This document shows, piece after piece, positions 1 to 64,000 of a DNA stretch of 64,000 bases. Below the pieces are notes generated by a model that ran no database searches, had not been told where the DNA came from, and was given only the letters and a program-made list of their open reading frames with translations. The DNA is taken from positions 3,534,001 to 3,598,000 of the forward strand of contig NZ_CP036402.1 in NCBI RefSeq assembly GCF_004322855.1, given 5' to 3'. This stretch comes from Egibacter rhizosphaerae. Its GTDB lineage: Bacteria; Actinomycetota; Nitriliruptoria; Euzebyales; Egibacteraceae. Numbering within the stretch: the first letter of the stretch is position 1; each line of letters begins with the position of its first letter. The position numbers and the translations under genes are program-made.

Positions 1-2578
1 GCACGTCGAACTGCTCGCCCTCGAGCCACGCATCGATGGTGTCGCTGTAGTGCCGGTGGCCCGGATGGCCCGACTGGCCCGTCGTGGCCTGTCGCGTCGA
101 CTGGTCGAGGTCGCCGAGGTCGACCACCATCCGCATGGAGGGCAGCGCCCGCACCTCGTACCCCTCGTCCGCCGCCCACGAGGTCGCGTTGACGATGCCC
201 GTCCCGCCGTCGACGGGGTAGGGACCGCGGTTGAACAGGGCCTCGACCGGTGCGATCCCCGACTCGCCGAGCGTGCCCTCGACGAACGTGACGGTGTGGA
301 GGTCGCCCCAGCGCCAATCGTCGGGGTCGGTGCCGAGCTCGCGTCGCAGCTCGAACCACGCGGTGGCGAGCGCGTTCTCGAGGGCGTCGTCGCGGGTCTC
401 GGTGACCGGGGTGTCCGGGTGGTCCCACCACGGGCTCCCCGGGTCCTCGAGGGCGCGGCGCACGACCTCGAACCACCGAGAGTTGCCCTCGGGCTGGTAC
501 GCCTCCGGCAGGTACGCGCCGAACGTCTGCGAGAGCAGCGCCCGCCACGTCGCCGCGTACGCCGCGGCGCCCGCGCTGTCCGCGTGCGCGCGCCCGTCCC
601 ACTCGTCGAGCAGGTCCCCGAGCTCGGCCACCGCAGGCGCGTCCGAGTCCAGCGCGAGCAGATGCGGCACGAGGAAGTCCGCTGACCCGTCCCTCGTGTC
701 GAGCTGGTCGGCGGCGGCCGCGGCGACGTCGATGTCGCCGCCGGCGTCGACGCGTCGCTGGAGCATCTCGATGATCCGGCCGGCCCGGTACCCGTGCTCG
801 TCGTCGACCGAGAGGAACCACGGGTAGTCCTCCGGTGGCACGGGATTGTTCGCGGTGACGATCCATCCTCGGTCCGGATCGGCTTCTCGCGGCAGCTCGT
901 CGAAGGGGATGGAGCCCTGCCACTGATACGCGTCGTCCCAGCCGGGTGCGGGCACCGTCCCGTCGCCGGCGCCGCGAACGGGGATCGTGCCGGGCGCCTG
1001 GTACGCGATCGTGCCGGCGGTGTCGGCGTAGACGAGGTTCTGTGCCGGCACCTCGAAGCGGGCGGCGGCCTCGCGGAACTCCTCCAGGTCGCGGGCCCGG
1101 TTCATCGCCGGTAGGGCCTCGAAGACCGTGGTCGGCTCCAGGGCCGTCCAGCGCAACGAGATCTCGTGCACCGGGTCCGCGATGCGCCCCCCGCCGGTTC
1201 CGGTCGGTGCTTCGCCATCGGTGCGCTCGGCCAGGGGCGACGGCTCACCCGCGCGCGCGGCGGTACCGTCGACGTCGAGCTCGTCGAGCGGCTCGAAGGC
1301 GTCCGAGATGATCGGCCCGTTGCGCGTGACCCGGATCTCGAGGGTCTCCACGGAGCCGTCGCTCGCGTGCAGCTCCTCGGTGAGGACCTCGGCCTCGGCC
1401 GGGCCCTCCCCGGTCTCGTAGCGGGTCGGGTCGTCGGGGTCCACGCGCTCGACGAACAGGTCCTGCACGTCGGGGTCGAGGTTGGTGAAGCCCCAGGCCA
1501 CCGAATCGTTGTGGCCGATCACCACCCCGGGGACGCCGGGGAACGAGAACCCGGTCACGTCGTCCGCGCAGGCCTCGGTCCGCTCGCGGCAACGCAAGCC
1601 GACCTCGTACCAGATCGCGGGGCTCTGGACGCCGATGTGCGGATCGTTCGCGAGCAGCGGGGCGCCCGAGGAGGTGTGCTCCCCGCCGACGACCCAGGCG
1701 TTCGAGCCGATCCCGTCGGTGACCGGTCCGAGGGCACGCTCGCCGGCCTCCAGCGCTGCGGCCGCCCTGGCGAGCGCGTCGGCGACGCCCGGGCCCTCGG
1801 ACGTCTCGGACGCGAGGTTCGAGGACCCGGGGGTCGCCGGACCCGTGTGGCTCCCCTCGTCGTCGGGGTCGGACGGAACGATCCGCGGGACGTCCTCGGG
1901 GTACTCGGGGAACAGTTCGGCGATCTCGTCGTCGTCCAGCGTCCGGGCGAGCACGGCGCGCTCGAGCTCCTCCTCGAGGTTCCCCCCGAGCTCCCACGCC
2001 ATGAGCTTGAGGTACGCGAGGGTGTCCCGCGGGTGCCACGGCTCGGGCTCGTGCGCCACGCCCGTGAGGCGCAGGAGGGGGAACCCGACCCCGAGCTCGT
2101 GCGGCGCGCGATCCTCGAGGTAGGCGTTGACCCCGTCGGCGTACGCGTCGAGCAGCCCGCGGTGCTCGTCGTCGAGGGCCGCGTACTCCTCCTCGGCGAC
2201 GCGGTGCCACCCCAGCGTGCGCAGGAACCGGTCCGTGTCGCGCTGCTCGGGTCCGAACAGCTCCGCCGTTCGGCCGGCGGTGATGTGGCGCATGGTCTCC
2301 ATCTGCCAGAACCGGTCCTGGGCGTGGACGAACCCCTGCGCGCGGTAGAGGTCCTCGCTCGTGTCGCCGAGGAGGTAGGGGACCCCCCGCTCGTCGCGTC
2401 GGGCCTCCACCTCCGCGTCGAGGTCGGCGAGCCTCACCTCGCCCGCGTGGTCGGGGTAGGCGGCTCGAAGGAGCAGCCATCCCCCGACCGTCACCCCGAG
2501 CACCGCGGTCAGCAGCACGACCAGCAGCGTGACGACCAGGCGCCGCGGCCAGCGGCGAGGTGCGACGGATGACGCCAA
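1..2578 (-). CDS. Penicillin acylase (penicillin amidase) family protein, 3' end outside window
   Basis: Ntn-hydrolase that would cleave amide bonds of acylated substrates (beta-lactams, N-acyl homoserine lactones or similar); the substrate cannot be told from sequence. Translation gives a basic N-terminus and a hydrophobic stretch (about residues 14-35), so it is exported or membrane-anchored. The autoprocessing site reads GIGSNAWVVGG, with the candidate nucleophile Ser about residue 292 and an acidic, Gly-rich linker before it, as in the alpha/spacer/beta precursor of this family. The start is a TTG at 2578, preceded by GGAG; no ATG or GTG lies upstream in frame before the preceding gene. 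It begins 32 nt after the P5C dehydrogenase stop, so cotranscription with the proline genes is likely. About 859 codons are visible. Family sure, start and substrate unsure. Confidence 0.88.
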   Translation of the reverse strand, partial: MASSVAPRRWPRRLVVTLLVVLLTAVLGVTVGGWLLLRAAYPDHAGEVRLADLDAEVEARRDERGVPYLLGDTSEDLYRAQGFVHAQDRFWQMETMRHITAGRTAELFGPEQRDTDRFLRTLGWHRVAEEEYAALDDEHRGLLDAYADGVNAYLEDRAPHELGVGFPLLRLTGVAHEPEPWHPRDTLAYLKLMAWELGGNLEEELERAVLARTLDDDEIAELFPEYPEDVPRIVPSDPDDEGSHTGPATPGSSNLASETSEGPGVADALARAAAALEAGERALGPVTDGIGSNAWVVGGEHTSSGAPLLANDPHIGVQSPAIWYEVGLRCRERTEACADDVTGFSFPGVPGVVIGHNDSVAWGFTNLDPDVQDLFVERVDPDDPTRYETGEGPAEAEVLTEELHASDGSVETLEIRVTRNGPIISDAFEPLDELDVDGTAARAGEPSPLAERTDGEAPTGTGGGRIADPVHEISLRWTALEPTTVFEALPAMNRARDLEEFREAAARFEVPAQNLVYADTAGTIAYQAPGTIPVRGAGDGTVPAPGWDDAYQWQGSIPFDELPREADPDRGWIVTANNPVPPEDYPWFLSVDDEHGYRAGRIIEMLQRRVDAGGDIDVAAAAADQLDTRDGSADFLVPHLLALDSDAPAVAELGDLLDEWDGRAHADSAGAAAYAATWRALLSQTFGAYLPEAYQPEGNSRWFEVVRRALEDPGSPWWDHPDTPVTETRDDALENALATAWFELRRELGTDPDDWRWGDLHTVTFVEGTLGESGIAPVEALFNRGPYPVDGGTGIVNATSWAADEGYEVRALPSMRMVVDLGDLDQSTRQATTGQSGHPGHRHYSDTIDAWLEGEQFDV

Positions 2579-2610
2579 GGCAGCTCCGGGTCGGCGGTGG
2601 GCCGTCGACC

Positions 2611-4230
2611 CTATCCCATGTGCGGGTAGCGCCAGTCGTGCGGTGGCACGAAGTTCTCCTTGATGGCGCGGGCGCTGGTCCAGCGGGTGATGTTGAGCAG
2701 GCTGCCGGCCTTGTCGTTGGTGCCGCTCATGCGGGCGCCGCCGAACGGTTGCTGGCCCACGACCGAGCCGGTGGGCTTGTCGTTCAAGTAGATGTTGCCG
2801 GCGGCGTCGCGGAGCTGGTCGAGCGCGTGGTAGCCGGCGGCGCGGTCCTGGCTGAACACCGCGCCGGTCAGCGCGTACTGGCTGGTCCGGTCCACCAGGG
2901 CCAGGGTGTCGTCCCAGTCGGGGTCGTCGTAGACGTACACGGTGAGGATCGGCCCGAACAGCTCGCGCTGCATGGTGTCGGCCTGCGGGTCGGTGGTGAC
3001 GATCACGGTCGGGTCGACGAACCAGCCGTCGGTCTCGTCGGTGCCGCCGCCGGCGATGATCTCGGCGCCGTCGGCGCGCATCCCCTCGATCGCGTCGCGG
3101 TGCTTCTCGAACGCGGCTCGGTCGATCACCGCGCCCATGAACGTGGACAGGTCGCTCACGTCACCCATGGAGGCCTTGGCCTGCCGGGCGAGGTCGGCGA
3201 GGCCGTCGCGCACCTCGGGCCACAGCGAGCGGGGGATGTAGGCGCGGCTGGCCGCCGAGCACTTCTGGCCCTGGTACTCGAACGCGCCGCGCCCGAGCGC
3301 CACCACCAGCGCCGGCACGTCGGCGGTGGGGTGTGCGACGACGAAGTCCTTGCCGCCGGACTCGCCGACCACGCGCGGGAAGCTCGAGAAGTGATCGATG
3401 CCGGCGCCGACCTTCTTCCAGATCGAGCGCAGCGCGTCAATGCTGCCGGTGAAGTGCACCCCGCCGAGCTCGGGATGGGCGGTGGCGACATCGGTGGCCA
3501 GTGCCCCGTCGCCGTGCACGAGGTTGATCACCCCGTCGGGCAGCCCCGCCGCGCGCAGCATCTCCATCGTGAAGTGCGCGGCGTAGGCCTGCTTCTCCGA
3601 GGGCTTCCACACCACCGTGTTGCCCATGAGCGCCGGCGCGGTCGGAAGATTGCCGGCGATGGCGGTGAAGTTGAACGGCGTGATCGCCAACACGAACCCC
3701 TCGAGCGGGCGGTACTCCATGCGGTTCCAGACGCCCTCGGGCGAGTACGGCTGCTGCTCGTACAGCTGTTGGGCGAACGCGACGTTGAAGCGCAGGAAGT
3801 CCGCGAACTCGGCGACGGCCTCGATCTCGGCCTGGTGCACCGACTTGCCCTGGTGCAGGATCGTCGCGCCGTTGATCGTCGGCCGCCACGGGCCGCTCAG
3901 CAGGTCCGCGGCCTTGAGGAACACCGCCGCGCGGGCGGCGAACGACCAGCGCGACCACTCGGCCTTGGCCTCCCGGGCCGCGTCGATCGCCTGCTCGACC
4001 TCCTCTTGCCGCGCCGCGTGGACGTCCGCGAGCTCGCAGGTGTGATCGTGCGGACTGCGCGCGGTGAACACCTCGCCGGTGCGCACCTCCTGCCCGCCGA
4101 TCACGCACGGCGCGTCCACGCGCTCCTTGCGCAACCGCTCGATCTCACCGGACAGCGCGGCGCGCTCGGCACTGCCCGGCGCGTACGCACGCATCGGCTC
4201 GTTGTACGGGGCGGGGACTCGGAACGTCAT
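2611..4230 (-). CDS. pruA: L-glutamate gamma-semialdehyde (1-pyrroline-5-carboxylate) dehydrogenase
   Basis: Oxidises glutamate-5-semialdehyde to glutamate with NAD+, the second step of proline degradation in the cytoplasm. The 539-residue protein is the usual length of the monofunctional enzyme. It shows the aldehyde dehydrogenase motifs: VWKPSEKQAY in the cofactor domain, the general-base region ESGGKDFVV, and the catalytic cysteine in YQGQKCSAASR. Its ATG overlaps the TGA of the proline dehydrogenase gene by one base (TGATG), so the two enzymes are translationally coupled, replacing the fused PutA of proteobacteria. Confidence 0.95.
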   Translation of the reverse strand: MTFRVPAPYNEPMRAYAPGSAERAALSGEIERLRKERVDAPCVIGGQEVRTGEVFTARSPHDHTCELADVHAARQEEVEQAIDAAREAKAEWSRWSFAARAAVFLKAADLLSGPWRPTINGATILHQGKSVHQAEIEAVAEFADFLRFNVAFAQQLYEQQPYSPEGVWNRMEYRPLEGFVLAITPFNFTAIAGNLPTAPALMGNTVVWKPSEKQAYAAHFTMEMLRAAGLPDGVINLVHGDGALATDVATAHPELGGVHFTGSIDALRSIWKKVGAGIDHFSSFPRVVGESGGKDFVVAHPTADVPALVVALGRGAFEYQGQKCSAASRAYIPRSLWPEVRDGLADLARQAKASMGDVSDLSTFMGAVIDRAAFEKHRDAIEGMRADGAEIIAGGGTDETDGWFVDPTVIVTTDPQADTMQRELFGPILTVYVYDDPDWDDTLALVDRTSQYALTGAVFSQDRAAGYHALDQLRDAAGNIYLNDKPTGSVVGQQPFGGARMSGTNDKAGSLLNITRWTSARAIKENFVPPHDWRYPHMG

Positions 4231-5264
4231 CAGCGATCGACCTCCTCCGTGCCAGCGGGATCAGGGACCGTCTCGGGTGGGCGCGGCCCACTGCGAGCAT
4301 CGACCGGCAACGACGGCACGGTGCGCGCCCCTCGGTCGGCCCGGCGCGACACCTGTCCGCGCAGTGCCCTGGCCAGGAACAACACGTTCGCGGGGCGTTC
4401 GGCCAGACGGCGCATGAAGTACGCGTACCAACGCTGCCCGAACGGGACGTACACACAGACCCGGAAGCCCTCGTCGACCAGGCGCGCCTGCAGTTCGGCG
4501 CGCACGCCGTAGAGCATCTGGAACTCGAAGCTGTCCGCCGAGCGGCCCAGTCGCGCTGCCTCGTCGAGCACATGGGTGATCAGCGCGTCGTCGTGCGTCG
4601 CGAACCGCGGGTAGGTGCCGTGCGCCAGCAGGCGGGTGGCGCAACGGCGGTAGCTCGCGTCCGTCTCCCGACGCGACTGGTAGGCCAGATGCGCCGGCTC
4701 GGCGTACGCGCCCTTGCACAGGCGCAGGCTCGCGCCGATCCCCTCGAGGCGCACCACATCCGCCTCCGTGCGACGCAGGTAGGTCTGCAACGCGCAGCCG
4801 ACGTGGTGGTGGCCGGCGCGATGGCAGGCCTCCACCAGCTGCACCGTGGCCTCGGTCGTGCCCGAGTCCTCCATGTCCAGCGTGACGTGCGCGCCGACCT
4901 CACCCGCGCGGGTCGCGATCCCGTCCACCAGCTCGGCGCAGCGCGCCGGCCACGCCAACAACCCCAACTGGGTCGGCTTCACGCTGATGCCCGCGGGCAG
5001 ACCACGCGCGTCGATGCCGTCGAGCGCCCGGTGGTACATGGCAGCCGCCTCGCGGGCGTCCTCCTCGGTCACCACGCGCTCGCCGACGAAGTCCAGGCTC
5101 GTCGACCGTCCCCGCTCGGCGAGGGCGGAGGCCGCGTCGAGGCCGTCCTCCAGGCGCTCTCCCGCCACGAACCGCATGGCCACCGCACGCGCCGGCCGGC
5201 TGCGAGCCACCAGGCGCTCCAAGCGGCGTGACTCGGACGCCTTCGCGAGCACGGTCGACACCAT
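4230..5264 (-). CDS. Proline dehydrogenase (monofunctional, FAD)
   Basis: Oxidises L-proline to 1-pyrroline-5-carboxylate using FAD and passes electrons to the membrane quinone pool. The 344-residue protein matches the short monofunctional PRODH class. Visible family motifs are ISVKPTQLG near the N-terminal third, LDMEDSGTTE, LCKGAYAEP, the substrate-binding YQSRRETDASY and FEFQMLYGVR near the C-terminus. The ATG is preceded by GAGAGGAGCC. It is cotranscribed with the P5C dehydrogenase gene (one-base overlap) and lies downstream of putP on the same strand, with a 106-nt gap. Confidence 0.93.
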   Translation of the reverse strand: MVSTVLAKASESRRLERLVARSRPARAVAMRFVAGERLEDGLDAASALAERGRSTSLDFVGERVVTEEDAREAAAMYHRALDGIDARGLPAGISVKPTQLGLLAWPARCAELVDGIATRAGEVGAHVTLDMEDSGTTEATVQLVEACHRAGHHHVGCALQTYLRRTEADVVRLEGIGASLRLCKGAYAEPAHLAYQSRRETDASYRRCATRLLAHGTYPRFATHDDALITHVLDEAARLGRSADSFEFQMLYGVRAELQARLVDEGFRVCVYVPFGQRWYAYFMRRLAERPANVLFLARALRGQVSRRADRGARTVPSLPVDARSGPRPPETVPDPAGTEEVDR

Positions 5265-5370
5265 CGCGGGCTCCTCTCGGTCCGGCCCCGGTCGCCGGGA
5301 CCGTCATCGTGCCCGCGGCGCGGCGGCGCGATGTCCGCGCCCGCCGCACCGCCGAGGGGCCTTGCGTCGG

Positions 5371-6897
5371 CTATGCCTGCGGGGCGGCCTCGGCCTCCTC
5401 GTCGGCGTAGTCGCCGACCCAGGCGCGCTCGGGGACCTTGCCGAAGAAGCGCCCGCCCACGAACGCCGCGATCAGCGCCGCGGCCCAGCCGGGCAGCATC
5501 GAGTAGACGCCGGTGTCGACGAGGGCCGGGACCTGCTCCCAGACGAGCACGGTGGCTGCGCCGGCGACGATGCCAGCCATCGCGCCGGCCCCGGTCATCC
5601 GCGACCAGAACAGCGACAGGATGATCACCGGCCCGAACGCGGCCCCGAACCCCGCCCAGGCGAACGCGACGATGTCGAGGATCGCGGTCTCGCCGGGCAG
5701 CGCGATGATGTAGGCGACGATCGCCACGGCGATCACCGTGGCGCGCCCTACCCAGACGAGGGTCATGCCGCTGGCGTCACGGTTCAGGAATGCCCGGTAG
5801 AAGTCCTCGGTCAGCGCGGTCGACGACACGATCAGCTGGCTGTCGGCGGTCGACATGATCGCCGCGAGCACCGCGGCCAGCAGCACGCCGCCGACCCACG
5901 GGTTGAGGAGCTCCTGGATCAACGCGAGGAACACCGTCTCCGGATCGTCGAGCGGCTGGTCGAGCAGGCCGATGCCGACGAGGCCGACGAGCGTCGCCCC
6001 GGCCAGGGTCACGACGACCCAGGTCGTGCCGATGCGGCGCGCGGTCGGGACCATCGTGGCGGACCGGATCCCCATGAACCTCGCGACGATGTGCGGCTGC
6101 CCGAAGTATCCGAGCCCCCAGGCGAGCAACGACACGATCCCGATCGCCCCCACCGCTTCCGGCGCGCCCCAGGTCCCCGCCTCCGCGTCGTAGGTCGCCT
6201 CGGTGCCCAGGGTCCACAGGTCGGGCGAGGCCGCCTGCACCTGGCCGGTGAGCACGTCGAACCCGCCGAGCACGCCGATGCCGAGGAGCGGCAGGACCAG
6301 CAGTGCCAGGAACATGAGGGTGCCCTGCACCGCGTCGGTGAGGCTGACGGCCAGGAATCCGCCCAGGAACGCGTACACGACGATCACCAGCGTCGCGACC
6401 GTCACGGCGGTGGTGTAGGGGACGCCGAACGTCGACTCGAAGAGCACCCCGCCCGCGACCAGGCCGCTGGAGACGTACACGGTGAAGAACACGATGATGA
6501 CGATTGCCGAGACGACCCGGATCGATCGGGTGCGGTCCTCGAAGCGCTCCTCGAAGTAGGCCGAGAGGCTGATGGAGTTGTTCGCCCGCGCGGTGTAGGT
6601 GCGTAGCCGCGGCGCGACGATCAGCCAGTTGAGGTACGTGCCGACGGCGAGGCCGACCGCGATCCACGTCGCGCCGATCCCCGCGGCGTACACCGCACCC
6701 GGGAGGCCGAGCAGCAGCCATCCGGACATGTCGCTGGCCTGCGCCGACAGCGCCGCCGTCGGTGCGTTCAGGTCACGGCCCCCCAGCGCGAAGTCGCTGA
6801 GGGTGACGGTGCGCCGGTAGACCCAGAGGCCGATACCGATCATCGCGATCAGGTAGACGACGAAGGTCACGAGCACCGGTGCGTTCAGATCGACCAT
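5371..6897 (-). CDS. putP: Sodium/proline symporter
   Basis: Takes up L-proline together with Na+ across the cytoplasmic membrane (SSS family). The 508-residue protein begins with a hydrophobic helix (VTFVVYLIAMIGIGLW) and has about 12-13 membrane segments. The signature LSAQASDMSGWLLLGLPGA near residue 50 is typical of PutP. The start ATG at 6897 has an ideal Shine-Dalgarno AGGAGG seven bases upstream; the reading frame continues upstream only as unlikely Arg-rich sequence. It is divergent from the SARP regulator across a 174-bp promoter region, and heads the proline gene set. Confidence 0.95.
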   Translation of the reverse strand: MVDLNAPVLVTFVVYLIAMIGIGLWVYRRTVTLSDFALGGRDLNAPTAALSAQASDMSGWLLLGLPGAVYAAGIGATWIAVGLAVGTYLNWLIVAPRLRTYTARANNSISLSAYFEERFEDRTRSIRVVSAIVIIVFFTVYVSSGLVAGGVLFESTFGVPYTTAVTVATLVIVVYAFLGGFLAVSLTDAVQGTLMFLALLVLPLLGIGVLGGFDVLTGQVQAASPDLWTLGTEATYDAEAGTWGAPEAVGAIGIVSLLAWGLGYFGQPHIVARFMGIRSATMVPTARRIGTTWVVVTLAGATLVGLVGIGLLDQPLDDPETVFLALIQELLNPWVGGVLLAAVLAAIMSTADSQLIVSSTALTEDFYRAFLNRDASGMTLVWVGRATVIAVAIVAYIIALPGETAILDIVAFAWAGFGAAFGPVIILSLFWSRMTGAGAMAGIVAGAATVLVWEQVPALVDTGVYSMLPGWAAALIAAFVGGRFFGKVPERAWVGDYADEEAEAAPQA

Positions 6898-7071
6898 CGT
6901 GGATCCTCCTGTCGGACGGCGGGGCGCCGGTGCCTCCCACGGTGGGATCGCGAGGACACGGCCTTGCGACCGAGGATCCGGGACACGGCCTGCAACACGC
7001 CTGCAACGCGCCTGCAGAGGTCCGATCGGACAGGTTACGATGGCCTCCGCGGCGGTAGGCAAGGGGGCGAC
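6898..7071. promoter_or_regulatory. Divergent putP / SARP-regulator promoter region with 11-bp direct repeats
   Basis: The heptamer GCCTGCA occurs at 6988-6994, 6999-7005 and 7010-7016, giving an exact 11-bp period on one face of the helix, in the context GCCTGCAACRC. It is followed by a 12-bp palindrome GTCCGATCGGAC (7020-7031) and a possible -10 box TACGAT (7036-7041) for the regulator gene. SARP-family activators such as AfsR are known to bind direct repeats spaced 11 bp just upstream of the -10 box. That this site belongs to the adjacent regulator is inference. Confidence 0.55.
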
Positions 7072-10000
7072 GTGGAGGTCCGTGTGCTCGGACCCGTCGA
7101 CGTCGTCGTCGACGGCGTCCCCGTGGCGCTCGGCGGGCGCCGGCCGAAGACGATCGTGGCCGTGCTCGCACTGCGTGCCGGCAGGACCGTGCCGATCGAG
7201 CGGCTGGTCGACGAGGTCTGGGGCGAGGCCCCACCGCGCAGCGCCGTCGACACGTTGCAGAGCTACCTGTCGCGACTGCGGACGGCGTTCGCCCGGGTCG
7301 GCGTCGGCGACCGTCTGGTCACTCACGGCAGCAGCTACGAGCTGCGTCCGGACACGGTCGATGCGGCGGCGTTCGTGGCCGATGTCGAGCGCGGTCGCCG
7401 GGCCGCGCGCGAGCACCAGCCGGCAGCCGCGGCGGCGGCGTTCCGCGCCGGCTTGGCCCGGTGGCACGGGCGAGTGGTCGAGGAGCTCGTGCCCGGGGAG
7501 GCATCCGCTGCCGGGATGGGGCCTCTGCTGGGTGCCGAGGTGGCGCGCCTCGAGGACCTGCGTCTCGCGGCGCTGGGGGAGCGGATCGAGGCGGAGTTGG
7601 CGCTCGGTGCCCATTCCGAGCTCGCCGGCGAGCTCGCGGCCCTGGTCCGCGAACACCCGCTGCGCGAGTCGCTGCACGCGCAACGGGTCCGCGCGCTGGC
7701 GGCCGCGGGACGGCAGGGCGATGCCCTCGCGGCCTACAGCGAGGCGCGTGTGGCGCTCGTCGAGGGCCTCGGCATCGAGCCGGGGACGGAACTGCGGGCG
7801 CTGCAGCAGCGCGTGCTCGAACAGGACCCCACGCTCGCCGCACCCTCGGCGGCCGAGGGGCCCGTGGACCCCCACGAGGCGACCTCGCTCGCGCCGTGGG
7901 AGGAGCGGTGGTCAAGCCGGGAGGTGCCCGCGGGGGACGGCCGCACCGGTGAGCCGTCGGCCACCGACCGCCCGCTGGGGAACCTGCCGCTGCCCCTCGG
8001 CGGCTTCGTCGGCCGTCGCGAGGAGCGCGGCGAGCTCGCCGCCCTGCTGTCGAGCGAACGGCTCGTGACGCTGACCGGCGCGGGCGGCTGCGGCAAGACC
8101 CGCCTCGCCCTGCGCGTCGCGAGCGACCTCGCCCCGAGGTTCCCCGGGGGCGTGTGGCTCGTCGAGCTCGGCAGCCACGTGGAGCCGCGCCTGGTCACCC
8201 GCGCCGTGGCGGAGGTGTTCGGGGTGCCGGACGGTGGGCCGGACGACCTGGCCCTCCGCATCGCACGGCGACTCGGGACGCACCCGACGTTGCTCGTCCT
8301 CGACAACTGCGAGCATCTGGTCGACGCCTGCGCCGAGTTGGCCTCGGAGCTCTTGGCCGCCTGTCCCGCGCTCTCGCTGCTGGCCACCAGCCGCGAGCCG
8401 CTCGACATCACGGGCGAACGCACCTCGCGGGTGCCGTCGCTGGCCCTGCCGCCCCGCGAGGTGCGTGACGCGGACGACCTGCGCGAGAGCGAAGCGGCGC
8501 AACTGTTCGTCGCCCGCGCCTGCGAGGCCGACCCCTCGTTCGAGATGGACGACGAGCGTGCGGCCACGGTCGCGCGGGTCTGCCGGGAGCTCGACGGGAT
8601 CCCCCTGGCCCTCGAGCTGGCGGCCGCGCGGCTGCGGGTGCTCTCGCTGGAGGAGTTGGCCGATCGATTGGGGGACCGCTTCCGACTGCTGCGCCACGGC
8701 CGGCGCTCGGCGCCGCCTCGGCACCGGACGCTCGAGGCGGCGATCGACTGGAGCCACGACCTGCTCGAGCGGCCGCAGCAGCGACTCCTGGCCCGCTTGT
8801 CGGTGTTCGCCGGAGGGTTCACGCTGGACGCGGTCGAGGCGGTCTGCGCCGGGCACGGCGTCGATGAGGCCGACGTCCTCGACCATCTCGCCGCGTTGAT
8901 CGACAAGTCGCTCGTGCAGCCGGTGCGGGCCGCCGGTCCCGCCCGCCACGATCTGTTCGCCACCGTGCGCACGTACGCGCGAGCCCGGCTCGGCGGACCG
9001 GATGCCGCCGCCGATCCGGACGTCGCGCGTCTCGAGGCTCGCCACGCCGAGTTCTTCGCCGGCCTGGCCGAGCGCGCGGCACCCGCACTGACGGGTGCCG
9101 ACCAGGTTGCGTGGTTCAACCGCCTGCACGTCGAGCACGACAACCTGCGTGCGGTGCTCGCGCGCGGCGGCGGACCGCAGGGCGACGACACCGCGGCACG
9201 GGTGGCGGCCAGCTGCTGGCGGTTCTGGCTGCAGTTCGGGCACGTGGCCGAGGGGCAGCGGTGGCTGGCGGCGGCGCTCGATGATCCGTCCTCGCCGCCG
9301 TGGGTCCGCGCGCGGCTGCTCCTCGGCGCCGGGCGCATCGCGGGCGCCCGGGGCGAACACGTGCGCAGCGCCGAGCGGCTCGCGGCGGCACGCGACACGG
9401 CGGCCGGGGCCGGCGATGGCGCGCTGGAAGCCACGGGCTCCGCCCGCCTGGCCGTCGCGGTGGCCGAGTCCTCCGGATCGGGGGTCGGGCGGGGTCCGAT
9501 CGCGGCGCCGGCGTCGCAGGGGCGCGGCGTCGACGTGACCTCCCCGTTGGACCATCTGGCGGCGGCCGAGGCGACGCTGGCCCGTGTCGCGGACGTGCTC
9601 GCGGCCGACGAGGCCCCGGGTGTCGCCGCCGAGATCGAGGAGGCCCGCGGCCTCGTCGCCTGGCGAGAAGGCCGGCTGGGTGACGCGGCGACCGCGTTCG
9701 CCCGGGCCGAGCGCGCGCATCGCGACGGGGGCGACGAGTGGAGCGGGTGCCTGGCCCGGCTGGGGGCCGCGCGGGTCGCTCGCGGTCAGGGCGACCCCGA
9801 GACGGCGCTGCGGCTGCACCGGGAGAACCTCGTCCGCAGTCTGCGGCTGACCGTGTCGAGCCTCGACTTCGTTGGTCTGCCGCAGGATCTGCACGGGCTC
9901 GCGGCGATCGCCGCCCGCGCCGACTCGCACGAGCTCGCCGCCGAACTGCTCGGCGCCGCGGCGACGTTGCACACCGCGGTGGAGCTGCCCCTCACGGCGA

Positions 10001-10188
10001 CGGAACGCGCGGAGCAGTCGCACACCCTGACCGAGGTGCGCCGCTGGTTGGGCGCCTCGGCCGCCGATGCCGCGTACGCTCGGGGACGGTGCATGGCGGT
10101 GGAGTCCGCGGTTCGTGACGCGCTGGAGCGGACGGCTGCCTTGCTCCCTGTGCCGATGGGCGTCGGCGCCGCTGACTCGGGCCGTTAG
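7072..10188 (+). CDS. SARP/AfsR-type transcriptional regulator with BTAD and NB-ARC ATPase domains
   Basis: A large (1038 aa) signal-responsive activator. Residues 1-95 form an OmpR-like winged helix (VEVRVLGPVDVVVDG, then the recognition region TLQSYLSRLRTAF). About 100-245 is the bacterial transcriptional activation domain. About 325-560 is an AAA/NB-ARC ATPase with Walker A GAGGCGKTR (Lys near 342) and a Walker B-like LLVLDNCEHL. The remainder is Ala-rich helical repeats of TPR character. GTG at 7072 follows AAGGGGGC; the frame opens earlier at 6964, but that stretch contains the promoter repeats. Divergent orientation suggests control of putP and the proline genes. Not tested: it could act elsewhere. 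Confidence 0.87.
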   Translation: MEVRVLGPVDVVVDGVPVALGGRRPKTIVAVLALRAGRTVPIERLVDEVWGEAPPRSAVDTLQSYLSRLRTAFARVGVGDRLVTHGSSYELRPDTVDAAAFVADVERGRRAAREHQPAAAAAAFRAGLARWHGRVVEELVPGEASAAGMGPLLGAEVARLEDLRLAALGERIEAELALGAHSELAGELAALVREHPLRESLHAQRVRALAAAGRQGDALAAYSEARVALVEGLGIEPGTELRALQQRVLEQDPTLAAPSAAEGPVDPHEATSLAPWEERWSSREVPAGDGRTGEPSATDRPLGNLPLPLGGFVGRREERGELAALLSSERLVTLTGAGGCGKTRLALRVASDLAPRFPGGVWLVELGSHVEPRLVTRAVAEVFGVPDGGPDDLALRIARRLGTHPTLLVLDNCEHLVDACAELASELLAACPALSLLATSREPLDITGERTSRVPSLALPPREVRDADDLRESEAAQLFVARACEADPSFEMDDERAATVARVCRELDGIPLALELAAARLRVLSLEELADRLGDRFRLLRHGRRSAPPRHRTLEAAIDWSHDLLERPQQRLLARLSVFAGGFTLDAVEAVCAGHGVDEADVLDHLAALIDKSLVQPVRAAGPARHDLFATVRTYARARLGGPDAAADPDVARLEARHAEFFAGLAERAAPALTGADQVAWFNRLHVEHDNLRAVLARGGGPQGDDTAARVAASCWRFWLQFGHVAEGQRWLAAALDDPSSPPWVRARLLLGAGRIAGARGEHVRSAERLAAARDTAAGAGDGALEATGSARLAVAVAESSGSGVGRGPIAAPASQGRGVDVTSPLDHLAAAEATLARVADVLAADEAPGVAAEIEEARGLVAWREGRLGDAATAFARAERAHRDGGDEWSGCLARLGAARVARGQGDPETALRLHRENLVRSLRLTVSSLDFVGLPQDLHGLAAIAARADSHELAAELLGAAATLHTAVELPLTATERAEQSHTLTEVRRWLGASAADAAYARGRCMAVESAVRDALERTAALLPVPMGVGAADSGR

Positions 10189-10282
10189 GTTGCATCCTCC
10201 CGGGTCCGGGTTGACGCGCGCACAGCGGGTAGGACCTTGACCGCCACGCCCGTGAGGCGACCGCGATGCAAGGAGCAGCGAC

Positions 10283-11263
10283 GTGCGCTACCGCCGTTTG
10301 GGCAAGACCGGCTACAAGGTGTCCGAGATCGGCTTCGGCGCTTGGGCGATCGGCGGCAGCTGGGGCCCGGTGGACGACGATCAGAGCCTCGAGGCGTTGC
10401 ACGCAGCCGCTGACGCCGGCGTGACGTTCTTCGACACCGCGGACGTCTACGGCGACGGCCACAGCGAGCGGTTGCTCGCGCGCTTCCGGGCCGAGCGTGA
10501 CGAGGAGATCGTCATCGCGACGAAGGTGGGCCGCCGAGCACCGTTGGACGTGCGCGAGTACACCCCGGACAACCTCTTCGAGTGGATCGACCGCTCGCGC
10601 GAGAACCTGGGCACGGAGCGTCTCGACCTCGTGCAGCTGCACTGTCCTCCCTGGGAGGTCTACTACACCCCGGAGGTGTTCGAGGCGCTCGACGAGCTGG
10701 TCGCTGCGAGCGTCATCAACGCGTACGGCGTCAGCGTCGAACGGGTCGAGGAGGCCCTCAAGGCGGTCGAGTATCCCCATCTCGGCTCGGTGCAGATCGT
10801 CTTCAACCCGTTCCGTCAGCGCCCCGCTGATCTGTTCCTCGCACGCGCGAAGGAGCGCGACGTCGGGGTGATCGCCCGTGTGCCGCTCGCGAGTGGCCTG
10901 CTCACCGGCAAGTTCACGGAAGCGACGTCCTTCCCCGAGGACGATCACCGCACGTTCAACGTCGAAGGCGCCGCCTTCGACGTGGGGGAGACGTTCTCGG
11001 GGGTCGACTTCGAGACGGGGGTGCAGGCCGCCGCACAGCTCGCCGACCGGGTGCCCGAGGGGGCCACGCTCCCGCAGGTCACGCTCCGCTGGATCCTCAT
11101 GCACGAGGGCGTCTCGACCACGATCCCGGGCGCGAAGACCCCCGAGCAGGCCCGCGACAACGCCGCGGCCTCGCTCATGCCCGCCCTCGACGAGGAGTTC
11201 CAAGACGTGGTGCGGTGGCTCTACGAGGAGCGGATCGCCCCGCAGGTCCACCACCGCTGGTAG
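10283..11263 (+). CDS. Aldo/keto reductase
   Basis: NADPH-dependent carbonyl reductase of the AKR superfamily (TIM barrel, 326 aa). The catalytic tetrad is visible: Asp and Tyr in FFDTADVYGDGHSE, Lys in VIATKVGRR and His in LVQLHCPPWE. The cofactor region near the C-terminus reads TTIPGAKTPEQARDN. The GTG start is preceded by AAGGAGCAGCGAC. It is a single-gene unit between the SARP regulator (95-nt gap) and a strong terminator palindrome; its substrate is unknown. Confidence 0.9.
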   Translation: MRYRRLGKTGYKVSEIGFGAWAIGGSWGPVDDDQSLEALHAAADAGVTFFDTADVYGDGHSERLLARFRAERDEEIVIATKVGRRAPLDVREYTPDNLFEWIDRSRENLGTERLDLVQLHCPPWEVYYTPEVFEALDELVAASVINAYGVSVERVEEALKAVEYPHLGSVQIVFNPFRQRPADLFLARAKERDVGVIARVPLASGLLTGKFTEATSFPEDDHRTFNVEGAAFDVGETFSGVDFETGVQAAAQLADRVPEGATLPQVTLRWILMHEGVSTTIPGAKTPEQARDNAAASLMPALDEEFQDVVRWLYEERIAPQVHHRW

Positions 11264-11327
11264 GGACGGGCTCCGCGTGCGATCGCCGCACAGCGGAGCC
11301 TCCGAGTGCGCTCGCCGCGCAGAGGGC

Positions 11328-11365
11328 TGGTGCGGTTACCCGCGCGGGCGCGGGTAACCGCACCA
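11328..11365. terminator. Bidirectional terminator palindrome
   Basis: Perfect inverted repeat with 18-bp arms (TGGTGCGGTTACCCGCGC at 11328-11345 and its complement at 11348-11365) and a two-base loop. It lies between the convergent aldo/keto reductase and isocitrate lyase genes. There is no T-tract, which is common for terminators in GC-rich actinomycetes. Confidence 0.7.
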
Positions 11366-11399
11366 CGTATCGGAGCGGGCGCTCTGGCGACCCCCTCCG

Positions 11400-12689
11400 T
11401 CACGCGTGGGAAAACTGCTGCTCCTCGGTCGAGCCCTTGAGCGACAGGGTCGAGGAGCTGCCGCCCGAGATCACCTGGCTGACCTCGTCGAAGTAGCCGG
11501 CCCCGACCTCGCGCTGGTGCTTGGTCGCGGTGTAGCCGTGCGGCTCCATGGCGAACTCGCGCTGCTGCAGCTCCACGTAGGCGCTCATGCCACGCTCGGC
11601 GTAGCCGTTCGCGAGCTCGAACATCGACGCGTTGAGCGCGTGGAAACCCGCCAGCGTGATGAACTGGAAGGCGTAGCCCATGCGCCCAAGCTCCTTCTGG
11701 AACTTCGCGATGGTGGGCTCGTCGAGGTTCGCGCGCCAGTTGAACGAGGGCGAGCAGTTGTAGGCGAGCTTCTTGCCCGGAAAGCGCTCGTGGATGGCGG
11801 CCGCAAAGCGCTCGGCCTCGTCGAGGTCGGGTGAGGACGTCTCCAGCCACAGCATGTCCGCGTACGGCGCGTACGCCAGCCCCCGGGCGATGCCGGCCTC
11901 CAGCCCCGGGCGGACCTTGAAGAAGCCCTCGGCGGTGCGCTCACCGGTGAGGAACGCGTGATCGCGAGGGTCGACGTCGCTGGTCAGCAGCGTGGCGGCG
12001 TTCGCGTCGGTCCGTGCGACCACGAGCGTCGGCACGTCCATCACGTCGGCGGCCAGCCGGGCAGCGGTCAGCGTCCGCACGTGCTGTTGGGTCGGCACCA
12101 GCACCTTGCCGCCCATGTGCCCGCACTTCTTCTCGCTCGCGAGTTGGTCCTCGAAGTGGACCCCGGAGGCGCCGGCCTCGATGAAGCTCTTCATCAGTTC
12201 GAAGGCGTTGAGCGCCCCGCCGAAACCGGCCTCGGCGTCGGCGACGATCGGCACCATCCAGTCCGTGGAGCCGTCGCCCTCGGCCCAGGCGATCTGGTCG
12301 GCCCGCATGAGCGCGTTGTTGAGCCGGCGCACGAGCGCGGGGGCGGAGTTGGCGGGGTAGAGGGACTGGTCGGGGTAGGTCTGGTCGGCGAGGTTGTTGT
12401 CGCCGGCCACCTGCCACCCGGACAGGTAGATGGCCTGCAGCCCGGCCTTGACCATCTGCACGGCCTGGTTGCCGGTCACCGCGCCTAGCGAGTGCACGTA
12501 GTCGAGGTCGTGCAGCTGCCGCCACAACCGCTCCGCACCACGGCGCGCGAGCGTGTGCTCGACGCCCACCGACCCGCGCAGCCGCACCACGTCATCCGCG
12601 GTGTAGTCGCGGCGGATGCCCGCCCAGCGGGGGGAGGCCCACTCCTGCTCGAGCTGCTCGACGATGCGCTGACGGTCGGGGGTGCCCAT
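11400..12689 (-). CDS. aceA: Isocitrate lyase
   Basis: Cleaves isocitrate to glyoxylate and succinate in the glyoxylate shunt, needed for growth on acetate or acetyl-CoA-yielding substrates such as aromatics. The 429-residue length fits the bacterial short form. The active-site signature [14 protein letters not shown] contains the catalytic Cys. [12 protein letters not shown] and VVARTDAN give the Mg2+ site, and NCSPSFNW is conserved. The ATG at 12689 follows AGGAGGAC; upstream in-frame sequence is the promoter and regulator gene. Malate synthase is not in the window. Divergent from ramB, the expected arrangement for control by acetate status. Confidence 0.97.
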
Positions 12690-12788
12690 GTCGTCCTCCT
12701 GTCGCTGTGTCTGCCGGTCGTCGTCGGTGCGGTGGCGCGTGCGTGGCTCGGAGGCCCGAGCGTCGCGCCCGCCCCGACAAGGAGTAGG

Positions 12789-12876
12789 ATTGTTTTCGGT
12801 TGAGTCGCGAATCCAACCAGCGAGGCGAAAACAATGACGGAAGTTTCCGAGTCTCGCGTAACCGAGGAAGTTTCCG
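12789..12876. promoter_or_regulatory. Probable RamB operator: inverted repeat over the ramB start plus duplicated 11-mer
   Basis: A perfect 10-bp inverted repeat, ATTGTTTTCG (12789-12798) and CGAAAACAAT (12826-12835), brackets a 27-bp centre that itself holds GGTTG...CAACC. The right arm includes the A and T of the ramB ATG. Just inside the gene the 11-mer GGAAGTTTCCG occurs twice (12839-12849 and 12866-12876), 27 bp apart. These AT-rich elements stand out from the GC-rich surroundings and lie between aceA and ramB. Binding by RamB is inference. Confidence 0.5.
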
Positions 12877-14318
12877 CCCCCGCTGAGGCCGACCCGTTGG
12901 TGATCGGCCAGCGCATCCGCCACCTGCGCGTCGAGCAGGGCCTCACCCTCGCCCGGCTCGGCGAGCTGGTCGGCCGCCAGGCCCCGTACCTGTCCCAGAT
13001 CGAGAACGGCAAGCGCGAGACGACGCTGTCGCTCCTCGGCGGGATCGCGTCGGCGCTCGGCACCGATGTCGCCGGCCTGCTGGACCCGACGCCGCCCAGC
13101 CGCCGCGCCGAGCTCGAGATCGCACTGCGGCGCGCGCAGGCCGACCCGCTCTTCCGCGAGCTCGGGCTCCCGGACCTGCAGCCCTCCGCGCGGCTGCCCG
13201 ACGAGGCGCTGGAGCACATCGTCCGCCTGTTCGCCGAGCTGAAGCGCCAGCGGGGCGTGCGCGCCCAGACCCCCGAGGAGGCTCGCAAGACGAACGCGGC
13301 CCTGCGGGAGGAGATGCGGGACCGCGGCAACTATTTCCCCGCGATCGAGGGCCTCGCCCGCGACGCGCTCGACGCGGTGGGGCACCGCGACGGCCCGTTG
13401 CCGCAACGCAAGCTCGCCGACCTGGCCCGCCACTTCGGCTTCACGGTCCGCCCGGTGCAGGAGCTGCCCGCCTCGGTGCGCTCGCTGGTCGACCAGCGCA
13501 ACGGCCGCATCTACATCCCGCAGCGCGACGAGCTCGACAGTCGCAGCGCCCGCACCGTCGTGCTACAGACGCTCGGCCATCTCGCGCTCGGCCATGCCGA
13601 TCCCGGCCGCTTCGGCGAGTTCCTGCGGCAACGGGTCGAGGCCAACTACTTCGCCGGCGCGGTGCTGATGCCCGAGGACGCCGCCGTGGCGAGGTTGCAG
13701 GCCGCGAAGGAGGCCCGCGACCTCTCGGTCGCCGAGCTCGAGGAACTGTTCGGCGTCAGCTACGAGATGGCCGCGCACCGCTTCACCAACCTCGCGACGC
13801 GGCACCTCGACATCCCGGTGCACTTCGTCCGCTCCGACGCCGACGGGGTGATCTGGAAGGCGTACGAGAACAACGGAGTGCCGTTCCCCGCCGACCCCGA
13901 CGGTGCGATCGAGGGGCAGCGCCTCTGCGCGCAGTGGGCGACCCGGCAGGTGTTCTCCAGCGAGGAGAAGTTCGACCTGCACTACCAGTACACCGATACG
14001 CCGAGCGGCACCTACTGGTGCGTGACCTACCTCGAGGGCGACCGCGAACCCAGCCATGCGATCACCGTGGGGGCCCGGTTCGCCGAGGCGAAGTACTTCC
14101 GTGGGCGCGACACGAGACGTCGGTCACGCTCGCGCTGCCCGGAGGGGCCGTGCTGCCGCGAACCGGATCCGCAGCTCGTGCAGAAGTGGGACGGCAAGGT
14201 CTGGCCGAGCCCCCGCCCGCACAGCCACGTGCTCGCGGCGCTGCCCGCCGGGACGTTCCCGGGCGTCGACCTGGCCGAGGCGTACGCGTTCCTCGAGCGC
14301 GCGGAGGCCGCTGAGTAG
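12834..14318 (+). CDS. ramB: RamB-type regulator of acetate/glyoxylate metabolism (XRE HTH + IrrE-like + C-terminal domain)
   Basis: 494-residue regulator of the short-chain fatty-acyl regulator group. Residues 20-82 are an XRE helix-turn-helix ([20 protein letters not shown], then [13 protein letters not shown]). About 180-290 is an IrrE N-terminal-like domain with an LGHLALGH metal-site-like motif. The C-terminus has the family pattern [10 protein letters not shown], then [11 protein letters not shown] and [13 protein letters not shown]. In Corynebacterium, RamB represses aceA and aceB; here it is divergent from aceA with a 144-bp shared promoter. The right arm of an inverted repeat covers the start codon, which suggests autoregulation. 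Confidence 0.9.
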
Positions 14319-14354
14319 CCGCGTCAGCCTGCGAGGCGACCGGCCCGCCCGAGC

Positions 14355-17186
14355 TCACGTCGCGAGCTCGACCACCCCGGTGCGCTCGATGACCTCGGAG
14401 AACGGTCGGCGCCCGCTCGGGGTCGTGGCCGCCGGAGCGTGCGACAGCCGCAGGAGCAGGGCGAACTGCTCGTCCTCCTCGAGCGCGAGCAGCGCCCGCA
14501 GCCGTCGCGCGACCGCTGTGAGCGGGTCGAGGAAGCGGTCCGGCACCAGTTCGGCGCGTTCGTCCTCGTTGGTGGCGTACAGGAAGATCGGCGAGACCGG
14601 CTGGACCGCGAGCCCGGCCTGCTCCGCGGCGATCCATACCCGCTCGACCGCCGCGCCGCCGCGGACGTAGCTCGCGGGATCGTCGCCGCGGATCGTCACG
14701 GCGGCCACTGCCGAGCTCGTCCCGACCCGGTCGCGGGTGACCTCACCGAGGGCCGTTCCGGCGTCCCAGTCGGCCAGGTGGCGCATGACGTCGCCCCGCC
14801 GGGCGACGTCGAGCTTCGCGAGCTCCGTCGCGTCGAGTTCGAGCGTGCGGACGTCGATGCCCCGGGCGAGGTCGTCGTGCCCGGGCCAGCGCACCTCGCG
14901 CATCATCTCGGCGTGCAACCAGGGGGAGAGGTACCGCAGCCGATCGGACTCGGCGAGCAACTCCGCGCAGCGCGTGATCGTGTCGGCCTCGTCGAGCAGC
15001 CGCAGGCCGCAACCCTCCCGCTCCGCGGCCTCGGCGAGTGCCGTGCGGTCCGACGGGTCCAGCGCAGTGGGCGTCCCCGGTTGGCGGTTCGTGTGGCGCG
15101 TGAGCATCGCGTCGTGGAGCCCGGCCAGGTCGAGGTCGGTGCCCCGCCCCAACTCGAGGGTCGCGGCCAGGTCCGGGTCACCGGGATCGGGAAGCACCCG
15201 GGCCTCGCCGAGCACGCCCGCGGCGCTGGCGGCGATCCGCGCGTTGGCGAGCGCGGCGCCGAGGGCGAGGTAGCTGCCGCGATGGGCCACGTCCATCGTC
15301 ACGCTCGCGCGCGGCTCGCGGTGGAGGCGAAGTCGCTCACCATCGAGCACGAAACGCCACGGCTGGGCGTTGCCCCCCGACGGGGCGAGGTGGGCGGCGT
15401 GCGCGAGCGCGGTGAGCGGATCGTCGGGCAGCGGCTCGCGCTCGACACGCACGTCGACCAGGTGCTTCGGTGGGTCGGGTTCGGCGATGCCCCCGAGGGC
15501 CTCGTCGAGGTCGATGCGCTGGCGGCCGGACGCGAGGCCGGGCTCGCGGACGGTGCGCCGCACGGCGGCCGCGATCGTGGCGGCGCCGAGCGTGACGTCC
15601 CCGCCGAGCTGTGGCCACGTCGTGACGGTCTCGTCGATCTCGGCCATCGAGGCGGCCATCCGCGCGGACAGACCGTCGGCCTCGAGGAGGCGCAGCGCGT
15701 AGGGCGCCTTCGCGCGCGTCGACAGGCCGCGCAGCTGCTCGGCGGAGACGCCGTCGAGCAGTCCGTGGAACACCTGGCGGGTCGGGTCGAGGTCGAACCG
15801 CTCCACGTCGAGCAGCCCTCGGTCGCTGGTCTCCATCAGCACCGGCAGGCGGTGACGGCGTGCCGCCTCCCGAACCATGAGCTTGACGTCGAGGGAGTCG
15901 CACTCCTCGACCAGGATGTCGAGCCCCTCGCAGAAGGCGTCGAGGTTCCCCGTGCCGATCCCCTCGGTCCACACGCTCACGTCGAGGTAGGGGTCGAGCT
16001 CGGCCACTCGACGGGCGGCGATCACCGCCTTGTGGATGTCGAGGTCGAGCACCGTTGCCGGGATGCGATTGAGGTTGGACAGTTCGAGGTGGTCGAAGTC
16101 CGCGAGGGCGAGGTGCCCGCAGAGACCCTCGAGGGCGAGGGTGTGGGCGATGGCGTGGCCGACCGACAGGCCCACCACGCCGATCGACCGCGTCTGCAGC
16201 TGCTCCTGCTCCTCGAGGGTGATCTTGTTGCGGTTGCGATCGAGGCGCAGGCGCCGGAACCCTTGCGGACCGAGCAGCCGCACGGCGGTTCGACGCCAGG
16301 GGTAGTAGACCCACCGGGGCGGCTCCTCGAGCAGCTCGGGGGGACACGCCGGCCGCAGCTTCCGCAGCTCCTCGCGCTGACGGTCGAGCCGGTCGGTCAC
16401 GGTCACGCCCGGGTCGGCTCGCAGCGCCGCGAGCCGGTCGTCCGCCCCGTCGGCTCCCTCGACGAGCACGAGCGGGCGCCACGTCTCCACGGGGGCCGCG
16501 GGCGGTGGCGTGCCCGCGGGGGTCCGCTGCAACTGCTCGGCCTCCCCCGTCATGAGCTCGAGCTGGTCGGGGGAGGCGTCGAACGGCAGCCGATCGCGGT
16601 CCCACCAGAACACCCGGCTCTCGTAGCGTTCGTCGGGGTAGCGGAACGGCTCGATGCGTGGATCGGGGCGACCGCCGGACGAGGCCAGGGACGGCGCGGC
16701 GTGCGCGGCTGCGGTGCAGACCGCGAAACGGGCGTCGAGCCAGTGCAGCGAGTGGGCCTGACACCGAGCGAGCGCGGCGCTCACGGCGCGTTGTCGGGGA
16801 TGGTCCCGCTCGACCCACATCCCCTTGAACTCGAGCAGTCCGGCCGGCGCACACGCGTCCAGCGTGGCCTGCAACGACGGGAGGTCGGGGTGGGTTTCCA
16901 GCTCCTCGACCGCGACCGCCTGCGCCGCGACGAGCAGCGGGCCGTGACAACGGATGCCGCCGACGATCCGGTCGCCGTCGTGCGCGGTCCAGAACAGGGG
17001 CGTCGTGCGACCGTCGGCGATCTCCTCGCGGCGCACCACGTCCTCGACGCCGAACTCGCGGTACCGGGCGGTCACCCCGTCCAGGTACCGGCGCCACTGC
17101 TCGGGCGCCTCCGCGGGGTGGTGGCCGACGATGTCGAGCCCTGAGGGCCGGTCAACGAACGAGGAACCGAACCCTACTCTGCGCAT
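14355..17186 (-). CDS. Rv1355c-like fusion: acyltransferase-like + ThiF/E1 + nitroreductase domains
   Basis: 943 residues with three parts. About 18-200 resembles a GNAT/autoinducer-synthase-like acyltransferase fold (GDRIVGGIRCHGP, LLEFKGMWVERDHPRQRAV). About 305-545 is an E1/ThiF adenylating domain with nucleotide loop GVVGLSVG (336-343) and LADFDHLELSNLNRIP; no CxxC zinc pairs or clear catalytic Cys were found. About 585-930 is an FMN nitroreductase-like domain starting HLAPSGGNAQPWRF. M. tuberculosis Rv1355c (annotated MoeY) has this E1-nitroreductase plan as I recall it. The ATG has GAGGCGGG upstream. It follows the c-di-GMP gene by 52 nt on the same strand. Substrate unknown; a molybdopterin role is unproven. 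Confidence 0.8.
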   Translation of the reverse strand: MRRVGFGSSFVDRPSGLDIVGHHPAEAPEQWRRYLDGVTARYREFGVEDVVRREEIADGRTTPLFWTAHDGDRIVGGIRCHGPLLVAAQAVAVEELETHPDLPSLQATLDACAPAGLLEFKGMWVERDHPRQRAVSAALARCQAHSLHWLDARFAVCTAAAHAAPSLASSGGRPDPRIEPFRYPDERYESRVFWWDRDRLPFDASPDQLELMTGEAEQLQRTPAGTPPPAAPVETWRPLVLVEGADGADDRLAALRADPGVTVTDRLDRQREELRKLRPACPPELLEEPPRWVYYPWRRTAVRLLGPQGFRRLRLDRNRNKITLEEQEQLQTRSIGVVGLSVGHAIAHTLALEGLCGHLALADFDHLELSNLNRIPATVLDLDIHKAVIAARRVAELDPYLDVSVWTEGIGTGNLDAFCEGLDILVEECDSLDVKLMVREAARRHRLPVLMETSDRGLLDVERFDLDPTRQVFHGLLDGVSAEQLRGLSTRAKAPYALRLLEADGLSARMAASMAEIDETVTTWPQLGGDVTLGAATIAAAVRRTVREPGLASGRQRIDLDEALGGIAEPDPPKHLVDVRVEREPLPDDPLTALAHAAHLAPSGGNAQPWRFVLDGERLRLHREPRASVTMDVAHRGSYLALGAALANARIAASAAGVLGEARVLPDPGDPDLAATLELGRGTDLDLAGLHDAMLTRHTNRQPGTPTALDPSDRTALAEAAEREGCGLRLLDEADTITRCAELLAESDRLRYLSPWLHAEMMREVRWPGHDDLARGIDVRTLELDATELAKLDVARRGDVMRHLADWDAGTALGEVTRDRVGTSSAVAAVTIRGDDPASYVRGGAAVERVWIAAEQAGLAVQPVSPIFLYATNEDERAELVPDRFLDPLTAVARRLRALLALEEDEQFALLLRLSHAPAATTPSGRRPFSEVIERTGVVELAT

Positions 17187-17228
17187 TACCCGCCTCTCGC
17201 ATTGGTTGCGATGACGGTACAGAATGGG

Positions 17229-17242
17229 TTGAGTAAACTCAA
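17229..17242. promoter_or_regulatory. 14-bp AT-rich palindrome between the c-di-GMP gene and the E1-fusion gene
   Basis: TTGAGTAAACTCAA has 6-bp perfect arms around AA and overlaps the stop codon of the GGDEF-EAL gene in a 52-nt gap. It may be a protein-binding site or weak attenuator controlling the downstream gene. Function not known. Confidence 0.3.
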
Positions 17243-19164
17243 GGTATCGCTGCAGTGGCTGTACGTCGTGATCGCGTCGGCAGGGGCAGCGCCCCGTCCG
17301 CGAGCATCGGGTCCAGGTCGTGGGCGGGACGCGGGTGCGAGAACAGGAATCCCTGCCCGCGTCGGCAGCCGACCTCGAGCAGCTGCGCGATGTGTCGGTG
17401 CGTCTCGATGCCCTCCGCGATCAGTGACAGGTCGAATGCGCGCGCCAGATCGGCCATCGCGTCGACGACGGCGCGATCGGCCGGGTCGGTCCCGAGATCC
17501 CGGACGAAGCTGCGGTCGATCTTGAGGAAGTCCACGGGCAGGCGCTTCAGCTGGCTCAGCGAGCTCTGCCCGGTCCCGAAGTCGTCGAGGGCCACGCTCA
17601 CGCCCAGGTTGCGCACCTCCCTGATCACCGAGACCGCGTGATCGACGTCCTGGAGCACGGCGTGTTCGGTCAGCTCGAGCGACAGGCGGCCCCGCAGCGG
17701 CCCGTGCGCCCGGCACTGGGCGAGGGTGTGGAGCAGGTCGCGGTTGCGCAGCTGCAACGGTGAGACGTTGACGCGCACGACGGCGTCCAGTCCGGGGATG
17801 CGCTCGTGCCACTCGGCGGCCTGCCGGCTCGCCTCGACCATCACCCAGCGGCCGATGTCGAGGATCATGCCGGAGCTCTCGGCCACCTCGATGAAGGCGT
17901 CCGCGGGCAACAGGCCGTGGCGGGGGTGCTGCCAGCGGACGAGCGCCTCGACGCCCAGGATCGCGCCGGTGTGCAGGTCGATCTCCGGCTGGTAGTGCAG
18001 CCGCAGCTCGTCCCGATCGATCGCACGTCGGAGCATGATCTGGAGGTCGCGCCGGGCCACCGTCTCGGCGCGGAGCGCATCGTCGAACACGACGACCTGG
18101 TCGCGCCCGTCGGTCTTCGCTCGGTGCAGCGCCGCGTCGGCGTCCGCGAGCAACTCGTCGGCGGTGGCGGTGCCGACCGACAGAGCCACGCCCGCGCTCA
18201 CGGTGCGGCGGAGCAGCTGGCCGGCGGCCCGGATCTCGGCGGTGGCGAGGCGGACGAGTCGCGTGGCGGCCTCGCGGGCGCTCTCCTCGTCGGCGAACCC
18301 GTCGAGCAGCACGACGAACTCGTCCCCGCCGAAGCGCGCCACGAAGTCGTCTGGTCGGCACGCGGCCTGCAGCCGTTCCGCGACGGTGACGAGCACCTCG
18401 TCCCCGGCCCGGTGGCCGAGCACGTCGTTGACGTCCTTGTGGTTGTCGAGGTCGATGAACAGCAGGGCGGCGGGCGACGTTCGGTGGGCGGCCTGCCGGC
18501 GCTGCAGCTCGGGGAACAAGAGGCGCCGGTTCGGCAGCCCCGTCAATGCGTCGTAGCTGGCCAGGACGTGCAGTTGTTCCTCGGCCTCGGTCCGTGCCCG
18601 CATCTGCGCGAGCAGCGAGGCGATCGCCCGCAGTGCCCCGACCTCGCGCTCGGACCACGGGCGATCGCCGAAGGCGATGAATCCGAGGACGCCGGTGGTC
18701 TGCTCCTCGTCGCAGAGCGGGACGACCGCGAGGGACACCTCCTCGACACCGGAGGCCTCTCGGACGCGCTCCTGATAGGAGGCGGGGGAGTCCCGGGGGC
18801 GCTGGATGAAGGGTTCGCCCAGGTGCTCGGTGGCCCGCCAGACGGCGTCGCTGTCGAACGGCACCTCCCCCAGGGGGTCGGGCTCGGGTACCGGTTCCCG
18901 CCGCGGGCACTCGTCGACGAGCACCGACATCCGACGCTCGTGGTCGTGGCGCCGCAGGAAGACGGTGTCGACACCGAAGTACTCCTGCAACACCCGCAAC
19001 GTGTCCGCGACGGCGGTGCCGGCGGTGTCGTGCCGGGCCGGCATCAAGCGGCTCGCGACCCGGACGACCAATTCGTCGAGCCCCGAGGGGCTGTCGGCCG
19101 GGGGGTCGTGGGTCGCGGGGCCCCCGGGGTGGGGCACCTCGGTCGCGCCGTTGCGGGGGCTCAT
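17239..19164 (-). CDS. GAF-GGDEF-EAL protein (c-di-GMP synthase/phosphodiesterase)
   Basis: 641-residue enzyme for the second messenger c-di-GMP. GAF sensor about residues 25-195. GGDEF domain about 200-365 with an intact GGDEF motif at 279-283 and an I-site RPDD (270-273) five residues before it, allowing product feedback. EAL domain about 385-630 with EAL at 406-408, and LDDFGTGQSSLS plus VDFLKIDRSF intact. Both activities therefore look possible. No membrane segment is present, so it is cytoplasmic. Same domain order as M. tuberculosis Rv1354c, and likewise next to an Rv1355c-like gene. It starts 81 nt after the GH13 gene ends on the same strand. Confidence 0.92.
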   Translation of the reverse strand: MSPRNGATEVPHPGGPATHDPPADSPSGLDELVVRVASRLMPARHDTAGTAVADTLRVLQEYFGVDTVFLRRHDHERRMSVLVDECPRREPVPEPDPLGEVPFDSDAVWRATEHLGEPFIQRPRDSPASYQERVREASGVEEVSLAVVPLCDEEQTTGVLGFIAFGDRPWSEREVGALRAIASLLAQMRARTEAEEQLHVLASYDALTGLPNRRLLFPELQRRQAAHRTSPAALLFIDLDNHKDVNDVLGHRAGDEVLVTVAERLQAACRPDDFVARFGGDEFVVLLDGFADEESAREAATRLVRLATAEIRAAGQLLRRTVSAGVALSVGTATADELLADADAALHRAKTDGRDQVVVFDDALRAETVARRDLQIMLRRAIDRDELRLHYQPEIDLHTGAILGVEALVRWQHPRHGLLPADAFIEVAESSGMILDIGRWVMVEASRQAAEWHERIPGLDAVVRVNVSPLQLRNRDLLHTLAQCRAHGPLRGRLSLELTEHAVLQDVDHAVSVIREVRNLGVSVALDDFGTGQSSLSQLKRLPVDFLKIDRSFVRDLGTDPADRAVVDAMADLARAFDLSLIAEGIETHRHIAQLLEVGCRRGQGFLFSHPRPAHDLDPMLADGALPLPTRSRRTATAAIP

Positions 19165-19245
19165 GTCGTGCCGGTCATCGGGTTCGCGCCCTGTCCCTGC
19201 TGATGTGGGGTCACGGTGGCGATTCTCGACTCCTGCGCGCCGAAC

Positions 19246-20838
19246 TTAACCGGTGAATGCTTCGTGGTGCAGCAGAACGCCCTGTGAGGGTTCGAGGTAG
19301 TCGCCGAAAGGGTGCCCCTCACCGCGCCGATCGCTGCCGATCACGACCGTCGCGTCGCCCGTGGTCTCCACCGAGCGTGGCGTCTCGGTCATGTTCACCA
19401 GCACGCTCCACCGCCCGTCGTCGCCGTGGCGCTCGAGGCCCAGGACCCCGCGAGGGGCGTCGTGGAGTTCCAGCGTGCCGTTGCGCAGCGCGTCACTGCG
19501 CCGTCGGACGGCCAGGAGGTCGCGGTAGAGGTGCAGGGTCGACGCCGGATCCTCGCGCTGGGCCGCGGCGCTGTGCCCCGCAGCGTCGGGTGGCCAGGGC
19601 AGCCAGGGCTGGCCGGCCCAGCCGTGCCCCGGGCCGGGGTCCCACGGGATAGGGGCCCGAGCACCGTCCCGTCCGCCCGGGTCGAGGCGCCGATCGGCCG
19701 CGACCTCGGCGTCGACCAGGCCGAGCTCCTCGCCCGCGAACAGGAACGGGGTGCCGCGCAGTGTCAGGAGCACGAGCGCGGCAGCCCGGGCGCGGGCGAG
19801 CGATCCGAGCCGTGTCCGATGCCGCGGTTCGTCGTGGTTGGACAGCACCCAGGTCGGCCACGCCTCGCGCGGCGGGTACGCCGCGAGGTTCGTGGCGATC
19901 ACGTCGTGCCAGACCCCCGCGTCCCACGGTGCCCGCAGCAGGGAGAAATCGAACGCGAGGGGCAGCCGTTCGCCGTGCTCGGCCCCGGCGCAGCAGTCCG
20001 CGATCGCCCCGGAGTCGTGGAGGTTGATCTCGCCGACCATCGTGCGATCCCCGCCGTAGGTGTCGAGGAGCGCACGGATTCGCTCGAGTCGCGGGTGGAG
20101 CCGTTCCGGCTCGTAGTGGAAACTCACCCGAGGCTCACCGGCGCTGTCGCGGGGATCGTCGGCGAGTGCCGGATCCTTGCCGATGAGGTGCACGACGTCG
20201 GCCCGAAAGCCGTCCACCCCACGATCGAGCCAGAAGCGCAGCCCGTCGAGTTGAGCGGCCTCGACCGCGGGGTGGTTCCAGTTCAGGTCCGGTTGCTGGG
20301 GAAGGAACAGGTGCAGGTACCACTGCGCGGTGGCCGCGTCCCATGTCCAGGCCGGACGGCTGGTGTCGAAGGTCGCGACCCACGCGTTGGGTGGACCGCC
20401 GTCGGGGGCCCCGTCGCGCCACACGTACCAGTCTCGGTGGGGGCTGTCGCGGCTCGCGCGGGCGCTCACGAACCACGGGTGACGATCGCTGGTGTGGTTG
20501 GGCACCCAGTCGAGCAGGACCCGCAGACCGCGGGCGTGTGCGTCCGCGAGGAGCGAGTCGAACGTCGCGAGGTCACCGAACAGGGGGTCGACGTCGGTGT
20601 GGTCGGCGACGTCGTAGCCGAAGTCCGCCATCGGCGACCGGTAGATGGGGGACAGCCAGAGGGCGTCGACGCCCAGCCACGCGAGATGGTCGAGGTGCCG
20701 GCGCACACCGTCGAGATCTCCGACGCCGTCGCCGCGGGTGTCGCAGAACGAGCGGGGATAGATCTGGTAGACGACGGCTTCGCGCCACCAGGGGGTCGGT
20801 GGGCCACTCGGCGTTGGCTCGCCAGCGCCGGTGATCAT
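19246..20838 (-). CDS. GH13 alpha-glucosidase / oligo-1,6-glucosidase
   Basis: 530-residue glycoside hydrolase of family 13, acting on alpha-linked glucosides (maltose, isomaltose, trehalose or sucrose types not separable here). The N-terminus has WWREAVVYQIYPRSF and GDGVGDLDGV, then DWVPNHTSDRHPWF. The catalytic Asp lies in GFRADVVHLIGK, the acid/base Glu in MVGEINLHD and the transition-state Asp in VLSNHDEPRH. No signal peptide is seen, so it is intracellular. The ATG at 20838 is used; upstream frame is Arg-rich and non-coding in look, and the Shine-Dalgarno is weak. Confidence 0.92.
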   Translation of the reverse strand: MITGAGEPTPSGPPTPWWREAVVYQIYPRSFCDTRGDGVGDLDGVRRHLDHLAWLGVDALWLSPIYRSPMADFGYDVADHTDVDPLFGDLATFDSLLADAHARGLRVLLDWVPNHTSDRHPWFVSARASRDSPHRDWYVWRDGAPDGGPPNAWVATFDTSRPAWTWDAATAQWYLHLFLPQQPDLNWNHPAVEAAQLDGLRFWLDRGVDGFRADVVHLIGKDPALADDPRDSAGEPRVSFHYEPERLHPRLERIRALLDTYGGDRTMVGEINLHDSGAIADCCAGAEHGERLPLAFDFSLLRAPWDAGVWHDVIATNLAAYPPREAWPTWVLSNHDEPRHRTRLGSLARARAAALVLLTLRGTPFLFAGEELGLVDAEVAADRRLDPGGRDGARAPIPWDPGPGHGWAGQPWLPWPPDAAGHSAAAQREDPASTLHLYRDLLAVRRRSDALRNGTLELHDAPRGVLGLERHGDDGRWSVLVNMTETPRSVETTGDATVVIGSDRRGEGHPFGDYLEPSQGVLLHHEAFTG

Positions 20839-21182
20839 CGCGGCCCCGCGCACACGTCCTGCGAGAGGACCTCGTCGGGGGCGAGCGCGGCGCCGAGGTC
20901 GGTCCCGCACCCGGCGCGGTGGGCGACGGTCGGTCGGTGTCGCACGGATGCTCCTTGTCGCCGACGGTGGGCTCGTCCGCGGCGCACCGGCGATCGGTCC
21001 GAGTGGCGGGTACGGCGTCTCGTCTCGGGCACGGATGTGCCCAGCTGCGGTCACGGCGATGCCCGGATCCCGGCGCGGAACCTCCCCCGCCGGGTCGTGA
21101 ACGCGCGTCGGACCTGCGCCCCTTCGGCGACGGGATGTGGTTCCATGGGGTGACGGAGCCCACCGCGTGCGAGAGAGGAATC
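20839..21182. other. Intergenic region between GH13 and LysM lipoprotein genes
   Basis: 344 bp between divergent genes with no convincing reading frame. It should hold both promoters, but no strong -35/-10 pair, repeat or riboswitch pattern was recognised. The lipoprotein start is preceded by GAGAGAGGAATC. Confidence 0.4.
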
Positions 21183-21625
<443 letters not shown>

Positions 21626-21629
<4 letters not shown>

Positions 21630-22093
21630 CCGCCGCAGCGCGCCTGCCACACGTCGCCGATTCGCTCGCTGACGGTCGTGTAGCCGCGGTCGTCGGCGTC
21701 CCAGGCGACGCGTTCGGTGTCGAACGACCCGAGCCGTTCGGGGGCCGCGCACACGTCGACCGCCTCGTCGGAGGGCGGGGTGGTTCCGTTCGGGGAGGGC
21801 TCGCTCGCTGCGCCGTCACGCTTGGTGACGTCTTCGTTGGGATCCTCCGCGGGCGTGCACGCGCCCACGAGCAACAGGGCGAGGGCCACGAGGGCGCAGC
21901 CGAGCTCCCGCGTCGTACGTCGTGGGTGCGTTGGATGCCTCGACGACCATGGGAGGCCGGGACGCGCCCAATCACGGGGAAGGAGTCCGGGGCGTCCCTG
22001 CCCATCCCGCCTGGGCAGGGACACCCCGTTCCCAGGTAGCCCGCCATTACCTGGAGTGATGAAAGCATGCCCAACACACTGTGACGTGACCAT
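21626..22093 (-). CDS. Small secreted lipoprotein, start uncertain
   Basis: The C-terminal 90 residues look real: a hydrophobic stretch ending LLLVGAC is a lipobox, followed by a Ser/Thr/Pro-rich acidic spacer and a short domain with two Cys (VCAAPERLG ... WQARCGG). The function is unknown. The start is unclear: ATG 22093 has CGAGG upstream but gives an odd 65-residue leader, while GTG 22024 lies inside a strong hairpin. No start codon is found closer to the signal sequence, so the true leader may be shorter with a non-standard start, or the upstream part is a structured leader RNA. Confidence 0.55.
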
Positions 22094-22146
22094 GCCTCGT
22101 TAGGGTCCTTCTGGGTAGTCGGTCCGAACCACCCCGAGATGGTCAC
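21989..22146. ncRNA. Candidate structured leader: three hairpins in tandem
   Basis: Inverted repeats: 21989-22003 with 22013-22027 (15 bp, one G-U in the minus-strand RNA, 9-nt loop); 22032-22038 with 22048-22054 (7 bp, CCAGGTA/TACCTGG, 9-nt loop); and GTGACCAT 22086-22093 with ATGGTCAC 22139-22146, extended by CTCG/CGAG. On the minus strand both 9-nt loops display GGCGGG. They precede the small lipoprotein gene. No known riboswitch class was recognised; function is inference. Confidence 0.35.
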
Positions 22147-22448
22147 ATCAGAGCAGTCGGTCGCCTAGTCATCCGATGACGGCTCCCCGTTGCGGGTGCA
22201 CCGCTGGGCCGGAGGGACGAGGGCGCGCGGGGTCGGGGGCGGGCACGGGTCCCATCGGCACTGTTTTGACACGGTGTCCAGTTAGGTCGGTACGGTGGTG
22301 GAACCATGCCAGCTTGCCGCCACCACGATCTTCGCGGGCGGTCGCGCTCCGATGCGCGGGCGCGCCTGTGCTCGCGACCGCGATCAGCGTCCGCACAGTC
22401 GGAACGTGCGCCCTCGCGCCGCCGTCGGGAAACGCGCGGGGGTGCTGC
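22094..22448. promoter_or_regulatory. Intergenic region and possible promoter of the RND exporter gene
   Basis: 355 bp between divergent genes. TTGACA (22266-22271) and TACGGT (22291-22296) form a possible promoter with a 19-bp spacer. It overlaps the small palindrome GACACGGTGTC (22268-22278), a possible repressor site. About 150 nt of untranslated leader would precede the exporter. Confidence 0.35.
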
Positions 22449-25400
22449 GTGAGGTGGATCCTGGCACTCATGGCCCGAGGGGTCTCCCGCCATCCGGGCC
22501 TGATGATCCTCGTCGTCGCCGTCGGCAGCGTCGTCTTCGGGGCGCTGGGGACCCAGCAGGAGGTCGAGACCGACATCGCGGAGTTCTCGGCCGACAGCGA
22601 GACCTCCCGCATCTTCGATCGGGTCGAGGAGGACTTCGGCGGCCGGGGCGGCTCGATCCAGGTGATCGTCGACGCGGGGCCGGGCGGCAACGTCCTGACC
22701 GCCGACGGTCTGCAGGCGGCCGAACGAATCGTCGACGTGGTGGAGGAGACGCCCGAGGTCGAGGCGGCACTGCAGGAGGACACCGAGCGGTCGCCCGCCA
22801 TCGTGACGTACGCCGCGCCGCTGCTCGGGCAGGTCGAGGTGTACGACCTCGACGTCGACGAACTGACCGACAGCTTCGTGGACGCGATCGTCGACGACGT
22901 CCTCGACTCGGGGCAGGGCGACCAGATGGGCAGCCTGCTCTCCGACGACCTTGACGAGCGCGGCGACGGGGCGACCGCGCGCGGGGGGCTGGTCTCGATC
23001 TCGCTGGAGCCGGGGCTCGAGCAGCAGCAGGCGCGGGAGGCGGGGCTCGCGCTCGTCGACGCACTCGAGGCCGCGGACTTCGAGTGGATCTCCGCCGACG
23101 CCTTCAGCTTCGAGATCCTGTCCGAGGACATCGAGGACGGGATGCTCGACGACCTCCCGATCCTCATGGGCGTGAGCTTCGCGCTCATCATCGTGATCCT
23201 GTCGTTCCTGTTCCGGCGTGCGAGCGACGTCGTGCTCGGCGTCGGCGGGCTGGTCCTCACGATCTTGTGGATGCAGGGGATCGCGGTGCTGCTCGGGCCC
23301 GGCTACCTCGAGCTCACCGGACCGTTCAACCAGATCGCGATCGCGGTCCCGGTCCTGCTCATCGGGCTCGGGATCGACTACAGCGTCCATCTGAACGCGC
23401 GCTACCAGGAGGAGCGACGAGCCGGAGCACCGGGCGCCGACGCCGCCTCCACCGCCGTGCGGACGGTGGGGGTGGCGCTGCTCCTGGCCACCATCACGAC
23501 CGTGATCGGGTTCCTCTCGAACCTCGCGACCCCGTTGCCGCCCATCGCCGACTTCGGCGCGTTCGCCGCGGGCGGCATCGCCTCGGCGTTCGTCGTGATG
23601 GGCCTGCTCGTCCCGAGCACCCGCACCCTGCTCGACCGCCGGCGCGACCGGCAGGCCACGGCTCCGGCCGCGCCTTCGGGCACGGAGCGCCAGACCGCGG
23701 CCCCCGCCAGCGGCTCGCCGGTCGACGCGGTCGCGCAGCTGCCGGCACGCGCGCCCGTGCTCTCCCTCGTGGCCGCCGCGCTCCTCGCCGCGCTCGCCGG
23801 ATGGTTCGCCGTCGGCATCGACACCTCGTTCAGCCAGGACGAGTTCATCCCCGGCGACTCCGACGCGGCCGAGCTGCTCGACCGCCAGGAGGACCTGTTC
23901 GGTGGCGACGTCTCGGAGGAGACGTTCGTGCTCGTGGACGGGGACCTTCGCGATCCAGGGGTCCTGCAGGCGATGCAGCAGGTCCAGGAGGACCTCGCGT
24001 CCGTCGACGACGTCAACACCCGCGGGGACGCAGCGGACGTCCGCAGCCCCTTCTCGGTGCTCGAGAACCTCGACCGGCAGATCGACGCGGCCCAGCAGCA
24101 ACTGTCCGCGCAACTGCAACTGTTCGCCGATCCCGAGGCCGGGGCCGAGGAGCTGCCGCTGCCCACCGATCTCACCGTCGACGATCTTCCCGACGCGCTG
24201 CTCGAGGACGAGCTCGAGGACGGGGAGGAGCTCACCGGCGACGAGCTGGGCGGGGACGTCCCGCTCGACGAGGTCGACCTCGACGCGCTGGAGGACCGGC
24301 TGCCGAGCGGCGTCACCGCCGAGGACGCGCTGCTGTCGGTCGTCCCCGGGGCGGAGCTCGCGGGAGAGCTCCGGGCAGGCTTCGCCGAGCAGCTCGAGGA
24401 CGAGGGGCCCGAGGGCGTGAGCGACGAGCACCTCGAGACCCTCGCCGATCTCGATCCCGAGGAGCTCGACACGGCGACGCTCGAGGCGCACGGCTACCCG
24501 CTCGACGAGCTGGACGACTCCACCCGGGACCTGCTCGACGCCGCCGGTCGAATGGGCGAACTCGGCTGGACGGGTGACGGTGTGGCTGACGACGCGGACG
24601 TGGAGGGCCTCTACGCCCTGACGCGGGAGCTCCTCGGCGCCGACCTCGACTCGGTCCTCACCGAGGACGGTGGCGCGGGGCTGCTGATCGTCTCGAGCCA
24701 GGCCGGCGAGGAGGAGGCGGAGGCTCTCGCGGCCACGATCCGGGCCGAGCTGGAGCCCCTGACCGCGACGGGCGCGCAGGCAGTCGTGGCGAGCGAGCAG
24801 TTGCTGATCAGCGAGACGCTCGACGAGCTGACCAACGCCCAGGTCGGCGCGATCGTGATCAGCCTCGGTGCTGCCCTCGTGCTGCTGGTCGTCTACTACG
24901 CCGCCACCGCTCGCCGGCCGATGCTCGGGGTGGTGACGATGATCCCGCCGATCCTCGCGGTGCCGCTGATCTTGGGGTCGATGCGGGTCGTGGGCCTCGC
25001 GTTCAACGCCCTCACCGCGACGGTCGCCTCGATCGCGGTCGGGATCGGGGTGCCGTACGGCATCCACCTCACGAACCGCTACCTCGAGCAGCGCGGGGCC
25101 GGTGCCGACATCGCGGGGACGATCCACCAGACCGTGAGCAACACCGGTGCCGCGCTGATCGGTTCCGCGGTGACGACCGCGTCGGCGTTCGGCGTGCTCG
25201 GGCTGTCGAACCTCGAGCCGATCCGCCAGTTCGGGATCGTCACCTCGATCACGATCCTCTACGCCCTGATCGCCGCGATCGTGGCCGAGACGAGCGGCCT
25301 GGTGCTGTGGGACCGCTATCACCGCTGGAGGGACCGGCGCCGTCGGGGGGCGGCACCCGCGGGGACGACGCCGCCCGATGCCGCGTGGGACGGAACCTCC

Positions 25401-25487
25401 GAGCTCGACGCGCCGCCCGAACCGGTCCGGCCCGGTCCCGTGGCGCGCACGCAACAGGCGCCCGAGGCCGCGGGTGGGCAGACATGA
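22449..25487 (+). CDS. RND superfamily (MMPL-type) exporter
   Basis: 1012-residue membrane transporter, proton-driven export of an unknown lipid or hydrophobic compound. It has two repeated halves: one membrane helix, a large external loop, then five helices (ILMGVSFALIIVILSFLFRRA, IAIAVPVLLIGLGIDYSVHLN; and second half IVISLGAALVLLVVYYAA, ATVASIAVGIGVPYGIHLTNRY). The GIDYSVH/GVPYGIH segments are the conserved TM4 region. The external loop of half two is extremely acidic and much longer than half one. GTG 22449 with GGGGG upstream is chosen; the frame opens earlier at 22176 in non-coding-looking sequence. ATGA overlap with the next gene. Confidence 0.88.
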   Translation: MRWILALMARGVSRHPGLMILVVAVGSVVFGALGTQQEVETDIAEFSADSETSRIFDRVEEDFGGRGGSIQVIVDAGPGGNVLTADGLQAAERIVDVVEETPEVEAALQEDTERSPAIVTYAAPLLGQVEVYDLDVDELTDSFVDAIVDDVLDSGQGDQMGSLLSDDLDERGDGATARGGLVSISLEPGLEQQQAREAGLALVDALEAADFEWISADAFSFEILSEDIEDGMLDDLPILMGVSFALIIVILSFLFRRASDVVLGVGGLVLTILWMQGIAVLLGPGYLELTGPFNQIAIAVPVLLIGLGIDYSVHLNARYQEERRAGAPGADAASTAVRTVGVALLLATITTVIGFLSNLATPLPPIADFGAFAAGGIASAFVVMGLLVPSTRTLLDRRRDRQATAPAAPSGTERQTAAPASGSPVDAVAQLPARAPVLSLVAAALLAALAGWFAVGIDTSFSQDEFIPGDSDAAELLDRQEDLFGGDVSEETFVLVDGDLRDPGVLQAMQQVQEDLASVDDVNTRGDAADVRSPFSVLENLDRQIDAAQQQLSAQLQLFADPEAGAEELPLPTDLTVDDLPDALLEDELEDGEELTGDELGGDVPLDEVDLDALEDRLPSGVTAEDALLSVVPGAELAGELRAGFAEQLEDEGPEGVSDEHLETLADLDPEELDTATLEAHGYPLDELDDSTRDLLDAAGRMGELGWTGDGVADDADVEGLYALTRELLGADLDSVLTEDGGAGLLIVSSQAGEEEAEALAATIRAELEPLTATGAQAVVASEQLLISETLDELTNAQVGAIVISLGAALVLLVVYYAATARRPMLGVVTMIPPILAVPLILGSMRVVGLAFNALTATVASIAVGIGVPYGIHLTNRYLEQRGAGADIAGTIHQTVSNTGAALIGSAVTTASAFGVLGLSNLEPIRQFGIVTSITILYALIAAIVAETSGLVLWDRYHRWRDRRRRGAAPAGTTPPDAAWDGTSELDAPPEPVRPGPVARTQQAPEAAGGQT

Positions 25488-26059
25488 GCGAGGTCGCCCG
25501 GGGTGGCCTCGCGCTGACCGGTGCGGCGCTCGTCGCCGCGGCGCTCGGCGCGCTGGAGGGCCCGTGGTGGACGGTGCCGCTCGGGCTCGTGGCGGCGTTC
25601 CGGCCGGCCGAACCCACGGATCCGGCGGGTGGGCCGGCCCATCGCGCGGTCGCGGTCATCGCGGGTGGCGTGGTCAGCACGGTCGGTCTCGCGCTCGCGC
25701 CCGACGACGCCGGAGCGGTCGGTCTCGCGCTCGCCGCTGCCGTCCCGCTGCTCATCGCGGGCGCGGTGCTGCTGCTCTCCGGCGGCCGGGTCGGGCTCGT
25801 GCCGTTCGTGGCGGGTGTCGTGGCGGTGGCCGCGGCGCCGGGGGCACCGCTCGTGGCCGCGCTGTCGGCGGGAGCCGGCCTCGCCGGGGGGTTCCTGGTC
25901 GCGACCGTCGTGGACCTCGCGATGCTGGCCCGTGCCCGTCGTCGGCAGCCGTGGCCGCTGACCCGCGGCGCGCACGGGGGGTCTCCTCCGGACGGGCTCG
26001 CGGAGCCGCGCTTGCCCGGCGAGGAGTCCGAGGACGGTGAACCCCCCGCGCGAGGCTGA
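25484..26059 (+). CDS. Ala/Gly/Val-rich integral membrane protein
   Basis: 191 residues, translationally coupled to the RND exporter (ATGA overlap). About four to five hydrophobic segments (GGLALTGAALVAAALGA, AVAVIAGGVVSTVGLALA, AAAVPLLIAGAVLLLSG, GLVPFVAGVVAVAAA, GGFLVATVVDLAML) and a hydrophilic Pro-rich C-tail. No family recognised; it is probably an accessory of the exporter. Confidence 0.7.
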   Translation: MSEVARGGLALTGAALVAAALGALEGPWWTVPLGLVAAFRPAEPTDPAGGPAHRAVAVIAGGVVSTVGLALAPDDAGAVGLALAAAVPLLIAGAVLLLSGGRVGLVPFVAGVVAVAAAPGAPLVAALSAGAGLAGGFLVATVVDLAMLARARRRQPWPLTRGAHGGSPPDGLAEPRLPGEESEDGEPPARG

Positions 26060-26089
26060 GCCCCCACGTCGATGGGGCGGGCGTCGAAG

Positions 26090-26563
26090 CTAGGCGGCCA
26101 CCTCGGCCGTTCGCGCGCCGCTCGCGCGCAACAGCTCCCCGGGCGGGATCGGGAAGACCGCCTGGGGCGTGCCCGCCGCCGCCCACACGGTCTCGTGGTC
26201 GAGCAGGTCGCGGTCGGCGAGCACCGGCAGCGGGATGGCGTGACCGAACGGCGGGGTTCCACCGATCGGGAACCCCGTGGCGTTCCGTGCTTCGTCGGGG
26301 GTCGCCATACGCACCCCGCTCCTGTCCAGCGCCCGGCCGACGAGGGTCTCGTCGAGCCGTTTGGCACCACTGCACAGCACGAGCGCGGGGCCGTCGTCCG
26401 TGGTGACCACCAGGCTCTTGCAGATCGCCGCGACCTCGCAGCCGATGGCCGCGGCGGCATCGGCCGCGGTGCGGGTGCCGTCGGGGAAGGTCACGACCTC
26501 CACCGAGATCCCGAACTCGCTCGCTGCAGCGACCACCCGTGCGGGGGCATCCCGTTCGCTCAT
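26090..26563 (-). CDS. YbaK/EbsC-family aminoacyl-tRNA deacylase
   Basis: 157-residue single-domain trans-editing protein that hydrolyses mischarged aminoacyl-tRNA (Cys-tRNA-Pro or related). Family features: ICKSLVVTTDDGPALVLCSG with the conserved Lys, and GFPIGGTPPFGHAIPLPV. Convergent with the RND operon (30-nt gap) and divergent from the maleylacetate reductase gene. The exact tRNA specificity is not predictable. Confidence 0.88.
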   Translation of the reverse strand: MSERDAPARVVAAASEFGISVEVVTFPDGTRTAADAAAAIGCEVAAICKSLVVTTDDGPALVLCSGAKRLDETLVGRALDRSGVRMATPDEARNATGFPIGGTPPFGHAIPLPVLADRDLLDHETVWAAAGTPQAVFPIPPGELLRASGARTAEVAA

Positions 26564-26635
26564 GCGGGCAGTCTACGGTGAGCGGACACGCGTTCGTTCG
26601 ATGCCGGCCACGCGGAGCCGACGGAAGGGGACTCG

Positions 26636-27730
26636 GTGACCTCGACCCGACCCGGCGGCGGTGGCAGCTCCCACGGGACCGTCGAAGCCCTCGACCCTCC
26701 CCGGGGCCTGCGGACCCCTCGTGTCCTCGTGGGTGGCGGCGCGCTGGCGCGCGTGGGGGAGGAGCTGGATGCGCTCGGCCGCACCCGCGCGCTGCTCGTC
26801 GCCGGACGCGACCACCCCGGCAGCACCATCGTTCGCGAGGCTCTGGGCGATCGCGAGGTGGCCCGGATCGCCGACGTGGCGCCCCACGTACCGAGGCGGC
26901 GGGCGTCGGAGGCGATCGCCGTGTTCGACGAGTCGGGAGCGGACGCCGTCGTGACCGTTGGTGGCGGATCCGCGACGGGACTCGGCAAGGTGCTCGCGCG
27001 CGATCGCGACGTCGCCCTGTTCGCGGTACCGACCACCTATGCGGGTAGCGAGATGACGCCGGTCTGGGGCGAGACGGACGGTGATCGCAAGACGACCGGC
27101 CGGGACTGGCGGGTGCTCCCGGCGGTCGTGCTCGCCGACCCCGGGCTGCTCACCACCCTGGACCCGGGGCAGATCGCGACCAGCGGGCTCAACGCCCTCG
27201 CGCACGCGGTCGAGGCGCTCTGGGCGCCGGATCGCACGGCGGCGGTGCGAGACGCGAGCCTCGACAGCGCACGCTCGCTGGCCGGAGCCCTGCCGCGCTG
27301 CGTGGCCGATCCCACGGACCGCGAGGGACAGGCCGTCGCGCTGCGCGGGGCGCTCCTCGCCGGAGCCTGCCTCGCGAACGCGACGATGGGGATCCACCAC
27401 AAGGCCTGCCACGTGCTCGGCGGGATGGGCGGCGATCACGCGGCGACCCACGCTGCGCTCCTGCCCCACGTCCTCGCATGGCAGGAGGGTTACGCCGACG
27501 CGGTCACTGCCCCGCTCGTCGGGGTGCTCGCGGCCGAGCCCGCCGCGGGCGTGTTCGCCCTCTCGCGCGCGCTCGCAGCGCCCACGTCGCTGCGCGAGGT
27601 CGCGGGCCCGGGAGTCGAGCGCATCGAGGAGGTCGTCGCCCACGTGGTGGAGGCCGCCCCTGCCTCACCCCGCCCGGTGACGGAGTCAGGCGTTCGCGAG
27701 CTGCTCGAGTCCGCGTACGGGCTCGCCTGA
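26636..27730 (+). CDS. Maleylacetate reductase (iron-containing alcohol dehydrogenase family)
   Basis: Reduces maleylacetate to 3-oxoadipate with NAD(P)H, an entry to the 3-oxoadipate route from hydroxyquinol or chloroaromatics. 364 residues. Cofactor loop VTVGGGSATGLGK, and the maleylacetate reductase hallmark VPTTYAGSEMTPVWG. Metal-site region GLNALAHAVEALW and GIHHKACHVLGG. GTG 26636 is preceded by GGAAGGGGAC. No hydroxyquinol dioxygenase is adjacent, so its upstream partner is elsewhere; its product would feed pcaIJ and pcaF in this window. Confidence 0.88.
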   Translation: MTSTRPGGGGSSHGTVEALDPPRGLRTPRVLVGGGALARVGEELDALGRTRALLVAGRDHPGSTIVREALGDREVARIADVAPHVPRRRASEAIAVFDESGADAVVTVGGGSATGLGKVLARDRDVALFAVPTTYAGSEMTPVWGETDGDRKTTGRDWRVLPAVVLADPGLLTTLDPGQIATSGLNALAHAVEALWAPDRTAAVRDASLDSARSLAGALPRCVADPTDREGQAVALRGALLAGACLANATMGIHHKACHVLGGMGGDHAATHAALLPHVLAWQEGYADAVTAPLVGVLAAEPAAGVFALSRALAAPTSLREVAGPGVERIEEVVAHVVEAAPASPRPVTESGVRELLESAYGLA

Positions 27731-27764
27731 CCTCGTCCCGTCCCGGCCGCTGCGCCTGGAGTCG

Positions 27765-27794
27765 CTCGCCGGCGCCGGCGCCGGCTACGGCGAG
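27765..27794. terminator. Possible terminator hairpin between maleylacetate reductase and tRNA-Thr genes
   Basis: CTCGCCG and CGGCGAG (within about 27766-27794) enclose a run of GCCGGC repeats, able to form a long GC hairpin that could end both the plus-strand gene and the minus-strand tRNA transcript. There is no T-tract. Confidence 0.4.
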
Positions 27795-27867
27795 AGCCGG
27801 GAAGGGGACTCGAACCCCTGACCTGCCGCTTACAAGGCGGCTGCTCTGCCAGCTGAGCTATCCCGGC
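27795..27867 (-). tRNA. tRNA-Thr (anticodon UGU)
   Basis: 73 nt cloverleaf read on the minus strand. The acceptor stem GCCGGGA pairs with TCCCGGC. D-arm AGCTCAGCTGGCAGAGC. The anticodon stem GCCGC/GCGGC encloses loop CTTGTAA, so the anticodon is TGT (Thr). T-arm AGGGG TTCGAGT CCCCT. No encoded CCA. It reads ACA codons, which are rare in this GC-rich genome. Confidence 0.95.
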
Positions 27868-27988
27868 GTTGATCGGGAAGGGTAGGCCGTCGGTCCACGG
27901 ACGTGCCAGCCCTCCCACGACTCCCACGAATCCCGACCGGACGTGCAGACGATCCCTACCGACGGTCCCACGTGGTTAGGATCGGGAC

Positions 27989-29317
27989 ATGGCAACGGGC
28001 GAGCTGACGCGGCTGCAGCGTATCACCTACCGGGTGTGGCTCACCGTGGGGCTCGTCCTGCTCGGCGCGGCGCTGCTGTGGGTGCTGGCGCGCCCGTTGG
28101 CGGTCGTCGTCCCCCCACTGCTCGTCGCGCTGATCATCGTCTACCTGCTCAACCCGATCGTCAGCGGGCTGAACAGGATCAAGATCCCGAGGCTGATCGG
28201 GACCCTCGTCGCCCTCGCGCTGTTCATCGGCGCGCTCTTCGGGTTGGGGGCGGCGGTGGGCCCGCCCCTCACCGAACAGGTCGGCACGTTCGCCGACGAG
28301 CTGCCCGAACTGGGCCAGCAGCTCACCGACAACGCGAACGAGTGGCTGGCCGGGGTGGGCATCGACGTCGGCGTCGACGCGATCGATCCCGCCGCGGCCG
28401 CCGAGGAGGCCCAGGAGTTCCTCGCGGACCCCGAGAGCCGGGGCGCCCTGTTCCAGCTCCTGGGCGGGCTCTCGGGGCTGGCGACGGGGGTCGTCACCCT
28501 CGGCCTCGCGATCGTCGTAGGACCCTTCATCGCCGCCTACCTGCTGTGGGACCTGCCCCGGGTCCGTCGGTGGGTGCAGGGCCTGTTGCCACCGAGCCAT
28601 CGCGCCGAGGTCAACAAGGTGGGACGCCAGTTGTCCGAGGTCGTCGGCGGCTACATCCGCGGGCAGCTGATCGTCGCCGCCTACGTCGGGATCGCCACCT
28701 CGATCGGGCTGGCGATCGTCGGCCTGCCGTTCTGGCTGGTGCTCGGGGTTGTCGCCGGCGTGACCAACCTCGTCCCGCTCGTGGGGCCGTTCATCGCGGG
28801 CGCGCTGGGCGTCGGGATCGCGCTGCTGACCGACGGCGTCGGGCTGGCGCTCGTCGTCGTCGCCGTGATGACGATCGTGCAGCAGGGCGACAACCAGATC
28901 GTGTCGCCCCTGGTGATGGGTCGCACCGTCCGGCTGCACCCGCTGGTGGTGCTCCTCGCGCTGCTCGTCGCCGGCACGTTGTACGGGATCTTCGGGCTGA
29001 TCGTGGCGGTGCCCATCGTCGCGGCCGCGAACGTCCTGGCCGGCCACTTCTGGCGCACCCGCGTCCCCTGGGCGCGTGGCGAGGCGGCATCGCGGAGCGC
29101 CGGCAGCGACGACGCGACCCCGGACGATGCGACCCCGGACGACGCGGCTCCGGACGACGCGCCCCCGGGCGAGTGGTCGACCCCTGCCGAGGCCCCCGCG
29201 GGGCCGTCACCGGGCGAGGCGGCGCCGATCGAGCACGGCGCCCCCGGCGGTACCGATGCCGGCGAGGTCCCGGCGCGGCCGCCGGTCACCCGGACGCGGA
29301 GCACGCCGCCGCAGTAG
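27989..29317 (+). CDS. AI-2E family transporter (PerM-like permease)
   Basis: 442-residue membrane protein with about eight membrane helices: VWLTVGLVLLGAALLWVLA and VVPPLLVALIIVYLLNPIV at the N-terminus, a central soluble segment, then GYIRGQLIVAAYVGIATSIGL and the conserved NLVPLVGPFIAGALG and DNQIVSPLVMGRTVRLHPL. Family members export small molecules or Na+/H+; substrate unknown. The last 90 residues are an acidic Ala/Pro-rich tail with DDATP repeats. A TTAGGAT box ends about 6 nt before the ATG, so the mRNA may be leaderless. Confidence 0.88.
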   Translation: MATGELTRLQRITYRVWLTVGLVLLGAALLWVLARPLAVVVPPLLVALIIVYLLNPIVSGLNRIKIPRLIGTLVALALFIGALFGLGAAVGPPLTEQVGTFADELPELGQQLTDNANEWLAGVGIDVGVDAIDPAAAAEEAQEFLADPESRGALFQLLGGLSGLATGVVTLGLAIVVGPFIAAYLLWDLPRVRRWVQGLLPPSHRAEVNKVGRQLSEVVGGYIRGQLIVAAYVGIATSIGLAIVGLPFWLVLGVVAGVTNLVPLVGPFIAGALGVGIALLTDGVGLALVVVAVMTIVQQGDNQIVSPLVMGRTVRLHPLVVLLALLVAGTLYGIFGLIVAVPIVAAANVLAGHFWRTRVPWARGEAASRSAGSDDATPDDATPDDAAPDDAPPGEWSTPAEAPAGPSPGEAAPIEHGAPGGTDAGEVPARPPVTRTRSTPPQ

Positions 29318-29318
29318 C

Positions 29319-30161
29319 TCAGGTGCCTGATTCGGCGCGGACCTCGGCCACCGCGAGCAGCGCCTCGATCGCCTGCGCCACGCCCTCACCCATCGCGCCG
29401 GGGGTGACCAGCGCCGGATCCGGTGGCCTTCCGGTGCCGTTGGCCACCACGAAGTAGACCCCCACGGCGCTCGCCATCGAGGCGTCCTCGGGAGAGTCAC
29501 CGATCGCCGCCGCGGCTTGCGGCGACAGGCCACGGGCCGAGAGGTCCTCGGCCACCGCCACCGACTTCCCGACCCCGTGCGGGCGCAACTGGTACGTCCG
29601 GACCGCGCGCCCCGGCCAGCCGTCCGCGGGTCCGTTGTCGGCCAGCTCGGCCCAGCCGAGGCCCGCTCGCCGCAGGACGGCATTGGCGCGGCCGACATCG
29701 ACGTCGCCGTGCAGCAGGAAGCCCGCTTCGCGACCGGCGTCCCACGGTTCGTAGGGGCGCAGATCGCCCGCGAACGCCTCGAGCAGCGTGGTCACCACCC
29801 CCGCCGCCTCGAGCGCGCCGCGGGGCGTGTCCGCCAGCCCTCGGGGGCACTGCCCCCAGGCGTAGGTGACCTCCCCACCGCGGTGGAGCACCCCGCCGGC
29901 CTCCCCGATGGCATCGCCGAGGCCGAGCAGCCGGGCGTTCTCGACGACCAGGGCCCGGTGCCGGCCGCTGACCGGCACGACGAGGAGGCCCGCGGCCGCC
30001 GCCTCGGCCAACGCGGTGGCGGCCCGAGCGCTGGGGCGGCCGTGCACGTCGTGCAGCAACGACCCGCCGGGGCCGAGCAGCGTGCCGTCGAGGTCGGCGT
30101 AGAGCACGCGGACCGTGGGCAGGGCCACGAGACGGGCGGCAGCATCGTCGAGGAAGCTCAC
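29319..30161 (-). CDS. HAD superfamily hydrolase, type IIB (Cof-like phosphatase)
   Basis: 280-residue phosphatase of small phosphometabolites. Motif I LYADLDGTLLGPGG holds the nucleophile Asp, motif II is VVPVSGRHR, a C-terminal Lys lies in GVGKSVAVAEDL, and motif IV is AIGDSPEDASMASAVG. The cap between about residues 90 and 200 is of type IIB, as in sugar-phosphate and mannosyl-3-phosphoglycerate phosphatases. GTG 30161 fits the first conserved residues. Convergent with the AI-2E gene (1-nt gap). Confidence 0.85.
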   Translation of the reverse strand: MSFLDDAAARLVALPTVRVLYADLDGTLLGPGGSLLHDVHGRPSARAATALAEAAAAGLLVVPVSGRHRALVVENARLLGLGDAIGEAGGVLHRGGEVTYAWGQCPRGLADTPRGALEAAGVVTTLLEAFAGDLRPYEPWDAGREAGFLLHGDVDVGRANAVLRRAGLGWAELADNGPADGWPGRAVRTYQLRPHGVGKSVAVAEDLSARGLSPQAAAAIGDSPEDASMASAVGVYFVVANGTGRPPDPALVTPGAMGEGVAQAIEALLAVAEVRAESGT

Positions 30162-30234
30162 GATGGCGCAAGCATGCCATGGGCTCCCGCGCCGGGCCGG
30201 CTTGCGGTCGAGCCGTTCGGCTGCCAAGGTTGTC

Positions 30235-30340
30235 GGTGCCATCGAGAGCGGCTGAGGGAACCGGCCCGTCGACGCCGCCGCAACCACGCGCGCCGCGCGC
30301 AGGTGCGAACTCCGGCCCCACGCGAGGGGGTAGATGGCTC
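30235..30340 (+). ncRNA. SAM-I (S-box) riboswitch aptamer
   Basis: The conserved core can be read in order: P1 5' strand GCCATC (30238-30243); GAGAGCGGC TGAGGGA ACC GGCCC; CGCAACC (consensus GGCAACC); a P4 stem GCGCG-CC-GCGCG; AGGTGCGAACTCC (consensus AGGUGCUAAUUCC); and P1 3' strand GATGGC (30333-30338), complementary to the first. Position, order and spacing match S-box RNAs, which bind S-adenosylmethionine and switch genes off. It lies 50 nt upstream of the ThrC-like gene. Confidence 0.85.
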
Positions 30341-30344
30341 GAAC

Positions 30345-30387
30345 GATCCCTCCGTGCCACGGGCCGCGCACCGGACGAGGAGGGATC
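30345..30387 (+). promoter_or_regulatory. Shine-Dalgarno sequestering hairpin (riboswitch expression platform)
   Basis: GATCCCTCC (30345-30353) is a perfect 9-bp complement of GGAGGGATC (30379-30387), which contains the Shine-Dalgarno of the ThrC-like gene (ATG at 30393). With SAM bound this hairpin would block translation. Without SAM, TCCCTC could instead pair with GAGGGA of the aptamer core (30253-30258). Confidence 0.7.
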
Positions 30388-30392
30388 AACGG

Positions 30393-31661
30393 ATGAGTTT
30401 CGTAACCGGGTTGCGCTGTCGCGAATGCGGCAAGGACGCCCCGCTCGCGGCAGTCCACGTCTGCGAGTTCTGCTTCGGGCCGCTCGAGGTCGTCTACGAC
30501 TACGACGCGATCGCCGGGGTGACGTCGCGGGCGCGGATCGAGAACGGTCCGCGGAGCCTCTGGCGCTACGCGGACCTGCTGCCCGAGCTCCCCGACGCGG
30601 CCCCCGGGGACCGCGTCGACCTCGGTGCCGGCCTGACCCCGCTGGTGCCGGCCCCCCGGCTGGGAGCGGCGCTCGGGTTGTCCGACCTGTGGATCAAGAA
30701 CGACACCGTCAACCCGTCCTACTCGTTCAAGGATCGGGTCGTGACCGTCGCCTTGTCCGCGGCCCGCAGCCTCGGCTTCGAGGTCGCCGCGTGCGCCTCC
30801 ACGGGCAACCTCGCCAACTCCGTCGCCGCGCACGCCGCGCACGCGGGCATGGACGCCTACCTGTTCATCCCACGGGACCTCGAGGAGACGAAGGTGATCG
30901 CGAGTTCGGTCTACGGACCGAACCTCGTGGCGGTGGACGGCACCTACGACGACGTGAACCGGCTCTGTGGTGAGGTCGCGGGCGAGTTCCCGTGGGCGTT
31001 CGTCAACGTGAACGTCCGCCCCTACTACGCCGAGGGCTCGAAGACGATCGGCTTCGAGATCGCCGAACAACTGGGCTGGCGACTGCCCGACCACGTGGTC
31101 GCGCCCATGGCGTCCGGTTCGATGCTCGTCAAGATCGACAAGGCCTTCAGCGAGCTCACGAAGGTCGGCCTGGTCGACGAGGGGCAGTGGCGGATCTCCG
31201 GCGCCCAAGCCAGCGGCTGTGCGCCGATCTCGGCCACCCTCAAGGGCGAGGGCGACGTGATCCGGCCCGTCAAGCCCGACACGATCGCCAAATCGCTCGC
31301 GATCGGCACGCCCGCCGACGGCTACTACGCGATCGACGCCGTCCAACGCACGGGCGGCTCGATGGAGGACGTGACCGACGCCGAGGTCGTCGAGGGCATC
31401 CGCCTGCTGGCCTCGACCGAGGGGGTCTTCGCCGAGACGGCGGGCGGTGTCACCGTCGCGACCCTGCGCAAGCTCGTCGCGCAGGGGGCGGTCGATCCCG
31501 CCGGCCGCACCGTGGCCGTCATCAGCGGGATCGGCCTGAAGACGACCGACGCGATCTCCGGGATGGCTCGCCCGACGTTCGAGATCGGCGCCGGCCTCGG
31601 GGACTTCGAGGAGGCGCTGTCCAACGCCGGACGCGGTACCACGCCGCTCGCGTCGGCATGA
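30393..31661 (+). CDS. thrC: Threonine synthase-like PLP enzyme under SAM riboswitch control
   Basis: 422-residue fold-type II PLP enzyme. The N-terminal zinc ribbon has Cys9, Cys12, Cys24 and Cys27. The PLP lysine is about residue 113 in NPSYSFKDRVV, with phosphate-binding ACASTGNLANS. By homology it makes threonine from O-phosphohomoserine. However, it is preceded by an S-box riboswitch and followed 88 nt later by a MoaD-like sulfur carrier, so it may instead place sulfur on O-phosphohomoserine to give homocysteine. ATG 30393 follows GAGGAGGG. No other threonine gene is near. Confidence 0.8.
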   Translation: MSFVTGLRCRECGKDAPLAAVHVCEFCFGPLEVVYDYDAIAGVTSRARIENGPRSLWRYADLLPELPDAAPGDRVDLGAGLTPLVPAPRLGAALGLSDLWIKNDTVNPSYSFKDRVVTVALSAARSLGFEVAACASTGNLANSVAAHAAHAGMDAYLFIPRDLEETKVIASSVYGPNLVAVDGTYDDVNRLCGEVAGEFPWAFVNVNVRPYYAEGSKTIGFEIAEQLGWRLPDHVVAPMASGSMLVKIDKAFSELTKVGLVDEGQWRISGAQASGCAPISATLKGEGDVIRPVKPDTIAKSLAIGTPADGYYAIDAVQRTGGSMEDVTDAEVVEGIRLLASTEGVFAETAGGVTVATLRKLVAQGAVDPAGRTVAVISGIGLKTTDAISGMARPTFEIGAGLGDFEEALSNAGRGTTPLASA

Positions 31662-31668
31662 GCGACGA

Positions 31669-31720
31669 GCTCATCGGCCCCGTTCATCGGCCCCGCTCAT
31701 CCGCCCCGCTCATCCGCCCC
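31669..31720. repeat. Four tandem 13-bp repeats after the ThrC-like gene
   Basis: GCTCATCGGCCCC-type units at 31669-31681, 31682-31694, 31695-31707 and 31708-31720, with one or two changes between copies, starting 7 nt after the stop codon. They lie in the 88-nt gap before the MoaD-like gene. No hairpin was recognised. Confidence 0.8.
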
Positions 31721-31749
31721 GTTGTGACCGACCCTGGAAGGAGACGCCC

Positions 31750-32043
31750 GTGACTGCCACCGTCCGTGTCCCCACCCCGCTGCGCACCGCCACCGACGGT
31801 GCGGCCACCGTGGAGGCCGAGGGGACGACCTTGCGTGGGGTCCTCGACGACCTCGAGCGTCAGCATCCCGGGATCGCCGAGCGGCTGCTCGACGACTCCG
31901 GGGATCTGCGCCGCTTCGTCAACATCTTCGTCGAGGACGAGGACGTGCGGTTCCAGAACGGCCTGGACATGGCGGTTCCCGACGGCTCGACCGTCTCGAT
32001 CATCCCCGCCGTCGCGGGCGGGTCGACGGACGACGGCGTGTAG
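31750..32043 (+). CDS. MoaD/ThiS-like ubiquitin-fold sulfur carrier
   Basis: 97-residue beta-grasp protein (FVNIFVEDEDVRFQNGLDM ... VSIIPAVAGG). The di-Gly that would be adenylated and thiocarboxylated is present but followed by six more residues (STDDGV), so processing by a protease would be needed, as for HcyS of Wolinella. GTG start with GGAAGGAGA upstream. Same operon as the ThrC-like gene and presumably under the same SAM control. An E1 partner is not adjacent; the only E1 domain in the window is in the Rv1355c-like fusion 15 kb away. Confidence 0.83.
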   Translation: MTATVRVPTPLRTATDGAATVEAEGTTLRGVLDDLERQHPGIAERLLDDSGDLRRFVNIFVEDEDVRFQNGLDMAVPDGSTVSIIPAVAGGSTDDGV

Positions 32044-32068
32044 GCGCGGGCAGGGCCCGCTGGACGCC

Positions 32069-32305
32069 CTAGTAGACGCGGCCGACACCGAGGGCCGCGA
32101 GGGCCGTCGCGCCCGCCAGGAGACCGAGCAGGACGAACGCGGCACGGCGGCGCAGGGTGAGCGCGCCGTCGTCGGGCGCGGGTTCGGTCCGTCCGTCACG
32201 CCGCGCACGCAAGCGCAGCGGAATCCCCGGGTCGTTCGACGCGAGGACGATCAGTCCGAGCACGGCGACGAGCTGCAGCACCGCAGCGATGAGCAGGACC
32301 TCCAC
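32069..32305 (-). CDS. Small membrane protein (78 aa)
   Basis: Two predicted membrane helices (VLLIAAVLQLVAVLGLIVLAS and AAFVLLGLLAGATALAALGV) joined by a charged 30-residue loop. The GTG start is well supported by AAGGAGG five bases upstream; the longer upstream reading frame is Arg/Pro-rich and unlikely. Unknown function. Convergent with the MoaD-like gene. Confidence 0.7.
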   Translation of the reverse strand: MEVLLIAAVLQLVAVLGLIVLASNDPGIPLRLRARRDGRTEPAPDDGALTLRRRAAFVLLGLLAGATALAALGVGRVY

Positions 32306-32426
32306 CGGCGCCTCCTTGCGCGTTCCGGAACGCGGGGCGGGCCCGCGTCGCACCCCCCAGTATCCCCGCTCGGCCGGCGTTCGGCACCTCCCGTCCGTCC
32401 GCCGGGGACGGACGGTGATCGACGCC

Positions 32427-33179
32427 CTACGAGAAGGGGTGGTCGAGGGTGTCGCGGATGGTGGGGACCGCGGTCGCGAGCACGTCGAGCAGGCGGTGCG
32501 GCAACTCGGCGTCGGCCCGTCCGGTGGCCCCGTCGCCGGCGACCGCGGTGACACTGCGGAGCTGTGCGAACGGCACGGACTCGAGCAGGCACGCGTGCGC
32601 TGCCGCCGCTCCCTCGCGGGACTCGCCCAGCGCTGCGCCCCAGCGTTGTCGCAGCGTCGCGGCGGTGGCCGCCGTCGTCGTCGCGAGCTCCGAGGTCAGC
32701 AGGGGACCGTCCCGGTCCGCTCCGGCATCGCGCAGGGCCTCGGCGACGCGGGGATCGCAGACGAACGACTGGCCGGGCGCGCCGGGTGCGACCCGGAAGC
32801 CGAGCTCCGCCGCGTCGGTGAGGCCGTCCCCCTCCCGCTCGGCGCCGAGGTCGGCGTAGGTGTCCACGGTGCCGGATACGACGTCGCCGACCTCGAGGCC
32901 ACTGTCGGGGTAGGCCAGCAACCCGCCGCACGCGACCACCGCCGTCGGGGGATCGCGCAGCAGCCGCGCGAGCGCGAACGCGGCCGCGGCCCGCCCGAGG
33001 CCGACCGCGTGGACCGCCGTGTCCGCACCGGCGAGGTCGCCCCGCTCGCCCGCCAACCCCTCGGTCTCCACCGGCCTCGGGTCGGCGAGGCGTTGCGCGA
33101 CGCTCGTGGCGGCCGCCGCGCTGCTCGTCACGAGCAGGAGCTCGGGTGGGTGGGACGGCTCCCTGGGCGGATCGGCCAC
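32427..33179 (-). CDS. Futalosine hydrolase-like nucleosidase (MqnB family)
   Basis: 250-residue member of the nucleoside phosphorylase superfamily, probably releasing hypoxanthine from futalosine in the alternative menaquinone pathway. N-terminal ELLLVTSSAAAATS, AVHAVGLGRAAAAF, and a late ESREGAAAAHACLLESVPFAQLRSV that corresponds to the family's MEGAA substrate-binding region, though Met is replaced by Arg. No other mqn gene is present here, so the assignment rests on the sequence pattern alone. A 121-nt gap separates it from the small membrane protein gene. Confidence 0.65.
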   Translation of the reverse strand: MADPPREPSHPPELLLVTSSAAAATSVAQRLADPRPVETEGLAGERGDLAGADTAVHAVGLGRAAAAFALARLLRDPPTAVVACGGLLAYPDSGLEVGDVVSGTVDTYADLGAEREGDGLTDAAELGFRVAPGAPGQSFVCDPRVAEALRDAGADRDGPLLTSELATTTAATAATLRQRWGAALGESREGAAAAHACLLESVPFAQLRSVTAVAGDGATGRADAELPHRLLDVLATAVPTIRDTLDHPFS

Positions 33180-33206
33180 GGCGGCTCCCGGCGTCCGGCG
33201 GGTCGG

Positions 33207-34880
33207 CTAGCCCGTCACGGCGCCGCGCTCGGCGCCCGAGACGGTCTTCGCGTACTTGCCGAGGACCCCGGTGGTGTAGCGCGGTTCGGGGTGCTTCAGC
33301 TCGCCGCGCCGGCGGTCGAGCTCGCCGGTGTCGACGTCGAGGTCGAGCCGATGGTCGCGCACGTCGATCGTGACCCGGTCACCGTCGCGCACCAGGGCGA
33401 TCGGCCCCTCGTCGACCGCCTCGGGTGCCACGTGACCGATGCAGAATCCGTGCGTGCCACCGGAGAACCGACCGTCGGTGATCAGCGCGCAGTCGCCGCC
33501 CCTGCCCGCGCCCTTGAGCGCGCCGGTCACCGCGAGCATCTCCCGCATTCCGGGCCCGCCCTTGGGGCCCTCGTAGCGGATGACGAGCACGGTCCCGGGC
33601 TGGATCTCGCGGGCGAGGATCGCGTCGAGCGCGTGGGTCTCGTCGTCGAACACCCGGGCGGGCCCGTCGAACCGCATCTGCTCGTCGGTGAGGCCGGCGA
33701 CCTTCACGACCGCCCCGCGCGGCGCGAGGGAGCCGGAGAGCAGCACGATCCCCCCTTCGGCGTGGAGCGGGTCGCCGAGGGCGTGCACGACCTGCCCGTC
33801 GGGTGCCGGCGGGTCGATCGCCTCGAGCTCCTCGCCGATCGTGCGACCGGTGACCGTGAGCGCCTCCCCGTGCAGCAGTCCCTCGTCGAGGAGATGCTTG
33901 AGGACCACGGGCACGCCGCCGATCCGGTCGAGGTCGGCCATGTGGAAGCGTCCACCCGGGGTCATGTCCGCGATGTGCGGCACCCGGGCGGCGACGCGGT
34001 TGAAGTCCTCGAGCCGGAGGTCCACCCGGGCCTCGTGGGCGATGGCGAGCAGGTGCAGCACCGCGTTGGTCGAGCCACCCAGCGCGTTGACGACCGCGAT
34101 CGCGTTCTCGAAGGCCTCCGGGGTGAGGATCTGCCGCGGGCGCACGCCCGATTCGAGGAGGCGCATCACGGCATCGCCCGAGGCCCGCGCGTCGTCGTCG
34201 CGCCGGCGGTCGACGGCGGGCGGGGAGGCCGAGCCCGGCAGCGACATGCCGAGCGCCTCGCTGACCGCGGCCATGGTGTTGGCGGTGAACATGCCCGCGC
34301 AGGCGCCTTCGGTGGGGCAGGCGCGGCGCTCGATCTCGCCCAGCTCGTCCTCGCTCATGGTGCCGGCCGCACAGGCACCGACGGCCTCGAACACGCTGGT
34401 GATGTCGAGTGCCTGGTCACGGTAGCGCCCGGGCAGGATCGACCCCGCGTAGATGAACACGCTGGGCAGGTCGAGGCGCGCCGCGGCCATGATCATCCCG
34501 GGCAGGCTCTTGTCGCAGCCCGCGAGCGTGACGAGCGCGTCGAGCCGCTCGGCGTGCATCACGGTCTCGACCGAGTCCGCGATCACCTCGCGGGACACCA
34601 GCGAGGCGCGCATGCCCTCGTGGCCCATGCTGATGCCGTCGCTGACCGCGATCGTGTTGAACTCGAGGGGAAACCCGCCGGTGCGCGACACGCCGTCCTT
34701 CGCGGCCTTCGCGAGCCGGTCGAGCGGGAGGTTGCACGGGGTGACCTCGTTCCACGAGCTCGCGACGCCGACCTGCGGCTTGGCGAAGTCCTCGTCGGTC
34801 ATCCCGACCGCCCGCAGCATGGCGCGCGCGGGCGCGCGACGCTGACCCTCGGTGACGTCGGTGGAGCGGGGACGATCCAC
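33207..34880 (-). CDS. ilvD: Dihydroxy-acid dehydratase
   Basis: Converts 2,3-dihydroxy-isovalerate and -methylvalerate to the 2-oxo acids of valine and isoleucine synthesis. 557 residues, the normal size. Fe-S ligands and signatures are visible: [39 protein letters not shown], and near the C-terminus [12 protein letters not shown] and [20 protein letters not shown] 34880 with GAGGGAG upstream is preferred over ATG 34946. No other branched-chain amino acid gene is adjacent. The preceding gene on this strand is pcaR, after a 75-nt gap. Confidence 0.95.
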
Positions 34881-34955
34881 AACAGCTCCCTCGTGAGGCG
34901 GCACGGATACGGGAGTCACTGTGTCCCACGCGTCCCCCGCGTGCAAGCCGCCGGC

Positions 34956-35828
34956 TCAGTCGTGCGGCCCGACCGTCGACTGCGCGCCGCCCGCGCCGAC
35001 GGCGAGGTCGTGGCTGATCGCCTCGGCCGCGTCCCGCAGCGCGGGCAGCAGCCGGTCGCGCATCTCGTCCACGCTCGTGCGGGTCGCGTTGGCGGAGACG
35101 TTGGCCGCCGCCACCACCCGACCGGATCCGTCGCGCACGGGGGCAGCGATCGAGCGCAGACCCTCCTCGAGCTCCTGGTCGACCAGGGCGTAGCCCTGCT
35201 CGCGGACCGCTGCGAGCTCGGCCCGCAACCGCTGCGGATCGGTGATGGTCCGGTCGGTGAGCGGGACGAGCTTGGTGTCGACCAGCCGGCGGTCGAGCTC
35301 CTCGCCGGAGAGGTGGGCGAGCAGGACGCGGCCCATGGATGTGGCGTGCGCGGGGAAGCGGGTCCCCACGTCGATGCGGACGGTCATGATCCGCGAGGTC
35401 GCGACCCGCGCGACGTAGACGACCTCGTCGCCGTCGAGGACCGAGACCGAGGTGGATTCGCGGACCGTGCTGGCCAGACGTTCGAGGTGGGGGTGGGCGA
35501 GCTCGGGCAGGGTCAGGCTGGACAGATACGCATAGCCGAGCTCGAGGATCCGCGGGGTGAGCGCGAACCGCCCCTGACGCTGACGCACGTACCCGAGGTC
35601 GACGAGCGTGATGAGGAACCGGCGGGCGGCGGCGCGCGTGAGCCCGGTGGCCCGCGCGACGTCGCTCAGCGTCATCTCGGGCTGGTCGGCGTCGAACGCC
35701 CGGATCACCGAGAGGCCGCGCGCGAGGGACTGCACGTACCCGCTGGGATGCTCGGGGTCCGTGGGCTCGTCCGCCGACGCGGGGTTTGGGAGGCCGTCGG
35801 GGTCAGTCTCCTCGGGGGTGCTCGTCAT
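34956..35828 (-). CDS. pcaR: IclR-family regulator of the beta-ketoadipate pathway (PcaR/PobR type)
   Basis: 290-residue IclR protein: winged HTH about residues 30-95 (QSLARGLSVIRAFDADQPEMTL, LTRAAARRFLITLVDLGYV) and an effector-binding domain about 105-275 (THE GTRFPAHATSMGRVLLA signature). The PcaR/PcaU/PobR subgroup senses protocatechuate, 3-oxoadipate or 4-hydroxybenzoate. It is the last gene of the pca operon, overlapping pcaL by 26 bp. The shared motif upstream of pcaI and pobA is a likely binding site (inference). Confidence 0.9.
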   Translation of the reverse strand: MTSTPEETDPDGLPNPASADEPTDPEHPSGYVQSLARGLSVIRAFDADQPEMTLSDVARATGLTRAAARRFLITLVDLGYVRQRQGRFALTPRILELGYAYLSSLTLPELAHPHLERLASTVRESTSVSVLDGDEVVYVARVATSRIMTVRIDVGTRFPAHATSMGRVLLAHLSGEELDRRLVDTKLVPLTDRTITDPQRLRAELAAVREQGYALVDQELEEGLRSIAAPVRDGSGRVVAAANVSANATRTSVDEMRDRLLPALRDAAEAISHDLAVGAGGAQSTVGPHD

Positions 35829-37068
35829 GCGGTGCGTCCTTCCCCTGGGTCGCCGCCTCGAGACCGAGATCGGCGAGGGTGCGCTGTGCCACCCCGAAGG
35901 CGACGTTAGCCGCGGGGATCCCGGCGTACAGGCCCGCGTGGAGGAGGACCTCCGCGATCTCCTCGGCGGTCACGCCCCCCGCGACCGCGGCGCGCACGTG
36001 CATGGCGAGTTCGTCCTCGTAGCCGAGCGCGGTCATCAGGGCGAGGGTGAGCAGGCTGCGTGTGCGACGATCGAGGCCGGGGCGTGCCCAGACCTCGGCC
36101 CATGCGGCGCGGGTCGCGTACTCCTGGAACGGTGCGGAGAACCGCGTCGCGTTCGCCGTCGCTCGGTCCACGTGGGCGTCGCCCAGCACGCTGCGCCGCA
36201 CCCGCATGCCGCGGTCCCACTGCGGGTCGCGGGTTTCGGCGGCGGCCGACTCCCCACCCGCGGGGGCGCGGGCCGCGGGCGCGTCGGCCGACGGGATGGG
36301 GTGAGCGTCGAGGTGGGCGCGCAGCAGCCGCCCCACCGTCTCGGGTTGCTCGACGCTGGCGAGGTGCGCCGCGTGGTCGACCACCTCGAGCTGCGCGTCG
36401 GGGATCCCCGCCGCCAGCCGCTCGCCGTCGGCGGGCGGCGTCGCGGGGTCGTCGGCCCCGGCGACGACGAGCGTAGCGGCCTCGATCCGGGAGAGATCGG
36501 GGCGCAGGTCCATCGCGGCGATCGCTTCGCAGCAACCGGCGTAGCCCTCGTCGTCCGTCGCGCCGATCATCGCCGCCAGCCACGCGAGGCGAGCCGGGTC
36601 AGCGGTCTGCGCGGCTGGGGTGAGCCAGCGCGAGGCGACGGCGGCGGCCAGGCTCGCGGTCCCCTGCGTGCGGGCCGTGGTCGCGCGTTGCGTCCAGGAA
36701 TCCGCCGGTTCGAGCCTGGCGGCGGTGCACAGGAGCGCGAGGCTGCTCACCCGCTCGGGGGCTCGTGCGGCCGCGCGGATCGCGGCCATCGCGCCCAGCG
36801 AGACGCCCCCCAGGTGAGCGCGCTCGATCCCCAGCTCGTCGAGCGCGCCGAGCAGGTCACCGGCGAGGTCGTCGACGGTGTAGGGGCCGGGGGGCGCGGG
36901 CGAGCCGCCGTGCCCGCGCAGATCGACCCGCACGACCCGGTAGGCGTCGGTGAGGGCGGGCAGCAGCGGTTCCCACATCGCTCGGGTGCTGCCCAGCGAG
37001 CCGGCGAGCAGCAGCACCGGCGCGTCGGCCGGCCCGTCGACGGTGCGATGCAGCGTGACGCGGTGCAT
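35803..37068 (-). CDS. pcaL: Bifunctional 3-oxoadipate enol-lactonase / 4-carboxymuconolactone decarboxylase
   Basis: 421-residue fusion of PcaD and PcaC, as in Streptomyces and Rhodococcus. Residues 1-260 are an alpha/beta hydrolase: LAGSLGSTRAMW, nucleophile elbow GGVSLGAMA, acid region GADDPATP and catalytic His in DHAAHLAS. After a Pro/Ala linker, about 290-410 is the decarboxylase (RRSVLGDAHVDRA, LLTLALMTALGYEDELAMH, GVTAEEIAEVLLHAGLYAGIPAAN). It decarboxylates gamma-carboxymuconolactone, then hydrolyses the enol-lactone to 3-oxoadipate. One-base overlap with pcaG. Confidence 0.95.
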   Translation of the reverse strand: MHRVTLHRTVDGPADAPVLLLAGSLGSTRAMWEPLLPALTDAYRVVRVDLRGHGGSPAPPGPYTVDDLAGDLLGALDELGIERAHLGGVSLGAMAAIRAAARAPERVSSLALLCTAARLEPADSWTQRATTARTQGTASLAAAVASRWLTPAAQTADPARLAWLAAMIGATDDEGYAGCCEAIAAMDLRPDLSRIEAATLVVAGADDPATPPADGERLAAGIPDAQLEVVDHAAHLASVEQPETVGRLLRAHLDAHPIPSADAPAARAPAGGESAAAETRDPQWDRGMRVRRSVLGDAHVDRATANATRFSAPFQEYATRAAWAEVWARPGLDRRTRSLLTLALMTALGYEDELAMHVRAAVAGGVTAEEIAEVLLHAGLYAGIPAANVAFGVAQRTLADLGLEAATQGKDAPHDEHPRGD

Positions 37069-37679
37069 CAGAGGTCGAAGAACGCGGTCGCGTCCCCGCC
37101 CTGCAGCACGAGATCGAGCGCGTAGCCGTCAGCGGTGGGGCTGGCCAGCAACGTGACGCGCTCGGCCTCGCCCAGTCGGGTGAGGACCGGGTCGCTGGCG
37201 TTCGCCTCCGGCTCGTCGGCGAAGTAGCAACGGGTGATCACGCGGTCGAGCAGGCCGCGGGCGAAGAGCCCGATCGCGATGTGCGGCGCCTGCCATCCGC
37301 CGTCGGGGGCCGGCACCGCTCCGGGCTTGACGGTGCGGATCGCGTACCGGCCCTCCCCGTCGGTGTCGCAGCGCCCGAACCCTCGGAAGCCCGGCGGGCG
37401 TCGGCCGGGCTCGCGCGGGTCGTCGGGATGAGCGAAGCGGCCGTCCGGGTCGGCCTGCCACGTCTCGACGAGCGCGTCGGGGACGGGTGCGCCGTCGCCG
37501 TCGCGGACCTGCCCCGAGAGCCAGAAGGCTCCCGCCGTGCCCTCGGGCACGGCGTTGGGCCCGTCGGGCCAGGGCAGGCCCAGGTGCAGGTACGGGCCCA
37601 CGGTCTGGGAGGGCGTGAGCCCCGTCGGCTCCCCGAGTCCCGGTGACGGGGTCGGCCCGTAGTCGAACGTGTCGGTCAC
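37068..37679 (-). CDS. pcaG: Protocatechuate 3,4-dioxygenase alpha subunit
   Basis: Structural partner of PcaH in intradiol cleavage of protocatechuate to 3-carboxy-cis,cis-muconate. 203 residues with LTPSQTVGPYLHLGL near the start, DALVETWQADPDGRF and APHIAIGLFARGLLDRVITRCYF. As expected for alpha subunits it lacks the full Tyr/Tyr/His/His iron set. It begins 3 nt after pcaH ends. Confidence 0.95.
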   Translation of the reverse strand: MTDTFDYGPTPSPGLGEPTGLTPSQTVGPYLHLGLPWPDGPNAVPEGTAGAFWLSGQVRDGDGAPVPDALVETWQADPDGRFAHPDDPREPGRRPPGFRGFGRCDTDGEGRYAIRTVKPGAVPAPDGGWQAPHIAIGLFARGLLDRVITRCYFADEPEANASDPVLTRLGEAERVTLLASPTADGYALDLVLQGGDATAFFDL

Positions 37680-37682
37680 CGT

Positions 37683-38414
37683 CTACGCCTCCGGCTCGTC
37701 GTCGGGATCCCGCGGCGTGGTGTCGCGCCCGCGCAGCACGATGTCCCACTCGTAGGCGAGCGCCCACTCCGGCACCGTCTCGGAGAGGTCGAACCGGGCG
37801 ATCATGCGGCTGCGCGCCTTGGGATCGGGCACGGAGTTCATGATCGGATCCTGGTAGAACAACGGATCGCCGGGAAAGTACATCTGGGTCACGATCCGTT
37901 GCATGAACGAGCGTCCGATCAGCGAGAAGTGGATGTGCGCCGGACGCCACGCGTTGTCGTGGTTGCCCCACGGGTAGGCGCCCGGCTTGATCGAGACGAA
38001 CCGGTAGCGCCCCTCGTCGTCGGTGACGCATCGCCCCGCCCCGGTGAAGTTCGGGTCCAGGGGCGCCGGGTGGCGATCGCGGTCGTGGTGATAGCGCCCC
38101 CCGGCATTGGCCTGCCAGACCTCGACGAGCGCGCCGCGCACCGGCCGGCCGTCCTCCTCGAGGACCCGACCGTGCACGATGATCCGCTCGCCGAGCGGCT
38201 CGTCGGCGTGCTGCCGGGTGAGGTCCGCGTCGAGGTCGCGGACGATCGCCTCGCCGTAGACCGGCCCGGTGATCTCGGTCAGGGTCTGGGGCATCCCGTC
38301 GAGGCGCCGGGACGGAGCGCGCCGCGGCGTCGAGCGGTAGTCGGGGAACAGCAGCGGGGGATGGACGCCGTCCGGCCGCGGGTAGCGGGGCAGCAGGATC
38401 TCGCTCTCGCTCAT
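37683..38414 (-). CDS. pcaH: Protocatechuate 3,4-dioxygenase beta subunit (iron-binding)
   Basis: Catalytic subunit, 243 residues, carrying Fe3+. GALVEVWQANAGGRYHH is the intradiol dioxygenase core. Iron ligands lie in the region GAYPWGNHDNAWRPAHIHFS, with Tyr and the two His. It ring-opens protocatechuate with O2. ATGA overlap with pcaF upstream on the strand. Confidence 0.96.
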   Translation of the reverse strand: MSESEILLPRYPRPDGVHPPLLFPDYRSTPRRAPSRRLDGMPQTLTEITGPVYGEAIVRDLDADLTRQHADEPLGERIIVHGRVLEEDGRPVRGALVEVWQANAGGRYHHDRDRHPAPLDPNFTGAGRCVTDDEGRYRFVSIKPGAYPWGNHDNAWRPAHIHFSLIGRSFMQRIVTQMYFPGDPLFYQDPIMNSVPDPKARSRMIARFDLSETVPEWALAYEWDIVLRGRDTTPRDPDDEPEA

Positions 38415-39604
38415 CGCGCGCTCCCTTCGAGGACGACCGCCAGCCCCTGGCCGACGCCGATGCAGATGGCCGCGAGCCCGTAGCCGCCGCCCTGCCGGGC
38501 CAACTCGTGCGCGAGGGTCCCGATGACGCGCGCCCCCGACGCCCCGAGCGGGTGGCCGATCGCGATCGCCCCGCCGTTGGGGTTCACGATCTCGGGGTCG
38601 AGCCCCCGCCAGTCGGCGATGCAGGCCAGCGACTGTGACGCGAACGCCTCGTTCAGCTCGACCGCCGCGAGGTCCCCCCAGGCGAGCCCGGCCCGTTCCA
38701 GCGCGATCTCCGCCGCCCGCACCGGGCCGATCCCGAACACGTCGGGGTCCACCGCGGACACGCCGCGGCTCACGACACGCGCGAGCGGTGGCCCCAGCCG
38801 ATCGGCCGTCTCGGCGTCCCCGAGGAGCAGGGCCGCAGCGCCGTCGTTCATGGGGGAGGCGTTGCCGGCCGTGACGGTGCCGCCCGGGCGGAAGACCGGG
38901 CCCAGCTTGCCGAGCTTCTCGAGGGAGGTGTCGCGACGGACACCCTCGTCCTCGGTGAGCTCGGTCCCCGGAACAGGGACGACCTCGGCGTCGTAGCGGC
39001 CGGCGTCCCAGGCAGCGGCCGCGCGCTCGTGGCTCTTCAGTGCGAAGGCGTCCTGGGCCTCCCGGCTCAGGTCGTACTGCTCCGCAAGCAGGTCGGCGCT
39101 CTCGCCCAGCGAGATCGTCCATTGCTCGGGCATCTGCGGGTTCACCATCCGCCAGCCGAGCGTCGTCGAGTGCAGCGTCTCGTGGCCGCGAGGGAAGGCG
39201 CGCTCGGGCTTCTCGAGCACCCACGGTGCGCGACTCATCGACTCGACACCGCCCGTGACGACCAGCCGCGCGTCGCCGGTCGCGATCGCACGGTTGGCGG
39301 CGATGATCGCCTCCATCCCCGATCCGCAGAGCCGGTTGAACGTCGCTCCCGGGACGCTGGTCGGCAGGCCCGCGAGCAGCGCGGCCATGCGCGCGACGTT
39401 GCGGTTGTCCTCGCCCGCCCCGTTCGCGTTGCCGAACAGCACGTCGTCGATGTCGGCGGGGTCGAGCGCCGCACGGCGCCCCACCACGGTCGCGACCACG
39501 TAGGCGGCCAGGTCGTCGGGTCTGGTACCGGCCAGCTCGCCCCCGTAGCGCCCGAACGGCGTCCGGACGGCGTCCAGGACGTAGGTCTCGGTGAGGGCGG
39601 TCAT
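38411..39604 (-). CDS. pcaF: 3-oxoadipyl-CoA thiolase
   Basis: Last step of the pathway: 3-oxoadipyl-CoA + CoA to acetyl-CoA + succinyl-CoA. 397-residue thiolase. N-terminal VLDAVRTPFGRYGGEL, catalytic Cys in FNRLCGSGMEAI, GGVESMSRAPW, C-terminal NEAFASQSLAC, GGAIAIGHPLGASGAR and CIGVGQGLA with the second Cys. ATG follows AGGAG. ATGA overlaps on both sides with pcaJ and pcaH show a tight operon. Confidence 0.94.
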   Translation of the reverse strand: MTALTETYVLDAVRTPFGRYGGELAGTRPDDLAAYVVATVVGRRAALDPADIDDVLFGNANGAGEDNRNVARMAALLAGLPTSVPGATFNRLCGSGMEAIIAANRAIATGDARLVVTGGVESMSRAPWVLEKPERAFPRGHETLHSTTLGWRMVNPQMPEQWTISLGESADLLAEQYDLSREAQDAFALKSHERAAAAWDAGRYDAEVVPVPGTELTEDEGVRRDTSLEKLGKLGPVFRPGGTVTAGNASPMNDGAAALLLGDAETADRLGPPLARVVSRGVSAVDPDVFGIGPVRAAEIALERAGLAWGDLAAVELNEAFASQSLACIADWRGLDPEIVNPNGGAIAIGHPLGASGARVIGTLAHELARQGGGYGLAAICIGVGQGLAVVLEGSAR

Positions 39605-40416
39605 GTACGCACTCCTGGTGCGGAGGGTGTGGACTCGACCGCCTCGGCGGTCGCGGCCTCGAGCGCCCGGAGCACCTCGAGCTCGGTCGCGGTCGGCTCC
39701 GGGCTCGTGTCCAGGTCGTCGGCGACGGCGAGCTCCCATCCGGTCGCGGCGCGCGCCTCCTCGGCGGTGACGCCCGGGTGCACTCGGGTGAGCGTGAGCT
39801 CGCGCGTACCGGGATCCGGCTCCAGGACGCCGTGATCGGTGATGACCATGGTCGGGCCGCGGCCCCGCACGCCCAGCCGTTCGCGGTCGCCGGCCCCCCG
39901 GCCGTACCCGAGCGAGGTCACGAAGTCGAGCTCGGGCACGAACGAGCGCGCCGTTTGGCGCACGACGACGATGACCTCGCCACAGCTCGCCGCGATCTCC
40001 GGGGCACCACCGGCGCCCGGGAGCCGCACCTTGGGGTCGTCGTAGTCGCCGATCACGGTCGTGTTGATGTTGCCGAAGCGGTCGAGTTGGGCGGCGCCGA
40101 GGAACCCGATGTCGATGCGGCCGGGCTGCAGCCAATAGTTGAAGATCTCCGGGACGCTGACGACGCTGTCGGCGGTCTCGGCGAGGATGCCGTCGCCGAT
40201 CGAGAGCGGCAGCGTGGCCGGCTTCGCGCCGATCGTGCCCGATTCGTAGATCAGCACGAGGCCGGGGGCGTGGGTGCGGCGCGCGAGGTTCGACGCCTTG
40301 CTCGGCAACCCGATCCCCACGAAGCAAGCCGTGTCGTTGGCCAGTGCCCGCGAGGCCGCGACGGTCATCATCTCGTCCGCGGTCCAGTCCCGCTGGCTGC
40401 CCTGCTCGGTGCTCAC
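39601..40416 (-). CDS. pcaJ: 3-oxoadipate CoA-transferase subunit B
   Basis: 271 residues, the subunit that carries the catalytic Glu of 3-oxoacid CoA-transferases. The region LVLIYESGTIGAKP holds the conserved E-S-G motif, followed by FLGAAQLDRFGNINTTVIG and LPGAGGAPEIAASCGEV. It transfers CoA from succinyl-CoA to 3-oxoadipate together with PcaI. ATGA overlap with pcaI. Confidence 0.94.
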   Translation of the reverse strand: MSTEQGSQRDWTADEMMTVAASRALANDTACFVGIGLPSKASNLARRTHAPGLVLIYESGTIGAKPATLPLSIGDGILAETADSVVSVPEIFNYWLQPGRIDIGFLGAAQLDRFGNINTTVIGDYDDPKVRLPGAGGAPEIAASCGEVIVVVRQTARSFVPELDFVTSLGYGRGAGDRERLGVRGRGPTMVITDHGVLEPDPGTRELTLTRVHPGVTAEEARAATGWELAVADDLDTSPEPTATELEVLRALEAATAEAVESTPSAPGVRT

Positions 40417-41255
40417 CGCTCACCCCGTTCGCCGGCGGGCTCGTCGTCCAGGGACACGCCGAGCTCGTCGCGGAGCCAGTCGCCGAAGGTCGACCGATCC
40501 CGGCTGATCGCGTCCCATGCGACGTAGGCCTGGTTGTCGCGGTCGTAATAGTCCTGTGCGTAGGAGGGGTGGGCGCCGCCCGGAACCGGAGCGACGGCCG
40601 TCATCGCCCACGAGGGCAGGACCAGGTCGCCCGTCACCCGCTCGAACCGGTCGACGACCTCCTCGACGGTCACGAGCGAACGGTCGCTGGCGAGCACGAC
40701 CTCCTTCTGGATCCCGGTGATGCCCCAGAGTTGCACGTTGCCGTCACGGTCGGCCCGCTGGGCGTGGACGATGCCCACGTCGGGGTTGATCGCCGGGACC
40801 GCGGTGACCTCCTCGCCGGTGAAGGGGCAGGCCACCGTCGCGATCGTGTCGGTGTGCGCGGCGAGGTCGGTGCCGCTGTAGCCGCGCAGGACCGCGAACG
40901 GCAGCCCGGAGGCGCCGGCGACGTAGCGGTTGGCCATGCCCGCGTGGCTGTGTTCCTCGAGCTCGAGCGGTCGCGGCCAGTCGTGCTCGACCGCGTCGCG
41001 GAAGCGGTGCAGCGAGCCGACGCCCGGGTTCCCGCCCCAGCTGAACACGAGACGCCGCGCACAGCCGGCGCCGATCAGCTGGTCGTAGACGATGTCGGGC
41101 GTCATGCGGACGAGGGTGAGATCCCGCCGACGCTGCCGGATCAGCTCGTGGCCGGCGGCGACGGGGATGAGGTGCGTGAAGCCCTCCAAGGCGACGGTGT
41201 CCCCGTCGCCGACGAGCTCGGCGACGCCCTCCGAGAGGCTCGTGATCTGTGCCAT
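40413..41255 (-). CDS. pcaI: 3-oxoadipate CoA-transferase subunit A
   Basis: 280 residues, first gene of the pca operon. VALEGFTHLIPVAAGHELIRQ and RLVFSWGGNPGVGSLHRFRD are typical of the A subunit. It is longer than the classical 230-residue PcaI and resembles the actinomycete GctA-like form. A conserved operator lies 52-91 bp upstream of the start. Confidence 0.93.
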   Translation of the reverse strand: MAQITSLSEGVAELVGDGDTVALEGFTHLIPVAAGHELIRQRRRDLTLVRMTPDIVYDQLIGAGCARRLVFSWGGNPGVGSLHRFRDAVEHDWPRPLELEEHSHAGMANRYVAGASGLPFAVLRGYSGTDLAAHTDTIATVACPFTGEEVTAVPAINPDVGIVHAQRADRDGNVQLWGITGIQKEVVLASDRSLVTVEEVVDRFERVTGDLVLPSWAMTAVAPVPGGAHPSYAQDYYDRDNQAYVAWDAISRDRSTFGDWLRDELGVSLDDEPAGERGER

Positions 41256-41306
41256 CCCACTCCCGCGGGGAGGGGCTCGGCGCGAGAGCCGCCCTCCCCA
41301 CCGTCA

Positions 41307-41346
41307 ACTGTTCGTCATACGTACGATCGTTCTTCTGGCGAACAGT
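41307..41346. promoter_or_regulatory. Operator upstream of the pca operon
   Basis: ACTGTTCG (41307-41314) and CGAACAGT (41339-41346) are perfect inverted arms. The stretch 41309-41333 shares 20 of 25 positions, same orientation and no gaps, with the pobA upstream site at 49701-49725 (TGTTCG, ATACG, ACGA and GTTCT identical). Likely bound by the IclR regulator PcaR. Confidence 0.65.
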
Positions 41347-41370
41347 AGCTGCGGGCGGGGGCCCCGTCAA

Positions 41371-41400
41371 GCGAGGGCCCGCCGTGCGGCGGGCCCTCGC
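41371..41400. terminator. Terminator hairpin downstream of the MetE-like gene
   Basis: Perfect 14-bp arms GCGAGGGCCCGCCG / CGGCGGGCCCTCGC around TG, 27 nt after the stop of the minus-strand MetE-like gene and before the pca promoter. It insulates the two units. Confidence 0.75.
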
Positions 41401-41426
41401 GGTCTGGGGCGAGCGTGCCGTGCACG

Positions 41427-42545
41427 CTAGCCCCAGACGTCCTCGGCGACGTCGATCAGCATCCGCAGCTTGGCCCACTGCTGGTCGTGGGTCAGGTCGT
41501 TGCCCTCGACAGTCGACGAGAAGCCGCACTGCGGGGAGATGCAGATCTGGTCGAGCGGCACGAACTTCGATGCCTCCTCGATGCGGCGCTTGATGGCGTC
41601 GGGATCCTCGAGCTCGCCGCTCTTGCTCGTGACGAGCCCGAGCACGACGTACTTGCCCTCGGGCACGTAGCGCAGGGGCTCGAATCCCCCCGACCGCGCG
41701 TCGTCGTACTCGAGGAAGAAGCCGTCCACGTCGAGCTCGCTGAACAGGGCCTCCGCGACGAAGTCGTAACTGCCCTCCGCGGCCCAGGAGGACCGGAAGT
41801 TGCCCCGACACATGTGCGTGGTGACGGTCATGTCGCTCGGCTTGTCCGCGATGGCGGCGTTGATCTGGCGAATGTAGCGCAGGTGCTGGGTGTCCGGGTC
41901 GCCACCGCGTTCGGCGAGCTCCCGCCGCTGCTCGGGATCGTTGAGGTAGGCGAGGCTCACGTCGTCGAGCTGCAGGTAGCGGCAGCCGAGCTCGTAGACC
42001 GCCGCGAGCTGCTCGGCGTACACGGCGCTGAGGTCGTGCCAGAACTCCTCGATGTCGGGATACACGTCAGGGTCGATGGCCGCCTGCCCGCCGCGGTAGT
42101 GCACCATGCTGGGTGAGGGGATCGTGAGCTTGGGCACCGCCGTGCGCACCTGCTCCGCGAGGTACGAGAAGTGCTCCCCGAAGATCGGGTACGCCAGGTG
42201 CAGCTTCTCGGCGACGTAGGGGGCCGAGGGCGTGAACTCGATGGACCGGTGCTCGTTGCGGAACTTCACCGCGAGGTCGCTGTCGACCCGCGTGATCCCA
42301 CCGAGCTGGTAGATGAAGTCCATGTGCCACGACGCGCGGCGGAACTCGCCGTCGGTGGCCGCGGCCAGGCCCGTCCGCTCCTGGGCGGCGACCACCTCGG
42401 TGATCGCACGGTCCTCGATCTCCTTGAGCTTCGGGTCGTCGATCTCTTCGGCCGCGTGCTGCTCGCGGGCCTGCATCAGCTCCGTCGGCCGCAGCAGGCT
42501 GCCGACGTGGTCGGCGCGGAACGGGGGCTTGTTACCGAGTGACAT
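41427..42545 (-). CDS. MetE-like cobalamin-independent methyltransferase (YxjG/YxjH family)
   Basis: 372 residues, equal to the C-terminal catalytic half of MetE. The zinc ligands are recognisable: FRADHVGSLLRP at the start, MTVTTHMCRGN (His, Cys) and ICISPQCGFSSTVEG (Cys). Members use 5-methyl-THF or other methyl donors to methylate homocysteine. Here it is cotranscribed with an FCD regulator and sits beside aromatic and TRAP genes, so it may accept or donate methyl groups in catabolism of a methylated substrate; this is inference. Start ATG overlaps the regulator's end by 14 bp. Confidence 0.8.
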   Translation of the reverse strand: MSLGNKPPFRADHVGSLLRPTELMQAREQHAAEEIDDPKLKEIEDRAITEVVAAQERTGLAAATDGEFRRASWHMDFIYQLGGITRVDSDLAVKFRNEHRSIEFTPSAPYVAEKLHLAYPIFGEHFSYLAEQVRTAVPKLTIPSPSMVHYRGGQAAIDPDVYPDIEEFWHDLSAVYAEQLAAVYELGCRYLQLDDVSLAYLNDPEQRRELAERGGDPDTQHLRYIRQINAAIADKPSDMTVTTHMCRGNFRSSWAAEGSYDFVAEALFSELDVDGFFLEYDDARSGGFEPLRYVPEGKYVVLGLVTSKSGELEDPDAIKRRIEEASKFVPLDQICISPQCGFSSTVEGNDLTHDQQWAKLRMLIDVAEDVWG

Positions 42546-43419
42546 GCCGTCCTCCCTGGTCGGTTGGCGCGTGGGGCGTCCCGCCCCACGCCACGGGCGG
42601 TCTCGGGCGGTCTGGCGGCGAGGGCGAGTCCCGGGCCTTGCCGACCTCCTGCGTGTCGGGCATGAGGATCAGCGATCCGCCCGGCACCGAGGCGCGGAGC
42701 CGCTCGTCGGTGAGCGCGAGCTCGAGGTTGCGGCGCGCGATGCGGGCGTGCTCACGCCCCAGCTGTTCGGCGCGGGCGCCCTCGCCCCGTTCGATGGCCT
42801 CCACGATCGCGCGGTGGTGCTCCTGCGCGACGACGAGGACACGGTGGGATTCCGGCAGCTCGGCCTCGGTGTGCACGAAGGCGCTGGGGGAGGCGAAGGG
42901 CAACGCCGCCGCGTGCTCCAGTGCGCGGCGCAGGACCGAGCTGCGGGCCATGTCCAGCAACAGCGCGTGGAACGCCTCGTTCCGGTCGACGTAGGCGAGG
43001 AAGTCGTCGAACTCGAGGCCTCCGAGCCGCACGATCTCGTCGAGTTCGGTGACCAGCTCGTGTGCTCGCTGCACATCGGCTGGTCTCGGGCCGCGCTCGG
43101 CCGCCAGCCGCGCGGCGTTGCCCTCGAGGAGCCCGCGAAGCTCGATCGCGTCGATCACCTCGGTGAACGTGAAGGATCGGACGACGAACCCCGATGTCGC
43201 GTGGGCCTCGAGCAGCCCCTCGTGAGCCAGGGCGGTCAGCGCGAGCCGCAGCGGGGTGCGGGAGACCCCGAGGCGCTCGACGAGGGGCAGCTCGCTCACC
43301 CGCTCGCCGGGTTCGAACTCCCCGGCGAGGATCAGTTCGCGCAGCCCCAACTGGGCGCGGAGCTGCTGCGAGGGTCGCTGGTCCCGCTCCTCGGGGCCGC
43401 GGCCGGTCGCGGCGGTCAT
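42532..43419 (-). CDS. GntR/FCD-family transcriptional regulator
   Basis: 295 residues. Winged HTH about 15-85 (LRELILAGEFEPGERVSELPLVERLGVSRTPLRLALTAL) and an FCD ligand domain about 95-255 (LRGLLEGNAARLAAERG, AFHALLLDMA, HHRAIVEAIERG with the metal-binding His). It ends in a Pro-rich tail. ATG 43419 is chosen; the longer frame to 43554 runs through operator sequence. Probably controls itself, the MetE-like gene and perhaps the divergent TRAP operon. Confidence 0.87.
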   Translation of the reverse strand: MTAATGRGPEERDQRPSQQLRAQLGLRELILAGEFEPGERVSELPLVERLGVSRTPLRLALTALAHEGLLEAHATSGFVVRSFTFTEVIDAIELRGLLEGNAARLAAERGPRPADVQRAHELVTELDEIVRLGGLEFDDFLAYVDRNEAFHALLLDMARSSVLRRALEHAAALPFASPSAFVHTEAELPESHRVLVVAQEHHRAIVEAIERGEGARAEQLGREHARIARRNLELALTDERLRASVPGGSLILMPDTQEVGKARDSPSPPDRPRPPVAWGGTPHAPTDQGGRHVTR

Positions 43420-43460
43420 CTCGCCGACCCCAGCTGCCCGTGCTCCGGTGGGACGTCGTC

Positions 43461-43638
43461 CATGCAAGCCTCCGAGGTGGGCACGTCCGGCGACGCCGAA
43501 TGAGCATACGGTGACCCGGATCCTGCATGCAACGCTGGCAGTGGGTGGTGCCACGATGCCCCGTACGGCGGGAAGTCAGCGCCGTGTCGGCGGAGTCCTG
43601 CATGCAGTGAGGGGGATGAACGGGTGATGATGCATGCA
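43461..43638. promoter_or_regulatory. TGCATGCA operator boxes upstream of the FCD regulator
   Basis: Three perfect TGCATGCA palindromes at 43524-43531, 43599-43606 and 43631-43638 (two with CC before them) and a related CATGCAAG at 43461-43468. The spacing is 75 and 32 bp. FCD-GntR proteins typically bind short palindromes near their own promoters. Confidence 0.6.
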
Positions 43639-43740
43639 GCCCGTGTGAGGTCGCGGCCTGACGCCGCGCCCGGACGGCGGGCCGCTCGGATACGACCGGG
43701 CCCGTTGCGTCCCCTCGACTTCTCGGTGACAATCGTCTGC

Positions 43741-43788
43741 GTACGCGATGCGAACGGATGTGCGCTGTTAGTCCGCTGCGGCTAGAGT
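43741..43788 (+). promoter_or_regulatory. Putative dctP promoter with pob/pca-like operator
   Basis: GTACGCGATGCGAACG (43741-43756) matches the pobA site GTTCGCGATACGAACG at 14 of 16 positions. It is followed by a possible -10 box TAGAGT (43783-43788), so it would lie just upstream of the -35, an activator position. The start codon is 150 nt further on. Confidence 0.45.
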
Positions 43789-43937
43789 CCTCGGTCGAGA
43801 GGCGCCGGGCCGCGAGTCCGGCCTGCTCCTATCCGGACCCCTGCCGGAGGCGGGACGGTGGACCGGGTCGTCCGGGCGCTGCAATTGTCGGTGAGCCCGT
43901 CCACGCGGGTGGCCGGTCGATGAGGAGGGTGGATCCC

Positions 43938-45137
43938 ATGCGTAGCTCGAGAGCCCCGTTGCCCCTGCTGCTCCTGTCGGTACTCGCCTTGCTGCTCCTG
44001 GCGGCGTGCGAGGAGGACGTCGACGACGAGGAGGTCGACGACGACCCCGAGGAGGACGTCGAGGACGATCCGGACGAGGACGACGACGAGCCGGACGAGG
44101 ACGACGAGCCGGACGAGGACGACGAGCCGGACGAGGACGACGAGCCGGACGAGGAAGCCGAGGACACCGACGACGTGGACGCGGAGGCGGCCGAGGGGCC
44201 GGACGTCGAGATCACACTGGCGCACCCCTTCCCCGCCGAGCATCCGATGGCGGTGAACATGCTCGATCCGTGGATGGAGGACGTGGAGGAGCGCACCGGG
44301 GGGACGGTCACGTTCGATGTCCAGCCCGGTGGCGCGTTGTCGCCGCCGGACGAGGTGTACGAGAACGCCGCGGCCGGCGCCTTCGACATGGGCTGGGCGC
44401 TGCACGGCTACACGCCGGGTCGCTTCCCGATCACGCGCCTGGTGGAGTTGCCCTTCGTCTGGGACAGCGCGGAGGACGCCACCGACGGGCTGTGGGACCT
44501 CTACGAGGAGTTCCCCGAGTTCCAGGAGGAGTTCGACGACACCCAGGTCATCGCCCTGTGGGTGCACGACATCGGGGATCTGTTCACCACGGAGCAGCCG
44601 GTCGAGTCACCGTCCGATCTCGAGGGCCTCGAGCTCCGCGCCCCCGGGCCGGAGCAGAGCAACCTCGTCGAGGCGCTCGGCGGGGACGCGCAGGGCCTGC
44701 CCGCGCCCGAGTTGTTCGACGCCCTCGACGGCGGGGTGATCGACGGCCTGATGATCGCGAACTCCGGGCTGAACAGCTTCGATCTCTGGCCGACCCTCGA
44801 GTACGCGACCGTCGGCAGCTTCTACGTGGGTGCGCAGTACGCGGTCATGAACCAGGGCACCTGGGAGGAGCTGTCGGCCGAGCAGCAGCAGGTCATCGAG
44901 GAGACCAGCGGTCGGGAGCTGTCGCTGACCGGCGCGCGCGCCTACGACGAGATCTACGAGGACGTGCAGGCCAGCTTCGAGGAGGAGGGCCTGGAGGTGA
45001 CCGAGCTCGAGGGCGACGAGCTCGACGAGTGGATCGAGGCCACCGACGAGGTCCCCGACGAGTGGATGCAGGACCAGGACCCCGACGTGCCGGCCGAGGA
45101 GATGTACGAGCGTCTCCTCGAGATCAGCGGCCAGTAG
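43938..45137 (+). CDS. TRAP transporter substrate-binding lipoprotein (DctP family)
   Basis: 399 residues. Lipoprotein signal LLLLSVLALLLLAAC, then an extremely acidic spacer built from EPDED repeats (about residues 25-75), then a DctP domain (VEITLAHPFPAEHPMAVNML, DLEGLELRAPGPEQSNLVEALGG, conserved Arg for the carboxylate). Captures a carboxylic acid outside the membrane for the DctQM permease. ATG follows GAGGAGGG. Substrate likely an aromatic or related acid judged by neighbours; not shown by sequence. Confidence 0.9.
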   Translation: MRSSRAPLPLLLLSVLALLLLAACEEDVDDEEVDDDPEEDVEDDPDEDDDEPDEDDEPDEDDEPDEDDEPDEEAEDTDDVDAEAAEGPDVEITLAHPFPAEHPMAVNMLDPWMEDVEERTGGTVTFDVQPGGALSPPDEVYENAAAGAFDMGWALHGYTPGRFPITRLVELPFVWDSAEDATDGLWDLYEEFPEFQEEFDDTQVIALWVHDIGDLFTTEQPVESPSDLEGLELRAPGPEQSNLVEALGGDAQGLPAPELFDALDGGVIDGLMIANSGLNSFDLWPTLEYATVGSFYVGAQYAVMNQGTWEELSAEQQQVIEETSGRELSLTGARAYDEIYEDVQASFEEEGLEVTELEGDELDEWIEATDEVPDEWMQDQDPDVPAEEMYERLLEISGQ

Positions 45138-45148
45138 GGTCGGCGACG

Positions 45149-45221
45149 TCGGCCGGCCGGTGCAGCGCGCGCCGGCCGGCCGATCGCCCCTGAGCGCGCC
45201 CCTGCCGCGCACCGGCAGGGG
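45149..45221 (+). terminator. Two tandem hairpins between dctP and dctQ genes
   Basis: TCGGCCGGCCGG (45149-45160) pairs perfectly with 45172-45183; CCCCTGCCG (45199-45207) pairs with CGGCAGGGG (45213-45221). They lie in the 119-nt gap and may protect dctP mRNA or attenuate the permease genes, so that more binding protein than permease is made. Confidence 0.55.
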
Positions 45222-45256
45222 TGCGATGATGCCGACACTCGGAGAGCGGAACGGCC

Positions 45257-45796
45257 ATGGACCGCTTCGTACGCGGCTCGGACCTCATCAACCGCGGCCT
45301 GCACTACATCGCCGCGAGCATCCTGCTGGTCTTGATGCTGATGATCGCGACGAACATCGTCGGGCGGTGGGGTCTCGGGTTCGGGGTTCCGGGCACGGTC
45401 GAGCTGACCCAGTTGGCGATGACCGGGCTCGTCTTCTTCGGCATGGCCTACGCCGAGAACCGTGGCGACCACGTGACGATCGACCTCGCCTACCTGAAGA
45501 TGCCGCGGCCGGTGCAGCGTGCGACCGACGTCTTCGCGTCGCTGCTCACGATCGTCGTGCTCGCGCTGGTCGCGTGGCAGCTCAACGTGTACCGCCAAGG
45601 GCTCGTTGACACCGGACGCGAGACGAACACCCTCGGCATCCCGCTTCACCCCGTCGCGTGGCTGGCCGTGCTCGGTATCGTCGCGTACGGCCTCGCGGTG
45701 ATCTCGACCTGGATCGAGCGATCGCGCCGCGGTGCCACCGACGACGAGTCGGGCGGCCCGGACGACGGTGAGGCCGACTCGGGCGGGGGAGTGTGA
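45257..45796 (+). CDS. TRAP transporter small permease (DctQ)
   Basis: 179 residues, four membrane helices (LHYIAASILLVLMLMIATNIVG, ELTQLAMTGLVFFGMAYAENRG, DVFASLLTIVVLALVAWQLNV, LAVLGIVAYGLAVISTW) and an acidic C-tail. Partner of DctM. Overlaps the dctM GTG start (GTGA). Confidence 0.88.
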   Translation: MDRFVRGSDLINRGLHYIAASILLVLMLMIATNIVGRWGLGFGVPGTVELTQLAMTGLVFFGMAYAENRGDHVTIDLAYLKMPRPVQRATDVFASLLTIVVLALVAWQLNVYRQGLVDTGRETNTLGIPLHPVAWLAVLGIVAYGLAVISTWIERSRRGATDDESGGPDDGEADSGGGV

Positions 45797-47097
45797 CCGT
45801 GGAGAGCGAACTCGTCGGCCTGCTGGGTTTCCTGGCCCTGATCCTCCTGCTCGTGCTCCGGGTCCCGGTCGGGATCGCGATGATCGCCGTCGCGATGGCC
45901 GGCTACGCCCTCATCGTGAGCCCGGACGCCGCCCTCGCGCGGCTCGGCGGTGACGTCTTCAGCGGGGCCGCGAGCTACACGCTGAGCGTGATCCCCCTGT
46001 TCATCCTGATGGGCCTACTGCTCGCCCGCGCCGAGCTCGGCAAGGACCTCTACGACCTGTTCAATACCGCCCTGTGGCGCGTCCGCGGGGGTCTCGGCCT
46101 CGCCACGGTGGCGGCCTCGAGCGGGTTCGGCTCGGTGAGCGGCAGCGCCGTGGCCTCCGCCTCGACGATGTCGGTGGTCGCGATCCCCGAGATGCGCCGC
46201 TACGGCTACGACGACGGCCTCGCGGCCGCCTGCACGGCGGTCGGTGGGACGCTCGGGACCCTGATCCCGCCGAGTGCCGTCCTCGTCCTGTACGGGATCC
46301 TCACCGAGGAGTCCATCGGCCAGATCCTCATCGGCGGGATCGTGCCGGGCATCATGACCACGTTGCTGCTCATGGTCACGGCGCTCGTCATCGTCTGGTG
46401 GCGGCCCGAGCTCGCGCCGGCGGTGCCCGAGCGACTCGGGCCCGGGGTCGTCCGGATGCTGCTGCGCGTCTGGGCCGTCCCGGTGATCTTCGGCCTCAGC
46501 ATGGGCGGCATCTACTTCGGGGTCTTCACCCCGACGGAGGCGGGCGCGGCGGGCGCCTCCATGGCCTTCGTCTACAGCATCGCGACCCGCCGGCTGGGAT
46601 GGAGCGGCGTCTGGGACGCGGCGAGCCAGGCAATCCGGATCAGCGCGATGATCTTCCTCATCATCATCGCCGGCCAGATCTTCGGGTTCTTCCTCTCGGC
46701 TACCGGGATCCCGCAGGCCATGGGCTCGTTCGTCGGCGACCTCGCGGTCGCTCCCTGGGTCGTGGCCACCATGGTCTTCGCCGTGTACTTCCTGCTCGGC
46801 GCACTGATGGACGAGATCGCGATCCTCGTCATCATGACGCCGATCACGTACCCGGTGATGCTGCAGCTCGGCTACGACCCGATCTGGTTCGGCGTGCTGA
46901 CGGTGATGATGCTGCTGTCCGGGCTCCTCACCCCGCCCGTCGGGCTCGTCACGTTCGTGGTGGGCGGAATCAGTGACATCCCGCTCGGCAAGATCTTCAA
47001 GGCCGTCGCGCCGTTCTGGCTCGCGCTCATCGCGGCGGTGCTGCTCGTGATCGCCTTCCCGGACATCGTGCTCTTCCTGCCCGGGCTGATGTACTGA
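45793..47097 (+). CDS. TRAP transporter large permease (DctM)
   Basis: 434 residues, about 12 membrane helices, Na+-driven transport subunit. Family signatures: RVPVGIAMIAVAMAGYAL, SGFGSVSGSAVASASTMSVVAIPEMRRYGYDDGLAAACTAVGGTLGTLIPPS, GIYFGVFTPTEAGAAG and LTPPVGLVTFVVGGI. GTG start coupled to dctQ. Convergent with the OsmC gene. Confidence 0.94.
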   Translation: MTVESELVGLLGFLALILLLVLRVPVGIAMIAVAMAGYALIVSPDAALARLGGDVFSGAASYTLSVIPLFILMGLLLARAELGKDLYDLFNTALWRVRGGLGLATVAASSGFGSVSGSAVASASTMSVVAIPEMRRYGYDDGLAAACTAVGGTLGTLIPPSAVLVLYGILTEESIGQILIGGIVPGIMTTLLLMVTALVIVWWRPELAPAVPERLGPGVVRMLLRVWAVPVIFGLSMGGIYFGVFTPTEAGAAGASMAFVYSIATRRLGWSGVWDAASQAIRISAMIFLIIIAGQIFGFFLSATGIPQAMGSFVGDLAVAPWVVATMVFAVYFLLGALMDEIAILVIMTPITYPVMLQLGYDPIWFGVLTVMMLLSGLLTPPVGLVTFVVGGISDIPLGKIFKAVAPFWLALIAAVLLVIAFPDIVLFLPGLMY

Positions 47098-47129
47098 CCA
47101 CCCGGCAGGGCCCGCGGCCGCGAGGGGTG

Positions 47130-48356
47130 TCAGCGCACCGGCGCGTCGACGGTGACCCGGGTGGTGAGCTTGCTGCGGCAGAGCGCGTGCAGGAAGCAGG
47201 TGCGCTCGCCCGTGTCGAGCACCGTGCGGGCGAACTCGTCGCCCTCGGGAGTTTCGAGGGCCACGTGGGTCTCGACCGGGTGCGCGAGCCCTCGGTGCTC
47301 GGGGGCGGCGGTCGGGGAGAGCTGCAGGTCCTGAACGACCTGATAGGCGTCGAGCTGCTTGCGGGCGATCGTCGCGTACCGGCCCAGCTGGGTCATGAAG
47401 CAGAAGGCGAGGCCGGCGGCCACGTACGTCGCCGCGTCCGGGGCGCGGGGCGAGGTGGTCGGCTCGCTGGAACCGCTCGGCTCGGCCTCGCCCGACCCGG
47501 CCTCGTCCGACCACAGGGTGTACGCGGAGCCGATTGGCTGGAACAGCTCCTGCTCGACGCGCTTGGTGCCGTCGGCTTCCAGCGTGCACGTGCCCCGTAC
47601 GTGCAGGGTGCGGCTCTGGTCCGCCTGAAGGCTCGACCCCGCCGCGCCCGGCACGCCGCTGACCTCGTCGGCGGGGGTCCGCATCCGCACGAGCTGCGCG
47701 TCGCCCGGGCCCGCGGCGCGGGCGGCCTCGTACGGTCCGAGCGCGGTCGCGTCGGCCAGCGCCTCGACCGTGCCGACGCGGCCGACCGGCACGGGCTCGC
47801 CGTTGCAGATGAGCGAGAACCGGCTCGTGAGCGCGTCCTCCACCAGGCCGCGCACCGGCGACGACGCGACGGCGGCGGCGAGCGCCTCCTCGACCGCGTC
47901 GGAGGTTGCGTCGCTGTCCACACGGGCTTCCACGTGGGGGTCGAGCGCGCCACCGATCATGGTCCCGGTCCCGCGTAGCGCCGAGCCCTCCAACGTGTAC
48001 CGGTTGTCGAGGACGAGCTCGACGTCGTGCAGGGTGATCCCGCGGGCCCGTGCAACGGTGCGCAACTCCTCCATGTAGGAGGCCACCATGCCCGTAGTCA
48101 TGAAGGCGAGCGGGCAGGGCGCCCGGTCGTGTCCCGCCAGGTAGGGACCCTCGTCGCTGACCAGCCGCCACACGTGCCCGGTCGCGCCCGAGAGCACGAC
48201 CGCCTCCTTCTGCATGCCCGCCAGGGTCCGGGCCCAGGTGCGAACCGGTTGGCCCCGGTAGTCGGCCGGCGGGGGCACGCCGAGCTCCGCGCCGGTGCCC
48301 GCGTGGAAGTACCGGGGGAGTCGCTCGGGTCCGAGGACATCGTCAGTGACGTCCAT
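47130..48356 (-). CDS. OsmC-family protein, duplicated domain
   Basis: 408 residues with two OsmC/Ohr-like units. Unit one has CPLAFMTTGMVASYMEEL with a candidate redox Cys; unit two has ATYVAAGLAFCFMTQLGRY and TGERTCFLHALCRSK. OsmC proteins reduce hydroperoxides through a Cys pair, but this large two-domain class is uncharacterised. ATG 48356 with AAGGGAA upstream. Follows pobA by 46 nt on the same strand, so it may protect against peroxide leaking from the flavin hydroxylase (inference). Confidence 0.75.
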   Translation of the reverse strand: MDVTDDVLGPERLPRYFHAGTGAELGVPPPADYRGQPVRTWARTLAGMQKEAVVLSGATGHVWRLVSDEGPYLAGHDRAPCPLAFMTTGMVASYMEELRTVARARGITLHDVELVLDNRYTLEGSALRGTGTMIGGALDPHVEARVDSDATSDAVEEALAAAVASSPVRGLVEDALTSRFSLICNGEPVPVGRVGTVEALADATALGPYEAARAAGPGDAQLVRMRTPADEVSGVPGAAGSSLQADQSRTLHVRGTCTLEADGTKRVEQELFQPIGSAYTLWSDEAGSGEAEPSGSSEPTTSPRAPDAATYVAAGLAFCFMTQLGRYATIARKQLDAYQVVQDLQLSPTAAPEHRGLAHPVETHVALETPEGDEFARTVLDTGERTCFLHALCRSKLTTRVTVDAPVR

Positions 48357-48402
48357 AACCGTTCCCTTCTCACCCGGTCGCGTGGCCGCGGGGCGGGCCG
48401 GC

Positions 48403-49611
48403 TCAGAGCTCGCGCAGCGAGGGCTCCTCATCGGACCGAATGATCGTCGGCAGCCCCACGTAGAACTCCGCGAGGCTGGTCGCGGCGGCTCGCGAGCCGG
48501 TCACGTAGTCGAGTTGGGCGCGCTGCACACGGCGGAAGAAGCCGTCGGGGTCGTTGGGGAAGGTGTGCAGCATGTGGGTCATCCAGGTCGAGAAGTGCTG
48601 GACCTTCCAGACGCGCTTGAGCGCGGTTTCCGAGTAGCGGTCGAGCAGGTCGGTGCGGCCGTCGGCGTACCAGGCCGCGAGCCCGTCCGCGAGCACGCGG
48701 ACGTCGGCGACCGCGAGGTTCAGCCCCTTCGCGCCCGTCGGCGGGACGATGTGTGCGGCATCGCCGGCGAGGTAGAGGCGCCCGTGCTGCATGGGCTCGG
48801 TCACGAACCCCCGCATCGGGGTGATCGCCTTCTCGACGATCGGTCCTTGTTTGAGCGTCCAGCCCGCGCGGGCCATGCGCGTCTGCAGCTCCGCCCAGAT
48901 CGCCTCGTCCGGCCACTGCTCGATGTCGTCGCCAGGATCGCACTGGACGTACAGGCGGCTGAGCTCGGGCGAGCGGAGGCTGTGCAGCGCGAACCCGCGC
49001 TCGTGCCACGTGTAGATGAGCTCGTCGGTCGAGGGGGGCACCTCGGCGGTGATCCCCAGCCACCCGAACGGGTAGTCGTGGACCCGTTCCCGGTAGGCGT
49101 GGTCGGGCATCGCGGCGCGGCTGATGCCGTGGAAGCCGTCACACCCGGCAACGACGTCGCAGGCGAGCTCGTGCTCCTCCCCGTCCTGGGTGAAGCGGAT
49201 CACCGCCTCGTCGCTGTCGATGCCGGAGATGGACGTGGCCTCCGCCTCGAAGAGCACCGTCCCCCCATCGGCGAGGCGGTGGGCGATCAGGTCCTTCACG
49301 ACCTCCTGCTGGCCGTAGACCATGATGCGCCGACCGGTGAGCTCGGTGAGGGGGATCCGGGTGCCGTGGCCGTCGACCCGGAGCTCGAGCCCCTCGTGGA
49401 CGAGGCCCTCTCGCTGCATCCGGTCCCCGACGCCCGTCTCGATCAGTACGTCGACCGTGTCGTGCTCGAGCACGCCGGCGCGGATGCGGGCCTCGACGTA
49501 CTCGCGGCTGCGGTTCTCCAGCACGACGGACTCGATGCCCTGCAGGGCGAGGAGGTGGCTGAGCAGGAGCCCCGCGGGTCCTGCACCGACGATGCCGACC
49601 TGGGTTCTCAT
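48403..49611 (-). CDS. pobA: 4-hydroxybenzoate 3-monooxygenase
   Basis: FAD hydroxylase converting 4-hydroxybenzoate to protocatechuate, feeding pcaHG. 402 residues. FAD motifs VGIVGAGPAGLLLSHLLALQG, GCDGFHGISRAAMP and LYLAGDAAHIVPPTGAKGLNLAVADV. Substrate-site features near residues 200-215 (FGWLGITAEVPPSTDELIYTWHERGFALHS) agree with PobA. ATG 49611 follows GGAGAGGAAC. A pca-like operator lies 90-115 bp upstream. Confidence 0.95.
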   Translation of the reverse strand: MRTQVGIVGAGPAGLLLSHLLALQGIESVVLENRSREYVEARIRAGVLEHDTVDVLIETGVGDRMQREGLVHEGLELRVDGHGTRIPLTELTGRRIMVYGQQEVVKDLIAHRLADGGTVLFEAEATSISGIDSDEAVIRFTQDGEEHELACDVVAGCDGFHGISRAAMPDHAYRERVHDYPFGWLGITAEVPPSTDELIYTWHERGFALHSLRSPELSRLYVQCDPGDDIEQWPDEAIWAELQTRMARAGWTLKQGPIVEKAITPMRGFVTEPMQHGRLYLAGDAAHIVPPTGAKGLNLAVADVRVLADGLAAWYADGRTDLLDRYSETALKRVWKVQHFSTWMTHMLHTFPNDPDGFFRRVQRAQLDYVTGSRAAATSLAEFYVGLPTIIRSDEEPSLREL

Positions 49612-49700
49612 CGGGTTCCTCTCCTCCCGGCCCGACCTGGTCCTCGTGGTGCGTGCGGCCGATACGCTGACGGGTCGACGGTACGCCGGACCGCCAATTG

Positions 49701-49725
49701 TGTTCGCGATACGAACGACTGTTCT
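49701..49725. promoter_or_regulatory. Operator upstream of pobA
   Basis: Contains GTTCG-CGATA-CGAAC (49702-49716), a 15-bp inverted repeat, and shares 20 of 25 positions with the pcaI upstream site. Likely PcaR/PobR (IclR) binding site. It lies in the 235-bp gap between pobA and the MFS remnant, which otherwise shows nothing distinct. Confidence 0.65.
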
Positions 49726-49846
49726 CTGAACGCACGCTACCACCTCTGCCGTTCCGGTCAACACGCGCAGGAACGTGGTGTGCGTGGTGGGCCGCCTTGG
49801 GGCGGGCGGCTTCGAGGCCTCGCCGCCGCGGCACTGTCCGCCCGCC

Positions 49847-50291
49847 TCACCCGGTCGCGGAGGCGTGGATCCGGCGGAGGCCGAGCGCCGCGGCGGCGAG
49901 GACGACGAGGCCCGCGGCGGTGGCGGCCACGACCGGCGGATGGCCCACGGCCGCCGCTGCGGCCGCCGCGGCGAGCAGTAGCGCTGCCGCCCCGAGCAGC
50001 TCGGCGCTGGCGATGGGCACCAGGAGGGCGCGACTGACCTCGCCTTCGGCGACGGCTTCGGCGGGCACGATCGAGATCACCAACGGCAGGCCGCCCATGC
50101 CGACGCCCCCCACCAGGAACAGCAGGGCGGCGACCGCCCTCGGCCGCGGACGGGACGCCGAGGTCGGCGGCGATGAGCGTGACGAGGTACAGCGGCGCGA
50201 GCCGATCGAAGAACACCGCCCCGTAGCAGAGGAAGAGCCCGGCGACGATCGGGACCTCGCGAGGTGCGCCGACCGAGCGGGGGCAGGTCAC
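49847..50291 (-). pseudogene. MFS transporter remnant
   Basis: The N-terminal part (VPIVAGLFLCYGAVFFDRLA, then LVTLIAADLGVPSA) reads like MFS helix 1. Near 50150 the frame shifts and continues as FLVGGVGMGGLPLVISIVPAEAV, then ALLVPIASAELLGAA, which resembles helices 10-12 and the C-terminal end. About eight helices are missing, so the gene is an internal deletion plus frameshift. Its place upstream of pobA suggests a former aromatic-acid permease of the PcaK/BenK kind. Confidence 0.6.
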
Positions 50292-50454
50292 GATCCGCGG
50301 CTGTGCGCTGTGCGTACAATCGTAACCGTGGCGCACATGCGCGAGACCGTACGAACCTCGGCGTCGCCCGTCAAGCTCGACCCGGACGGGCATCGTGGTC
50401 GGCGACGGACGGCCAGGCGTGTCAATGCGTACCTCCGTGGGGGATCATGCGGTT

Positions 50455-51006
50455 ATGGTGCTCATGCAGTGGCGGCGCATCCCACGCGATGACCCCGCCG
50501 ATCCCCACGGGATCGGTGACCTGCTGCGCCGCGCGTACGAGGCCATCGGTGGCCCGCCCCTCACGGGCACCCGCTTCCTGCACGACGCGGGTGAGATGCT
50601 CGCGTCGACGCGCGAGATCGAGGCCGCGGTGTCGGGGGTCGACACGGCGCTCTACGTCGGGTTCCAGCGGGGCGAGAAACTCGACACCGAGCGCGACATC
50701 TACCGTGATCTCGTGGCCGGCGGTACGCACGTCACCGCGTTCGGGGCCGGGCAGCCGCGGCTCGCCCTCGAGGTCGACTGGGTCCCCCTCGAGGAGGACC
50801 CCCTGGCGCTCGAGAACCAGTGGTACCTGCTGACCAGCTCGCCCGAGCCGGTCGCCTTCGTCGGCTTCGAGACCAGTCCCGAGCCCCTGCAGTCGACCGG
50901 GCGCGCCGGGGATCCGGGCAAGACGTGGGAGGGCTTCGTCTCCGGCGACAAGCGGCTCGTGGACGCGATCATCGAGCATCTCGAGCGGCTCAAGGCGGCG
51001 GCCTGA
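50455..51006 (+). CDS. DICT-like sensory domain protein
   Basis: 183 residues, single domain (GDLLRRAYEAIGGPPLTGTRFLH, then TALYVGFQRGEKLDTERDIY, LENQWYLLTSSPEPVAFVGFE and TWEGFVSGDKRLVDAI). The pattern resembles DICT domains, found attached to diguanylate cyclases and two-component proteins, but here it stands alone. Starts at 50395 (GTG) and 50425 (ATG) are also possible. Function unknown. Confidence 0.6.
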   Translation: MVLMQWRRIPRDDPADPHGIGDLLRRAYEAIGGPPLTGTRFLHDAGEMLASTREIEAAVSGVDTALYVGFQRGEKLDTERDIYRDLVAGGTHVTAFGAGQPRLALEVDWVPLEEDPLALENQWYLLTSSPEPVAFVGFETSPEPLQSTGRAGDPGKTWEGFVSGDKRLVDAIIEHLERLKAAA

Positions 51007-51079
51007 CCGGTCCGGGTGGCTGACCCGCCGCGGGCGGCTGACCCGCCGCGGGCGGGGATTCGCTACGCTGACGTCGTCG

Positions 51080-51982
51080 ATGGTGAGCCTTCCCCCGCCC
51101 CTCGAGAGCGACGCCGACGTGCCGGCCTTCGCCGCAGCGCTCGGCGTCGAAGGGCTCGTGGACCTGCACGTGCACTTCATGCCGCAGCGGGTGCTCGAGA
51201 AGGTCTGGGCCTTCTTCGACCGGGTCGAGGATCCCGGCCCGTGGCCCATCCAGTACCGGGAGGACGAAGCCAGCCGTCTCGCGCGCCTGCGGGCGATGGG
51301 CCTTCGGGCCTGGACCGCGCTGAACTACCCGCACAAGCCGGGGATGGCCGAGTGGCTCAACGCCTACAGCGCGGAGCTGGCGGCCGCACACCCCGAGGTG
51401 GTGCACTCCGCCACCTTCTACCCGGAGCCGGAAGCCGACCGTTACGTCGGCGAGGCGCTCGAGCAGGGTGCACGGGTGTTCAAGGTGCACCTGCAGGTCG
51501 GGGGTTACGACCCGCGGCACCCGTGTCTCGCGCCGGTGTGGCGACGGTTGGAGTTCGCCGGGGTGCCGGTCGTCGTCCACTGCGGGTCAGGGCCCCAGCC
51601 GGGGGCGTACACCGGGCCCGGACCGTTCGGTGAGGTGCTCGCCGCCCACCCGGAGCTCGTGGCGGTCATCGCGCACATGGGCGGCCCCGAGTACCGGGAG
51701 TTCCTCGACCTGGCCCTCGCCTACCCGCGGGTGCACCTGGACACGACGATGACGTTCACCGACTTCATGGAGGGCACGCTCGGCTCCGCCTACCCACTGG
51801 AGCTGCGGGACCGGCTCGCCGACGTGCCCGAACGCGTGGTGCTGGGAACCGACTTCCCCAACATCCCCCATCGCTACGCCCACCAGCTCGAGGCGCTGCG
51901 CCGACTCCACCTCGGCCCCGCATGGCTGCGGGCGGTCTGCCACGACAACCCGGCGCGGCTGCTCGGCCTCGCCTCCACGTGA
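51080..51982 (+). CDS. Amidohydrolase family protein (ACMSD-like TIM barrel)
   Basis: 300-residue metal-dependent hydrolase or decarboxylase of the amidohydrolase-2 group. Metal ligands: LVDLHVHFMP (HxH), VFKVHLQVG, VVVHCGSGP, VIAHMGGPEY and VLGTDFPNIP (Asp). Relatives decarboxylate aromatic acids or hydrolyse lactones; the substrate here is not evident. Starts 73 nt after the DICT gene and ends inside a 42-bp tandem repeat. Confidence 0.8.
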   Translation: MVSLPPPLESDADVPAFAAALGVEGLVDLHVHFMPQRVLEKVWAFFDRVEDPGPWPIQYREDEASRLARLRAMGLRAWTALNYPHKPGMAEWLNAYSAELAAAHPEVVHSATFYPEPEADRYVGEALEQGARVFKVHLQVGGYDPRHPCLAPVWRRLEFAGVPVVVHCGSGPQPGAYTGPGPFGEVLAAHPELVAVIAHMGGPEYREFLDLALAYPRVHLDTTMTFTDFMEGTLGSAYPLELRDRLADVPERVVLGTDFPNIPHRYAHQLEALRRLHLGPAWLRAVCHDNPARLLGLAST

Positions 51983-52089
51983 GGTGCGCCGGTGCGAGGT
52001 CACTGCCCCCTCGCTTCCACGTGAGGTGCGCCGGTGCGAGGTCACTGCCCCCTCGCTTCCACGTGAGGTGCGCCGGTGCGAGGTCACTG
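51975..52089. repeat. 42-bp tandem repeat spanning the amidohydrolase stop codon
   Basis: Copies at 51975-52016, 52017-52058 and a partial third at 52059-52089, essentially identical. The first copy contains the TGA stop (51980-51982), so each later copy carries a duplicated stop. The region lies between convergent genes. Confidence 0.9.
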
Positions 52090-52117
52090 GCTCGCACCGC
52101 CCTCCGGGCGGGCACCG

Positions 52118-53515
52118 TCAGCGAGGCGCGGTGACCGCGCGCGGTCGCAGGAGGCTGCCCTGGGTGTACTGCTCCAGGGCGTGGGCGATCCAGCCGGCGC
52201 TGCGACCGATGGCGAACAGGGCCTCGCCCGCGCCGGGTGCCATGCTGCCCAGCGCGCTGACGGCCGCGAGCGCGAGGTCGATGTTGGGCGGAGGCAGTCC
52301 CCGGTCCGCGGCGGCGGTGCGCACGGCCTGTACGCGCGCGAGCCGCGGGTCGTCGGCTGCTGCGTCGCTCGCCAGCTCGAGCAGCCGGCTCGCCCGCGGA
52401 TCGCCGCCGGGGTAGAGCGGCATGCCGAAGCCGGGCGTCTCCTGCCGGCCCCGCATCAGCTCGCCGAGCCGGTGCGGCGCCTCGCCGGGGTCGGCCATCG
52501 CGGCGAACATCCCCTCGAGGGGTCGGGAGGCGCCACCGTGTCGGGGCCCGCTCACCGCCGCGAGGCCGGCGGCCACCGCCGCGTAGGGGTCGCAGCCGGT
52601 GGAGGCGGCCGCTCGCACGGCCACGGTCGAGGGGGCGAGCTCGTGGTCGGCGAGCAGGACCAAGGCCGCGTCGACGAGGTCTCCGGTCGCGCTCGCCGCC
52701 CCGTCACCCGCCAGGCGGGCGGCGATCTCGTCGGCGAGGCGCCCGCTGACCGTGTCGGGCGCCTCGCCTCCCGGCGCGGGCGTCTCGTGCTCCGGTGTGA
52801 GCGCCTCGCCTCCCGGCGCGGGCGTCTCGTGCTCCGGTGTGAGCGCCTCGCCTCCCGGCACGAGCGCGGTCGGCAGGGCAGCGAGCAGCCGACGGGCGGC
52901 GGTGCGCACGGCGTCGGGGCGCAGGTCCCCCCGGAAAGGGTCGGCCGTGGCGAGTGCGGTGGTGGCCAGGGCGAGGCGGTCGCGCGGTGTGGCGTGGGCG
53001 CCCGCTCCGGCCGCGGCCTCACGGCATAGCTCGCGCGAGGCCGGCGTGGCGGGCCAGGTCGGCGCCGACCGAGGCAGCGTGCCGGTCCACAGCAGTTCGG
53101 CGACCGCCTCGAACGGCTGCGCGCCGGCCAGCGTGGCCGCGTCGTGCCCGCGGTAGGCGACGGTGACCCCGTCGATCCAGGTGAGGTCCGAGTAGATGGC
53201 GACCTCGACCGCGTCGGCGCGCGTGCGCTGGCCGCCGCGCCCGCTGGCGGCCAGTCGGGTGACCGCGTCGAGGGGGAAGCGACTCCGACCGTGCGCGTCG
53301 CGGCGTCGTTCGATCCGGCCGCGGCTCACGTACGCGTACAGGGTCTGTGGTTTCACCCCGAGCCGGCGGCAGGCCTCGTCGGAGGGAACCCAGCGATCGC
53401 CGTCCACCAGGTCGCCGTCGCCCGTCGCGTCGCTGTCGCCCATCCCGTCGCTCGCGCCCGTCGCGTCGCTGTCGCCCGTCGCGTCGCTGTCGCCCGTCGC
53501 GTCGCTGTCGCCCAT
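52118..53515 (-). CDS. Citrate synthase-like protein with N-terminal helix-turn-helix
   Basis: 465 residues. A repeat-rich N-terminus (GDSDAT units), then a MerR/excisionase-like HTH about 42-78 (VPSDEACRRLGVKPQTLYAYVSRGRIERRRD), then a citrate-synthase fold. The first catalytic His is kept (GPRHGGASR, about His326), but the second motif, normally GFGHR/P, reads GFGMPLYPGGDPRA with Met365 in place of His. It may be a DNA-binding pseudo-enzyme. Divergent from an intact citrate synthase gene. ATG 53515 follows GGGAGCGGCGAGGGG; residues from an earlier ATG at 53635 would run over the promoter. Confidence 0.82.
   Translation of the reverse strand: MGDSDATGDSDATGDSDATGASDGMGDSDATGDGDLVDGDRWVPSDEACRRLGVKPQTLYAYVSRGRIERRRDAHGRSRFPLDAVTRLAASGRGGQRTRADAVEVAIYSDLTWIDGVTVAYRGHDAATLAGAQPFEAVAELLWTGTLPRSAPTWPATPASRELCREAAAGAGAHATPRDRLALATTALATADPFRGDLRPDAVRTAARRLLAALPTALVPGGEALTPEHETPAPGGEALTPEHETPAPGGEAPDTVSGRLADEIAARLAGDGAASATGDLVDAALVLLADHELAPSTVAVRAAASTGCDPYAAVAAGLAAVSGPRHGGASRPLEGMFAAMADPGEAPHRLGELMRGRQETPGFGMPLYPGGDPRASRLLELASDAAADDPRLARVQAVRTAAADRGLPPPNIDLALAAVSALGSMAPGAGEALFAIGRSAGWIAHALEQYTQGSLLRPRAVTAPR
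52759..52860. repeat. 42-bp in-frame tandem repeat in the HTH-citrate synthase gene
   Basis: Copies 52759-52800 and 52801-52842 plus an 18-bp partial copy, encoding a 14-residue unit PGGEALTPEHETPA in a surface insertion. Length is a multiple of three, so the frame is kept. Confidence 0.85.
53409..53515. repeat. 18-bp repeats encoding GDSDAT at the N-terminus
   Basis: Five or six degenerate copies of an 18-bp unit code for GDSDAT or variants before the HTH. The flexible acidic arm may vary in length between strains. Confidence 0.8.
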
Positions 53516-53627
53516 CCCCTCGCCGCTCCCTCCGGCCCACGATATTGAACATTGATCGAGATTGATTCTACCGAGGGAGCGTCCGACACTGCGGTCGTCG
53601 ATCGGTTCGCCGTCCTCGGAGGCCGCC
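53516..53627. promoter_or_regulatory. Divergent promoter of the two citrate synthase genes
   Basis: An AT-rich island in GC-rich DNA contains ATTGA three times in direct repeat (53544-53548, 53551-53555, 53561-53565). It probably holds both promoters and the operator; the HTH-citrate synthase is a candidate binder. Inference only. Confidence 0.4.
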
Positions 53628-54818
53628 ATGTCCACCCCGACCCCATCTCGCCCCGATGCCGAGTCCGGCCTGGACGTCCCACCCGGCCTGGCCGGCGTGC
53701 GCGTCGTCGAGACCGCGATCGGCGAGGTGCGAGGCAGCGAGGGCCTCCTGTCCTACCGGGGCCTCGATGCCACCCGGCTGGCCCGCGAACGCACCTTCGA
53801 GGAGGTCGCGCACCTCCTCCTCACGGGGCACCTGCCCGGTGCAGCGGAGCACGCCGCGTTCGCGGCCGAGCTCACCTCGGCTCGCGAGTTGCCCGAGCCG
53901 GTCGCCGAGGCCTTGCCGGTGATCGCGCGTGCGTCCGCGGGGCGTCCGCTCGAGGGGGTGCGGTCGGCGCTGTCGATCGCCGCGCCGCTCCTCGGCGCGG
54001 CGCCATGGCAGGACCAGGACCCCGAGGCGCAGCGGGCCGTGGCCGCTCGGCTGATCGGCGTGACGCCGAGCCTGGTGGCCGGACTGCATCGTCTCGCGCG
54101 CGGACTCGCGCCGATCGCCGCCGATCCCGCGCGGGGTCTGGCCAACGACTACCTGCGGCAGCTGACGGGGCGGGACCCCGACGACACGGCGGCTGCCGCC
54201 CTGGAGCGCTACCTGTCGATCGTCGCCGAACACGGGCTGAACGCCTCGACCTTCGCCGCGCGGCTGGTCACCTCGACCGGCGCGGACCTTGGGGCGGCGG
54301 TGACCGCGGCGGCCGGTGCCCTGTCCGGACCGCTGCACGGCGGCGCACCGGGTCGTGCGCTCGAGTTCCTCGACGCGGCCCACGACATCGACGATGCGGA
54401 GCGGCGTGCCCGCGAGGCGGTCGCGCGCGGCGATCGGATCATGGGGTTCGGACACCGGGTGTACCGCACCGCCGACCCCCGGGCGCGGCTGCTGCGCGAG
54501 ACCGCCGAGGAACTCGGCGGGCAGCGGGTGCGGTTCGCCCACGAGGTCGAGGAGCGCGTGGTCGCCACCCTCGCCGAGCTGAAGCCCGGACGCGAGTTGC
54601 ACGCCAACGTCGAGCTGTACGCCGCGGTGGTGATGGAACGGGTGGGCGTCCCCGCGGAGCTGTTCACCCCGACGTTCACGATCGGGCGGATGGCGGGCTG
54701 GTGCGCCCACGCACTCGAACAAGCCGGAACCAACCGCCTCATCCGTCCGAGCGCGGCCTATGTCGGCCCGTCGCCGGGAGTCGCGGAGCACTCGGACGAC
54801 CTGCACGCCCCGGCCTGA
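53628..54818 (+). CDS. Citrate synthase (or 2-methylcitrate synthase)
   Basis: 396 residues, short type I form, condensing acetyl-CoA (or propionyl-CoA) with oxaloacetate. All catalytic elements are present: EHGLNASTFAAR, GPLHGGAPGRALE, MGFGHRVYRTADPRA and a late Asp region in the C-terminal third, ending FTIGRMAGWCAHALEQ. ATG 53628 follows GGAGG; an earlier start at 53562 would cover promoter sequence. No prpB/prpD nearby, so citrate synthase activity is the simpler guess. Confidence 0.88.
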   Translation: MSTPTPSRPDAESGLDVPPGLAGVRVVETAIGEVRGSEGLLSYRGLDATRLARERTFEEVAHLLLTGHLPGAAEHAAFAAELTSARELPEPVAEALPVIARASAGRPLEGVRSALSIAAPLLGAAPWQDQDPEAQRAVAARLIGVTPSLVAGLHRLARGLAPIAADPARGLANDYLRQLTGRDPDDTAAAALERYLSIVAEHGLNASTFAARLVTSTGADLGAAVTAAAGALSGPLHGGAPGRALEFLDAAHDIDDAERRAREAVARGDRIMGFGHRVYRTADPRARLLRETAEELGGQRVRFAHEVEERVVATLAELKPGRELHANVELYAAVVMERVGVPAELFTPTFTIGRMAGWCAHALEQAGTNRLIRPSAAYVGPSPGVAEHSDDLHAPA

Positions 54819-54840
54819 GCGCCGGCGGACGCGCGTCGGA

Positions 54841-55866
54841 TCAACCGAGGGCGTCGCGGATCGGCTCGAGGATCTCGGGTTGCTGGGTGCCGAGGATGAG
54901 GGTGCCGACGCGGCTCTCCCGCCAGGCGGCGAGCCGGTCGACGATGCGGTCGAGCGGCCCGACCAGCGCGATCTCGTCGACGAGCTCGTCGGGCACCGCG
55001 GCCGCGGCCTCGGCCTTGTGGCCGGCGAGGTAGTGGTCCTGGATCCGTTGAGCGGCGGCCTCGTAGCCGTAGCGGACCATGAGGTCCTTGTAGAAGTTCT
55101 TGTCCCGCGAGCCCATGCCCCCGACGTAGAGCGCGAGCATCGGCTTGAGCCGGTCCCGGCAGGCCTGGACGTCGTCACCGGCGGCCGCGTACACCGTCGC
55201 GGCGATGTCGAGGTCGGCCGGGTCGCGTCCGGCCGCGGCGAGGCCCGCGTCGAGGTGCTCGGTCAGGATCGCCTCGCGCTCGGGTGAGTAGAAGATCGGC
55301 AACCAGCCGTCGGCGATCTCCGCGGCCAGCGCGGTGTTCCTGGGTCCCACGGCGGCGAGGTAGATCGGGATGGTCGGCCGCAGGGGGTGCAAGATCGACT
55401 TGAGCGGCTTGCCGAGCCCCGTGGCGTCGGCGCCCCGGTAGGGGATCTCGTAGTGCGTGCCCTCGTGGCTGAGCGGCTCCTCCCGGGCGATCGCCTTGCG
55501 CACGATCTCGACGTACTCGCGCGTGCGCCCGAGCGGTTTGCCGTAGGGGACCCCGTGCCAGCCCTCGACGACCTGCGGGCCGGACAGGCCGAGCCCCAGC
55601 AACAAGCGCCCGCCCGACAGGTGGTCGAGGGTCATGGCGGTCATCGCGGTGTTGGCGGGGGTTCGCGCGGGCATCTGCATGACCGCGCTGCCGACCTTGA
55701 TCCGCTCGGTGCGTGCGGCGAGGTAGCTGAGCACGGTCACGACGTCGCTGCCGTACGCCTCGGCTGCCCAGACGCTGTCGAGCCCGACGCGGTCGGCGTG
55801 GGTGACCAGCGGTAAGACCTCGCCGATCGACGAGCCGGAGTAGCCGAGGTTGAGGCCGAGGTCCAT
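54841..55866 (-). CDS. LLM-class F420-dependent oxidoreductase
   Basis: 341-residue luciferase-like TIM barrel: [77 protein letters not shown]. This pattern is that of actinomycete F420-dependent enzymes. The substrate is unknown. Convergent with the citrate synthase gene. Confidence 0.88.
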
Positions 55867-56232
55867 GGCGACTCCTGTGAGGGTGCGGGGTCGCGCGGCA
55901 TCCTACTGGTGCGGGTGACCGCGGTCAGGTTGCGCGGGGTGGGTCGCCGTCACACGGCCTGCAGGGGGTCATCGCGTGCGGGGGATGGCGTGCACAGGAT
56001 CGACGAGGTCATCGGGGCGCAGGATCTCGCGCCGGATTGCCGGAGTCGCGGTGACCTCCGCTTGCACCAGGATGTTCACGTCGATCCGACGCGAGATCCT
56101 GCGCCCCGATGACCACCACATCCTGCTGCAACCGTCGGCACGCGCGGAGCGCACGGACTCAGCGGCTGCGGCCCGTGGGTCGTGACTCGTCGATGGGTCG
56201 TGACCCATCGATGACCGGTAGGGTCCGCCCAG
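55867..56232. other. Intergenic region with a long inverted repeat
   Basis: 366 bp without a credible gene. The only clear structure is the 108-bp inverted repeat at 56007-56114 listed separately. Confidence 0.6.
56007..56114. repeat. 31-bp inverted repeat with 46-bp loop
   Basis: Arms 56007-56037 and 56084-56114 are complementary at 30 of 31 positions (one C/T difference). The RNA from either strand would fold into a long hairpin. No transposase or flanking target duplication was seen. It could be a MITE-like element, terminator or small RNA. Confidence 0.85.
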
Positions 56233-56976
56233 ATGGGTGCGCTGCTCGTGACTCTCGCGGTGGCCGGCACGGTCATGCACCTGGCGTTCACGTGGGGCCT
56301 CGCGCGACCCCCCGCGTCGCCGGTACCCGACCGCGCCGCCTACTTCGCGCGCTGGTCGGCCCTGCACGGTGGCTACGACCCGGCGGACAACGTGTGGGTG
56401 CGCGGCTGGCTGTCGGTCGCCTACGCGCTGGCGCGCCCGCTCGCGCGCCGTGGGGTGCACCCGGACCTGCTGACCGGGGCCACGGTGTGGCTCGCGCTCG
56501 TGGCGCTCGCGACGGCGGAGGCCGGGGGCCGCTGGCCCCTGCTGGGGGTGGTCGCGCTGGTCGCGAGCGGGCTGGGCGATGCGGTCGACGGGGCGGTCGC
56601 CACGCTCACCGAGCGCGCGACCCGCTGGGGGTACGTGCTCGACTCGCTGATCGACCGCGTCACGGACGTGCTGTTCGTGGCTGCGCTGTGGCGGCTGGGC
56701 GCTCCCCTGGAGCTCGCCGCCGCATCGGCGGTCATCGCGCTGCTGCTGGACTACCTGCGGGCGCGCGCGTCGAACGCTGGCGCGGGGGAGATCGGCACGA
56801 TCACCGTCGGCGAGCGCGCGACCCGGGTGATTCTCGCGGCCCTCGGCCTGCTCGCGGCGGGCGTGGCCCCCGCCGCGGCGGCCTCGCTGGCTACTGCGAG
56901 CGTCGCCGTGTTGTCGGTGCTGCTGCTCGCCGGCCTGGTCCATTTGCTCGTGGCGGTCCATGGGCGCGTGCGATGA
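56233..56976 (+). CDS. CDP-alcohol phosphatidyltransferase family protein
   Basis: 247 residues, about six membrane helices, making a phospholipid head group by displacing CMP. The signature DG-x2-AR-x8-G-x3-D-x3-D appears as DGAVATLTERATRWGYVLDSLID; the usual Arg is Thr, while both Asp pairs are kept. Alcohol substrate unknown. The stop codon begins a 26-bp tandem repeat. Confidence 0.83.
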   Translation: MGALLVTLAVAGTVMHLAFTWGLARPPASPVPDRAAYFARWSALHGGYDPADNVWVRGWLSVAYALARPLARRGVHPDLLTGATVWLALVALATAEAGGRWPLLGVVALVASGLGDAVDGAVATLTERATRWGYVLDSLIDRVTDVLFVAALWRLGAPLELAAASAVIALLLDYLRARASNAGAGEIGTITVGERATRVILAALGLLAAGVAPAAAASLATASVAVLSVLLLAGLVHLLVAVHGRVR

Positions 56977-57047
56977 GCGGGTTCGCGCGGCGGGTGCGTT
57001 GAGCGGGTTCGCGCGGCGGGTGCGCTGAGCGGGCTCGCGCGGCGGGT
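56974..57047. repeat. 26-bp tandem repeats starting at a stop codon
   Basis: Three copies (56974-56999, 57000-57025, 57026 to about 57047), each beginning TGAGCGGG. The first TGA is the stop of the CDP-alcohol phosphatidyltransferase gene. Confidence 0.85.
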
Positions 57048-57150
57048 GTGCGAGTGGCTCGCGCAGGGGCGCGCGGGTGCGCGAGGATGCGGCGCGTCGC
57101 CGGGCCCGGCCGACGTTGTGACCCAGCCGACGCGAGCGACTCGAACGACG

Positions 57151-57235
57151 CACGGCCCGCACGACAACGGCCCGCACGACACGGCCCACACGACACGGCC
57201 CACACGACACGGCCCACACGACACGGCCCACACGA
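57151..57235. repeat. 14-bp tandem repeats upstream of hyuA
   Basis: Six CACGGCCCRCACGA units (57151-57164; a 15-nt copy 57165-57179; then 57180-57193, 57194-57207, 57208-57221, 57222-57235) just before the hyuA GTG and its GAGAGGGAG ribosome site. They lie in the leader or promoter, where copy number could affect expression. Confidence 0.85.
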
Positions 57236-57259
57236 ACGCGCACGAGAGGGAGTGCACCG

Positions 57260-59238
57260 GTGCCCAGCACTGCCGCCGACCCGCCGCCGACGCGGGACCG
57301 CGAGGTCGCGGGGGTCGACGTCGGCGGCACGTTCACCGACGTCGTGCTGCTGGCCGACCGGCCCCGCGCCGTGAAGGTCCCCACGACGCCGCGCGATCAG
57401 GGCGAGGGCGTCGTCGTCGGTTTGCGGACCGCGGCCTCCCGGGGCTCCGAGGACGAGCTCGCGTCGGTCGCGCACGGGACGACCACCGCGACGAACGCGG
57501 TGCTCGAGCGCACCACGGCGCGCACCGTCCTCGTCACCACCGAAGGGTTCGCCGACGTGCTCGCGATCGCCCGGCAGGACCGGCCGTCCCTGTACGACTT
57601 GCGGGTGGTGCGCCCGGCGCACCTGGCGGAGCACGTCGTCACGGTGCGCGAGCGCACCGCGCCGGACGGCAGTGCCACGGAATCGCTCACCGACGCCGAG
57701 GTCGCGCGCGTCGCCGACGCGGCCGCCGCGCTGGATCCCGAGGCGGTCGCGGTCAGCCTGTTGTTCGCCTACGCCGGCCCCGAGCACGAGCGCCGACTCG
57801 CCGCTGCGCTGGCGGGCCGGCTCGACGTGCCGATCACCACCTCGAGCGCGCTGCTGCCGGAGTTCCGGGAGTACGAGCGGGCCTCGACCTGCGTTCTGAA
57901 CGCCGCGGTCGCGCCGGTGATGCGCCGTTACCTGGGCGGCCTCACCGACCGCTTGCCCGGGGCCGCGATCACCGTGATGACCTCCGGAGGCGGGACCGCC
58001 GGGCTCGACTTCTGCGCCGACGCGCCGGTCCACACACTGCTCTCTGGGCCCGCAGCCGGGGTCGTGGCCGCGGGGGAGGTCGCGCGGGCCTCCGGCTTCG
58101 CCGAGGCGGTCGCGTTCGACATGGGGGGGACATCGACCGACGTCTGCCTCATCCGCGGGGGACGGCCCGAGATCGCGACGGAGGCAGCGATCGCCGGGCT
58201 GCCGTTCCGCACCCCGGCGGTCGCGATCCACACGGTCGGTGCCGGGGGTGGCTCGATCGCCTCCATCGACCGTGGCGGTGCGCTGCAGGTCGGTCCACGC
58301 TCGGCGGGTGCGCGGCCGGGTCCGGCCTGCTACGGCCACGGCGGCACCGAGCCGACCGTGACCGACGCGCACTCTGCCCTCGGTCACCTGGACCCGGAAC
58401 GGGAACTGGGGGGTGGCCTCACGCTCGATCGTGACGCCGCCGAGGCCGCCCTCGCCACTCTGCCGGACGAGGCCGACGCCCACGGGGTGCTGGAGGTCGT
58501 GCGCGCGACCATGGTGCGCGCGCTGCGTCGCGTGTCGACCGAGCGCGGGGTCGACCCCGCGGGCCTCGTGCTCGTCGCCTACGGGGGTGCCGGGCCGCTG
58601 CATGCGAGCGCCCTCGCGCGGGAGCTGGGGTGCGCGGCGGTGGTGATCCCCCGGCGCCGGGGGTGCTGTCCGCGCTCGGCCTGCTGCTCGCGCCGCTGCG
58701 GTACGAGGCGCTGCGCACGGTCATGGCCGACGCGCACGCGGACCTCGACGCGGTCTGGGACGAGTTGGAGGCCGAGGGGCGGGCGGAGCTCGCCCGTCAG
58801 CGTCCCGGCGCTGCACCTACCGCCCGGCGTGTGGCCGACTGCCGGTATGCGGGGCAGTCGCACGAGCTGCGCCTCGAGCTCGAACGCGGGGACGATGTCG
58901 CTGCGCGGTTCCACGCCGCCCACGAGGCCCAGTACGGTTACGCGACGCCAGACGAGCCGGTCACGATCGTAACCGCTCGCGTGGTCGTCGAGGCGGCGCC
59001 AGCGCTCGACGAGCTCCCGGCGGGCTGGGACCAGGGCCCCGCACGGCCGGACCGCTCCCGCACCGTCGGGGTCGCCGGGCAGCAGGCGGAGGCCAGGGTG
59101 CTCGATCGCGCCGCGCTCCGAGCGGGCGACACGGTCAATGGGCCCGCGCTGATCGAGCAGCCCGACACGACGACATTGCTCGCGCCCGACGAGCACGCGA
59201 CGGTCGATCGGGCCGGCAACCTGATCGTGCGCTGGTGA
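57260..59238 (+). pseudogene. hyuA: Hydantoinase/oxoprolinase subunit A with a frameshift
   Basis: ATP-dependent N-methylhydantoinase/5-oxoprolinase A family. The first part reads well: EVAGVDVGGTFTDVVLLAD, HGTTTATNAVLERTTA, FDMGGTSTDVCLI, GAGGGSIASIDRGG and YGGAGPLHASALARELG. At about 58646-58650 a run of five C breaks the frame; one more C would join it to GVLSALGLLLAPLRYEAL and run to 59238 with the normal C-terminal end (VNGPALIEQPDTTTLLAPDE). So it is either a recently inactivated gene or a base-calling error. Partner of the adjacent hyuB. Confidence 0.8.
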
Positions 59239-59293
59239 CCGCCCACCGGGCGAGGCATCGATTCTGACCGCACCGACGGACGAGGCGACGGAC

Positions 59294-60994
59294 ATGACCG
59301 ACGGACCGGGGATGGACGCCGTGGAGCTCGAGGTCGTCCGCCACGCCCTCGCGGGCGTCGCCGAGGAGATGGGGGCCGCGCTGCGCCGCGCGGCCTACTC
59401 GCCGAACATCAAGGAGCGCGTCGATTGCTCCGCCGCCGTGTTCGACCCCGACGGCCGCATGGTGGCGCAGGCCGAGCACATCCCGGTGCACCTCGGGTCG
59501 ATGCCCGCCTCGGTGGCCGCGGCACTGGACGCGTTCGGCCCGCTGGCTCCCGGCGACCAGGTCGCGCTCAACGACCCGTACCGCGGCGGCACGCACCTGC
59601 CCGACCTCACCGTCGTGGCCGCCGTGGGAGACGACACCGACGCCGCGGGCGGGCACCTGCTCGGCTACGTCGCCAACCGCGCCCACCACGCGGATGTGGG
59701 CGGCGCCGCCCCCGGCTCCATGCCGGCCGATGCGGTCGACGTCGCGATGGAGGGGGTGCGCGTGCCGCCCGTGCGCATCGGGGACGCCGCCGGCATGCGC
59801 GACGACGTGCTCGAGCTCATCGCCGCGAACAGCCGCACCCCCGCCGAACGCCGCGGCGACCTGCGGGCCCAGCTCGCGGCGAATCACGTCGGGGCGCGGC
59901 GACTGCGGGAGCTCGCCGCCGCCCGGGGCTCGCGCGGCCTCGCGCGCGCGATGGCCGAGGTCCGCGCCTACTCCGACCGGCGCGTGCGTGCCGCGGTGCG
60001 GGAGATCCCCGACGGGACCTACACCTTCACCGACGTGCTCGAGGTCGACGCGCCACCGCTCACGCGCACCAGCGAGTCCCGGGCCGCCCCGGAGGGTGAG
60101 GCCGGCACCAGCGAGTCCCGGGCCGCCCCGGAGGGTGAGGCCGGCACCAGCGAGTCCGGGGAGGGTGAGGTCGGACCCGGAGAGGTGCCGATCCGCGTCG
60201 AGGTGACGGTCGCCGGCGATCGGGTCACCGCGGACTTCGCCGGCAGCGCGCTACAGGTCGCCGCGCCGATCAACGCCGTGCGGGCCGTCACCCTGTCGAG
60301 CGCCTACTTCGTGTTCCGCATGCTCACCGATCCCGACGCGCCGCCGAACGACGGCTGCTACGACGCGCTCGAGGTGCGCACGCCCGCCGGGTCGGTGGTC
60401 GACGCGGCCTTTCCCGCGCCGGTCGCCGCCGGCAACGTCGAGACGAGCCAGCGCATCGTCGACGTCCTGCTCGGCGCGTTCGCGCAGGCGGTTGCCGACG
60501 GGGTTCCCGCCGCGAGCCAGGGCACGATGAACAACCTCCTCCTCGGGGCCGCGAGTCCGGGGTTCAGCTACTACGAGACCCTCGGCGGGGGTGAGGGCGG
60601 GACCCCCTTCCGCGCGGGGATGCACGGGGTGCACACCGGGATGACGAACACCAAGAACACGCCGGCCGAGGCGATGGAGCTGGCCTACCCGCTGCGGGTC
60701 CGGTGCTACGAGCTGCGCCAGGGCTCGGGCGGGGTGGGTGCCCACCCGGGCGGCGAGGGTCTGGTCCGCGAGGTCGAGGTCACCACCGACGCGACGCTCA
60801 CACTGCAGACCGAGCGCCGGGCCCGCGGTCCCTGGGGCCTTGCCGGCGGTGACGACGGGGCGCCGGGCCGCAACACGATCGTGCGCGCCGACGGCTCGGA
60901 GGAACAGCTGCCGGCCAAGGGCACCTGGACGCTGCACGCCGGCGACCGTGTGCGCGTCGAGACCCCCGGGGCGGGCGGCTGGGGACCCGCCTAG
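59294..60994 (+). CDS. hyuB: Hydantoinase/oxoprolinase subunit B
   Basis: 566 residues, 55 nt after hyuA. Family features: AAYSPNIKERVDCSAAVFD, HIPVHLGSMP, DPYRGGTHLPDLTVVA, PSQ-like ASQGTMNNLLLG and YYETLGGGEGG, and a Gly-rich end (GSGGVGAHPGGEGLVREVE). With subunit A it would hydrolyse a cyclic amide such as 5-oxoproline or a hydantoin, using ATP. An insertion at about residues 257-290 is made of 13-residue repeats. Its stop lies within a 25-bp tandem repeat. Confidence 0.9.
   Translation: MTDGPGMDAVELEVVRHALAGVAEEMGAALRRAAYSPNIKERVDCSAAVFDPDGRMVAQAEHIPVHLGSMPASVAAALDAFGPLAPGDQVALNDPYRGGTHLPDLTVVAAVGDDTDAAGGHLLGYVANRAHHADVGGAAPGSMPADAVDVAMEGVRVPPVRIGDAAGMRDDVLELIAANSRTPAERRGDLRAQLAANHVGARRLRELAAARGSRGLARAMAEVRAYSDRRVRAAVREIPDGTYTFTDVLEVDAPPLTRTSESRAAPEGEAGTSESRAAPEGEAGTSESGEGEVGPGEVPIRVEVTVAGDRVTADFAGSALQVAAPINAVRAVTLSSAYFVFRMLTDPDAPPNDGCYDALEVRTPAGSVVDAAFPAPVAAGNVETSQRIVDVLLGAFAQAVADGVPAASQGTMNNLLLGAASPGFSYYETLGGGEGGTPFRAGMHGVHTGMTNTKNTPAEAMELAYPLRVRCYELRQGSGGVGAHPGGEGLVREVEVTTDATLTLQTERRARGPWGLAGGDDGAPGRNTIVRADGSEEQLPAKGTWTLHAGDRVRVETPGAGGWGPA
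60067..60160. repeat. 39-bp in-frame repeat inside hyuB
   Basis: Two near-identical 39-bp copies plus a partial third encode the 13-residue unit TSESRAAPEGEAG, an acidic disordered insert. Confidence 0.8.
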
Positions 60995-61078
60995 GGCGGG
61001 CGGCTGGGGATCCGCCTAGGGCGGGCGGCTGGGGACCCGCCTAGGGCGGGCGGCTGGGGATCCGCTTCGGGCGGGCGG
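60970..61078. repeat. 25-bp tandem repeats spanning the hyuB stop codon
   Basis: Copies at 60970-60994 (ending in the hyuB TAG), 60995-61019, 61020-61044 and 61045-61069 (CCTAG changed to CTTCG), and a 9-bp partial copy. The copies differ by C/T changes only. Confidence 0.9.
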
Positions 61079-61112
61079 TCCTGGCGCACCGGCCCGCCCG
61101 GCCGATGCGACG

Positions 61113-62588
61113 CTACGCGGGGCCGACGAGGTCGGCGACGATGCCCGAGGACAGCAGCACCAGGGGGAGGCCTCCCCCCGGGTGCGAGGACCCGCCGACG
61201 AGGAAGAGGCCGGGCACGGGGGAGCGGTTCGACGGCCGCAGGAACGCTGCGCGCGGTCCGTTCGAGCTCGTCCCGTAGATCGCGCCGCCGTCGGCGCGGG
61301 TGCGTCGTGCCAGCTCCAACGGCGACCGCGCCTCGCAGAAGACCAGGCGCGATCGGACGTCGAACCCGTGGGCGGCCAAACGGTCGAGGACGTGCTCCGC
61401 ATAGCGGTCGACGCGCGCGGGCTCGGCCCAGTCGACCGCACCCTGGCGCGGCGCGTTGACGAGCACGAACCAGGCCTCGTGCCCCGCGGGAGCCACCGCC
61501 GGGTCGTCGGTGCGGACCACGTAGAGGGTCGGATCCCGGACCGGGCGCGGCCAGGGGCCGAAGATCGCGTCGAACTCCGCGTCGTAGTCGGCGGGGAACA
61601 GCACGTTGTGGTGCGCGAGGCCAGGGGTGGTACCTCGTACCCCGAGCAGCAGCGTGAAGCCGGACAGGGACGGCTCGACGCGCGCGAGCCGGGCACGCGT
61701 CCGACCGGTGACCCCGGCAGGTAGCAGGTCCCGGTAGAGGTGGGCGGCGTCGGTGTTCGCGACGACGACGTCGGCCGGGACCCGCTCCCCGTCGGCGAGC
61801 CGCACCCCTCGGGCGCGGCCGGTGTGGTCGACCTCGATCGCGGTGACGTCCGCGCCGGTGCGCACGATGGCCCCCGCCGCCTCGGCGCCGTCGCGCAGCG
61901 CCCCCGCGATGCGGCCCAGGCCCCCGCGGATGTACCAGGCCCCGAACGCCTGCTCGGCGTAGGGCACGGTCGCCAGGGTGGCGGGAGCCCGGCGCGGGTC
62001 GCTGCCCGAGTAGGTCGCGTAGCGGTCGAGGAGCATCACGAGCCGCGGATCGCCGAGCTCCTGCTGACCCAGCCGCCGTAGCGTGCGATGCGGCGCGATC
62101 GCGGGGAGGTCCCGCAGCTGACGGCCGAGGCGCAGCGCGGCACCCGGCCCGTCCAGGGGTCGTCGCAGCACGGGACCCTCGACCGCCTGCCAGATCCGCT
62201 CGCCGCGGGTCAGGATCCGTTGCCAGCGCGCGCTCGCGCCGGGGGTGAGGGCCTCCTCGAGCGCAGCGGCCGTGCGCAGGGGGTCGGCGCTGGTGTCCAG
62301 GACCGTGCCGTCCGGGTAGCGGTAGCGCGCGATCGGCTCCACGGGCTCGCGCTCCAGCACGTCGTCGAGTCCCGCCCCGGTGGCTCGCAGCGCCTCGTCC
62401 AGCAGGTGGGGCAACGTCAGCAGCGACGGGCCCGTGTCGAACCGGAAGCCCTCGCGCTCGGCGACCCCGAGCTTGCCCCCGACCTCGTGGTGCTGCTCGC
62501 AGACGGTCACGCGGTGGCCGGCGGCGGCCAGTCGGCCCGCGGCCGCGAGGCCCCCCACCCCCGCGCCCACCACGACCACGCGCGCCAT
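61113..62588 (-). CDS. CrtI-type carotenoid desaturase/oxidoreductase
   Basis: 491-residue FAD enzyme of the phytoene desaturase family. N-terminal VVVVGAGVGGLAAAGRLAAAGHRVTVCEQ then GGKLG; mid-part YATYSGSDPRRAPATLATVPY; C-terminal signature GLFLVGGSSHPGGGLPLVLLSSG. It may desaturate phytoene, or act as a CrtD-like desaturase or ketolase on a later carotenoid. One-base overlap (TGATG) with the glycosyltransferase gene, so cotranslated. Confidence 0.87.
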   Translation of the reverse strand: MARVVVVGAGVGGLAAAGRLAAAGHRVTVCEQHHEVGGKLGVAEREGFRFDTGPSLLTLPHLLDEALRATGAGLDDVLEREPVEPIARYRYPDGTVLDTSADPLRTAAALEEALTPGASARWQRILTRGERIWQAVEGPVLRRPLDGPGAALRLGRQLRDLPAIAPHRTLRRLGQQELGDPRLVMLLDRYATYSGSDPRRAPATLATVPYAEQAFGAWYIRGGLGRIAGALRDGAEAAGAIVRTGADVTAIEVDHTGRARGVRLADGERVPADVVVANTDAAHLYRDLLPAGVTGRTRARLARVEPSLSGFTLLLGVRGTTPGLAHHNVLFPADYDAEFDAIFGPWPRPVRDPTLYVVRTDDPAVAPAGHEAWFVLVNAPRQGAVDWAEPARVDRYAEHVLDRLAAHGFDVRSRLVFCEARSPLELARRTRADGGAIYGTSSNGPRAAFLRPSNRSPVPGLFLVGGSSHPGGGLPLVLLSSGIVADLVGPA

Positions 62589-63769
62589 CAGGCCGACCCC
62601 TCGTCGGCGACGACCGGCCGGTCGCGCCACGTGAGGGTGCCGGCCCGCCGACCCGCGAGCGAGCGCGCGACCAGCCACGCGAGCACGACGATCGACAGCG
62701 GGTGCGCGGCCGTGTCGACGACGTGGCCGCCGGTGCGCCGCGCGCTGACGCTCCGTCCCGCGACGCCGGCGAGGTAGCCCGCGAGGCCGCGCCACACGAG
62801 GTCGTAGCGTCCACGGCGCAACCCCCAGGCCGCGGCGGCCGGCGGCAGGACGAACAGCCACAGCAGCGCGCCGACCACCGCGCCCGCGGCGCCCGGTGAC
62901 CCGAACGCCGCCCACAGGCTCTTCGTGTACCCGTCGCGCAGCTCCGCCCAGGAGCGGTACATCCGGCACCACGCGACCCGGGTCCCGTCGACGACACCGG
63001 CCCGCAGCCCGGCGCGCGTGTAGGCACGGCCGAGTTCGATGTCCTCGAGCACCGCGGCGCGCACCGCCGCGTGGCCGCCCGCCCGCTCGTACGCCGTGCG
63101 GGTGGTGGCGGCGAGCTGCCCGTTCGCGGCGACGAGGGACGGGCGAGGCCAGCGCTCGGCGGCCCGCAGGGGCAGGAAGGCCAGCCACGACCACTGCAGC
63201 AGCGGTTGCACGAGCCTCGGGCCGGGCCCGGTCGCGAGCTGTCGCGGGTAGGGGCAGACGAGGTCGAGCGGCGTGCTGTCCACCGCCGCGACGGTCGCCG
63301 CGAGCCCGTCGGGCGCCAACTCCACGTCCGCGTCGCAGAACACCAGCACCTCGCCGCGGGCAGCGGAGGCGAGCTGTGCGCACGCGTGGGGCTTGCCGAG
63401 CCAACCGGGCGGCAACGGGCGGCCCCGCAGCACTCGCAGCCGCCCGTCGGTGCCACCGGCCGCGCGTGCGGCCTCGGCGGTGCCGTCGGACGAGTCGTCG
63501 TCGAGCACGAGCAGTTCGAACGTGACCTCGCGGCTCGCGAGGATCGCGCGCACGCACGGGCCGAGGCGCTCGGCCTCGTCGCGCGCGGGGACCAGGACGC
63601 TCACCCGGGGGGCGGTCGGTGGGCCCGCCGGTGGCCGTTCCGGTGTCCCCGGGTCGGCGGGCGGGTCGGCAACGGGATCGCGCAGCAGCCGCGCGTTGAT
63701 GGCGGTGTGCACCGCGACGGCGGCGGCGCCGGCCGCAGCGGCCCCCACCAGCGTTCGGGCAGGGCTCAT
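62588..63769 (-). CDS. Family 2 glycosyltransferase, CruG-like
   Basis: 393 residues. N-terminal helix, then the GT-A core: VSVLVPARDEAERLGPC, LVLDDDSSDGTAEAA, EVLVFCDADVEL (DxD) and AVLEDIELGRAY (acceptor-site Glu-Asp). Three hydrophobic helices at the C-terminus. Between CrtI-like and CruF-like genes it probably attaches a sugar to a hydroxylated carotenoid, as CruG does. ATG 63769 has GGGAGGTGA upstream. Confidence 0.82.
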   Translation of the reverse strand: MSPARTLVGAAAAGAAAVAVHTAINARLLRDPVADPPADPGTPERPPAGPPTAPRVSVLVPARDEAERLGPCVRAILASREVTFELLVLDDDSSDGTAEAARAAGGTDGRLRVLRGRPLPPGWLGKPHACAQLASAARGEVLVFCDADVELAPDGLAATVAAVDSTPLDLVCPYPRQLATGPGPRLVQPLLQWSWLAFLPLRAAERWPRPSLVAANGQLAATTRTAYERAGGHAAVRAAVLEDIELGRAYTRAGLRAGVVDGTRVAWCRMYRSWAELRDGYTKSLWAAFGSPGAAGAVVGALLWLFVLPPAAAAWGLRRGRYDLVWRGLAGYLAGVAGRSVSARRTGGHVVDTAAHPLSIVVLAWLVARSLAGRRAGTLTWRDRPVVADEGSA

Positions 63770-63777
63770 CGCGCGGC

Positions 63778-64000
63778 TCACCTCCCGTGATCGGACCGTG
63801 GCGCCGCGGAGCGATGCTCGCGGGTGAGCGACACCGCCAGCGGTACCGCGACGACCCCCATCCCGATCCCCCCGATCATCGCCGAACCCGGGAGCCCGAA
63901 GAACACGCCGTGGGCCAGGAGCGAGGAGGCCCAGACCCACAGGTAGAGCGCGTACGGGACGCCGTCGGCGGGCGTGAGGACGTGGTCGGCGGGCGTGAGG
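63778..64000 (-). CDS. Membrane protein, probably CruF-like carotenoid hydratase (C-terminal part only)
   Basis: The last 74 codons are in the window: two helices (YALYLWVWASSLLAHGVFFG and SAMIGGIGMGVVAVPLAVS) and a basic tail. The pattern and its place before a CruG-like and a CrtI-like gene suggest the carotenoid 1',2'-hydratase CruF; the fragment alone cannot prove it. The stop lies 8 nt before the glycosyltransferase ATG. Confidence 0.5.
   Translation of the reverse strand, partial: LTPADHVLTPADGVPYALYLWVWASSLLAHGVFFGLPGSAMIGGIGMGVVAVPLAVSLTREHRSAAPRSDHGR

Follow-up and report, generated by a model that had tools for sequence, protein, structure and literature searches.

A protein of Egibacter rhizosphaerae in which a helix-turn-helix (HTH) is joined to a citrate-synthase domain (HTH-CS) belongs to a family that is quite probably made up of one-component local transcription regulators, with the citrate-synthase fold serving as the sensor. 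This reading is well supported by genomic evidence, namely the conserved divergent pairing of the HTH-CS gene with its presumed target and a conserved operator. The protein was found in a 64-kb stretch of DNA (hereafter the window, meaning the whole stretch analysed), in which the HTH-CS gene lies at 52118..53515 on the minus strand and encodes 465 residues from the preferred ATG at 53515. The open frame reaches 53635 (ORF 52118-53635), but the ATG is the likely start rather than the upstream GTG because a purine-rich stretch lies upstream of it and the GTG extension would overlap the start of the neighbouring gene.

The fusion reported by the first-pass annotation is borne out by profile matches on a single chain. 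The DNA-binding head (53243..53380, minus strand; residues 86–131 of the ORF) matches HTH_17 with an E-value of 5e-7 and a score of 30.3 against a cut-off of 27, and includes the sequence TLYAYVSRG, while the Citrate_synt match (52139..53200, minus strand; residues 146–499) has an E-value of 2e-58. Assignment to the MerR families was rejected, as both scores fall below the curated cut-offs (MerR, 25.0 against 28.2; MerR_1, 20.8 against 21.6). AlphaFold2, run with 40 sequences, predicts a small helix-turn-helix head (helices 6–13 and 17–25, strand 39–42, helix 43–55) followed by a citrate-synthase fold, with a mean pLDDT of 89 and a pTM of 0.81; confidence is low in the linker and in an insert encoded by a tandem repeat. 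The best Foldseek match is methylcitrate synthase 3hwk (E 3e-16), the best 50 matches listed are all methylcitrate or citrate synthases, and a sequence search of the PDB returned, among the matches listed, only citrate-synthase-superfamily enzymes.

The active site of the window protein is altered at one position. As the first-pass annotation had noted, the catalytic, oxaloacetate-binding His of the GFGH motif (H305 in E. coli, H320 in pig) is replaced by Met (codon 52421..52423, minus strand), giving GFGM. The oxaloacetate His, the HGG His, the Asp and the three Arg of the active site are retained, so that of the catalytic His, His and Asp only the second His is missing; the C-terminus is also shortened and without the usual YxG. 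Two tandem repeats lie within the gene (both minus strand): an 18-bp repeat (53411..53530) that encodes GDSDAT units in the N-terminal tail, and the 42-bp repeat PGGEALTPEHETPA (52759..52867) that produces the insert, in a stretch where the citrate-synthase domain is variable. High-identity tandem repeats with periods of 14–42 bp, several of them in or beside genes, look recently expanded in this genome; besides these two, the window has others at 51967-52089, 56963-57048, 57151-57235, 60066-60161 and 60969-61078. Further tandem repeats at 21288-21372 and 44009-44175 have GAC/GAG-rich units, which would give Asp/Glu-rich stretches if translated in that frame.

The divergent neighbour, a second citrate synthase as first described, is a CitA-type enzyme of 396 residues (53628..54818, plus strand) and the presumed target of the regulator. 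It matches NCBIfam PRK12350 with 342.7 bits against a cut-off of 332, and the closest solved structure is B. subtilis CitA (2c6x). The statement that this neighbour keeps all catalytic residues needs correcting, since Glu329 (NVE; codon 54612..54614, plus strand) stands in the place of the catalytic Asp (D362 in E. coli, D375 in pig). The same Glu is present in B. subtilis CitA and M. tuberculosis CitA (6wgy) and in 109/109 scorable CitA-type partners; Glu for Asp is normal for enzymes of this type. The two CitA proteins of known structure have no HTH and belong with the partner, not with HTH-CS. Elsewhere, at 243 kb, the genome encodes one more citrate synthase, its third, of the ordinary kind. 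A simple promoter and terminator scan of the region between HTH-CS and its partner found nothing.

The residue survey covered 174 distinct HTH-CS sequences, which came from plasmids, from named genomes and from searches of further genomes. In a tree of citrate synthases the HTH-CS proteins make up one side of a branch with an SH-aLRT of 100, which shows the combination of HTH_17 and citrate synthase to define, at the level of sequence, a monophyletic family; the window protein lies inside this clade and joins locus L005 with a support of 89. The TLYAYVSRG sequence of the HTH, present in the window copy, hardly varies between Actinomycetota, Proteobacteria and Deinococcus. Conservation of the active site is nearly perfect (His 171/174, GFGH His 169/174, Asp 171/174). 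The site is strongly constrained, as a dead enzyme's would not be, and this agrees with either ligand sensing or retained catalysis. What sets the family apart from its partners is loss of the basic residue that in pig and E. coli citrate synthase contacts the CoA phosphates (E. coli K310 position): Arg or Lys occupies it in 109/111 partners vs 21/174 HTH-CS proteins, which mostly have Pro or Thr. The active-site Asn is often lost as well (Ala, Pro or another residue in 103/174), and the oxaloacetate-binding residues stay.

Substitution of the GFGH His is confined to five members, with Met in the window protein and in L084, Gln in two and Gly in one. L084, from an Acidimicrobiales MAG, is missing two further residues, and a clade sharing the Met was ruled out: the two proteins lie apart in the tree, so Met arose twice, independently, and that of the window copy is private to it. 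Loss of an active-site His or Asp is sporadic across unrelated members, several of which retain the operator; L084, L155 and L186 have lost the GFGH His and kept the operator core. Loss of this His, which the first-pass annotation took as the mark of an enzyme turned sensor, can be discarded as a hallmark and does not define a switch to sensing, since the survey that it called for finds the residue in most relatives. Its idea of a regulator that may act on the divergent paralogue is supported on other grounds, the conserved pairing and operator.

Alignment of the intergenic regions revealed the promoter motif TTGAY-N3-8-RTCAA-N2-TTGAY, with a palindromic core (RTCAANNTTGAY), in Actinomycetota, Proteobacteria, Deinococcus and Dormibacterota. 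The strict motif has 171 matches in 176 HTH-CS loci, 165 of which fall no more than 300 bp from the start of an HTH-CS gene (106 kb in all) and six in the 1.03 Mb beyond, so that sites near HTH-CS starts are enriched 268-fold. Read from their coordinates, the six outlying matches belong to loci with altered gene order and lie at or beside the 5' end of a target gene: near the 5' end of CitA in L005, L074, L080, L143 and L146, and in Burkholderia (L065) at the head of an operon whose last gene is HTH-CS. The motif goes with HTH-CS, as it is not restricted to loci with a divergent CitA gene and is found also with genes for homocitrate-synthase-like HMGL enzymes, family III CoA transferases, DUF2332 proteins and the transporter gudP. 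It is missing at a few HTH-CS genes (e.g. L036, L058, L070, L102).

Across 396 Actinomycetota genomes the motif lies beside HTH-CS in 30 of the 37 that carry the gene, with one site elsewhere in those 37, and at least one site occurs in 63 of the other 359 genomes, many of them small. Four of eight checked sites (picked by eye, not at random) in genomes with no HTH-CS match at the cut-off adjoined an overlooked HTH-CS gene. With about one site per genome, a large HTH-CS regulon is not supported. At G035:C37:7880-7913 (L217) two operator copies on opposite strands partly overlap, with no HTH-CS within 2 kb.

The candidate operator of the window, ATCAA-TC-TCGAT-CAATG-TTCAA (53545..53566, minus strand), matches 13/15 positions of RTCAA-N2-TTGAY-N5-RTCAA. 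No other place in the 64 kb scores as high against the operator matrix (20.2, the next outside the promoter scoring 8.6), and it is among the three sites in 4.64 Mb that fit the fixed-spacer motif with at most two mismatches; the strict motif is absent from the whole genome, the window site having two mismatches. As its score lies below the 5th percentile of typical sites (23.9), the operator is weaker than usual and regulation here may be weaker or altered. Given that the arrangement persists alongside a worn operator and the Met substitution, the window protein probably still binds DNA, and efficient citrate synthesis by it is unlikely.

The divergent pair of HTH-CS and CitA-type genes is found in most Actinomycetota and Alphaproteobacteria examined, and also in Caulobacteraceae. 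A CtrA sequence used as bait led to 199 Caulobacteraceae-like genomes. Of these, 163 match the HTH-CS profile with an E-value no higher than 1e-40, a threshold that may let CitA-type proteins through as well. Elsewhere the divergent gene encodes a homocitrate-synthase-like HMGL enzyme (Streptosporangiales, Actinomadura, Deinococcus, Dormibacterota), a family III CoA transferase, a DUF2332 protein, an aldehyde dehydrogenase or a glucarate/glycerate transporter (gudP). Local regulators are typically arranged in this way, and many of the targets act on acetyl-CoA, 2-oxo acids or CoA esters. In L067, L178 and L179 HTH-CS is divergent from DUF2332, of unknown function, with the operator between. 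In Streptosporangiales, Actinomadura and Asanoa (L069, L075, L076 and others) the divergent gene encodes a NifV-like homologue of homocitrate synthase; nitrogen fixation is not expected of these organisms. No HTH-CS was found in 20 other sampled genomes of the window organism's family.

Enzyme-derived one-component regulators such as BirA, PutA and NadR combine an enzyme fold with a DNA-binding domain and control related metabolism. HTH-CS resembles them in its fusion, although these proteins are bifunctional and for HTH-CS catalysis is putative; we know of no such regulator with a citrate-synthase fold. Since the citrate-synthase core is an obligate dimer, two HTH heads would be presented to the palindromic core RTCAANNTTGAY, and the third half-site of the operator may help binding. 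A ligand, which could be oxaloacetate, an acyl-CoA or citrate, would move the small domain as in the open-closed transition of the enzyme, and this closure would change the affinity of HTH-CS for DNA, adjusting expression of its own gene and of the divergent enzyme.

The architecture and the gene pair are already visible in annotation under enzyme names. In S. coelicolor, SCO5831/SCO5832 (citA3/citA4) form a divergent pair annotated as a citrate-synthase-like protein and a citrate synthase, both treated as enzymes, with no operator or regulator role proposed (PMC12323332, PMC9739823). The Streptomyces loci surveyed here are alike in having HTH-CS divergent from CitA, with the operator; unlike the window protein, relatives keep GFGH. 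Of the adjacent Caulobacter pair CitB and CitC (CCNA_03757/CCNA_03758; 37% and 32% identical to B. subtilis CitA), CitB rescues an E. coli gltA mutant and CitC fails to do so; an HTH is not mentioned (PMC7083601). Our Caulobacteraceae pairs show the same pattern over the best segment, with partners 35–39% and most HTH-CS proteins about 31–34% identical to B. subtilis CitA, and from this pattern and the gene order CitC is very probably an HTH-CS; the NdeI-EcoRI arms of the citB/citC double deletion, we infer, are joined as expected for divergent genes. The protein with a regulatory role in that study is CitA, another citrate synthase that acts on the cell cycle independently of catalysis (PMC7083601). 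The open-licence full texts searched described no citrate-synthase-based transcription factor or HTH-CS operator, nor any experiment in which DNA binding, ligand binding or expression of an HTH-CS was examined. What is new here, relative to that literature, is the proposed regulator role and the operator, and with them a probable enzyme-derived regulator with a new sensor fold.

A nearly invariant active site could also mean catalysis, and PutA and BirA are models for trigger enzymes that bind DNA. HTH-CS proteins might likewise combine DNA binding with activity as citrate, methylcitrate or related synthases, with the activity lost or changed in the window copy, an account to which we give some, though limited, credence and which is possible for members other than the window copy. 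It would explain why the oxaloacetate-binding and catalytic residues are so well kept and why the fold best matches methylcitrate synthases. It sits poorly with the replacement of the CoA-phosphate residue and of the Asn, with the retention of the operator core by several members that have lost catalytic residues, and with the failure of CitC, inferred to be an HTH-CS, to complement gltA (PMC7083601). We think it unlikely that the window HTH-CS is simply decaying under relaxed selection and no longer regulates. The Met, the worn operator with no strict copy in the genome, the repeats in both the N-terminal tail and the citrate-synthase domain, the short C-terminus and the lack of HTH-CS in other sampled members of the organism's family are what decay would leave, yet the 465-codon frame is open, the other active-site residues and TLYAYVSRG are retained, the operator is still the best site in the window and the fold is predicted with confidence.

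Two further explanations appear very improbable. The motif might be read by another regulator, with HTH-CS incidental; MtrA does bind the SCO5831-SCO5832 intergenic region in S. coelicolor, but at TTGACTTAACTGTCCA, which differs from the operator motif (PMC12323332), and the motif tracks HTH-CS across phyla and different targets while being essentially single-copy in each genome. Alternatively, HTH-CS and the CitA-type protein might form a hetero-oligomer in which one completes the active site of the other, as their divergent co-inheritance and complementary residues (the partner has Glu where HTH-CS has Asp) might be taken to indicate; against this, HTH-CS also adjoins genes other than CitA, and Caulobacter CitB works alone in E. 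coli (PMC7083601).

For the family as a whole we lean towards a broader form of the regulator reading: transcription factors that respond to a ligand, spread over several phyla and at least hundreds of species and annotated as citrate synthase, that would sense through a nearly intact citrate-synthase active site and act through one operator on switchable targets (CitA-type citrate synthase, homocitrate-synthase-like enzymes, CoA transferases), with active-site drift in some lineages, including that of the window, where the ligand has perhaps changed. With family, partner and operator defined, the idea is testable in Streptomyces or Caulobacter by ordinary methods. The partner genes offer a lead on the homocitrate-synthase-like enzymes of Actinomycetota and on DUF2332, whose pairing with HTH-CS hints at a function in CoA or organic-acid metabolism. 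Genome annotation and metabolic models at present treat members of the family as citrate synthases. If the reading is correct, a dedicated regulator would read acetyl-CoA/oxaloacetate status with the very fold that consumes these metabolites, and HTH-CS would set the expression of alternative citrate-forming enzymes.
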